From contig CAMYOO010000020.1 of NCBI GenBank assembly GCA_947260035.1, positions 1-41,248 of the forward strand: 41,248 nt of DNA. Reading direction: 5' to 3'. The notes beneath the pieces were generated by a model. The model ran no database searches. It had not been told where the DNA came from and saw only the letters and a list, made by a program, of their open reading frames with translations. This DNA is from an uncultured delta proteobacterium (GTDB lineage Bacteria; Myxococcota_A; UBA9160; JAFDET01). A program made the translations under genes and the position numbers. Of this stretch, positions 1 through 41,248 are shown piece by piece (the stretch's first letter is position 1; each line of letters starts with the position of its first letter).

Positions 1-190
1 GCCCATGGCCCGCAAGCGCCGCGCCCGGTGCAAGGCGACAACTCCTCGCAGCCCCACCCGGATCGCACGCAGGCCACGCCCATGGCCCGCAAGCGCCGCC
101 CCGGGTACACGGCCACAGCTCCTCGCAGTCCCACCCGGAACGCACGCAGGCCACGCCCATGGCCCGCAAGCGCCGCCCTCGGTGCGTGGC
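1..190. repeat. 77-bp tandem repeat, about 2.5 copies visible, running off the left window edge
   Basis: GCCCATGGCCCGCAAGCGCCGC recurs at 1, 78 and 155 (period 77). Copies 1 and 2 are near-identical over the full 77 bp; copy 3 decays after about 35 bp. The period is not a multiple of 3. Confidence 0.9.
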
Positions 191-252
191 CAATCCCGTG
201 GGCTGAGCGGCGCGCGCAGTGAGCCGAAGGCGAGCGAAGAGGCTCGGCCGCC

Positions 253-1356
253 CTAGCTAGGCCGCGGACGTCCGACGAAGCCGCCCACCCAGGTGGCGAA
301 GGCGAACACGGCGGTGACGGGCAGCAGCGCCAGCTCGGTCTTGCGCACGCCGAGCAGCGCGCGGCGCTTCCACAGGCCGCGCGCCTCCGCAGCCCACCAC
401 AGGAAGGGAAACGCGAGAGCCGGCGCGCCGAAGCCGGAAAGCGCCGCCGTGACGCCGAAGGCCAGCGCCGCAACGCCGCCATGCAGGGTCACCTGGCCCA
501 CGTAGCCGGCCGGGCGCTGCTCGAACACGACGCTGTTCCAGCGCAGGTGACGGCGCATGGAGGCCCGCCAGCCGGCGTCGTCGAGCATGTGCTCCAGCAT
601 CAGCGGCACGAACTCGAGCCGGTAGCCGGCCTCCTCGACGTGGCGCGCCATCCAGTAGTCGTCGCCACAGACGTCGAGCAGCGCTTCCAGCCCGCCCGCC
701 TTCGCCAGCGCCTCGCGCCGCACCACCAGGCTGGCGCCCAGCCCGAAGTGCAGCCCCTGCACCTCCAGCGCCATGGCGACGCTGGGCAGGAAGTACGTGT
801 TGGTGATCTGTGCATCCACCCGGCTGGCGTGGCTCAGCCCCGGAACGCTCCGGTACGGGAACGTCACCAGGCCCACGTCGCCGTCCTTGAAGGGGCGCAC
901 CGCGCGCTCGATGTAGTCCGGGGGTACACGAACGTCGGCGTCGGAGAAGGCCAGGATGTCGGCGGGGACGCCCTCGGCCATCTGGATCAGATTGGCCATC
1001 TTACGGTTCAGGCCTTCCGGGCCCGGATCCACGCGAAGCTCGGTGGGCGGCTTTTCCCCGGCGCGGGACAGCGCCTGCCGCACGTCGTCGACGGCCGGAT
1101 CGTCGGCGTCGGCCACGCCCAGCACCACACGCGTCCTCGTAGGTGCGGCGGCCTGCCACAGGCTCTCCAGGCAGGGCTCCATCCAGGGCCCGCTGCCCTT
1201 GAGGGGCCGCAGGGCCGCTACCTCGCCGCTGGGCGGCACGGGCTCGGCTCCCAGCTCCGGGGCACCCAGACGCCGATCCACGGCCCGCAGCGAGAGTGCC
1301 CGGTAGGCCAGGCAGGCCAGAAGCCAGGCGCCGAGCACCATCAGGACGACATTCAT
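253..1356 (-). CDS. hpnI: Hopanoid biosynthesis-associated glycosyltransferase HpnI (GT2, ceramide glucosyltransferase-like)
   Basis: N-terminal TM segment, GT2 motifs (VLGVADADDPA, FSDADVRVPPDY), C-terminal membrane helices; directly follows hpnJ and hpnK. ATG at 1354-1356 overlaps the hpnK stop. Confidence 0.85.
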   Translation of the reverse strand: MNVVLMVLGAWLLACLAYRALSLRAVDRRLGAPELGAEPVPPSGEVAALRPLKGSGPWMEPCLESLWQAAAPTRTRVVLGVADADDPAVDDVRQALSRAGEKPPTELRVDPGPEGLNRKMANLIQMAEGVPADILAFSDADVRVPPDYIERAVRPFKDGDVGLVTFPYRSVPGLSHASRVDAQITNTYFLPSVAMALEVQGLHFGLGASLVVRREALAKAGGLEALLDVCGDDYWMARHVEEAGYRLEFVPLMLEHMLDDAGWRASMRRHLRWNSVVFEQRPAGYVGQVTLHGGVAALAFGVTAALSGFGAPALAFPFLWWAAEARGLWKRRALLGVRKTELALLPVTAVFAFATWVGGFVGRPRPS

Positions 1357-2198
1357 CGTTCCCTCACTTCCCGGTGGCCCAGATCCCGAGTGCCCGCCAG
1401 ACGGTACCCGGAAGCCTCTAGCGCCGCTCGGACGTCCGGATCGCACAAGGCCTCCAGCTCCCGGGGGCCCGCCTCGCCGGCGACATCAGGATGAGTATAG
1501 ACCTCCACCGTAATCCCGCCGAGCCGCGGCAGCAGCCTCAGCCACTCCTGGCGATCCATGCGGCCGGTGGCCCTCAAGCCCGCAATCCGGTCCGGCCCAC
1601 GCGCATCCCCGTGGGCCAGCACGCGGCGGTTGCGGCGCGCCAGCAAGGAGAAGGCCCAGGCGATGAGCTCGCCCAGGGCACCCTCGCCCCCTCGCCGCGC
1701 TACGCGCGGATCTTCTTCCACCAGGCGCACCCACGGAACCTTGTGGTCGTCCATGCAGCGCGCGATCAGATCGAAGAGGAACGGGTGCATGTGCAGGTGG
1801 TGGTGGCCGTCCACGTGATCGAAGGGCAGTCCCGTGTCGGCGTAGCGCTGGAACTGCGCGCGGATCTCGCGCTCCAGCTGGTCGCGGCGCCGGCGCCAGA
1901 AGAGGGCGTGGGCAATCCCGGTGGGCCCGGGACGCGACGCCAGGCGCCCGTCCCCGTTCACGAGATCCGGGATCGTCTCGGGCGGGCTGGCCGGGCGGGC
2001 ATCGCAGAACACCAGGTGCAGGCCGGTCGAGAGACCGGGGTTGCGGCGGGCCAGCGCCACGGCCTCGTCGAAAGCAGCGCCGGTCACCATCAGGCTGGCG
2101 CTGGTGAGGATGCCGTGGGTGTGGGCGCGAACGATGGCTTCGTTGACACTGGGACTGGCGCCGAAATCGTCGCCCGTCACGACGAGCCGGCGTGTCAC
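1353..2198 (-). CDS. hpnK: Hopanoid biosynthesis-associated HpnK, YdjC-like carbohydrate deacetylase
   Basis: Starts VTRRLVVTGDDFGASPSVNEAI; HVDGHHHLHMHP metal-binding motif; GTG start 2196-2198 overlaps the hpnJ stop (GTGA). Confidence 0.88.
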   Translation of the reverse strand: MTRRLVVTGDDFGASPSVNEAIVRAHTHGILTSASLMVTGAAFDEAVALARRNPGLSTGLHLVFCDARPASPPETIPDLVNGDGRLASRPGPTGIAHALFWRRRRDQLEREIRAQFQRYADTGLPFDHVDGHHHLHMHPFLFDLIARCMDDHKVPWVRLVEEDPRVARRGGEGALGELIAWAFSLLARRNRRVLAHGDARGPDRIAGLRATGRMDRQEWLRLLPRLGGITVEVYTHPDVAGEAGPRELEALCDPDVRAALEASGYRLAGTRDLGHREVRER

Positions 2199-3637
2199 GC
2201 CGATCGGTTCGCGCGCTCGTGTCTTCGCTTCGCCATGAACGAGAAGAACTCCCAGCCCTCTCGCAGGCGCCGCTTCATGACCTCGCGATCCCGCAGCATG
2301 TCGCGCACGATGCGCAGGATCGGTCCGCGTCGGAGATAGTACTCGCGGTAGAAGCGCTCCAGCTCCTCGTGGATCGTCTCGCTGTCCAGGTCGTCGTAGG
2401 AGAGGACGGCTTCCTGGATTCCCTCGCCCTGGATCAGCTCCCCTTGGCGGGCCTGGGGAAGCCAGCCGTTCTCCATCGCCTGACGGTAGAGCTCGGTTCC
2501 CGGATAGGGCGCAGCCAGAGAGACCTGAAGGCTGTAGGGATCCGCCTTCTTGGCGAAGGCCATGGTCTCCTCGATGGTCTCGCGCGTCTCGCCCGGCAGA
2601 CCGAGGATGAACGTGCCGTGGATCAGGATGCCGAGCTTGTGGCAGTTCTTCGCAAACTCGAGCGCCCCTTCCAGCTTGATGCCCTTGCGGATGTTGTTGA
2701 GGATCTGCTGGTTGCCGGACTCGAACCCCACCAGCAGCAGCCGCAGGCCGTTTTCCTTGAGGATCTTGAGCGTCTCGTAGGGGACGTTGGCCTTGGCGTT
2801 GCAGGACCAGGTGATCCCCAGCTTGCCCAGGCCGCGCGCGATCTCCTCGGCCCTGGGGCGGTCGTCGGTGAAGGTGTCGTCGTCGAAGAAGAACTCTTTC
2901 ACGTGCGGAAAGAGCCGCTTGGCGTGAGCCATCTCGGCGATCACGTTCTCCGCGCTGCGCGTGCGGTAGAGATGACCGGCAATGGTCTGGGGCCACAGGC
3001 AGAAGCTGCAGCGGCTGCGACAACCGCGGCCGGTGTAGAGCGATACGTAGGGGTGCTGCAGGTAGCCGATGAAGTAGCGCTCCACCTCCAGGTCCCGGGC
3101 GTACACGTCGGTCACCCAGGGGATGGCGTCCAGGTCGTGGATGGGCCCGCGATCCTTGTTGCGCACCAGGGTTCCGTCGGGCGCGCGCCAGACGATGCCT
3201 TCCACCTCGTCGAAGGGGCGGCCCTCGGCGATTTCCTTGACGGCGTAGTCGAACTCCCCGGTGGTGACGAAGTCCACCGCCGGCGCCGTGTGCATGGTCT
3301 CGTCGGGCAGCACCATGGTGTGCGAGCCGACCAGGCCCACGCGCAGGCGGGGATTCGCCTCCTTCATGCGGGCGGCGGTCTTGCTGTCCTGGGCCAGGGA
3401 AGGCGTGGACGTGTGCAGGATCAGAAGCTCGAACTCGGGCGCCCGCGCGACCACATCGTCGATGCTGAGGTCGTGGGGCGGCGCGTCGATGAGCACGCTG
3501 TCGGGCACCAGAGCCGCCGCCTGGGCGAGCCACGTGGGGTACCAGAAGGAGCGGATCTCCCGTCGAGCCTGGTAACGAGCCCCCGCCCCGCCGTCGAAGC
3601 CTTCGAAGGACGGGGGATTGAGAAACAGGGTCCTCAC
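2195..3637 (-). CDS. hpnJ: Hopanoid biosynthesis-associated B12-binding-type radical SAM protein HpnJ
   Basis: VRTLFLNPPSFEGFDGGAGARYQARREIRSFWYPTWLA; radical SAM CxxxCxxC (GRGCRSRCSFCLWPQ); GTG start at 3635-3637 overlaps the upstream stop (GTGA). Confidence 0.88.
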   Translation of the reverse strand: MRTLFLNPPSFEGFDGGAGARYQARREIRSFWYPTWLAQAAALVPDSVLIDAPPHDLSIDDVVARAPEFELLILHTSTPSLAQDSKTAARMKEANPRLRVGLVGSHTMVLPDETMHTAPAVDFVTTGEFDYAVKEIAEGRPFDEVEGIVWRAPDGTLVRNKDRGPIHDLDAIPWVTDVYARDLEVERYFIGYLQHPYVSLYTGRGCRSRCSFCLWPQTIAGHLYRTRSAENVIAEMAHAKRLFPHVKEFFFDDDTFTDDRPRAEEIARGLGKLGITWSCNAKANVPYETLKILKENGLRLLLVGFESGNQQILNNIRKGIKLEGALEFAKNCHKLGILIHGTFILGLPGETRETIEETMAFAKKADPYSLQVSLAAPYPGTELYRQAMENGWLPQARQGELIQGEGIQEAVLSYDDLDSETIHEELERFYREYYLRRGPILRIVRDMLRDREVMKRRLREGWEFFSFMAKRRHERANRSA

Positions 3638-4428
3638 GGAGTGCCCGGTGTGGCCTCGGAAGGTACGGCGCGCGGCCGATCGGGAACGGGCATCGGGTTC
3701 TCGACCCAGGGACGGTCGAGCTCGCCCGGGCGCAGCCACTTGGCCACGAACTGGAAGTCGATGGCGATGCCCGAGAAGAAGCGAATGATCCCGGGAGCGC
3801 CCAGGATGCCCATCAGCTTGCCCATGAATGCGCGGCTCACGGCGCGGTGCGCCTTGGCCTCAGCCCGGCGCGCGCGGCGCAGCTCACTGCGCACCTCGTC
3901 GGCGTGGCCGGCCTCGGCCAGCGTGTTGAGCTCTTCCGTGGAGAAGGAGACGTGGCGGATCTCGTCTTCGTGAATCTCGCGCAGGACCTCGACCGTGGCG
4001 GGATCCGCGGCCAGGTCCGTCAGCAGCCCCTCCATCTCGGCGCAGGCGCGCTCTTCACCGGCCTTGCAGCCGACCAGGAAGCGGATCAGCTCGCTGGTAG
4101 TGAAGGGCTCCGGCTCCTCGAGCCGCTCCATGGGGATGCCCATGGCGTAGCGCCGTACGAACTGCTCGTAGTCCAGCTCGGGGGGAAGCGGCTGCGGCTT
4201 GACGCCGAGCTGCTTCTCCAGGTGGCGGCCGAAGATGCGGGCGTGGCGGTTCTCCTCGGCGAAGTGCCGGTAGATCTTCCGCGCGAGCACCGGATCGGTC
4301 ACATGCGCCGCGGCCTTGTCCAGACCCACCGCGCTGTCGGCTTCACCCACGGCGAGCGAGTTCATCAGGAACGCGCGCGCCTCGTCGTTCTCGAGGATCT
4401 TCCGGAAGAAGCTTCGTCGGCTAAGCAT
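3634..4428 (-). CDS. Ferritin-like diiron-carboxylate protein
   Basis: Helical protein with Glu + ExxH twice: VGEADSAV, EENRH, KAGEERACAE, EDEIRH. First gene of the hpnJKI operon. Confidence 0.8.
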   Translation of the reverse strand: MLSRRSFFRKILENDEARAFLMNSLAVGEADSAVGLDKAAAHVTDPVLARKIYRHFAEENRHARIFGRHLEKQLGVKPQPLPPELDYEQFVRRYAMGIPMERLEEPEPFTTSELIRFLVGCKAGEERACAEMEGLLTDLAADPATVEVLREIHEDEIRHVSFSTEELNTLAEAGHADEVRSELRRARRAEAKAHRAVSRAFMGKLMGILGAPGIIRFFSGIAIDFQFVAKWLRPGELDRPWVENPMPVPDRPRAVPSEATPGTP

Positions 4429-4583
4429 GCGCTCAACTACCCCCCAACGCTTTCCCGAAGCAGGATCTTCATGGCCCCTTCAGGATGAAGGGAACCCAAA
4501 GCCCCCGCCTGCGCCGCATTCTACAAATACGAGCGCGGTTTGGCCCACTTTCTGCGCCATTTTCGCGACACCCGATTGGCCCG

Positions 4584-4598
4584 GTTTCGTCACGAAAC
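4584..4598. promoter_or_regulatory. Perfect 7-1-7 palindrome GTTTCGT-C-ACGAAAC, candidate operator in the leader of the ferritin-like/hpnJKI operon
   Basis: Perfect inverted repeat in the roughly 330-bp non-coding interval 4429-4756. Confidence 0.35.
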
Positions 4599-4756
4599 GG
4601 ACGGCCCTCATGGCACCCCGATGCTCCCCTGTGGGAACTCCTCCACCCCCCGGCGAGAGGCCCGAAGTTGACGTTTGCTGCGCCAGATTCAAGCCCCAAC
4701 CCCGGGGAATCATAGACCCCAGGGGGAAAAGAGCAACAAGATCGTGGCGTTTGTGT

Positions 4757-5314
4757 CTACCTTGCCGGCCGGTGAGGAGTCGCCCCGCGGCCCGCGGCCA
4801 GCCGAATCGACGCGAAGAAGCGCTCCAGCGCCGGGCGCCCGGCCTCGCTCCTGGCCCGGCCATGGAAGACGTAGAGCGTGCGGCCCAGCAGGAAGGCCTG
4901 GAGCCGGCCCTCGCCCAGGCCCTCCTCCGGGTCCCGATCCCGATACCCCACCTCCCGGCCGCTCTGGGCGTCAATCTCCACCTCCTCGAACGAGGTCTCC
5001 TGGCGATCCCCTGCGGCCAGCAGCTCTTTGCGCACGTTGCGGTAGATCCCATCGCGCGCGGCGAACCAGAGCGCCACCCGAGGCAGCCGGGTCCAGGTGA
5101 CCCAGAAGCCCACGTCCGGCGTCTCCACGATGTACTCGTGCTCCTCCACCCGGCCCGCGATCGTCCGATTCGATGACCGCTCATAGCGGGGGGTTGCGGG
5201 CAGGCGCACCGAAAAGTCCGTCTCCTGCGGCTGCAGCAGGACCCACCCCTCCCCAGCCGCAGGGGCTACCGGCGCGAGCGAGAGCAGGACCAGGGCTGTC
5301 AGGATCACCCGCAC
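4757..5314 (-). CDS. Exported protein of unknown function
   Basis: GTG start, signal peptide VRVILTALVLLSLAPVAPAAGEG followed by about 160 aa; ORF joined to the 3' end of the thiolase region. Confidence 0.65.
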   Translation of the reverse strand: MRVILTALVLLSLAPVAPAAGEGWVLLQPQETDFSVRLPATPRYERSSNRTIAGRVEEHEYIVETPDVGFWVTWTRLPRVALWFAARDGIYRNVRKELLAAGDRQETSFEEVEIDAQSGREVGYRDRDPEEGLGEGRLQAFLLGRTLYVFHGRARSEAGRPALERFFASIRLAAGRGATPHRPAR

Positions 5315-5328
5315 TCGTGCAGCTGGGC

Positions 5329-6471
5329 TCAGGCCACCTTCTCCAGCACGTGGATGGCGCAAGCGCTGCCCAGACCGATCACGTGGGTCAGCCCGTGCTG
5401 CGCCCCCTCGACCTGGCGCTTGCCCGCCTCTCCACGCAGGTGCGTGGACACCTCGTAGATGTTGGCGATGCCCGTAGCGCCGAGCGGATGTCCCTTGGAG
5501 AGCAGCCCGCCGGAGACGTTGACCGGCACGCGGCCCCCCAGGGCGGTCTCGCCCTCGTCGATCAGGCGCCCGGCCCCACCGTCGGGGCACAGGCCCAGGT
5601 TCTCGTAGTGGAGGATCTCGGCCGTGGCGAAGCAGTCGTGGAGCTCCACCAGATCGATGTCTTCGGGGCCCACGCCGGCCATGTCGTAGGCAGCCTTGGC
5701 CGCCAGCCGGGTGCAGGTGTTCACGTCGGGCATGACCAGGTCGCGCTCCTGCCAGGGATCGCTGGTCAGCACCGACGCCTTCACGCGCACGGCGCGGCCC
5801 ATGCCCAGCTCCTTGGCCTTCTTCTCGGAGGCCAACACCGCGGCCGCCGAGCCGTCGACGTTCACCGAGCACATCAGCTTGGTGTTGGGGTAGGCGATCA
5901 TCTCGGCGTTCATGACCTGCTCGAGGGGTGTCTCGATCTGGTACATGGCCTTCGGGTTGAGCGTCGAGTGGTGGTGGTTCTTGACCGACACCTTGGCGAA
6001 CTGCTCGAAGGTCGTGCCGTACTTGCGGCTGTGCTCCATCCCGGCCTCGGCAAAGACCGCGGGCATCAGCCCGGAGCCCAGCAGCCCCTCCTTGGGAATG
6101 CCCTTGCCGCCACCGCCACCGCCCAGCAGCCCCTTGCCCATCTGCTCGACACCGACGGCCAGCACCAGGTCGTAGACTCCGGCCTTGATCGAGAGCCAGG
6201 CGTCGCGGAAGGCCGTGGCGCCGGTGGCGCAGGCGTTGGCGCAATTGACCACCGGGATCCCGGTCTGACCGATCTCCTGAAGGACGCGCTGCCCGACCAT
6301 GGCACCGGCCTGATACAAGTTGCCCGACCACATGGCCTGGATGTCCCGGATGGAGACGCCGGCGTCGTCCAAGGCCAGGTTCGCCGACTCGGCGGCGATC
6401 TGGGGAACGGTGCGCTCGGGGAAGCGCCCGAACTTGATCATGTCGGTTCCAAGGATGTAGACGTCGCTCAT
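5329..6471 (-). CDS. Thiolase / SCP-x-type acetyl-CoA acyltransferase
   Basis: NACATGA (Cys active site region), GGLLSKGHPLGATG, LVELHDCFA; paired with a DUF35 protein. Confidence 0.9.
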   Translation of the reverse strand: MSDVYILGTDMIKFGRFPERTVPQIAAESANLALDDAGVSIRDIQAMWSGNLYQAGAMVGQRVLQEIGQTGIPVVNCANACATGATAFRDAWLSIKAGVYDLVLAVGVEQMGKGLLGGGGGGKGIPKEGLLGSGLMPAVFAEAGMEHSRKYGTTFEQFAKVSVKNHHHSTLNPKAMYQIETPLEQVMNAEMIAYPNTKLMCSVNVDGSAAAVLASEKKAKELGMGRAVRVKASVLTSDPWQERDLVMPDVNTCTRLAAKAAYDMAGVGPEDIDLVELHDCFATAEILHYENLGLCPDGGAGRLIDEGETALGGRVPVNVSGGLLSKGHPLGATGIANIYEVSTHLRGEAGKRQVEGAQHGLTHVIGLGSACAIHVLEKVA

Positions 6472-6482
6472 GTGGCGCTCCC

Positions 6483-6917
6483 CTAGGCCGCGTCAGCGGG
6501 CTGAAAGAAGTAACTGATGTAGGCGTTGCCCTCTTTGTCCTTGCGGCCCAGGGCGTCCTTGTAGACCACCTCGACGGGCATCCCGAAGCGGATCTTCTCG
6601 GGATCCGGGTCGACGCCGATCAGGTTGCCCTTCACCGTGCCGCCGCCGTCGAGATCCACGATGGCCGAGATGTAGGGCGTCTCGATCCCGGGAAACGAGC
6701 GGTGCACGATCGAGTAGACATAGAGCGTGCCGCGGTTCGAGAGGCGCACGGGCTCGAACGGGTCGCGGGCGCTGCACTTCGAGCACTGGCCCCGCTCGCC
6801 CAGGTAGATGGCGGAGCAGGCCTTGCACTTCTGGCCCTCGAGGTACGGGTCGCCTTCCGCCGGGAGCTTCAGGTAGTCGACCGCCGGGAGCGGCCCTTGG
6901 GGCGTTTCGTCAGACAT
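6483..6917 (-). CDS. Zn-ribbon OB-fold (DUF35) protein, thiolase partner
   Basis: CKACSAIYLGERGQCSKC zinc ribbon followed by OB-fold; 11 bp upstream of the thiolase gene. Confidence 0.9.
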   Translation of the reverse strand: MSDETPQGPLPAVDYLKLPAEGDPYLEGQKCKACSAIYLGERGQCSKCSARDPFEPVRLSNRGTLYVYSIVHRSFPGIETPYISAIVDLDGGGTVKGNLIGVDPDPEKIRFGMPVEVVYKDALGRKDKEGNAYISYFFQPADAA

Positions 6918-7059
6918 GTCGGGGGGTTCCTTCGAGTTTCGATCCGCAAATCAACCTCGCCGAGGATGCAGGCACGCGCCAGGGCTGTCAACGGACGCCC
7001 GGATGGGTCAAGCCGGCATGCGGGGAGGCCGAAACGGTGTACACGACTCGGGGTAAGAC

Positions 7060-7752
7060 ATGAAGATCGTGGGACTTGCGGCAATGGGTTGCTTCCTCTT
7101 CATGGGGATCCTGGTGGGCACCCGGCTGCTCCTGCTGTCACGCCGAACGCGCGACCCCTTCAGCGCCGTAGCCCGGCTCCCGGCCCTGCTGGGCACCAGC
7201 CTGGGGGACGTGTTCTTCGCCATCGGCATGACGACCACCGCCGCGGGTGTCGGATTGATGTATGCGTTCACGTGGCGGGTCTTCCGGCCGAGCCAGGCCT
7301 GGGCCGGAGTCGTGGTGACGCTCGGAACCCTCGCCGCCGCGGCCCTGTGCGCGGGGCTGCAGATCTCGACCCACGGCGTCAGCGCGCTGGAAGAGGTGCT
7401 GCCTCTCGCGCGGCCCTGGACCATCGGAGTCACCCTGACCCTGGGCGGCGCCTTCGCCTGGACGGCCCTCGAGGGCCTGCTCTACCACGAGAAGCTGCTC
7501 CGCCGGCAAGCGCTCGGCTTGGCCGACCCGGTGGTCGCAAACCGCGTCTGGCTGTGGGGCATGTCGGGAGTCGGCGCCACGCTGATGCTGGTCGCCGTTT
7601 CCTGGTTCGCCTGGCGCGGCGCCCTGGTCCTGCACGACCCAATGGCGCTGCTGGCCACGGCCGGCGCGGGTCTGGCCACCGGCGTGTGCTGGTACCTGGC
7701 CTTCCTGCCGCCGGATGCCTACTTAGCCTGGATCCAGCGCCGGGCCGCCTGA
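7060..7752 (+). CDS. Multi-pass membrane protein of unknown function
   Basis: 230 aa with several hydrophobic helices; ATG start; divergent from the DUF35 gene. Confidence 0.65.
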   Translation: MKIVGLAAMGCFLFMGILVGTRLLLLSRRTRDPFSAVARLPALLGTSLGDVFFAIGMTTTAAGVGLMYAFTWRVFRPSQAWAGVVVTLGTLAAAALCAGLQISTHGVSALEEVLPLARPWTIGVTLTLGGAFAWTALEGLLYHEKLLRRQALGLADPVVANRVWLWGMSGVGATLMLVAVSWFAWRGALVLHDPMALLATAGAGLATGVCWYLAFLPPDAYLAWIQRRAA

Positions 7753-7759
7753 AGCCCCG

Positions 7760-7963
7760 TCAGGCCCGACGCTCAGGCATCAGCACCCACAGGATCACGT
7801 AGGCCAGGATGCCGGGGAACGCCGCCGAGAGCAGCGACACCAGCACGTAGAGGATGCGTACGCTGGTCGGGCTCCAGCCCAGCCAATCGGCGATGCCCCC
7901 ACACACCCCCGCGATCATGCGGTTGTCCGTCGAACGTTGGAGTCCTTTGCGCGGCTCGGTCAC
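7760..7963 (-). CDS. PspC domain protein (67 aa)
   Basis: GTG start; KGLQRSTDNRMIAGVCGGIADWLGWSPTSVRILYVLVSLLSAAFPGILAYVILWVLMPE is a typical PspC domain. Confidence 0.88.
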   Translation of the reverse strand: MTEPRKGLQRSTDNRMIAGVCGGIADWLGWSPTSVRILYVLVSLLSAAFPGILAYVILWVLMPERRA

Positions 7964-8013
7964 GGTCGCCTCCTTCCGCGCCGTACTACGCGCGGGCCGG
8001 GGAAACGGTTCAG

Positions 8014-8910
8014 TCAGCGGAACCAGCCCTCGCGCTCGTCGAGGCCTTCCTGGATCAGGTTCCGGATCGAGTCCTTCACCACGTCCACGCGCTCCTCGAT
8101 GGCCGCGTCCTCGTCGTTCGGGTCTCCCTCGAAGCTCAGGGGCTCGCCGAAGTGAAGCCGGAACTTCACCGGCAGGGGCACGATGGCCAGCGGGCCCAGC
8201 CACGGGAACGTCAGGGTGATGGGCAGCGCCGGTGCGCCGACCAGCTTTCCCAGCGCCTCCACCCGCGCCAGCCCGGGCGACTGCTCCTCTGCACCGACGA
8301 TGCCCACCGGCACGATGGGCGTCTGCGTCTCCATGGCCAGGCGCATGAATCCCAGCCCGAAGCGCTGGAGCTGGTAGCGCTTGCGATACGGCTTGAGGAA
8401 GCCCCGCTCGCCCTCGGGGAACACCATGATCGCCTCTTCGCGCTCCAGCAGCTGCACGCAGTTGCGCGGCGTTCCCACCACCGACCCCAGGCGGTGCATG
8501 AACACGTTGAAGAACGGAATGCGCGGCAGGTAGTACTCGCCCATGCCGCGCACCAGCCGCGGCGGCTCGTGGTCGAGGAAGAGCGACGTGCCCAGCATGG
8601 CGCCATCGAAGGCGAAGGTGTTGCCCGCGTGGTTGGCGATCAGCAACACGCGCCCCTCGGGCACGCGCTCGATCCCCGAGACCTCGCAGCGCAGCCAATG
8701 GCGGTAGATCACCGCCATGCTGAGCAGCAACGAGCGCGCGTACTCCGGATCCAGACCGAACGGGTCGAAGCCGTACTCGTTGAGCCGGTTGTGCAGCCGT
8801 CCGAGCCGGGCCTCCACATCATCGCGCAGCGTGGCCAGAGGCGCGGGCAGAGGCCAGCGCCAGCCCCGCATGCCCCGGGTCGCGCGCGGAACGAGTGCCC
8901 GGTCGCTCAT
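8014..8910 (-). CDS. Lysophospholipid acyltransferase (PlsC/LPLAT family)
   Basis: NHAGNTFAFDGAML (NHx4D) and FPEGERGF motifs; ATG overlaps upstream stop (ATGA 8907-8910). Confidence 0.85.
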   Translation of the reverse strand: MSDRALVPRATRGMRGWRWPLPAPLATLRDDVEARLGRLHNRLNEYGFDPFGLDPEYARSLLLSMAVIYRHWLRCEVSGIERVPEGRVLLIANHAGNTFAFDGAMLGTSLFLDHEPPRLVRGMGEYYLPRIPFFNVFMHRLGSVVGTPRNCVQLLEREEAIMVFPEGERGFLKPYRKRYQLQRFGLGFMRLAMETQTPIVPVGIVGAEEQSPGLARVEALGKLVGAPALPITLTFPWLGPLAIVPLPVKFRLHFGEPLSFEGDPNDEDAAIEERVDVVKDSIRNLIQEGLDEREGWFR

Positions 8911-9593
8911 CGCAGCTCCGCTCGGAAGAAGTTGAGGGTCAGGTTCCAGGCCTCGGCGGCAGCCGACGCGTTGTAGACATCCGGTCGCGTGTCGTTGAAG
9001 AAGGCGTGGTCGGCTTCGTCGAAGCTCCGGAACTCCGCTCGCTTGCCCGCGTCGAGAAGATCCTGCTGCAGCTTCCTCGCCGTCGCAGGGGGCACGAACT
9101 CGTCGAGCTCGGCGAAGATCCCCAGCACCGGCGCTTCCAGGCCGGAAGGATCCAGACTGATGTTGGGGTGGACGCCGTAGAAATCCGCTACCGCGCCGAT
9201 CTTGGCGTTGCGCGTGGCTGCGTACAGGGCGAGCTGCCCACCCATGCAGAAGCCGATGGCTCCGACCCGGGCCCCGTCGACGGCGTCCTGGCCCAGCAGC
9301 GCGCCGACGGCCGCATCCAGGTCGCGTGCGGCGCGCGGGATCTCGAGGTCCATCATCAGGCGGCCGGCCGCGTCCGGGTCCGATGTGGAGTCTCCGCGAT
9401 AGAGATCGGGGGCCAGCGCCACGAAGCCCTCGCGCGCGAAGCGGTCGCACACGTCCCGGATGTGGTCGACCAGGCCCCACCACTCCTGAAGCACCAGCAC
9501 ACCGGGGCCACGCCCGGAGGCCGGGGTGGACAGGTAGCCGAGCACCTCGTCCCCGTTGCTGTCGAAGCGGATCTCGCTGCCCTCGAAACTCAC
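8907..9593 (-). CDS. Dienelactone hydrolase family protein
   Basis: GFCMGGQLALYAATR nucleophile elbow, VLVLQEWWGLVDHIRDVCDRFAREGF, DEADHAFFND. Confidence 0.9.
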   Translation of the reverse strand: MSFEGSEIRFDSNGDEVLGYLSTPASGRGPGVLVLQEWWGLVDHIRDVCDRFAREGFVALAPDLYRGDSTSDPDAAGRLMMDLEIPRAARDLDAAVGALLGQDAVDGARVGAIGFCMGGQLALYAATRNAKIGAVADFYGVHPNISLDPSGLEAPVLGIFAELDEFVPPATARKLQQDLLDAGKRAEFRSFDEADHAFFNDTRPDVYNASAAAEAWNLTLNFFRAELR

Positions 9594-9722
9594 TCGCCTG
9601 CGCCTCCCGGGACTGCCCGCCCGCTGCCAGGACACAGCATATCACTGCTCTATCGACCCGAACCTACGGGCCGGAACCAGAGGGACTGTCCCGCCAGTAC
9701 CCGTGAGGCCTAGACTCGGGCC

Positions 9723-10997
9723 ATGCCTGAAGCTCCGGCGCCCGCTCCTCCGGGTGCGGTCTTGCTCCCCGGCCTTCCTCCCTCAGTGGCTGCCCTTCTG
9801 GACGCGCTCCGCAATGCGGGATTCGACGCCTTCCTGGTCGGCGGCTGCGTTCGGGACCTGCTGCGCGGCGAGGCGGTCCGCGACTTCGACGTCGCCACCA
9901 CAGCGCCGCTCGAGCGCATCCTGGCCCTGTTTCCCCGGGCGATCCCCATCGGCATGGCCCATGGGACCGTCATGGTCCCCAGCGAGCGCGGTCCCGTGGA
10001 CGTGACGACCTACCGCGGCGGCCCGCTCCTGGAGGACGACCTGGCCCACCGGGACCTGACGGTGAACGCCATGGCCTGGGACGGCCGTGCAAGCGAGCCG
10101 GTGGATCCGTTCGGCGGCCGCACGGATCTGGCCGCACGCCGCTTGCGCGCCGTGGGCAGCGCCCGCGAGAGGCTGGCCGAGGACCCCCTGCGCGCGCTGC
10201 GCGCTGCGCGTCTCTGCTCCCAGCTCGGCTTCGCCCTGGATCCCGAGCTGGAGCGAGCCATGGCGGAGACCTCGCTCGGGGGCGTCGCCCGGGAACGCCT
10301 GGGCCGCGAGCTCGACGCCCTGCTCCTGGCACCCCACGTGGCCGACGCCCTGCGCCTGCTGCGCAGGACGGGACTCGAAGCGCAGCTCGCACCCGGCGTC
10401 GGCGACGACGCTGCAGATGTGGTGGCCCGGCTGCCCGTGAATCGGGAGGTGCGTCTGGCCGGCTGGCTGCGCGGAGCGCCGGCCGAGTCCGTCCTGCTGC
10501 GGCTGCGCTTCCCGCGCGCGCTCGCCCAACACGCGACCCGGCTGCTGGCCCGCCACCCGCTGGACGAGACCCTTCCCCGCGAGCGCCCGGCGGCGCTGCG
10601 ACGCTGGCTGAACCGGATCGGCGAGCAGGACCTGGCCTGGCTGGTGGCCCTGCGCCGCAGCGAGCTGGCGGTGCGGCCCCAGACGCCCGAGGTCGAAGCG
10701 GCGCGGGCGCGCCTCGACGAGCTGGAGCAGACCACCGCGCGCCTGCGCGCCGAGGGAAGCCTCTCCCTCAACCGCGGACAGCTGGCGCTCGACGGCCAGT
10801 CGGTCATGGAGCTGCTGGGAACCGGGCCCGGCCCCCACGTGGGGCGCGCTTTGGAGCACCTGCTGGAGCAGGTGCTCCAGGATCCCGCCTGCAACACGCC
10901 CGAGCGCCTGACCGCGTTGCTGCGCGCCTGGAGCGCCGATCCGGTAACCGGCGCGAGAGGCGGGGGCGTACCCACCGGCAGGAGGGGCGAAGCATGA
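9723..10997 (+). CDS. CCA tRNA nucleotidyltransferase / poly(A) polymerase family
   Basis: FLVGGCVRDLLRGEAVRDFDVATTA and LAHRDLTVNAMAWD motifs. Confidence 0.92.
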   Translation: MPEAPAPAPPGAVLLPGLPPSVAALLDALRNAGFDAFLVGGCVRDLLRGEAVRDFDVATTAPLERILALFPRAIPIGMAHGTVMVPSERGPVDVTTYRGGPLLEDDLAHRDLTVNAMAWDGRASEPVDPFGGRTDLAARRLRAVGSARERLAEDPLRALRAARLCSQLGFALDPELERAMAETSLGGVARERLGRELDALLLAPHVADALRLLRRTGLEAQLAPGVGDDAADVVARLPVNREVRLAGWLRGAPAESVLLRLRFPRALAQHATRLLARHPLDETLPRERPAALRRWLNRIGEQDLAWLVALRRSELAVRPQTPEVEAARARLDELEQTTARLRAEGSLSLNRGQLALDGQSVMELLGTGPGPHVGRALEHLLEQVLQDPACNTPERLTALLRAWSADPVTGARGGGVPTGRRGEA

Positions 10998-11608
10998 GGC
11001 GGGCTGCCCTCGCGCTCGGTCACCTGGGGCTGACGCTGGCGATGCTGGCCTGCGCCACGAGCCCGCCCGATCCCGAGCGCTACCGGCTCGCCCACAGCGG
11101 CGCCCACTGGGACCGGCAGGGCGACGACCCGGTCTTCGCCAGCCTGCGTCCCCGCTACCCCGCGTACTTCGACGTGATCCTCGACCCCGCCCACACCGAG
11201 GAGCCCGACCTGCGCCCGCTGCGACGCGACCTGGAGCGCCGCCCCGTGGACCGGCGCAACTACGACGCTCTGAACGCCGTGGCCATCGGCTACTTCGAGC
11301 TGAACTACCGCGCCGCCTCCGACCCGGGCGGCTCCAACTACCTGGCAGACAACTTCCGCGCCGCCAAACTGCTGGCGATTCCCTGGCGCGCCTACAGCGA
11401 GATCGACGACGCCGCCCTGCGCGACGCGATCGTGGCGTTCTTCGAAGACGCGGGCTCGGGAGAGAAGCTCGGCACCGCGGCTACGGCACCGCGCCTGGCC
11501 AACGTGGTGGCTTCCCTGGAACCCAAGGAACCCCAGGCCGAGCGACGCGCGCGACTCCATCGCCTGGCCGAGAGCCTCAAGGCGCAGCTCCCGCCCGACC
11601 CGGATTAG
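10994..11608 (+). CDS. Putative lipoprotein of unknown function
   Basis: Signal sequence with lipobox-like LAMLACATSPP; 4-bp ATGA overlap with the cca-type gene. Confidence 0.65.
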   Translation: MRRAALALGHLGLTLAMLACATSPPDPERYRLAHSGAHWDRQGDDPVFASLRPRYPAYFDVILDPAHTEEPDLRPLRRDLERRPVDRRNYDALNAVAIGYFELNYRAASDPGGSNYLADNFRAAKLLAIPWRAYSEIDDAALRDAIVAFFEDAGSGEKLGTAATAPRLANVVASLEPKEPQAERRARLHRLAESLKAQLPPDPD

Positions 11609-11642
11609 GGTCCCCGGTCCTTGTGCTACGGTCGCTCGCGCC

Positions 11643-12875
11643 ATGGATCCGCTCGATCCCGCCCTCCTCGCCGACGTCGCCGAGCAGGTGGGAACCCCCT
11701 GCTACGCGTACCACGCCGACACGATCCGACAGCGCATCCGTTCGCTGGGAGCGTTCGACGTCGTGCGCTACGCGCAGAAGGCGTCGTCCAACGTCCACCT
11801 GCTGCGGCTGCTGCGCGAGGAAGGAGCGCGGGTCGACGCGGTCTCGCTGGGCGAGATCGAGCGCGCCCTGCGCGCCGGGTTCCGCCCGGGAGGCGAGCCG
11901 GCGGAGATCGTCTACACCGCGGACCTCATCGACGAACCGACCCTGGAGCGGGTGATCGAGCTGGGGATTCCCATCAACGCCGGCTCGGCGGACATGCTGG
12001 ACCTCGTGGGCGCGGGGCAGCGGGGCCATCCGGTCTGGCTGCGCATCAACCCGGGCTTCGGCCACGGCCACAGCCGCAAGACCAATACCGGCGGCGACAG
12101 CAGCAAGCACGGCATCTGGTACGAGGGCCTGAGCGATGCATTCGACCGCATCGATGCCCACGCGCTGGAGCTGGTGGGGCTGCACATGCACATCGGTTCC
12201 GGCACCGACTTCGAGCACCTGAAGCAGGTGTGCGACGCCATGGTGACCCAGGTGCAGGCCGCGGGCCGGGACCTGCAGGCCATCTCCGGCGGCGGCGGCA
12301 TCCCCGTCCCCTACCGGGACGGCGACGAGGCCATCGACGTCGCGGAGCTGTACCGGCTCTGGGACCAGGCGCGCGCGCGCATCCGTGATCACCTGGGGCA
12401 CCCGGTGCAGCTCGAGATCGAACCCGGCCGCTACCTGGTGGCCGAGGCCGGCGTTTTGCTGGCGCGCATCCATGCGGTCAAGGAGCAGGGCAAGAATCGC
12501 TTCTGGATCGTCGATGCGGGCTTCAACGATCTGGTGCGACCGGCCATGTACGGCAGCTACCACGCCATCTCGGTGATTCGCGACGGCCGCCCGCTGCGCG
12601 GCCCGCTGCACCCGACCGCCGTGGGCGGCCCCCTGTGCGAGTCCGGCGACGTCTTCACCCAGGAAGAGGGAGGCCTGGTGACGCCGCGCTCCCTCCCCGA
12701 AGCCCGCGTGGGCGACCTGGTGGTCCTGCACGACGCCGGCGCCTACGCGGCGTCCATGGCCAGCAACTACAACACCCGGCCCCTGGCGCCGGAAGCGCTC
12801 CTCGAGGGGGACAGCTTCCGCCTGATCCGTCGCCGCCAGAGCGTGGACGAGCTGCTGGCCCTCGAAGAGGTCTAG
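11643..12875 (+). CDS. lysA: Diaminopimelate decarboxylase (PLP fold III)
   Basis: YAQKASSNVHLLRLLREEGARVDAVSLGE, HMHIGSG, ISGGGGIPVPY, EPGRYLVAEAGVLLARI, GGPLCESGDVF. Confidence 0.85.
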   Translation: MDPLDPALLADVAEQVGTPCYAYHADTIRQRIRSLGAFDVVRYAQKASSNVHLLRLLREEGARVDAVSLGEIERALRAGFRPGGEPAEIVYTADLIDEPTLERVIELGIPINAGSADMLDLVGAGQRGHPVWLRINPGFGHGHSRKTNTGGDSSKHGIWYEGLSDAFDRIDAHALELVGLHMHIGSGTDFEHLKQVCDAMVTQVQAAGRDLQAISGGGGIPVPYRDGDEAIDVAELYRLWDQARARIRDHLGHPVQLEIEPGRYLVAEAGVLLARIHAVKEQGKNRFWIVDAGFNDLVRPAMYGSYHAISVIRDGRPLRGPLHPTAVGGPLCESGDVFTQEEGGLVTPRSLPEARVGDLVVLHDAGAYAASMASNYNTRPLAPEALLEGDSFRLIRRRQSVDELLALEEV

Positions 12876-12884
12876 TCCGGGGCC

Positions 12885-13280
12885 CTACGCGTCGTCTTCG
12901 GCGCGCACGTGGACCACCAGTCCTCGAACCGCCTCGACGCGAATGCGCGTCCCCGCGCTCAGCGGCCCTACCCCGTCGCAGAGCTCCGCGCGCCAGACCT
13001 CGGCGCCGATCTGCACCCGCCCCTCCCCGCCCTCGGAGAGGCCGTCCTGGGCGACGCCCTGCGCGCCCACCAGCGCGCCGCTCCCGGTGTGGGGCGGAGA
13101 TTCCAGTGCACGTCGCGAGAGTGGATACAGGGCGACGTCCTTCACCACGAGGAGCGCCACGCCGGCCAGGGCGGCCCAGCCCGGCAGCCCCATGAAACGC
13201 CAGGCCGCGCCCAGGATCAGGGCCGCCAGGATCCAGCCCGGCAGCTGGGCCAGCCAGTAGCGCGTCGCGATGCTGCCCAT
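12885..13280 (-). CDS. NfeD-like protein (TM helices plus OB domain)
   Basis: Two N-terminal TM segments, then GSGALVGAQGVAQDGLSEGGEGRVQIGAEVWRAE. Confidence 0.75.
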   Translation of the reverse strand: MGSIATRYWLAQLPGWILAALILGAAWRFMGLPGWAALAGVALLVVKDVALYPLSRRALESPPHTGSGALVGAQGVAQDGLSEGGEGRVQIGAEVWRAELCDGVGPLSAGTRIRVEAVRGLVVHVRAEDDA

Positions 13281-13291
13281 GCGTGCTCTCC

Positions 13292-14206
13292 TCAGCGCTC
13301 CAGGCTTTCCGGCTCGCCCTCACGCCGCGCACGCTCGTCGTGGGCCTGCTTGGCCTCCAGCAACGCGGGCATCACCCGGCCCAGGTCGTCCTGGGTCCAC
13401 AGGTGGTCGGCCTGGAAGGATCGGATTACCGCCGGCTGCTGCATGATTCCCACGGTACCGCGCATTACGTTGATGACCTGGGCGTTGACCTGCTGGGCGG
13501 CCGGCGAGGCCAGCCAGGTGCACACGGGCGCGATCTGCTGCGGACCCAGCAGGGGGTCCCCGGGGTCCACGGCGTCTCCGCGACCCTCACGCAGCGGGAT
13601 CGTGAGTCGTGTGGCCGCACCGGGGGAGATGGTGTTGACCGTGCAGGCGTACTTGCCCAGCTCCAGGGCCAGCACGCGGCTGAAGCCGGCGATGCCGGCC
13701 TTGGCGGCGCCGTAGTTCGACTGCCCGAAGTTCCCGAACAGGCCGGACACCGACGAGAAGTTGAGGATGCGGCACTCGCGCCGATCCGTCTCGCGGATGT
13801 AGCGCGCGAACGGCCGCGTGCAGCAATAGTGGCCCTTGAGGTGCACCTCGATCACCGCGTCCCAGTCCCCCTCCTCCATGTTGAAGAGCGTCCGGTCTCG
13901 AAGAATCCCCGCGTTGTTGACCAGGATGTCCGCAACCCCGAAGGCGTCGAGCGCCGACCGGAGGATCCGCTGTCCCCCCTCGACCGTGGCGACCGAGTCG
14001 CCGTTGGACGCCGCTTCGCCGCCCGCGCTGCGGATCTCCTGGGCGACCTCCTCGGCCACCCCCGAGGCGCCGGTGCCGTCGGCCTCACTCCCCAGGTCGT
14101 TCACCAGCACGCTGGCGCCGTTACGTGCAAAGTCGAGTGCGATCTCCCGACCGATCCCTCGACCTGCCCCGGTCACGATCGCCACCTTGCCGTCGAGTAC
14201 GCCCAT
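13292..14206 (-). CDS. Short-chain dehydrogenase/reductase, MFE-2/17-beta-HSD4-like
   Basis: VAIVTGAGRGIGREIA, NNAGILRD, YGAAKAGIAG motifs. Confidence 0.92.
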   Translation of the reverse strand: MGVLDGKVAIVTGAGRGIGREIALDFARNGASVLVNDLGSEADGTGASGVAEEVAQEIRSAGGEAASNGDSVATVEGGQRILRSALDAFGVADILVNNAGILRDRTLFNMEEGDWDAVIEVHLKGHYCCTRPFARYIRETDRRECRILNFSSVSGLFGNFGQSNYGAAKAGIAGFSRVLALELGKYACTVNTISPGAATRLTIPLREGRGDAVDPGDPLLGPQQIAPVCTWLASPAAQQVNAQVINVMRGTVGIMQQPAVIRSFQADHLWTQDDLGRVMPALLEAKQAHDERARREGEPESLER

Positions 14207-14346
14207 CCGCCTTCTCCCCTGGATCCGCCGAAGCTCATGCTAACCCGAAAGCCTGGGAGGTTCCGCCATGGGCCCGGAGCGCACGCCCTCCCGCTGAGAG
14301 CAGCGCGGCCGGCGCAATGCCCGGCGCACGAGGATCCGGTCGAAGG

Positions 14347-15123
14347 CTAGCGGGACTGCGTGCGACCGCGTTCCTGCACGAGGCTGCGGCGGGCGCCTAC
14401 GTCCTTCGCGGAGATGCCGCGCGCCGCCGCCGCGCGCCGCTCGATGCTGCGCCCCTCTGCATAGGTGGCGGCGAACCCCTCGTCGATGACGCGCTTGTAG
14501 GCCCGCATGACCTCGGGGACGCAGGACAGCATGTCCTGGGCCAGCTCGGTGCAGGCGGAAAGCAGCGCGTCCGGCTTCACGACGCGGGTGAGCAGCCCCC
14601 AGGCGCATGCCTCCTCGGCGCTCAGGAAGTTGCCGGTCAGCGAGAGCGCCTTGGCGCGCTGAATCCCCACCAGGCGCGAGAGCTTCTGGGAGAGCCCCCA
14701 GCCGGGCATGATGCCGACACGCGCATGGGTATCGGCGAAGCGCGCGTGGCTGGAGCCGATGAGCACGTCGCAGGCCAGCGCCAGCTCGAAGCCTCCGGTG
14801 ATGGCCACTCCGTTGATCCCGCCCACGATGGGCCGATCCAGCTCCTCCATGGCGCGGATCAGCTCGTAGCCGGCGTCCCCGGCGTCCTCCTCCAGCGGTG
14901 TCTCGCCGGACAGCTCCTTGAGGTCGAGCCCGGCGCAGAAGGCCCGCTCCCCGGCTCCGGTCAGGACCACGGCGCCGACCTCCTCGTCCTCGGCGATCTC
15001 CCGGAAGGCGCGTGTCAGCGCCGATCGCAGGCCCTGGGAGAGGGCATTCATGGACCGGGGGCGATTCAGGGTCAGGGTGGCGATCTGGTCGCGCTTCTCG
15101 ACGAGCAGGACGGGGTCGGACAT
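14347..15123 (-). CDS. Enoyl-CoA hydratase/isomerase family protein
   Basis: AFCAGLDLKEL and GGINGVAITGGFELALACDVLIGS motifs; ATG at 15121-15123. Confidence 0.9.
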   Translation of the reverse strand: MSDPVLLVEKRDQIATLTLNRPRSMNALSQGLRSALTRAFREIAEDEEVGAVVLTGAGERAFCAGLDLKELSGETPLEEDAGDAGYELIRAMEELDRPIVGGINGVAITGGFELALACDVLIGSSHARFADTHARVGIMPGWGLSQKLSRLVGIQRAKALSLTGNFLSAEEACAWGLLTRVVKPDALLSACTELAQDMLSCVPEVMRAYKRVIDEGFAATYAEGRSIERRAAAARGISAKDVGARRSLVQERGRTQSR

Positions 15124-15196
15124 GGGGGCTCCTCCGGCCCCAAACATAGGCGAGGACGGCTCTGCGACCCCCTCAACGTGACCTTCGGGACGGCCG

Positions 15197-16954
15197 ATGT
15201 ACGCCGAGGAGGCCCTCGTGAACCTGCCCATCCTCATCGCCCTGCTCACGATCGTGATCGGCGCGGCCTCCGCTGCGGCAATCCTGGTCCAGGGGCCCGG
15301 CATTCGAGCCAACCAACTCGCGGGCCTGCTGCTGGCCGGCGTCGCCTGGTGGGCCGTGGGCGATGTAGTGCGGCTGCTGGCGCCCGACGCGGTGTGGGCG
15401 ACCCGGGCGGCCGCACTCTCGGCGCCGGGCTGGGTCTTCATCGGGCCCCTGACGCTGCACCTGGTCTCGGTCATGCGTGCGCCCGCCGGCGCCTGGGCAC
15501 GGCCCTTCGTGCCCTTCTCCTACGCACTTTCCGCCGTCTTCCTCGCCGCAGCCTGGCTCCAGCCCGGCTGGATGTTCGAGAAGGTGGCCCGCGAGCCGGC
15601 CGGCTGGGTCGTCTTTCCGGGGCCGGGCGTGCTGGTGGTGAAGCTGGCGACACTCGCCCATGTGATCCCGGTCGGCACCTACGCCGTGAGCCTCTTGCAG
15701 CGCTCGCCCTCGGCATCGGATCAGGCTCGTCTCAAGTGGCTGGCCGCGGGCGTGGCGTTCCCGATCATCGCGATTCCCGTCTTCAATGTGCTGCTGCCGC
15801 TGCTGGGCCAGCCCAGCGTGCGCGTGGGCAACCTGGCGCTGGCCACGTTCGGAGCCCTGGTGGCGTGGACCGCCCACCTCCACGGCACGTCCCCCCTCGG
15901 GCGCGGCGGATTCGCGCGCCAGATCGTCGATGCCCATCCCGACGGCGTCGCCGTCGTGTTTCACGCCGGCGAGATCGGCTCGGCCAGCGAAGGCCTGACG
16001 CGGCTCACGGGCCGCCCGGTCGCCCTGCTGGAAGGCCAGAGCCTGGACACCCTGCTGGAAGGGCCGCTACCCGAGCTCGGGCCCGAACCATCCACCATGG
16101 AGACGCACCTTCGCGTCGCCGACGGCACGCGCATTCCCGTCACGGTGGACACGCGTCCGCTGGCGGACCGCCGAGGTCTGGATCTGGGCTGCGTCGTCGT
16201 CATCCGAGACCTGCGCGAGGTCGCGGACCTGCGCAGCCAGCTCGTCACATCCGGGCGTCTGGCGTCCGTGGGCCAGCTGGCCGCCGGCATCGCTCACGAG
16301 ATCAACAACCCCATGGCGTTCGTTCGCACCAACCTGACCCTGCTTCGCGAGCACTGGCAGCGCATGGAGAAGGAGCCGCCGCCCGCCGAGCGAGAGCACT
16401 TGCTGTGCGAGGCCGACGAGCTCCTGGAAGAATCCCTGGAGGGCGTCGAGCGAGCCTGCGCGATCGTCCGCGACGTCAACGCCTTCTCCCACGCCGGCAC
16501 AGGGGAACGCGAGCCGGTGGAACTGGCCGAGCTGCTGGAGAACGTGCTGCGCGTGGCCTCGCCGCACCTGCATCGAGACGTCCGCGTGGTCCGGCGCTTC
16601 GGCAGCATCCCAGCCGCCGACGGCGCACCTCAGGAGCTCAAGCAGGTGTTCCTCAACTTGCTGCTCAACGCGGCCCAGGCGCTGGGTGAACAGGGCACGA
16701 TCACGATCGAAACCTTTGGAGAGTCGAACGCGGTCGTGGTGCGAGTGTGCGACGACGGCTGCGGAATCCCGGAAGCGGACCGCGAGAAGGTCTTCGATCC
16801 CTTCTTCACGACGAAGCCGGTCGGAGAAGGCACCGGCATGGGCCTCTTCATCTCCTACCAGATCGTCCGCAACCACGGCGGGGAGTTCAGCATCGAGTCG
16901 GCATCGGGCCAGGGAACCCGCGTCTCGGTCCGGCTCCCGATCCACTCCGGCTAG
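15197..16954 (+). CDS. Membrane sensor histidine kinase (N-terminal multi-TM sensor, PAS-like, HisKA, HATPase)
   Basis: H-box LAAGIAHEINNPMAFVRTN, N/G boxes, FDPFFTTKPVGEGTGMGLFISYQIV; hydrophobic N-terminal half. Confidence 0.9.
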   Translation: MYAEEALVNLPILIALLTIVIGAASAAAILVQGPGIRANQLAGLLLAGVAWWAVGDVVRLLAPDAVWATRAAALSAPGWVFIGPLTLHLVSVMRAPAGAWARPFVPFSYALSAVFLAAAWLQPGWMFEKVAREPAGWVVFPGPGVLVVKLATLAHVIPVGTYAVSLLQRSPSASDQARLKWLAAGVAFPIIAIPVFNVLLPLLGQPSVRVGNLALATFGALVAWTAHLHGTSPLGRGGFARQIVDAHPDGVAVVFHAGEIGSASEGLTRLTGRPVALLEGQSLDTLLEGPLPELGPEPSTMETHLRVADGTRIPVTVDTRPLADRRGLDLGCVVVIRDLREVADLRSQLVTSGRLASVGQLAAGIAHEINNPMAFVRTNLTLLREHWQRMEKEPPPAEREHLLCEADELLEESLEGVERACAIVRDVNAFSHAGTGEREPVELAELLENVLRVASPHLHRDVRVVRRFGSIPAADGAPQELKQVFLNLLLNAAQALGEQGTITIETFGESNAVVVRVCDDGCGIPEADREKVFDPFFTTKPVGEGTGMGLFISYQIVRNHGGEFSIESASGQGTRVSVRLPIHSG

Positions 16955-16971
16955 GGGCCCGACCCAGGTTC

Positions 16972-19719
16972 CTAGGCTTCGGCGCGGGCCTTGTTGGCCT
17001 CCATCACGCGTTCGGCCAGGATCTCGCTCAGGTTCTCGAGCACCTGGGCACCGATGCGCGGATAGCGCCGCCGCAGGCGCATCAGGTCGTCCTTGGTAAA
17101 GCGCAGCAGCCGCACGTCGGTCCGCGCCTGCACGTCCGCGGAGCGCGTGCCCGAGAAGAGCGCCACCTCTCCTACCGCGTCGCCGCGCTCCAGCCGCGCC
17201 ACCTCCTGGAGCCCCTCATCGGTGCGGAGGGAGACCGCGAGCTCTCCATCGAGGACCACATACATGTCGTCGCCGGACTCGCCGGTCTCCATGATGTTCT
17301 GGCCCTTGGTGTAGTGCCGGATGCTGGTCATCAGCGCCACGATGCGCGCCTGGGAGTTGCGCAGCCCGCTGAACAGCGGGATCGAGCTCGCCGGATCGCG
17401 CCCCAGGTCCATGGACACGATGTCCCAGAGGCTGACGATGCGCAGCTGCGACGACAGCGCGGGAGTGAGGGTCACGTCGACCAGCCAGGCCACCAGCAGG
17501 GTGAAGCAGGTCAGAGCGCCGAACTGGACCTGGGTCTGCGCTTCGCTGGTGCAGAGCACGAGGAAGCCCAAGCACAGGGCGGTGGTGGTGAAGGTGACAG
17601 GGCGACCCACGTGGCGCAGCGCTTCGATGGCGCCCTTCCGCTCGTCCGCCAGCCGCTTGGCCGAGGCGTTGAAGCGGGCGAGGAAGTGAATGGTGTCGTC
17701 CACCGCAATGCCCAGCACGATGCACGCCACCAGGCTGGTGGACGGGTTGAGGGTGATGCCCGTGAGGCCCAGCGTTCCGAAGAAGATCACCACCGGGAAT
17801 GCGTTGGGAATCAGCGCCAGCGCCCCCACCCGGAACGACGTGAACAGGATCGCGAGGATCACGTAGATCAGGAGGAACGCCATGGACAGGCTCACCGCCT
17901 GTCCCCGGGACAGCGCGTCGGTGGACTCGCTCACCAGGATCTGGTTTCCGGTGATGCGCGCGCTCAAGTGCTCGGGGAGCTCGAGGACGTGCGCTTCGAT
18001 GCGCGCGACCAGCGCGGCCACGTCGGACGAATCGACCACCTGGGACCGGACGACGATGCTGGTGGTCTGGTATCGGGAGTCCACCACCTTCTCCAGCTCC
18101 TCGTTGCCGCCGAAGAAGAGCAGCTGGCTGATCAGGCGTTTGGACTCGGGGATCTTCAAGTAGGCCGGATCGTTCTCGTGAAAGCCGCGATTGATCAGGC
18201 TGACGTAGTCCACCAGCGACGTCGTGCCGCCGATCTCGGGCTGGCTGCCGAGCCAGGCCTGGAGCTTCTCGACCTCGGCCAGGTTCACGGGCTCCTTGAA
18301 TGCGTCGCGGTAGTCGGTCTCGAGCACCACGTAGAACAGGCTCGAGCCCTCGAGCTCTTCGTTGATGGCGTGGAAGTTCACCCGAACCGGGTGATCCTCG
18401 GGAAAGACGCCAATCTGGTCCAGTCCGACCCGGATCCGGGACACGCCGAACAGTGCGACCCCGGCCAGGACCGCTGCCACCGCGATGATGGCATGACGAT
18501 TGCGCAGATCGAACGCGGCGAGCCGCGCCATCGCCTCGCCAAAGCGGTCGCGGCCCTCCTCCACCGGCGACGTCTGGGGCTCCGGAAGCAGCGCGTAGAT
18601 GGCCGCCGGAAAGGCGAGTGCGGAGACGACCGAGAACACGACGGCAAAGACGCAGAAGAGGCCGAACTCGCGCACCGCCTCCAGGGGCGAGAGGGTCAGC
18701 GACAGGAAGCCCACTGCGGTGGTCAATCCCGTCAGCAAGATTGGAAGCGCCACCTCGGCCAGGGCCAGCCGGCCGGCGTCGCCTCGGGGCGGCCCCCCTC
18801 CGGAACTGCGCTCGCGAATCAGCTCGTGGTAGGCGGATACCACGTGGATCGCGTAGGCGAAGCCCACGGTCTGCACGATCGCCGGTACCGTCAGGGTGAT
18901 GATGGTCAGCGGGCGCCCGGTGGCCGCGATCAGGCCGACGGTCCAGGCCGTGGCCAGTCCGATGGTGGTCAGCGGAACCAGGATCCCGAGGACGCTGCGG
19001 AATGCCAAGAAGGCGATCAGGCCCATGGCCAGGGCCACGAGCGGCGTGGTGCGGACAATGTCCCTTGTGCCGATCCGGACGTTTTCGGCCTTCAGCACCG
19101 CCCCACCGGCGAGCATCGTGCGCGCGCCACCCCGCTCTTCCTCGGCGATGGCTTCGATCCGCCGATCCAGATCGAGCTCCAGGAACTCCGCGTCGGTCAT
19201 CTCTTCCAGGTAGATGAAGAGGGCCGTCGCCGTCCCCCGTGAGTTCACGAGGTTCCCGGCGTAGATGGGGTTGTCGAACGCCTCGCGCCGGATCCGCTCC
19301 AGCTCCGCCGGGTCCCGAGGCACGTTGGTGATGAAGGGCGCCACCTCCAGATCGCCGCCCACGGCGCGCATGTTGATGGCGTTGGCCAGGCCGGTGACGT
19401 GGTGGACTCCGTCCAGCTCCTCGATCCGCTCGGACATCCGCTTGACGGCCGAGAGGTTGTCGTAGGTGAAGATGCCGTCGTCGTCGACGACGGCCAGGAC
19501 CAGCGTCTCGTCACTGCCGAAGAGCCGGCGGACGTACTCGTAGTACTCCCGCCCGGGGCTCTCCTTGGGAAAGAGCGCGCTCACCGAGGGGTCGAAGCCG
19601 AGCAGCAGCGATCCGCTGCGCAGGTCTACGATCTGCGCCACGGCCACGATCGTCAGCCCCAGCAGAGCCGCCAGGACTGCCAGCGCATGCCGGGTTACGA
19701 AGCCGGCGAAGCGTTCCAA
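16972..19719 (-). CDS. RND/MMPL-superfamily exporter with C-terminal cyclic-nucleotide-binding domain
   Basis: Two RND halves with MMPL-type helices; C-terminus SIPLFSGL...GDDMYVVLDGELAVSLR...GDAVGEVALFSGTRSADVQA is a CRP/CNB fold with a phosphate-binding-cassette-like GEVAL..R.A. Confidence 0.88.
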   Translation of the reverse strand: MERFAGFVTRHALAVLAALLGLTIVAVAQIVDLRSGSLLLGFDPSVSALFPKESPGREYYEYVRRLFGSDETLVLAVVDDDGIFTYDNLSAVKRMSERIEELDGVHHVTGLANAINMRAVGGDLEVAPFITNVPRDPAELERIRREAFDNPIYAGNLVNSRGTATALFIYLEEMTDAEFLELDLDRRIEAIAEEERGGARTMLAGGAVLKAENVRIGTRDIVRTTPLVALAMGLIAFLAFRSVLGILVPLTTIGLATAWTVGLIAATGRPLTIITLTVPAIVQTVGFAYAIHVVSAYHELIRERSSGGGPPRGDAGRLALAEVALPILLTGLTTAVGFLSLTLSPLEAVREFGLFCVFAVVFSVVSALAFPAAIYALLPEPQTSPVEEGRDRFGEAMARLAAFDLRNRHAIIAVAAVLAGVALFGVSRIRVGLDQIGVFPEDHPVRVNFHAINEELEGSSLFYVVLETDYRDAFKEPVNLAEVEKLQAWLGSQPEIGGTTSLVDYVSLINRGFHENDPAYLKIPESKRLISQLLFFGGNEELEKVVDSRYQTTSIVVRSQVVDSSDVAALVARIEAHVLELPEHLSARITGNQILVSESTDALSRGQAVSLSMAFLLIYVILAILFTSFRVGALALIPNAFPVVIFFGTLGLTGITLNPSTSLVACIVLGIAVDDTIHFLARFNASAKRLADERKGAIEALRHVGRPVTFTTTALCLGFLVLCTSEAQTQVQFGALTCFTLLVAWLVDVTLTPALSSQLRIVSLWDIVSMDLGRDPASSIPLFSGLRNSQARIVALMTSIRHYTKGQNIMETGESGDDMYVVLDGELAVSLRTDEGLQEVARLERGDAVGEVALFSGTRSADVQARTDVRLLRFTKDDLMRLRRRYPRIGAQVLENLSEILAERVMEANKARAEA

Positions 19720-19741
19720 GGGACCTCCGGCCGCAGCGTCG

Positions 19742-20548
19742 CTAGAAAGACTTCCCGCCCATGCGCTCGAGCGAACGGGTGGAGAAGAGAGAGCGGCTCA
19801 CCTTGGCGTCGAAGTCGATCTCCTCGATCTCCAGCTCGGTGCGCGTCTCGTCCCGCAAGTCCTCGATCTGGAGCCGCCGCGCCACGTTGCGCTCACCGAT
19901 CCTCTCGATGCTGGACGAGTCCGCCTTCAGGCGCTTGCGGATGCGGTCACCGCGCTCGAAGAACTCGACCTTGAGCGGCGAGCAGGTCGCCTGGTCCACG
20001 TAGGTGACCATCCGCTCGTAGTTGGGCTTCTCTTCGAGCCCCTCGCGGGCGCGCGCTTCGAGCACGTAGACGGGGCGGCCGTCCACTTCGGCCGGCGCCG
20101 CCAGGGTCTCTTCGAAGTCCTCGTTGCCCAGACCCTGGAGGTTCTCGAATTCTTCGTAGCTGAAGTCGGTTCCGAACATCGAGCCCGACATCATGTGACC
20201 GGTGACGCGCTTCACGCGCTTGAGCTCGGGCAGGTACATCAGGATGTCGTTGCTGGTGCCTTTCTTCTCCAGCATCAGGATCGCGGCGCCGCGCATCTCG
20301 GGCGGGTCGGAGAGCCGGACCAGCACCTGGGAGAGCTCGTCATCCCCCTTCTTCCAGTAGATCTTGGCGCGCGTCTGGGTGACCGAGCCGATGCGATCGC
20401 GCGCCTTCATCACGATGATCTGCACACTCGACGGATCGGGCAGGTTGGCGTCCATGCAGTCATGGATCTCGTCCAGGGTGTCGAGGGCCATCGCGGCCGG
20501 CGCCGCCATGAGGCTCGCCAACGCGACCAGAAGCATCCCACGAATCAT
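19742..20548 (-). CDS. Outer membrane lipoprotein-sorting (LolA-like) protein
   Basis: Signal peptide MIRGMLLVALASLMAAPAAMA; RIGSVTQTRAKIYWKKGDDELSQVLVRLSDPPEMRGAAILMLEKKGTSNDILMYLPELKRVKRVTG is characteristic of this family. Confidence 0.85.
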   Translation of the reverse strand: MIRGMLLVALASLMAAPAAMALDTLDEIHDCMDANLPDPSSVQIIVMKARDRIGSVTQTRAKIYWKKGDDELSQVLVRLSDPPEMRGAAILMLEKKGTSNDILMYLPELKRVKRVTGHMMSGSMFGTDFSYEEFENLQGLGNEDFEETLAAPAEVDGRPVYVLEARAREGLEEKPNYERMVTYVDQATCSPLKVEFFERGDRIRKRLKADSSSIERIGERNVARRLQIEDLRDETRTELEIEEIDFDAKVSRSLFSTRSLERMGGKSF

Positions 20549-20643
20549 GCAGTTCCCCCGTCGTTCCGCGCCGTTACGGCGACTAGCATACACCGTTCGG
20601 GAAGTTGCCAAGAGCCGATTCCGGTGGACCCGGGATCTCGGGC

Positions 20644-21798
20644 TCAGGCACCGCGGAAGCGGCGGAAGAAGCTCCGCACGTCCTCCACCAGCAGCTCCGG
20701 CTGCTCCAGGGCCGCGAAATGGCCGCCCCGCGGCATGTCGGTCCAGTGAACGATGTTGTAGGAGCGCTCCGCCCAGCGGCGCGGACAGCGGACCACCTCC
20801 GCGGGGAAAGCCGCGTGCCCCACCGGCGTCTCCAGGAAGGGCTGCGGGCCGAAGGCCTCGGAACGCCGCGTCTCGCGGTAGAGACGCCCCGAGGAGCCGC
20901 CGGTTCCGGTCAGCCAGTAGACCATCACGTTGGTGAGCAGCGCGTCGCGCGACACGGCGTTCTCGATGCGCCCTTCGCAGTCGGTCCAGGTCCGGAATTT
21001 CTCCGCGATCCAGGCCAGGAGCCCCAGCGGCGAATCGACCAGCGCATAGCCCAGGGTCTCGGGCTTCGTCGACTGGATCTGCGCGTAGCCCGATTCCTCG
21101 TTCACATAGCGCTGGAAGTCGGCCCAGCTCGCGGCCTCGGCTTCGTTCATGTCCTGCAGCGCCTGCGCGTCGGGCGGCGTTGCAAAGAGGAAGTTGAGAT
21201 GGATGCCCGCGCAGTGCTCTGGATCCTGGCGCGCGATGAACTGGCTGACGAACGAGCCCCAGTCTCCCCCCTGCGCCCCGTAGCGCGCGTAGCCCAGGCG
21301 GGCCATCAGCTCGGCAAAGGCCCGGCCGATCCGGAGCGGGTTCCAACCGCGTGACAGCAGCGGCGAAGACCAGCCGTAGCCGGGCAACGACGGGCACACC
21401 ACGTGGAAGGCGTCCGCCGCATCGCCGCCATGCGCAGCGGGGTCCGTCAGGGGACCCAGGATCTCGAGGAACTCCACGATCGACCCCGGCCAGCCGTGGC
21501 TGAGGATCAGCGGAAACGCGTCCGCCCTGGGCGAGCGCGCGTGCAGGAAGTGGATGGGCTGACCATCGATCGAGGTGCGAAAGTGATCGAAGCGGTTCAG
21601 CGCCTTCTCGTGGACGCGCCAGTCGTAGGACTCGAGCCAGGCATCGGCCAGCTCACGCAGCGCCCCCTGCTCGATGCCGTAGGCCCAGTCGGAGTCGTCC
21701 AGGGGCGCCGGCCAGCGGGCGTGCTGCAGCCTCCGCCGCAGGTCGTGCAAGTCCTCATCCGGAATCCGGATTTCGAAGGGCTCGATCGCAGCGCTCAT
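20644..21798 (-). CDS. Epoxide hydrolase with N-terminal EHN domain (alpha/beta hydrolase)
   Basis: EPFEIRIPDEDLHDLRRRLQHARWP, HGWPGSIVEF, GAQGGDWGSFVSQF. Confidence 0.92.
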   Translation of the reverse strand: MSAAIEPFEIRIPDEDLHDLRRRLQHARWPAPLDDSDWAYGIEQGALRELADAWLESYDWRVHEKALNRFDHFRTSIDGQPIHFLHARSPRADAFPLILSHGWPGSIVEFLEILGPLTDPAAHGGDAADAFHVVCPSLPGYGWSSPLLSRGWNPLRIGRAFAELMARLGYARYGAQGGDWGSFVSQFIARQDPEHCAGIHLNFLFATPPDAQALQDMNEAEAASWADFQRYVNEESGYAQIQSTKPETLGYALVDSPLGLLAWIAEKFRTWTDCEGRIENAVSRDALLTNVMVYWLTGTGGSSGRLYRETRRSEAFGPQPFLETPVGHAAFPAEVVRCPRRWAERSYNIVHWTDMPRGGHFAALEQPELLVEDVRSFFRRFRGA

Positions 21799-22075
21799 AG
21801 GAACGCGCGGCCCTTCTCGCAAACGAAGCTCGCCGGACACGAGTGGATCGGGTCTTTGCACCAGGGCCGCCGGCTCCGGATCTCGCTCAGCAGTGCGTGC
21901 TTCATGCGCAACTCCGCGGCCGGCGGCCGCCGTCCGGAACCGTAATCGAGACGGGGCGCACACGCTTGCCGCCGCTGCCCAGCCCAGGCCTGGGCGCGGC
22001 GGAATGTCGCGCAGACGACACCTCGCCGTGACGATAGGCACAAGGTCGGTCCCGTGCGGGCCGCGAGGAGCGCCC

Positions 22076-22654
22076 ATGCCCGAGCCCAGCGTCAAAGGAA
22101 CACTGGTCCAGGCTGCCGTCAGCGAGCTGCGCGAGCTGGAGCAGCAAGGCAGCGTGTCCCGCGCCACACTGGAACGCGACCTCAAGCCCGACGACCTGGA
22201 GCTTCTGGATGACGACCTCCTGGTCAGCGCCTGGTACTCCATGGCCAGCTACGGCCGCATCCTCGAGGCCATCGCCGCCGCCAAGGGGCGGGACGCGGAC
22301 GGGGACTACGTCGAGGCCGGACGTCAGAGCGCACATCGCCTGGTGGAGATGGGCCTCTACCGACAGCTCGACGAGCGCACGGCGGAGCGTTGGGAGGAGC
22401 GGGTAGGCAAGCTGCTGCTCTCCGTGGCTTCGCTGCTCTGGAACTTCGGCGGCTGGGAGTGGCTCGGAATGGACGAGACGGGCTTCCGGATCCGTTTCCA
22501 GGGCGCGTCCCCGATGCCGCGCAGCTACGCGCTACGCACCCAGGGATTCGTCGAGTACCTGGCCTCGCGCGCGGCAGGCAGCCCGGTGCGGACGCAGATG
22601 CAACGAAGCGCCGACGGCAACACCCTCGACTTCCGCTGCCACAAGGCGCTCTAG
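22076..22654 (+). CDS. Hypothetical protein, possibly DUF2378/TIGR02265-like
   Basis: VKGTLVQAAVSELRELEQQG...LLVSAWYSMASYGRILEAIAAAKG resembles the Myxococcales-enriched DUF2378 pattern by eye; not verified. Confidence 0.5.
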   Translation: MPEPSVKGTLVQAAVSELRELEQQGSVSRATLERDLKPDDLELLDDDLLVSAWYSMASYGRILEAIAAAKGRDADGDYVEAGRQSAHRLVEMGLYRQLDERTAERWEERVGKLLLSVASLLWNFGGWEWLGMDETGFRIRFQGASPMPRSYALRTQGFVEYLASRAAGSPVRTQMQRSADGNTLDFRCHKAL

Positions 22655-22768
22655 GCGGCGCCCAGCACCCTCGGGTCGCGGCTCGCTCGACAGCGACGAA
22701 GCGGGTCTGCTTCGCGGGGAACAGCGCCAGGGGATACAATCGCCCGCCCGCACAGGGAGGCGGCCCCC

Positions 22769-23362
22769 ATCCAGATCCCCTTCTACTACGACTATGCCTG
22801 CCCCTGGGCCTACCTGGGAAGCTGCCGGGTCGAGGCCTACTTCCGCGACCTGGGCGTCGATCTGGACTTCCGCCCCGTGCGCCTGGCCGATCTGAAGGAG
22901 CCCTCGACGGGCACCGCGCCGGCCCTGGGCGAGCGCAAGAAGAAGAACTACCGCGCCGATCTGCTGCACTGGGCCGAGCTGTGCGGCGCCGAGTTTTCGC
23001 CGCGCGCCCGCGAGGCCCGCGCCGACACGCGGCTGCTGCTACAAGCCGCCCTTGTCGCCAAGGACGCCGGCCGCCTGCGCGAGTTCCACTATCCGGCGTA
23101 CCGGGCGCGCTGGGCGGAGGCCCGCGACGTATCGGATCCCGAGGTCGTATCCCAGCTGCTGGCCGGAGCGGGACTCGAGCCGGGCCCCACCCTGGAGCAG
23201 GCACGAAGCGATGCCGTGGCCGCGCGGCTGGACGCAGACACCCGCGAGGCGGTCGAGCGCGGCGTCTTCGGCGTGCCCACCGTCTTCGTGAAAGACGAGA
23301 TGTTCTGGGGCAACGATCGCTTCGAGCTGGCTCGTCACTACATCCGAAAGGCCCTCGCGTAG
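22769..23362 (+). CDS. DsbA-like / 2-hydroxychromene-2-carboxylate isomerase family protein with apparent ATC start
   Basis: QIPFYYDYACPWAYLGSCRVEAY...GVFGVPTVFVKDEMFWGNDRF. No in-frame ATG/GTG/TTG precedes the conserved N-terminus; AGGGAGG at 22754-22760 lies 8 nt before ATC 22769. Confidence 0.75.
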   Translation: MQIPFYYDYACPWAYLGSCRVEAYFRDLGVDLDFRPVRLADLKEPSTGTAPALGERKKKNYRADLLHWAELCGAEFSPRAREARADTRLLLQAALVAKDAGRLREFHYPAYRARWAEARDVSDPEVVSQLLAGAGLEPGPTLEQARSDAVAARLDADTREAVERGVFGVPTVFVKDEMFWGNDRFELARHYIRKALA

Positions 23363-23366
23363 AACC

Positions 23367-24476
23367 ATGAGCGAAGAGACACACAACGAGGCGATTCGAC
23401 GCGTCCTGGACGGGACCACCTGGGAGGAGTTCTGCGACGGGCTCAAGGCGGCCGGCGCCGTGATCCTTTCCGAGGGTGCGCCCGATGATCCGCTCGATCG
23501 CGCCGAGGGCTGGCGCTACCTGACGCGGCTGACGCGAGGCGCGCTGGAGACCTTCGTCGAGTTCTCGGATCCGGCGGTGCCCGAGTTCCGGCGCACCGCC
23601 AGCGAGACCATCAAGATGGGCCTCGACAACCCGGACAACGTCTACCTGAACACACAGATCAAGGGGAGCTGGGACTACCGCATCCGCGGCAACCGCGGGT
23701 CGGTGCACTACCTGGGCTTCGGCTCCCAGGCCGGAAACTACGGCAGCACCGGCAGCCTGGACACCACGGGCTACCTGGAAGCCAAGGACATGGAGATCGC
23801 GCCCGACGGCAGCTTCGAGATCATCGCCAGCAGCCGCGAGCACCCGGGCAACTGGCTGCCCATGAAGCCCGAGACGCGCATGATCCAGATCCGCCAGACC
23901 CGCCTGGACCACGCCAACGAGAAGCTGGCCGAAGTGACGATCGAGCGGATCGACGCGCCCGGGCAAGCGCGGCCCGTGGATCCGGAGCGTTTGGACCGCA
24001 TGCTGATGGGCGTGGTCGCGTTCGTGCGCGGATGCTCGGGACTCTTTCACGGCTGGGCCAAGGACTTCCAGAAGCACACCAACGAGCTGCCACGCTTCGA
24101 CCCGGACACGGCCTTCGCCGCCGGCGGTGACCCCAACATCGCCTACTACCACAGCTACTGGAAGCTCGAGCCCGACGAGGCGCTGGTCATCGAAGCCGCG
24201 CCGCCGGAGTGCGACTACTGGAACTTCCAGCTCACCAATCACTGGCTCGAATCGCTGGACTACCGCAGCTTCAAGATCCACCTGAACAAGCACACCGCCG
24301 TCTACGGCGACGACGGCTCGGTGCAGGTGGTGGTGGCCCATGAGGACCCGGGCCACCCCAACTGGCTCAACACCTGCGGTCACCGTCAGGGCGGCATGTG
24401 CTGGCGCTGGATCCGCGCCAGCGAGCACCCGCAGCCCCGCACCCGGGTGGTCAAGCTGGAGAGCCTGCGTGGCTGA
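23367..24476 (+). CDS. DUF1214 domain-containing protein
   Basis: SYWKLEPDEALVIEAAPPECDYWNFQLTNHWLESLDYR is the typical DUF1214 C-terminal signature. Confidence 0.85.
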   Translation: MSEETHNEAIRRVLDGTTWEEFCDGLKAAGAVILSEGAPDDPLDRAEGWRYLTRLTRGALETFVEFSDPAVPEFRRTASETIKMGLDNPDNVYLNTQIKGSWDYRIRGNRGSVHYLGFGSQAGNYGSTGSLDTTGYLEAKDMEIAPDGSFEIIASSREHPGNWLPMKPETRMIQIRQTRLDHANEKLAEVTIERIDAPGQARPVDPERLDRMLMGVVAFVRGCSGLFHGWAKDFQKHTNELPRFDPDTAFAAGGDPNIAYYHSYWKLEPDEALVIEAAPPECDYWNFQLTNHWLESLDYRSFKIHLNKHTAVYGDDGSVQVVVAHEDPGHPNWLNTCGHRQGGMCWRWIRASEHPQPRTRVVKLESLRG

Positions 24477-25626
24477 GGAGTTCCCGTTCCGCGTGGACGC
24501 GCTCCTGGGAGCGGCCGAGCAGGCCACCGGGCTCTCGGATTTCGGCGATCCCGACTTCCGGGAGGGCTTGAAGGTTCTCCTGGAAACCTATGAGAAGACT
24601 GCCGATTTCAACGAGAAGGGCCGCAAGCGCAACTGGCGGCGCCTGGTGCAGTTGCTCTCCACCCGGCTGCGCGTGGAGGCGGCCTTCACGCGCCATCCGG
24701 AGATCCGCGAGCGCGAGATCCGCAGCCCTGTCTACCTGACCGGACTGCCACGCACCGGAACGTCGGCGCTCTTCAACCTGCTGGGCGCGGACCCGGCCGC
24801 GCGACCGCTGCTGCTGTGGGAAGGCGTCTTCCCCGACCCCCTGGAGGACCTGCCCGAAGGCGAGCCCGACCCGCGCTACCTGGCGATCAAGCAGCAGTAC
24901 GACCGCATGCGCGAGAAGAATCCGGACTTCACCAAGATGCACTTCGCCTCGGCCGATACGCCCGAGGAATGCGTGCTGCTGCAGGCGCACGCGTTCTGCG
25001 ACGTGCAGATGGGGATCGAGGTGATGATGGAGCCCTACGCCGCGTGGTTCCAGGCGCAGGACCTGCACGCCCCCTACGCGTACTACCAGGACCTGCTCAA
25101 GCTGCTGGACTGGCAGCGACCCGGGGAGCGCTGGCTGCTCAAGTCGCCCGCGCACCTCTGGGCCGTGGACGTGCTGATCGAGCTCTTCCCCGACGCCTGC
25201 CTGATCTTCACCCACCGCAATCCGCTGCAGGCCATCGCTTCCGCCTGCAGCCTGACCGACGCGCTGATGGCCGCGCGCGAGAACCACGACCCGAAGCGGC
25301 TCGGCCCCCTGGTGCTGGAGTACTACGCGCGCTCGCTGGAGCGAGGGCTGGCGGCGCGAGAGGCCGGCGACCCGGCACGCTTCTTCGATGTCGACTACCG
25401 CGAGCTCCTGGCCGACCCCTTCGCCGCAGCCAAGCAGATCTACGACCACTTCGCGCTGCCGATGCCCGACGACGTGGAGCAGGCGCTCCGAGCACACGTG
25501 GCTGCACATCCCCAGGGCAAGCACGGCCGCCACGAGTACTCGCTGGAGGAGTTCGGCCTGGACGCCGACCGCGTGCGCACGCGGCTGGCCGCCTACATCA
25601 ACCGCTTCTCCCTGCCGGCGGACTAG
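24469..25626 (+). CDS. Sulfotransferase family protein
   Basis: SPVYLTGLPRTGTSALFNLL (5'-PSB-type loop) and LLKSPAHLWAVDVLIELFPDACLIFTHRNPLQ; GTG start overlapping the DUF1214 end by 8 bp. Confidence 0.88.
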   Translation: MAEEFPFRVDALLGAAEQATGLSDFGDPDFREGLKVLLETYEKTADFNEKGRKRNWRRLVQLLSTRLRVEAAFTRHPEIREREIRSPVYLTGLPRTGTSALFNLLGADPAARPLLLWEGVFPDPLEDLPEGEPDPRYLAIKQQYDRMREKNPDFTKMHFASADTPEECVLLQAHAFCDVQMGIEVMMEPYAAWFQAQDLHAPYAYYQDLLKLLDWQRPGERWLLKSPAHLWAVDVLIELFPDACLIFTHRNPLQAIASACSLTDALMAARENHDPKRLGPLVLEYYARSLERGLAAREAGDPARFFDVDYRELLADPFAAAKQIYDHFALPMPDDVEQALRAHVAAHPQGKHGRHEYSLEEFGLDADRVRTRLAAYINRFSLPAD

Positions 25627-25647
25627 GCGGACTAGGCGGACCAGGCG
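25621..25647. repeat. 9-bp tandem repeat (GACTAGGCG x2 + GACCAGGCG) duplicating the stop codon of the sulfotransferase
   Basis: Direct reading: gactaggcg gactaggcg gaccaggcg. Confidence 0.9.
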
Positions 25648-25651
25648 GGGC

Positions 25652-27934
25652 CTACGGCGCGTCCACCACGCTCATCGCCACCCGGGCCTGGTCCACGAAG
25701 ATGGGCGAGGACCAGGCGCGCTCCTGGATCGGCGCCAGGCAGTCCTCGTCCAGAGGCGTGCGCGAGTCGCCGTAGCAGGGCGTCACCGCCACCGCGTTGC
25801 CCTTCTCGTCGAAGCGCGTGCGCAGGTTGGCGCCGTTGACGGCCGGCGTCTCCTCCTGGACCGCGCGCACGTAGTAGAGCGCGTCGCGCGCCGAGGTCAC
25901 GAACTCGGGGTCCTCGAAGAGCACCACGCAGCCCGCCGGGTCCGGCTCGCAGACGAAGCGGCGCCACGGGTCCTCGATCAATGCCTCCACCGGCTCCCCC
26001 GGCTCGGCCTGGGGCCGGATACGCACCACCTCGATGGCCACGATGGGATGCCTCTGGTCCGAGGGGTGGTAGCACTGGCCCCGACACAGGTACTCCAGGC
26101 GCTCGGGCGAGAGCGCACGGGTGCTGGGCTCGGGACAGCCGTCCTGCTGGACGAAGGAGCCCACGGCCCGGACCTCGAAGCGCGGCGCTTCCGCCATCCG
26201 CACCTGGCTGCCCATGGGCACGGTCTCCGCCGGATCGTTCACCACGTCGAACCAGAGCAGGATGCGCGGGCCGCTGGTGCCGTAGATCTCGCCCCGGTCG
26301 AGCGCGTCCCACACCGCCTCACGGCTGCGCCCTTCGGAGTGCACGGCAGCCAGGCCTCCCGGGTACAGGAAGCTGCCCACGCGCTCCGTGTCTGCGCCCA
26401 GCAGGTTCACCAGCCGCACCGCCTGCTCCTGACGCTTGTAGGGCCGGTCGGGTTCCGCGTCGGGCGCGAAGCTTCTCATACGGCTGCGCCGCAGCAGCCA
26501 CTCGTAGAAGGCCGAGCGGGCGCCCGTGCTCTCGGTCATCTTGCGGCGCTCGTACTGCTTGTAGCCCGTTCCCGGCCGCGCCGAGTGGTTGTCGCTGGAG
26601 GCGATGAAGCTCCAACGGAAGCGCCGCGGGTCGCCGTCTTCGTCGGTCTCGTCGAAATTGGACAGGGCCAGGGCGTACTGGGCCGAGCCGCCGGGCCGGT
26701 AGTTCAAGGACGGCTTGAAGCAGTCGCGACACTGGTCGCAGTCCAGCCAGTCTTCCGGCGACGAGTCGGGGAACACCATGCGCGGCGCCACCCCGGACTC
26801 GGCCGCGTACTGGCGGGCCAGCACGACCAGCTCCTCGCACTCCTGCGAAGAGCGGTCGCCGCAGCGCTCGCGCATGATCTCGCCGGCGCGCCAGCAGCAG
26901 GGCAGGAAGCCGGGCGAGGGCTCCGGGCAGATCGCCTCGCCGTCGGCACCGGTCAGAGTGGCGCGCCACGGCCGGTACTCCTCCGAGTTCCCGTGGCCGG
27001 ACATGATCTCGATGATCGTCTGCACTTCGGGATCGTCCTGGGCGTTGGTTAGCTGCTTGTCCAGCCGGGTCTGGGGCGGCGAGTAGATGCCCCAGGTGGT
27101 GCCGTGGGGGATGACCAGGGCGCCCAGGTCCCACTGCGCCAGCTTGTCGAAGAGGGCTGCCGGGTCCGGCGCGTTCTCGGAGCAGTCGGCGGGCAGCGCG
27201 CGGGTGTCCACGCCCTTCGGGCACGGCGGCGTGCCCAGCAGCGTCTCCAGGTACCAGTGGAAGTCGGCGTACTCCCGCCAGCCCAGGGGATCCAGCACCT
27301 GCAGCGCGCGAACCGCGCCCACGCTCACCTCGCCGTCCTGGAACGCCTGGACCACGTCGTCGGCCAGCGAGTTGATGGGCCGCACCGGAAGCTCCGCGTC
27401 CTCGAGCCCCGGGAAGATCACGTTCTTGTGGCCCCAGTGGTTCTCGGGCGTGTCGCCCACCTGGGTCCACTCGAAGCCCGCGAAGACCGCCATGTCCGGA
27501 TCCGCATCGCTGCCGGCACGGGCCTGGCACTGGCGCAGGCTCTCCTTCTCCCAGGCCCAATGCTCGGGGGTCAGCGCCAGGGAGTGGTCCGTCAGTGCGA
27601 AGAAGTCGAGCGACGAGCAGTAGCGGGCGTAGTCGCACGCGTCCGCCGGCGGATGCGCCCCCTCCCCCGCCACGATGGGCAGCGACATGAAGAACGCGTC
27701 GATAGAGTAGGTGGTGTGCACGTGCAGGTCGCCGAACAGGACCTGCTTGGGCGCCGCCGCACGCTCCCCTCCCGCTTGAAGAGCCAGGGTCTCGCGGGCC
27801 GCATCCTGGGCGCGCTGGCCAGCGGCGACGGCCTCTGCAGGACGCGCGGGACCCTCCACGGTTCCAGGTCCGCGTTCGTCTCCTCCGCAGGCGAGGGTCA
27901 GCAAGGCCACCAACAGGGGGATCGTGCGCTTCAC
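25652..27934 (-). CDS. DUF3604 (PHP-like metal-binding) lipoprotein/exported protein
   Basis: LLTLACGG lipobox; FGDLHVHTTYSIDAFFMSLPI, ALTDHSLALTPEHW, IASSDNHSARPGTGYKQ. Confidence 0.88.
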   Translation of the reverse strand: MKRTIPLLVALLTLACGGDERGPGTVEGPARPAEAVAAGQRAQDAARETLALQAGGERAAAPKQVLFGDLHVHTTYSIDAFFMSLPIVAGEGAHPPADACDYARYCSSLDFFALTDHSLALTPEHWAWEKESLRQCQARAGSDADPDMAVFAGFEWTQVGDTPENHWGHKNVIFPGLEDAELPVRPINSLADDVVQAFQDGEVSVGAVRALQVLDPLGWREYADFHWYLETLLGTPPCPKGVDTRALPADCSENAPDPAALFDKLAQWDLGALVIPHGTTWGIYSPPQTRLDKQLTNAQDDPEVQTIIEIMSGHGNSEEYRPWRATLTGADGEAICPEPSPGFLPCCWRAGEIMRERCGDRSSQECEELVVLARQYAAESGVAPRMVFPDSSPEDWLDCDQCRDCFKPSLNYRPGGSAQYALALSNFDETDEDGDPRRFRWSFIASSDNHSARPGTGYKQYERRKMTESTGARSAFYEWLLRRSRMRSFAPDAEPDRPYKRQEQAVRLVNLLGADTERVGSFLYPGGLAAVHSEGRSREAVWDALDRGEIYGTSGPRILLWFDVVNDPAETVPMGSQVRMAEAPRFEVRAVGSFVQQDGCPEPSTRALSPERLEYLCRGQCYHPSDQRHPIVAIEVVRIRPQAEPGEPVEALIEDPWRRFVCEPDPAGCVVLFEDPEFVTSARDALYYVRAVQEETPAVNGANLRTRFDEKGNAVAVTPCYGDSRTPLDEDCLAPIQERAWSSPIFVDQARVAMSVVDAP

Positions 27935-28970
27935 GGGGTCTCCGTTTCGTCGGTTGTCGAGAAGAACTCCACCAGCAGGCCGCCGATCAGGTCCGGCTCC
28001 TCCTGGATCGCCCAGTGGGTGCCGCGCTCCAGCTCCTGCAGGCGGCCCGCGTCGAGGAAGCGCAGGCTGCGGCGCGTGAGATCGGACGGGATGTAGACAT
28101 CGCCGGGGGCCAGCAGCACCAGGGTCGGGAGGGAGATCCGACCCTCGCCGGGAAGCGGAAGCGGTTCGGTGTTCGCGCGATACCAGTCCGCCATGCTGGA
28201 CATGGCTCCCTCGCGATCCCATGCCGTGCGGAACTGATCCATCACCCGGTCGGGGAACGTGTCCGGCAGGGAGGTGGCCCGCAGGCTGTTGCTGAGGAGC
28301 TTCCAGTTGCCGACCCGGGCCGCCCACTGGGGGATCCAGGGCAGCAGGATGAACGACCGGTACCAGCTGATGCTGTCGTTCTGGCTCTGGTACCCCTCGC
28401 CCGCCCGGGGATGCGGCGTGTCCAGGACCGCGAGGCGACGCACACGCTCCGGATGCTGCAGGGCGGTCTGCCAGGCGACGCCACCGCCCCAGTCATGACC
28501 GGCCAGGAACGCGTCCTCGTAGCCCAACGCCTCGATCAGCCCGGCCACATCGGCAGCCAGCCGGTCCAAGCGGTAGGCGGACTGCTCGCCGGGCTTCTCG
28601 CTGCGGTTGTAGCCGCGCTGGTCCGGCACGATCACCCGGAAGCCGGCGCGGGCCAGCACGGCCAGGGGCCCCCGCCACGCGTACCAGAACTCCGGCGGAA
28701 GCCGGCGCGGGCCAGCACGGCCAGGGGCCCCCGCCACGCGTACCAGAACTCCGGGAATCCGTGCAGCAGCACCACCGGGGGCCCGTCCGCCGGACCGGCC
28801 AGCACCACGTGAAGCTCCACGTCGCCCACGCCCACGAAACGCCGCTCCAGCGGCAGGCGCAGCTCCTGGCGGGCGGCCTCCAGGGCGTCCCGGTCGGGCT
28901 GGTTGCCCGAGACGTGGCCCAGGCCCACCAGCAGCACCAAGACCAGGATTGCGACGGCCACACGCTTCAC
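27931..28970 (-). pseudogene. Alpha/beta hydrolase (epoxide hydrolase-like) with reading frame broken by a 59-bp tandem duplication
   Basis: The N-terminal part ([16 protein letters not shown]...[27 protein letters not shown]) and the rest ([38 protein letters not shown]...LAGHDWGG) lie in different frames; deleting one 59-bp copy restores one continuous ORF. Confidence 0.85.
28637..28754. repeat. Perfect 2 x 59-bp direct tandem duplication inside a coding sequence
   Basis: 28637-28695 and 28696-28754 are identical, base for base. Confidence 0.97.
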
Positions 28971-28994
28971 GCGCCCGTGAGTATACTCCGCGCC

Positions 28995-29903
28995 ATGCGA
29001 TCCACGCGCCAGCTTGTGCTGTTGTTGCTGATGCTTACGACCGCGGCCTGCCGGGCCGGCGCCGGTGGCTTCCCGGAGTTGCGGGACTGCCACGACGAGG
29101 ACCTGCAGGCGGCCGTGGACCAGCTGATCTCCGCCAACGCCAACTGGCGCGCAGCCATTCACGGCCGGGAGGCCAGTGTCGTAGTGGCCGACGTGACCGA
29201 CCCGAAGAAGCCTCTGGTGGCCTGGTACAACCCGGAGCGGATGTTCTACGCGGCGAGCCTGCCCAAGATCGCGATCATCCTGGCGGTCTTCGTCGAGGTG
29301 GACGCCGGGCGCCTGGAGCTGGACGAGGAGACCCGGACCCAGCTCATCCGGACCGTCCGGGTCTCATCCAACCGGGACGCCACCGCGCTGCTGAACAAGG
29401 TGGGGATCGAGCGCGTCGCGGAGATCCTGCAGGATCCGGCCCACGGCAAGCTCTACGACCCGAACTACGGGGGCGGCCTCTGGGTCGGCAAAGCCTACTC
29501 CAAGGCCCCCGCCTGGAAGCGCGACCCGATCAACCACATCTCCCACGGCGCCTCGGCCATGGCGGCCGCCCGCTTCTACTACGGCGCCTCCACCGGGACG
29601 CTCATCGATTCAAGGCACCTCCCGCTGCTCGAGGAAATCTTCGGCACCCCCGGCGTGAACCACAAGTTCGTGCGGGGGCTCTCGGGGCGCAACCGGGAGG
29701 TCTTCCGGAAGTCCGGCACCTGGCGCACTACCCACGCCGACAGCGCCGTCGTCGTGCACCCGGACGGGGATGCGTACCTGGTGGTGGTGATCGGCGAGGG
29801 ACGCGGAGGCGACCAGGAACTCTCGAATTTCATCCGCAAGCTCGACGATCTGATGGAGTCGCGGTTCCAGGACAGGCAGGCCGTTCGCACACCGGCGCGC
29901 TAG
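28995..29903 (+). CDS. Serine hydrolase, class A beta-lactamase-like lipoprotein
   Basis: Lipobox [15 protein letters not shown] (SxxK), [12 protein letters not shown] (SxN), RKSGT (KxG). Confidence 0.8.
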
Positions 29904-29910
29904 CACTCTC

Positions 29911-30801
29911 ATGAGAGTCCCGTCGATGCGCGTCGCAGTCCACATCCTGGTATCGGTCCTCGCCCTGGCGCTGCCGCCAGCGGCCCACGCCCAGACAGGC
30001 GGCTTCTGGGACCGCATGGAGGAGCGCTGGTTCGACCGGCTGCCCATCCAGATCCAGGACCCGCCGCAGCGGCCCGATGGCTTCCTGGGCTCCTGGTGGA
30101 CCAGCGGCGCCCTGGCCGCCACCTTCGCGGGCCTTCAACTGGGCGCCGACCCGCCCAGCAATCCGCACTGGAGCTCGCAGATCCTGTTCGACGAGGACGC
30201 CCGCGACGGCCTGCGCGCCGATTCGCGCTCGGACCGCGACGACGCGGGCCTGGCCAGCGACATCCTGCTGGGCGGACTGGTGGGGTGGGTGTTCCTGGCG
30301 AACACGGCGTTGGTGCGGAACTGGGACGTGCAGCAGGAGCTGTGGAAGCTCAACGTGGACGCGCTCCTCATGAACCTGACCGCCATGCGCCTGCTCAAGG
30401 TCACGGTCGGCCACGAACGCCCCTTCGTATCGGACTGCCGCATCGACCCGGACTCCCACGAAGATTGCGACGACGACGACGAGTTCAACGCGTCCTTCTT
30501 CAGCGGGCACGCCTCCACGGCCGGAACCATGGCCGGCCTCGCCTGCGCGCATCACCTGAGCGGGGGCATCTTCGGCGGCTGGAAGGATGCGGCCGTCTGC
30601 GGCGGCGCGGCCGGCGCCGCGCTAGCCAGCGGCATGCTCCGCGTGGTGAGCGACTACCACCACATGACCGACGTGATCGTGGGCTGGGCCACCGGCGTCG
30701 CCTTCGGCTACGTGATGCCACGCTGGCTCTACTACGACGGCCGGGGCCGGGCCCGCTCCCCCTGGTCGTTCCGACCGCCGGCCGCGACGGCGCCGGCCTG
30801 A
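29911..30801 (+). CDS. PAP2-family phosphatase (acid phosphatase superfamily)
   Basis: KVTVGHERPF, FFSGHASTAG, RVVSDYHHMTDVIVGWATG; signal peptide. An internal ATG at 29929 is an alternative start. Confidence 0.85.
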   Translation: MRVPSMRVAVHILVSVLALALPPAAHAQTGGFWDRMEERWFDRLPIQIQDPPQRPDGFLGSWWTSGALAATFAGLQLGADPPSNPHWSSQILFDEDARDGLRADSRSDRDDAGLASDILLGGLVGWVFLANTALVRNWDVQQELWKLNVDALLMNLTAMRLLKVTVGHERPFVSDCRIDPDSHEDCDDDDEFNASFFSGHASTAGTMAGLACAHHLSGGIFGGWKDAAVCGGAAGAALASGMLRVVSDYHHMTDVIVGWATGVAFGYVMPRWLYYDGRGRARSPWSFRPPAATAPA

Positions 30802-30846
30802 TGCTGGTTCACCGCTTCTAGCGCGGGTGCTGGTAGAAATCGCCCG

Positions 30847-32127
30847 GTGCGCGACCCTCCCGGCCAACGCCTGGAGAAGCGGATCCCACACGTGAGCACC
30901 CTGATCAAGAACCTGGCCCTGCTGGGCTTTTCGCTGCTGGCCGGCCTGGTCCTGGCGGAGCTGGCCCTGCGCGCCTTCGTCCCCCGCTACGAGTACGCAG
31001 CCGGATCCGTGCACGAGCGGGACGCCGGGCGTCTGATCGTGCGCCGCCCGTCCAGCGCCTACACGCGGCCTCACCCCGACAGCGGCGCCCGACATCCGGT
31101 GATCCACAACAACCTGGCGCTGCGGCAGCACCGCGACGTGCCGCTGGAGAAGCCGCCGGGTGAGCTGCGCATCGGCGTATTCGGCGACTCCTTCACCGAG
31201 AACCCCCGGGTCCCCGCCCCCTACGCCTTCACCGAGGTGCTCGACTACCTGCTCAACGCCACGGGGCCGGGCTTCAACGTGCTCAACTTCGGCGTGGACG
31301 GCTACGCCACCGATCAGGCCTGGCTCTACGCCCAGAGCGCACCCGCCGCCCAGGACCTGGACGTGGTGCTCTACGTGTTCGCCGCCAACGATGTGCGGGG
31401 GCTCTACGAGAACGACCTGCTCGCGCTCGGCCCGGACGGCGCCATCGTGCGCAAGCCGCCCCCGCCGGCCGCGTGGTGGGCGCCGTGGCTCTCGCGCCTA
31501 CACCTGACCTACCTGGCCCTGGACGTGCGCAATCACATCCAGGGCGCCGGCGAAGCCCACGATCCCCTGGAGGCGCGCGTCCTCGACGAGATGCGGGATG
31601 CCCGGGACCGACGCACCCGCGACGCCACGTCGGATGCCATCGCCGGCGACTTCAAACGCGGCGAGGTCTCGGCGCACTCCGAGGCCTGGGTGGACCTGCT
31701 GCTGGCCATCGCGGGGCGCTGGCGCGACGAGGTGGAGGCGGACGACGGCCGCTTCTACGTGGTGCTGCTGCCGCGCCCCAAGGAAGGACTGACCGAGCCG
31801 CTCTTCCGGGACTTCCGGGTGATCAACCTGTGGCGCGGCTTCGAGGAGGCCGGGATCGAGCCGGAGGCGTGGCGCTTCCAGAAGGACGGTCACTGGAACG
31901 AGTTCGGAAACCAGGCCGCCGCCATCCTGATCTACGAACGCCTGGCACGCGACCTGGGCCTCCCCGCACTGGATCGCGCGACCCTGCGGCGCGCGTTGGG
32001 CACCTGGTACGCGAGCTTCGATGCCGGCTGGTCGCCGACCCGCTTCGTGGAGCCGGTGGAGGTCGATCCCCAGCGCGCCGTGGCGCTGCGCCAACGCTAC
32101 ATCCCGCTGGAGCAGGAGACGCGTTGA
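30847..32127 (+). CDS. SGNH-hydrolase-type protein (AlgJ/X-like or GDSL-like), membrane anchored
   Basis: IGVFGDSFTENPRV, FAANDVRGLY, KDGHWNEFGNQ; N-terminal TM helix. A GTG near 30892 is an alternative start. Confidence 0.8.
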   Translation: MRDPPGQRLEKRIPHVSTLIKNLALLGFSLLAGLVLAELALRAFVPRYEYAAGSVHERDAGRLIVRRPSSAYTRPHPDSGARHPVIHNNLALRQHRDVPLEKPPGELRIGVFGDSFTENPRVPAPYAFTEVLDYLLNATGPGFNVLNFGVDGYATDQAWLYAQSAPAAQDLDVVLYVFAANDVRGLYENDLLALGPDGAIVRKPPPPAAWWAPWLSRLHLTYLALDVRNHIQGAGEAHDPLEARVLDEMRDARDRRTRDATSDAIAGDFKRGEVSAHSEAWVDLLLAIAGRWRDEVEADDGRFYVVLLPRPKEGLTEPLFRDFRVINLWRGFEEAGIEPEAWRFQKDGHWNEFGNQAAAILIYERLARDLGLPALDRATLRRALGTWYASFDAGWSPTRFVEPVEVDPQRAVALRQRYIPLEQETR

Positions 32128-32135
32128 GACGGCAC

Positions 32136-34511
32136 ATGCTTCGCGCGGGCGCCGTGCTCCTGTGTCTGGTCCTGGTCGCGCTGGCCGCGCTGCACCTGCA
32201 TCACCGCCGCACCCTGGGCCTGAGCGCCATCGAGGCCGCGCTGCGCGAGCGCACCGCGCACGCGCAGGAGCTGGCGCGCCGCGCCGGCGAAGCCTCTCCC
32301 GAGGCCCGGCTCGCGGCGCTGCCCCCCGGCCCCTTCAACGGACCCGGCCTGCGCCTGGAGCGCATGCTCGAGAGCGCCCAGGTGACGCCTGCCCCGTCCG
32401 AAGCGGAGCCCGTCGCGCCGGAGCGGCGTCTCTCTTTCGAGTTCGACGGCGCGGACGCCTTCCCCATGTCCTCCGGCAGCAACCGCGAACGGCTCGAGGA
32501 CGGGCTGCTTCACGTCGAGCACCGGAAAGGGGCTGCACTGGTCAGCGCCGCCGGCTTCGAGGCGGGCCCGGAGCCCCTGGCCGAGGTGGCGATCCGCATC
32601 CGTCTGGCGAAGGGCAGCGCGTTCAAGCTGGGCTGGAGTCGCCGTCGCCTGCAGGCCTGGTCCGAGGAGCCCGGCTGGGTGAGCCGCTTCGAGGTGGACG
32701 TGGTGCCCGACGGCGAGTTCCACGTCTATCGGATGGACGCGAGCCACGTCATGCGAATCCGCGAGGGCAAGCGAATCCGCACGCTCCTGCTGATCCCTTC
32801 CAACGTGGAAGGCGACCGCGTAACCATCGACTGGGTTCGGGTAGTCACCCAGCGCGCGCGCTACGCCGATCCGCCGGTGGGCCGGACGTCTCTGAGCCGC
32901 GGTGGCGAGCTGCGCACCGCGCTGCACGCGTCGGCGCCGCGCAGCCTGGCCTTCGCCGTAGGCGTTCCACAAGATGGACCGCGCCTGGATCTCGGACTGG
33001 GAATCCTGGACGCCGCGCAGCCCGTGGAGTTCCGCGTCGAGGCAGAGCAGGCGGGAACCCGGCGCGAGCTTGCGCGCCGCCGTGTGTTGGACGCCGACAC
33101 CTGGCTGGACCTGCGCATCGACCTGGCCGACTTCGCCGGAAGCGATGCCGTGCTGCACCTGCACCTGAGCGGCGAGACCGGCGCAGTCGGACTGATCGCG
33201 ACCCCACGCATCACCAGCGAGCCGAAGCAACGCCTCAACGTGCTGGTGGTGGTGGAGGACACGCTGCGTGCCGATCACCTGGGAGCGTGGGGCCACGACC
33301 GCCCAACCTCACCTCACAAGGACCGGCTGGCCCGCGAGGGCGTGGTGTTCGAGCGCGCCTACTCTCAGGCAACCAAGACGCGACCATCGGTCCCCAGCTA
33401 CCTGACTTCCCTGCTCCCCGCGGCCACCGGCGTCTGGAACTTCCACGACCGGCTCGACGCTCGCTACGTGACCCTGGCGGAGGTCCTGCAACAACAGGGC
33501 TTCGAGACGGCCTCCTTCGTGCAGAACTCCAACGCGGGCCCGGCCGCCGGCGTGCAGCAGGGCTTCGACCGCCTGCGCAGCCAACGCACCATGGAGTTCC
33601 GGCCCGACAAGATCTATCAGGGCGTGCTGCTCGATTGGATCGCGGAGCAGCGCGACCGCAACTGGCACGCCTACGTCCACGTGCTCGACCCGCACGGCCC
33701 CTACGACCCGCCCGCGCCCCACGATGCGTGGTACCGCGAGGTGCAAGGCGGCACGCCGGTGGACCGCGACCCGCGCCTCGACCCCGCCTCGGTCGAGACG
33801 CCGACACGAGCAGGCCGCCTGGCTCGCTATGACGGGGAAATCGCCAACAACGACGAGTGGTTTGGGCGCCTGCTGGAGAGACTGGATGAGCTCGAGATCG
33901 CAGACGATACGCTGATCGTGTTCTTCTCGGATCACGGAGAGCACCTGGGCGAGCACGGGATCTGGGAGCACTCGCCGCCGGGCCTGGTCCCGGTGCTCCA
34001 CGTGCCCCTGCTCTTCTGGCTACCGGCGCGGATCCCGAACGGCCTGCGCGTCGCCGAGCCCGTCTCGCTGCTGGACGTGATGCCCACGATCCTGGCGCTG
34101 GCCGGCGTCGATGCCGACCGCCTGCTTCTCCAGGGGCGCGCGGCGCTTCCGCCGGGCGGCGCGCTCGCGCCCATCGTCGTGTCCGAAGAAGCCATCGCCT
34201 ACCAGCGCAGCCGCCCCGAGCGCGTGCGCGGATCGGTCTTCGCCGGTCCCTGGCAGCTCCTCTACAGCCGGTACCAGGGTACGAAAGTGCTTCGCGTGAT
34301 GGACTTGCGCGACGGCACCGCGGCGGCCCGCTTCGCCCTGCCCTCGCTGCGCTGGGATCCGTTGCTGGAACGCAGCCTGCTCGCGCGGCTGCGCGCGCTG
34401 AAGCGCGCGAACCTGGCGCTGGGCGAAGCGATCGCCCACGCCGATCGCGAAGTCATCGAGATGGACCCGGAAGACCGCGAGCAGCTGCGCGCCCTGGGCT
34501 ACATCGAGTGA
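32136..34511 (+). CDS. Sulfatase-fold (alkaline phosphatase superfamily) membrane protein with N-terminal extension
   Basis: LNVLVVVEDTLRADHLGAWGHDRPTSP, VHVLDPHGPYDPP, IVFFSDHGEHLGEHG, SLLDVMPTILALAG; the CxPxR position reads TRPSVP. TTG at 32124 overlapping the SGNH stop is an alternative start. Confidence 0.88.
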   Translation: MLRAGAVLLCLVLVALAALHLHHRRTLGLSAIEAALRERTAHAQELARRAGEASPEARLAALPPGPFNGPGLRLERMLESAQVTPAPSEAEPVAPERRLSFEFDGADAFPMSSGSNRERLEDGLLHVEHRKGAALVSAAGFEAGPEPLAEVAIRIRLAKGSAFKLGWSRRRLQAWSEEPGWVSRFEVDVVPDGEFHVYRMDASHVMRIREGKRIRTLLLIPSNVEGDRVTIDWVRVVTQRARYADPPVGRTSLSRGGELRTALHASAPRSLAFAVGVPQDGPRLDLGLGILDAAQPVEFRVEAEQAGTRRELARRRVLDADTWLDLRIDLADFAGSDAVLHLHLSGETGAVGLIATPRITSEPKQRLNVLVVVEDTLRADHLGAWGHDRPTSPHKDRLAREGVVFERAYSQATKTRPSVPSYLTSLLPAATGVWNFHDRLDARYVTLAEVLQQQGFETASFVQNSNAGPAAGVQQGFDRLRSQRTMEFRPDKIYQGVLLDWIAEQRDRNWHAYVHVLDPHGPYDPPAPHDAWYREVQGGTPVDRDPRLDPASVETPTRAGRLARYDGEIANNDEWFGRLLERLDELEIADDTLIVFFSDHGEHLGEHGIWEHSPPGLVPVLHVPLLFWLPARIPNGLRVAEPVSLLDVMPTILALAGVDADRLLLQGRAALPPGGALAPIVVSEEAIAYQRSRPERVRGSVFAGPWQLLYSRYQGTKVLRVMDLRDGTAAARFALPSLRWDPLLERSLLARLRALKRANLALGEAIAHADREVIEMDPEDREQLRALGYIE

Positions 34512-34518
34512 CGCGAGC

Positions 34519-35343
34519 TCAGGACGGGTAGCCCAGCTCCGCCAGCAGCTCGCCGGCAACGCCCTCCACCGCTGCGATCTCCTGGCTCGAAAGCCGCTCG
34601 CGCCACTTGAAGTTCTGGCTGCGCACGTCCCGCACCAGCTCGTCCAGCAGCCCCGCGGGCCAGCTCAGCCCGCAGAAGCTCGCAACCGTCTGCAACGTAT
34701 CCGCCGGCGCGTCGCAGAAATCCTCGTAGCGAATCTCCAGGCAGCGGCCGGGCCCCAGCTTCGCGGCCGCGGCCCGCGTGTGCTCGATGCACAGCCGCCA
34801 CTGAAGCGCCGCTTGCTCGGCCGGCGGCCGCTCGAGCAGCTCGCGCCAGCCGGGCGGCCGGCTGCCCCACCAGGCTCCGAGACCGTCGTGGTGCTCGCGG
34901 CGATCCAGGATCGATCGCGCCACGGCGCGCCCATCGCGAACGAGATGCACGAAGAGCGCATCGGGGAAGATCGCATCCAGCCAGCCGACACGAAGACCGT
35001 TGCGCGGGTACTTGGAGAGGAAGCGCTGCTTGCCCTGGAGCCGCACCTGGGTGGCCGCCATGCGGCGCACCCAGTCGCGAGCCGCCGGCGTCAGGTGCGC
35101 CGCCTCCAGGACGTCGTCCTGCTCGCGCGCAAAACGCCGCCAGATGCGGCTGCCTTCCACGGGGACGTCCGGGCCCCGGAACGGACGCAGCAACTGGTTG
35201 AGCGTCACCGAGGTCGGCCACTTGCGGGTCGCCTTGGAGATCCAACCCAGCTCCGGGTGACGGGCCAGCTTGCGATAGAAGACCCAGGACCCGCTGCGCG
35301 GGAGCGAGACCAGGAAGATGGGCTTGTGGACGGCGTCGGCCAT
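34519..35343 (-). CDS. Sulfotransferase family protein
   Basis: KPIFLVSLPRSGSWVFYRKL and FPDALFVHLVRDGRAVARSILDRR (5'-PSB and 3'-PB regions). Confidence 0.88.
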   Translation of the reverse strand: MADAVHKPIFLVSLPRSGSWVFYRKLARHPELGWISKATRKWPTSVTLNQLLRPFRGPDVPVEGSRIWRRFAREQDDVLEAAHLTPAARDWVRRMAATQVRLQGKQRFLSKYPRNGLRVGWLDAIFPDALFVHLVRDGRAVARSILDRREHHDGLGAWWGSRPPGWRELLERPPAEQAALQWRLCIEHTRAAAAKLGPGRCLEIRYEDFCDAPADTLQTVASFCGLSWPAGLLDELVRDVRSQNFKWRERLSSQEIAAVEGVAGELLAELGYPS

Positions 35344-35372
35344 GAGGCGGCGGCAGGCTAGCACCCCCGCGT

Positions 35373-36254
35373 CTAGACCGTCTCCGGAAGCCCCGGGCCG
35401 AAGAGCGGACGCATGGCGAAGCGGTCCACGTCTGCGTCCAGCCCCTCCGCATCGGGCAATTCGGCGGGCTGCCCGGCGGCTTCGAGAACCGCCGGGAGCA
35501 GGGTGGCGTCACTCGTGGTGTTGAGGAACAGGCCCGGACGCGCCAGCACGTAGTGCACGGCCCGGCGGATCGCCTGCGGATCGCGCAGCGGCTCGTACCA
35601 GCTATAGCGGGGACCCGGATCGTCTTCGGCCCAGCGGCGGCGCGCCAGGCTCTTGATCGTCTGGACCGCCACGCCGCGCTCCCGGCACACCTGGACGAGC
35701 GCCTCGAAGTCGGCGGCGTAGTCCGGCTGGGAGAGCATGGTGTGGTTGTACGGGAGCAGCACCGAGTCGAACGGGAAACGCTCGAGGCTGCGCCGGTGCA
35801 TGTCCGCGACCCGGGTGCCGTGCCCCGTCACGCCGATGAAGCGCACCAGGCCCTGCTCCCGGGCCTCGACCAGCGCCTCCAGTGCGCCGCCCGGCGCCAG
35901 TGCGCGCTCCCACCCCTCCTCGTCCACCAGGTTGTGCAGCTGGATCAGGTCCACCGAGTCCACGCCCATGCGCTCCAGCGAGCGGTGCAGGCTGTCGCGA
36001 GCGCCGGCGCGGTCGCGATCCCCCGTCTTCGTGGCCAGGAAGACGTCCCCGCGGCGCTCGCGCAGGAAGCCCTCGAGGCGCACTTCCGACTCTCCGTAGG
36101 AGGCGGCCGTGTCGATGTGGTTGATCCCGTGCTGCAGGATCAGCTCCAGCGTGGCGTCGGCCCGCTTCTGGCTCATGGCACCCAGCGCCGCCGCACCGAA
36201 CAGGATTCGCGTGCTCGTGTGCCCCGTGCTGCCGAAGGGCTCCTTGGCGATCAT
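35373..36254 (-). CDS. Aldo/keto reductase
   Basis: INHIDTAASYGESEVRLEGFLRERRGDVFLATKTG, DLIQLHNL, FIGVTGHG. Confidence 0.92.
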   Translation of the reverse strand: MIAKEPFGSTGHTSTRILFGAAALGAMSQKRADATLELILQHGINHIDTAASYGESEVRLEGFLRERRGDVFLATKTGDRDRAGARDSLHRSLERMGVDSVDLIQLHNLVDEEGWERALAPGGALEALVEAREQGLVRFIGVTGHGTRVADMHRRSLERFPFDSVLLPYNHTMLSQPDYAADFEALVQVCRERGVAVQTIKSLARRRWAEDDPGPRYSWYEPLRDPQAIRRAVHYVLARPGLFLNTTSDATLLPAVLEAAGQPAELPDAEGLDADVDRFAMRPLFGPGLPETV

Positions 36255-36275
36255 CTCAGGCCTCCCATGTCCGCG

Positions 36276-37967
36276 CTACGCCGCCTCGTCGAGCGGCATC
36301 TCGGGCTCCGGTTCGTCCACCGCCACGGTCTTGGCGATGCGCTTGGCGAAGTAATAGAGCCGCTGCACGGTCTCGACCAGCTGCGACTCCAGACGGTAGA
36401 GCGTGAGCCGATCCTCCCCCCCGACGGCCAGGCGGTCGGCCAGGCGCCGCTTGAGCAAGGCCACCTGATCCATGATCTCGTGCTTGCTCTCGATCACGGC
36501 CCGGGCCAGCGCCAGGTCTTCATCGGCGACCGCGCGAGACGCATCGCCGATCGCTTGACCCACACTCCGCAGGAGCCCCTGCATCATGCGCTGCGTCTCG
36601 GGGCTCACCTCCAGCCCACGGCGCTGGGTCTCGGCCACCAGGGAACCAATGTTGATGGCGATGGTGTCCCCGATGTTCTGGAGGTGATTGGCCGCGCCCA
36701 GGACCCGCTCCAGCTCCTCGGTATCGCGCGCGGTGACCTTCTTCTGAAGCACACGTCGCGCGTAGTCGACGATCGCATCGTGCAGAGTCTGCACGTCCGC
36801 CACACGCGTCTCCAGTGCCGCTCGATCCAACGGCGGCCGCTCCAGCTGGCGTTGCACTTCCCGGACCAGCTCACCCAGGTGGCCCACCTCGAAACGCATG
36901 CGGTCGATGGCCAGGGGCGGCGTCGTCAGGTAGCTGTCATCCAGGAAGCGCGGCACTCCGCGCGCCTTTGCCTCCAGCCGATCCGGCACGATCAGCCGCA
37001 CCAGGGCCGCCAGCAGACCGGTGAAGGGAAGGAAGAGCAGTGTGTTGGCGACGTTGAACGCGGTGTGGGCGTTGGCGATCTGGCGCGGCGTCTCGGCGGC
37101 CAGTCGGGCCGCGCCCGAGAGCTCCGCCTGCATGGGAGAGATGCGGCGCACGAACTCGGCCAGGTCCGGGATGAACCACACCCAGATAGCCACCCCGATC
37201 ACGTTGAAGAGGACGTGCACCGTGGCAGCCTGCACGGCCGCCCGGGGCTTGCCCAGGGCCGCCAGCAGCGCCGTTACGCAGGTCCCGATGTTCGCGCCCA
37301 AGGCCAGGGCGATGCCCGCGTCCAGGGTGATGAAGCCCTGGGACGCCAGCACGATCACGATCCCGGTGGTGGCCGACGAGCTCTGCACCAGGGCGGTGAA
37401 GAGCGCCGCGACCCCGATGGCGGTCAGCGGTGAGTCGATGCTCTTCATCGCGTCGATGAAGGGCGCGTACTCACGCAGCGGGCCCGTGGCTCCGCTCATC
37501 AGGTCCATGCCGAAGAAGATCAGCCCCAGCCCCATCAGCATGGCGCCGATCTGGGCGGTGAGCTCGCGCCGCGACGCGAACAGCATGGCGAAGCCCACGG
37601 TCAGCATGGGCAGGCCGTACTGGGTGACCTTGAACGCGACGATCTGCGCCGTCACCGTCGTGCCGACGTTGGCGCCCAGGATCACGCCCACGGACTGGGC
37701 CAGGGTCATGAGTCCTGCGGAGATGAAGCCCACCAGAAGGACCGTCGTCACCGAAGAGGACTGCACCACGGCGGTGACGAAGGCGCCGGTCAGTGCGCCG
37801 ATCACGCGGTTGCCGGTCAGCCGGCCCAGGACCTTGCGCATGCCCGATCCGGCAATGGACTTGAGCGACTCCGTGAGCTTGTCCATGCCGTAGAGAAAAA
37901 GCGCAAGGCCGCCGAACAGGCCTACGGCAACGGCTCCGACGTCGAGCGGAGGGGTGGCGGGCTCCAT
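36276..37967 (-). CDS. Na/Pi cotransporter family protein (NptA-like with C-terminal PhoU-like region)
   Basis: AVVQSSSVTTVLLVGFISAGLM and ALVQSSSATTGIVIVLASQG (QSSS repeats), GANVGTTVTA/GANIGTCVTA. Confidence 0.92.
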   Translation of the reverse strand: MEPATPPLDVGAVAVGLFGGLALFLYGMDKLTESLKSIAGSGMRKVLGRLTGNRVIGALTGAFVTAVVQSSSVTTVLLVGFISAGLMTLAQSVGVILGANVGTTVTAQIVAFKVTQYGLPMLTVGFAMLFASRRELTAQIGAMLMGLGLIFFGMDLMSGATGPLREYAPFIDAMKSIDSPLTAIGVAALFTALVQSSSATTGIVIVLASQGFITLDAGIALALGANIGTCVTALLAALGKPRAAVQAATVHVLFNVIGVAIWVWFIPDLAEFVRRISPMQAELSGAARLAAETPRQIANAHTAFNVANTLLFLPFTGLLAALVRLIVPDRLEAKARGVPRFLDDSYLTTPPLAIDRMRFEVGHLGELVREVQRQLERPPLDRAALETRVADVQTLHDAIVDYARRVLQKKVTARDTEELERVLGAANHLQNIGDTIAINIGSLVAETQRRGLEVSPETQRMMQGLLRSVGQAIGDASRAVADEDLALARAVIESKHEIMDQVALLKRRLADRLAVGGEDRLTLYRLESQLVETVQRLYYFAKRIAKTVAVDEPEPEMPLDEAA

Positions 37968-38154
37968 GACTTCTCCAAGGTGTAACGAGCGGTCAAGCCT
38001 ACCGGATTGCGGCCCGCCGGCAGGAGGTCGATTCCGCCTGCACTTCGAGCCGGACACGCTGCGGGATGCGCACGGAGCTGGAGCGACGCTTGGAGAGCGG
38101 CGAGGCGCGCGAGGGCGGTGTGCTCCCGCCCGGCAACCCGCCGAGGCGCAGCGC

Positions 38155-39060
38155 CTAGGGCCCTACCTCGAAGCGCGTCGGCGTCCCGGCGATCCAGACC
38201 CCCTGGTCGGGGCCGATCCGTTCGGTCTCGGGATCGACTTGGCCGTTGCGGTCCAGGTCGACGTAGATGCCGTCGTTCGTGAGATCGGCATCGTTGGCGC
38301 CCTGGTCCACGATCCAGGCGGCGTGGGGAATTCCGTTGAGGAAGACGCGGCCCTGGGCCTGGGTGCGGCTGTAGGCGCCGGCGCGGCTGTGTTCCAGCCC
38401 CTGCCGGTTCACGTACAGCCAGACGACGAAGTCGCCTTCGCCGCGCTGGCCCGGGTACAGCTCGCGCAGCGGAATCTCGATCGCGGTGGCAAACCCGCCC
38501 TTGCCCTGGTTGGGTAGCGGCTCGCCGTCATCGGTGAAGTCGCCGTTGTGATTGCGATCCAGGTAGAGCAGGCCGCCGCGGGTGCCCAGGTCGATGACGA
38601 AGGCGTAGCGACGACCGCCGCCGGGCCCGAGCTTCAGCTCCCCGAAACGCAGAACACGACCCTCCGGTGGTCGCTTCGTGGTAGCCGCGGGCGAGTTGGT
38701 CAGGGGCACGTTCTGGGTCGTGCTGCTGGCCGGGAGCTTCCAGTCCACCAGGGCGAAATCGTCGGCGAGCGACAGCCGGATCACCTGGGGCGGCGTTCCC
38801 ATCAGGTTGGCCTGGGGCCGGACCTGGGACTCAGGGGCCACGGAGGGGCCCGGGGCGGGCGACCACGGCTGCTCGGGCGGCGGCAGCGCGGCCTCGGGCA
38901 CGTGCTCGGGAGCCGATTCGACCGGCCACTGGATGCCCTCCACCAGGTTGAAGGCCAGCACCAGGAACAGCGCCCCGACCAGGGCACCGGCCAGGCGGCG
39001 CCCTCCCCCGCCCGGGGGCTCCACGGGCTGGTAGGGGCGCTGGTAGTCCGGGGCTTCCAT
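38155..39060 (-). CDS. Membrane-anchored protein with two EF-hand-like calcium-loop motifs
   Basis: Single TM (LAGALVGALFLVLAFNLVEG), Pro-rich linker; LYLDRNHNGDFTDDGE and IYVDLDRNGQVDPETE. Confidence 0.65.
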   Translation of the reverse strand: MEAPDYQRPYQPVEPPGGGGRRLAGALVGALFLVLAFNLVEGIQWPVESAPEHVPEAALPPPEQPWSPAPGPSVAPESQVRPQANLMGTPPQVIRLSLADDFALVDWKLPASSTTQNVPLTNSPAATTKRPPEGRVLRFGELKLGPGGGRRYAFVIDLGTRGGLLYLDRNHNGDFTDDGEPLPNQGKGGFATAIEIPLRELYPGQRGEGDFVVWLYVNRQGLEHSRAGAYSRTQAQGRVFLNGIPHAAWIVDQGANDADLTNDGIYVDLDRNGQVDPETERIGPDQGVWIAGTPTRFEVGP

Positions 39061-39126
39061 CCCCGGTGGTTCGGATGGACGTTGCCGGTTCTTGAAGGGG
39101 GACGCTCCGGGAGACCCGGCGCTCCC

Positions 39127-39594
39127 CTACTCCCACTCGACCACGGCCACTCCGTCGGGTCCGAACGAGGCGTTCAAGCGTGCGCGCTCGACCACGTGGG
39201 TCTGCCCGATGTCCTTGTAGACCGTGAGCTCGAGGGTGAAGGCCCCATCCGTCGCCAGCTTCTGGGGGCATTCGACCCGGGCTGTGCCGTATTCGTCCAG
39301 CCCGTAGGCGTTCTCGCAGCTCTGGCTGAGCCGGGGCGACGTGGTCAGCAGGCGGACCCAGAGGCGCTTGTCTTTGGTGTTGCGAAGGGTGAGCTGGAAG
39401 ATCGACGCGGGGTCCCCGCCGTCGGGCCCCGGCTCGAGGTGGACGTCCAGCACCTGCACCTTGGACTTCGCTTGCGAGTGCGCGTCGTGTCGGACTTCGA
39501 TGCGCGAGTTGCCCTTGTACAGGTCCTTGGTCTGCTGGCAGCCACAGACTCCGAGAGCGGCCACGAGCGTGGGGACGACGAGCCGGGCCAGCAC
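39127..39594 (-). CDS. Small lipoprotein of unknown function
   Basis: GTG start gives VLARLVVPTLVAALGVCGCQQTKDLYKG with a lipobox; the ORF could begin further upstream at 39675. Confidence 0.65.
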   Translation of the reverse strand: MLARLVVPTLVAALGVCGCQQTKDLYKGNSRIEVRHDAHSQAKSKVQVLDVHLEPGPDGGDPASIFQLTLRNTKDKRLWVRLLTTSPRLSQSCENAYGLDEYGTARVECPQKLATDGAFTLELTVYKDIGQTHVVERARLNASFGPDGVAVVEWE

Positions 39595-39602
39595 AGCACT
39601 GT

Positions 39603-39699
39603 GGGAGCGGGACGGGCGATGCGGGTTCGAGATCAAGTTGGGGAACCTCCGGGAAGACGAGATGCAGTCTTGCATCGACCGCTGGTTTGCTCCACCGGG
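39603..39699 (-). repeat. Copy A of a duplicated ~96-bp intergenic element (possible structured RNA leader)
   Basis: Aligns with 40324-40418 by eye: both contain GGGACGG.CGATGC.GGTTCGAGATCAAG..GG..AACCTCCG.GAAGACGAG ... TTTGCTCCAC; a 1-nt indel argues against coding. Confidence 0.75.
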
Positions 39700-39754
39700 T
39701 CCTTCGGGGGGGGTCTGGGTGGCCGCCTGGGCCGCTCCCTCCCGCGGCTCCCGG

Positions 39755-40210
39755 TCAGCCCGCTTCGGGGGCGTCCTCGTAGTACGGCGACAGCTGTTCG
39801 AGAAGCCCGCGTGCCGTCTCCAGCTTCGTCAGGGTCGGCTCCAAGATGAGCGCACGACGCGCTCGCATGGCGATGTCGTTGCGGAGCGTCACGATGCGCT
39901 GGTACGTCGGCCGTGTCTCCTCGCGCCCCTCGCCGGCCTCCAGGCGCCGGGCGAGATGGTTGATCGAGTTCTCGATCACGCGCAGGTCGTCGAGGGCCTG
40001 GTGGCGGTTGCGGCTGGCGCGCCCCGCAGACGTCCCCTGCGGCGACTGCCGCACGGACTGGCGGACGTCCCCGGCCGCAGCGGCCAGCTCCTTCGCAAGC
40101 GCCGTGACGGCGGCCTGGTCCCATGCCTTCGGCTCGGCCCCGGCTGCCTGGGCCGTGACCAGGCCAACGGCCATCAGCGATGCGAGGGCGAGGCTCAGGG
40201 TGCGTGCCAT
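39755..40210 (-). CDS. Exported, predominantly helical protein of unknown function
   Basis: Signal peptide MARTLSLALASLMAVGLVTAQAAGA; GGAG ribosome-binding site shortly upstream of ATG. Confidence 0.7.
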   Translation of the reverse strand: MARTLSLALASLMAVGLVTAQAAGAEPKAWDQAAVTALAKELAAAAGDVRQSVRQSPQGTSAGRASRNRHQALDDLRVIENSINHLARRLEAGEGREETRPTYQRIVTLRNDIAMRARRALILEPTLTKLETARGLLEQLSPYYEDAPEAG

Positions 40211-40323
40211 GCTTCCATCTCCTTTGATCCGGTGCGACGCCGCCGATCCGAGATGGGCTCAAGGGCAGGGTCAGGAGCGTAGCGGGGGTCGCCTGGGGCA
40301 TCAGCGGACCAGCAGGACAGATC

Positions 40324-40418
40324 GGGATCGGGACGGACGATGCAGGTTCGAGATCAAGCCGGAAACCTCCGCGAAGACGAGCCGCAATCTCGCACCGTGC
40401 GCGGCTTTGCTCCACGGG
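40324..40418 (-). repeat. Copy B of the duplicated ~96-bp intergenic element
   Basis: See copy A at 39603-39699. Confidence 0.75.
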
Positions 40419-40467
40419 CGTGCTTCCGGGCGTGCCTGGATCGCCCCAGGGGCGCTGGAGGCGGCCG

Positions 40468-40647
40468 CTAGTGCTTCAGGTCCCGCTTCACGTCCTTCTT
40501 GGCGTCCTTCTTCCCCCGCTTCACGTCGTCCTTGGCGTCTTGCAGTTGCCCCTTCATCCGATCTCCCACGTCGGCCCAGGCGGCCTGCGGGGCGAAGTCC
40601 GCCCACGCGAACACGGCGACGATCAGCGCGGCCACGATCCATCTCAC
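40468..40647 (-). CDS. 59-aa exported protein with Lys/Asp-rich tail (not in the supplied ORF track)
   Basis: GTG start preceded by TAGGAGGACTCGCT; VRWIVAALIVAVFAWADFAPQAAWADVGDRMKGQLQDAKDDVKRGKKDAKKDVKRDLKH*. Confidence 0.7.
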   Translation of the reverse strand: MRWIVAALIVAVFAWADFAPQAAWADVGDRMKGQLQDAKDDVKRGKKDAKKDVKRDLKH

Positions 40648-40850
40648 AGCGAGTCCTCCTACGGGTGGGGAACGAGCGGCCGGTCCGCACGGGTTCGGAG
40701 CGTAGTGGATTCGGGCGAAGCTGGGCGCAAGAGACGCGCTGGAGAGCGGGTCCTCGGGGGCCCTCGTTTCCAGGGGGTTTGGAGGGAGGTTGCGGGTGCC
40801 TGGAAGGGGGTTGTCAGGGGCTTTCAGGTGCTTAGGTATTGCGGAGTTGT

Positions 40851-40874
40851 CGAATCGGGGAGGACCCCGATTCG
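40851..40874. repeat. Perfect 10-bp-stem palindrome CGAATCGGGG-AGGA-CCCCGATTCG
   Basis: Direct reading; non-coding interval upstream of ssrA. Confidence 0.9.
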
Positions 40875-40918
40875 CTATAGTTGGAGGTGTTTCGGAGGGC
40901 GGTATTGGAAGGGTGTGA

Positions 40919-40939
40919 AATCGGGCGAAGCGCCCGATT
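40919..40939. repeat. Perfect 9-bp-stem palindrome AATCGGGCG-AAG-CGCCCGATT
   Basis: Direct reading; shares ATCGGG...CCCGATTC.CTAT with the palindrome at 40851. Confidence 0.9.
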
Positions 40940-40989
40940 CCCTATCCATTTGACCGCTCTGGCGGCTGTTGCCGCGTTTCGCTGTTTCT

Positions 40990-41248
40990 GGGGGCGATCG
41001 GCTTCGACGGGTGGTCGAAGGCGGGCGCTGCGTGTCGAGGTCGTCACCCACCTCGTAAAACTGGTGGCACTGTTGGTAGTGATATCTGCCGACGCTGACT
41101 ACGCACTCGCTGCCTAGCTGAAACTAGGTCTAGCGACATCCGTCCGTGCCGTCTCCTAGCGGGTCGCGGGTGTCATCAGGAGGCTGGCCCCCGGCCGCTG
41201 GCAGGCCGCATCCGGGGGCGAGAATCAAGTCTGCCTGGGTGGTGCTTC
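40990..41248 (+). ncRNA. ssrA: tmRNA (ssrA), 3' truncated by window end
   Basis: 5' GGGGGCGATCGGCTTCGACGGG; GTCGAGGTCGTCACCCACCTCGTAAAACTGGTGGC pseudoknot-like region; UAGUG followed by a tag ORF ATA TCT GCC GAC GCT GAC TAC GCA CTC GCT GCC TAG (ISADADYALAA*). Confidence 0.9.

Follow-up and report, generated by a model that had tools for sequence, protein, structure and literature searches.

The window analysed here is a stretch of 41,248 nt from an uncultured delta proteobacterium (contig CAMYOO010000020.1, positions 1 to 41,248). Four of its genes, all on the minus strand, form a cassette. The first gene, termed F1 (positions 3634–4428, 264 aa), encodes a ferritin-like diiron-carboxylate protein. 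It is followed by hpnJ (2195–3637, 480 aa, GTG start), coding for the radical SAM enzyme that forms the cyclitol ether, by hpnK (1353–2198, 281 aa, GTG start), coding for a YdjC-type deacetylase, and by a gene for a divergent HpnI-like glycosyltransferase (253–1356, 367 aa). Neighbouring genes overlap by 4 nt: GTGA at 3634–3637 (F1/hpnJ), GTGA at 2195–2198 (hpnJ/hpnK) and ATGA at 1353–1356 (hpnK/hpnI), all read on the minus strand. The four genes and three overlaps lie exactly where a preliminary description of this locus had placed them. Genes were called with a caller trained on the recognised genes of the window. According to these calls, a gap of 328 bp lies upstream of F1 (4429–4756, minus strand), presumably the promoter region of the operon; a scan of this gap for a sigma-70-type consensus gave no match.

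The identities proposed earlier for hpnJ and hpnK hold, as both proteins score above the NCBIfam cut-offs: HpnJ reached 754.6 bits against a cut-off of 577.6 (TIGR03471), and HpnK reached 245.4 bits against 232.6 (TIGR03473), with an additional match to PF04794 (E = 3.6e-65). HpnJ contains the radical-SAM cluster motif C206xxxC210xxC213, the cysteines of which are invariant in four HpnJ proteins. The naming of the fourth gene as hpnI stands only in part. HpnI (TIGR03472) was its top-scoring family by far, the next best being HpnB at 25.6, yet the score of 218.4 bits is below the cut-off of 310, and the gene is therefore described as a divergent HpnI. The cassette is a variant of the known hpnIJK operon. 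In common with the HpnI-HpnK-HpnJ cyclitol-ether pathway (Schmerk 2015, as far as it is described in PMC12583986), the three genes are adjacent and on one strand. However, the order here is F1-J-K-I, whereas most of the fetched loci have the order I-J-K, and the cassette has a divergent HpnI and an extra leading diiron gene.

Overlaps of 4 nt are frequent in the window (6 of 25 co-directional neighbour pairs) and are therefore weak proof when taken alone. Of the three junctions, the one between F1 and hpnJ is conserved beyond the genus: besides the congeneric genome G002, it retains its overlap in G011 and G018 of a second family, while G011 has lost the overlaps at hpnJ/hpnK and hpnK/hpnI. 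Comparison with G002 gave dN/dS values of 0.15 for F1, 0.10 for HpnJ and 0.18 for HpnK; such purifying selection indicates that F1 is a real gene. We infer that F1 is co-transcribed with hpnJ, hpnK and hpnI.

The full set of diiron ligands noted earlier in F1 is present. It comprises E29 (codon at 4344–4342, minus strand), E59 (4254–4252), H62 (4245–4243), E125 (4056–4054), E156 (3963–3961) and H159 (3954–3952). This set, arranged as E29, E59-x-x-H62, E125 and E156-x-x-H159, does not vary among 16 proteins of the F1 family, the most distant of which share approximately 24% identity. E-ExxH-E-ExxH is the pattern of both catalytic and storage diiron proteins. An AlphaFold model of F1 (mean pLDDT 92, pTM 0.87) consists entirely of helices, with the ligands on four core helices (residues 15–33, 46–74, 111–138 and 143–209). 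The predicted helical bundle with its E, ExxH, E and ExxH ligands places F1 in the diiron-carboxylate ferritin-like superfamily by structure, and supports its description as a diiron ferritin-like protein with a predicted iron site.

No NCBIfam profile gave a family match to F1, and its scores were below the Pfam gathering cut-offs for Ferritin (12.4 vs. 24.5 bits), DUF455 (20.7 vs. 34.3 bits), COQ7 (13.2 vs. 23.5 bits) and AurF (17.6 vs. 29.6 bits). Naming the protein as a ferritin, COQ7, MiaE or AurF was rejected, since every score fell below the cut-off. When the single F1 sequence was searched against PDB with phmmer, a designed helix bundle was the sole match of note; the F1 profile matched solved structures of an R2-like oxidase (7qbk, E = 2.7e-6), VlmB, MiaE and toluene monooxygenases. 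In the fold search, aldehyde deformylating oxygenase (ADO) and R2lox were recovered at TM of about 0.5–0.55. Alignments with ADO, R2lox and VlmB covered most of the chain and those with Dps-like proteins and YciF covered part of it; storage proteins of the Dps/YciF type scored equal to the oxygenases, and no close family was found. Compared with the catalytic diiron-carboxylate proteins (COQ7, MiaE, ADO, R2lox and AurF/VlmB), F1 shares the ligand pattern and the helical bundle but differs in the loop that connects the helix pairs and in its hydrophobic C-terminal helix (approximately residues 205–232), which would suit a lipid substrate. Distant homologues of F1 (about 30% identity) were found in hpnJ-free genomes among unrelated neighbours, and F1 is therefore one specialised lineage within a larger family.

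The genomes screened for F1 and hpnJ comprised 61 genomes around the window and then all 91 genomes of the class. The hpnJ type of the window was found in four of them, G000 and G002 from one genus and G011 and G018 from another family. Close F1 orthologues (60–94% identity) adjoin hpnJ in all four, in the order F1-hpnJ-hpnK-hpnI, with the G018 contig ending within hpnJ. This neighbourhood comparison sustains the earlier assignment of F1 to the hpnJKI cassette; the opposite outcome, in which no relative carries F1 beside hpnJ, did not occur. The close relatives G001, G003 and G024 have neither F1 nor hpnJ. Two genomes, G072 and G078, carry an hpnJ that is 57–60% identical and lack F1, and one genome, G079, carries F1 at 47% identity and has neither hpnJ nor HpnH. 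Overall, F1 was present in 4 of 6 class genomes with hpnJ and in 1 of 85 without it (Fisher’s test, p = 2.8e-5, a guide only, as related genomes were counted separately). F1 is co-inherited with hpnJ as a unit. As the window organism’s genome encodes SHC (738.6 bits) together with a truncated HpnH, the organism can, judging from these genes, make hopanoids.

In the HpnJ tree, the F1-type HpnJ proteins form a single clade (SH-aLRT 98), and the link between F1 and hpnJ may therefore be a single event. So few independent events would be compatible with F1 being a functionally untied neighbour carried along with a transferred cassette. We consider this very improbable in view of the purifying selection on F1, the gene order and overlap kept across two families at 60% identity, the joint absence of F1 and hpnJ in relatives, and the parallel association of a second ferritin-like family described below.

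Outside the class, 80 hpnJ loci from GTDB genomes were inspected, and F1 adjoined hpnJ in none. Fifty of these genomes were searched whole with the F1 profile, which matched none of them; this search gave zero matches overall and so ran without a positive control of its own, while F1 as a single-sequence query does recover the class relatives. HpnJ cannot need F1, because F1 was found in none of these 50 genomes and is present in the hpnJ-free G079. The role of an essential HpnJ partner was thus rejected for F1. The function of HpnJ in Burkholderia and Alphaproteobacteria is likewise known without F1 (PMC12583986). As far as the account in PMC12583986 (citing Schmerk 2015) goes, HpnI, HpnK and HpnJ are sufficient for the cyclitol ether elsewhere, and F1 must therefore add or protect something.

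Protection would be the task of F1 if it were a Dps-, rubrerythrin- or ferritin-type protein that shields the oxygen-sensitive Fe-S cluster of HpnJ or delivers iron to it. The ferritin fold, the presence of Dps, YciF and bacterioferritin among the top fold matches, and the conserved 4-nt overlap coupling F1 tightly to the radical-SAM gene are all consistent with such a protein. However, the lack of F1 in every outside hpnJ genome searched, its presence in G079, and its partnership with HpnL-like genes, not with hpnJ alone, make this role unlikely. Among the interpretations put forward in the preliminary description, O2-dependent tailoring is still plausible, whereas the distribution of the gene (0/80 loci, 0/50 genomes and G079) speaks against F1 as an iron or redox partner dedicated to HpnJ.

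Screening of hpnJ loci for weak F1 matches yielded a second ferritin-like family, F2, whose ligands E59, E89-H92, E130 and E165-H168 are kept in 20 of 20 aligned proteins (alignment A6). The two families have in common the ligand pattern, the occurrence in hopanoid loci, an HpnL-like neighbour and a similar size, but their sequence similarity is remote. Alignment of F1 with F2 by hhalign gave a probability of 47% over 55 columns, and F1 does not match the F2 profile at the family threshold (E ≤ 1e-6). A search of the class with the F2 profile (A4) recovered G078, G072 and G030 and did not recover G000; the F1 profile, in turn, fails to reach F2 genomes. Consequently, F1 is not filed as F2, and what is deduced for F2 is not directly transferable to F1. 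We propose that F2 is a remote ferritin-fold relative with a comparable role in other hopanoid producers.

F2 was found in 25 of the 80 outside hpnJ genomes. Its position varied: the Acidithiobacillus cluster reads hpnA-I-J-K-N-L-F2-H, a gammaproteobacterial MAG has the order I-J-K-F2 (I-J-K-F2-HpnL-like in L043), and in Rubritepida F2 sits between hpnN and hpnH. On the HpnJ tree, at least nine switches between presence and absence of F2 are required by the well-supported branches, and the association with F2 has therefore been gained or lost repeatedly. When both families were considered within the class, F1 or F2 was present in 6 of 6 genomes with hpnJ and in 2 of 85 without it (p = 4e-8, in a post hoc comparison that ignores kinship). 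Some hopanoid producers (G390, G441, G453, G444 and G455; loci L222, L254, L255, L256, L259 and L260) have between two and four copies of F2, frequently arranged in tandem.

Both families recur with HpnL-like genes, which the preliminary description had not foreseen. A gene for an HpnL-like membrane protein lies immediately upstream of F1 in G011, G018 and G079; it scored about 95–100 bits against the HpnL cut-off of 195.65 and is therefore named HpnL-like only. In the window genome and G002, the HpnL-like gene is on another contig, beside genes for an NAD-epimerase and a PMT-type glycosyltransferase, an arrangement recorded for similar genes in G000. F2 adjoins an HpnL-like gene in 14 of 28 F2 genomes, one of these 14 being a decayed copy. 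In G078, F2 adjoins the HpnL-like gene 5 kb from hpnJ; G072 has the decayed copy in the matching position and an intact F2 on another contig. The decayed gene (L041:10757-11242, minus strand) has lost its second half together with the second E and ExxH, and its first ExxH has become ExxY.

The only cyclase of G079 scores 240 bits, far short of the 431 bits required for SHC (locus L193; contig C442:39325-41280), and the product in this genome may be another triterpenoid or a sterol. As G079 carries F1 without hpnJ, HpnH or an SHC above the cut-off, the substrate of F1 may not be a composite hopanoid. Alternatively, F1 and HpnL-like flippase/synthase proteins might together act on a glycolipid, not necessarily a hopanoid, with the link between F1 and hpnJ being secondary. 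The HpnL-like genes directly upstream of F1 in G011, G018 and the hpnJ-free G079 argue for this, as do the F2 neighbourhoods; the separate contigs in the window genome and G002 and the retention of hpnJ in four of the five close F1 genomes argue against it, and we regard it as a possible but doubtful explanation.

Among hpnJ genomes, F2 is present in all nine named Acetobacterales and in none of eight Hyphomicrobiales; one Acetobacteraceae MAG with hpnJ lacks it. Bacteriohopanepentol and -hexol are reported from 9 of 10 Acetobacteraceae and from essentially no Hyphomicrobiales (PMC12583986, Table 3). According to the same 2025 survey of Alphaproteobacteria, the genes for both compounds are unknown, and a look around hpn clusters brought up no candidates (PMC12583986). 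The match between F2 and pentol is at the family level, with genomes and lipids taken from different strains and pentol-producing Sphingomonadales outside the sample, and it could reflect one clade; a further point against it is that A. ferriphilus lacks F2. The distribution of F2 suggests a specific reaction, the hydroxylation leading to pentol and hexol. Desaturation by F2 is less likely: Rhodopila globiformis contains 19% pentol and zero unsaturated hopanoids (PMC12583986), and F2 is present in two Rhodopila genomes, so that this genus pairs F2 with pentol and not with unsaturation.

The recurrence of a diiron protein in hopanoid loci, together with its absence from the majority of hpnJ genomes, is consistent with an optional O2-dependent modification. 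The reading we favour, with a probability of roughly 0.45, is that F1 acts as an accessory diiron oxygenase, dependent on O2, in the tailoring of complex hopanoids. F1 would probably be a membrane-associated enzyme of the ferritin fold, made from the operon shared with HpnJ, HpnK and HpnI, and would be accessory in that these three work without it elsewhere. Its most likely activity is the oxidation of a composite hopanoid, either bacteriohopanetetrol glucosamine or the cyclitol ether, with O2 and an external electron donor. We infer the O2 activation, the substrate and the reaction; the reaction is extended from the distribution of F2 and the diiron site of F1. As the likeliest reaction, F1 would hydroxylate the side chain of the hopanoid beside the tetrol, which would yield products of the pentol or hexol type; headgroup oxidation ranks second. 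Side-chain hydroxylation in particular is put forward tentatively, as one possibility within the wider reading.

Instead of hydroxylating the side chain, F1 might introduce double bonds or N-oxidise the amino sugar in the manner of AurF/VlmB. We know of no N-oxidised hopanoids. The weak matches of both F1 and F2 to AurF and VlmB profiles, the free amine produced by HpnK and the unsettled state of the genes for unsaturated hopanoids (PMC12583986) are in line with these reactions. However, the profile matches are under the cut-off, and Rhodopila has F2 while cultured Rhodopila is without unsaturated hopanoids, which leaves either reaction distinctly unlikely.

A literature search, for which subscription journals were largely out of reach, returned no paper describing a ferritin-like protein in hopanoid synthesis, and to our knowledge both ferritin-like families are undescribed in a hopanoid role. 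F1 and F2 could represent two undescribed lineages of diiron oxygenases that act on the hopanoid side chain by hydroxylation and are the missing enzymes for bacteriohopanepentol, bacteriohopanehexol and their cyclitol ethers, a broader proposal that we advance with considerable reserve. Penta- and hexafunctionalised hopanoids serve as sediment biomarkers. If F1 or F2 carries out the pentol/hexol step, genomes would allow this phenotype to be predicted, and the oxygen requirement of the enzyme would link these biomarkers to oxygen. Failing that, the recurrent ferritin-like partner would still provide a concrete handle on HpnL.

An amidinotransferase gene lies near hpnJ in G078 and G072 (L040:13915-15021, minus strand; L041:11374-12480, plus strand) and, at 62–65% identity, in the hpnJ loci of Methylobacterium/Methylorubrum, all five of them, as well as in a Beijerinckiaceae MAG (L107:5603-6718, minus strand; also L092, L099, L108, L118 and L110). 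The best PDB match of the protein was SxtG (7e-141), with inosamine-phosphate amidinotransferase at 2e-72. Since Methylobacterium extorquens makes a guanidine-substituted cyclitol ether (PMC5358736), the amidinotransferase is a candidate for the formation of this compound. In G018, and apparently in G003, it directly adjoins an HpnL-like gene (L199:4531-6687 and L149:1-2415), and HpnL-like genes therefore pair with three candidate tailoring enzymes, F1, F2 and the amidinotransferase. Between hpnK and hpnJ, G078 and G072 carry a DegT aminotransferase gene and two NAD-epimerase genes (L040:2000-6483 and L041:5206-8263), possibly serving further headgroup chemistry.
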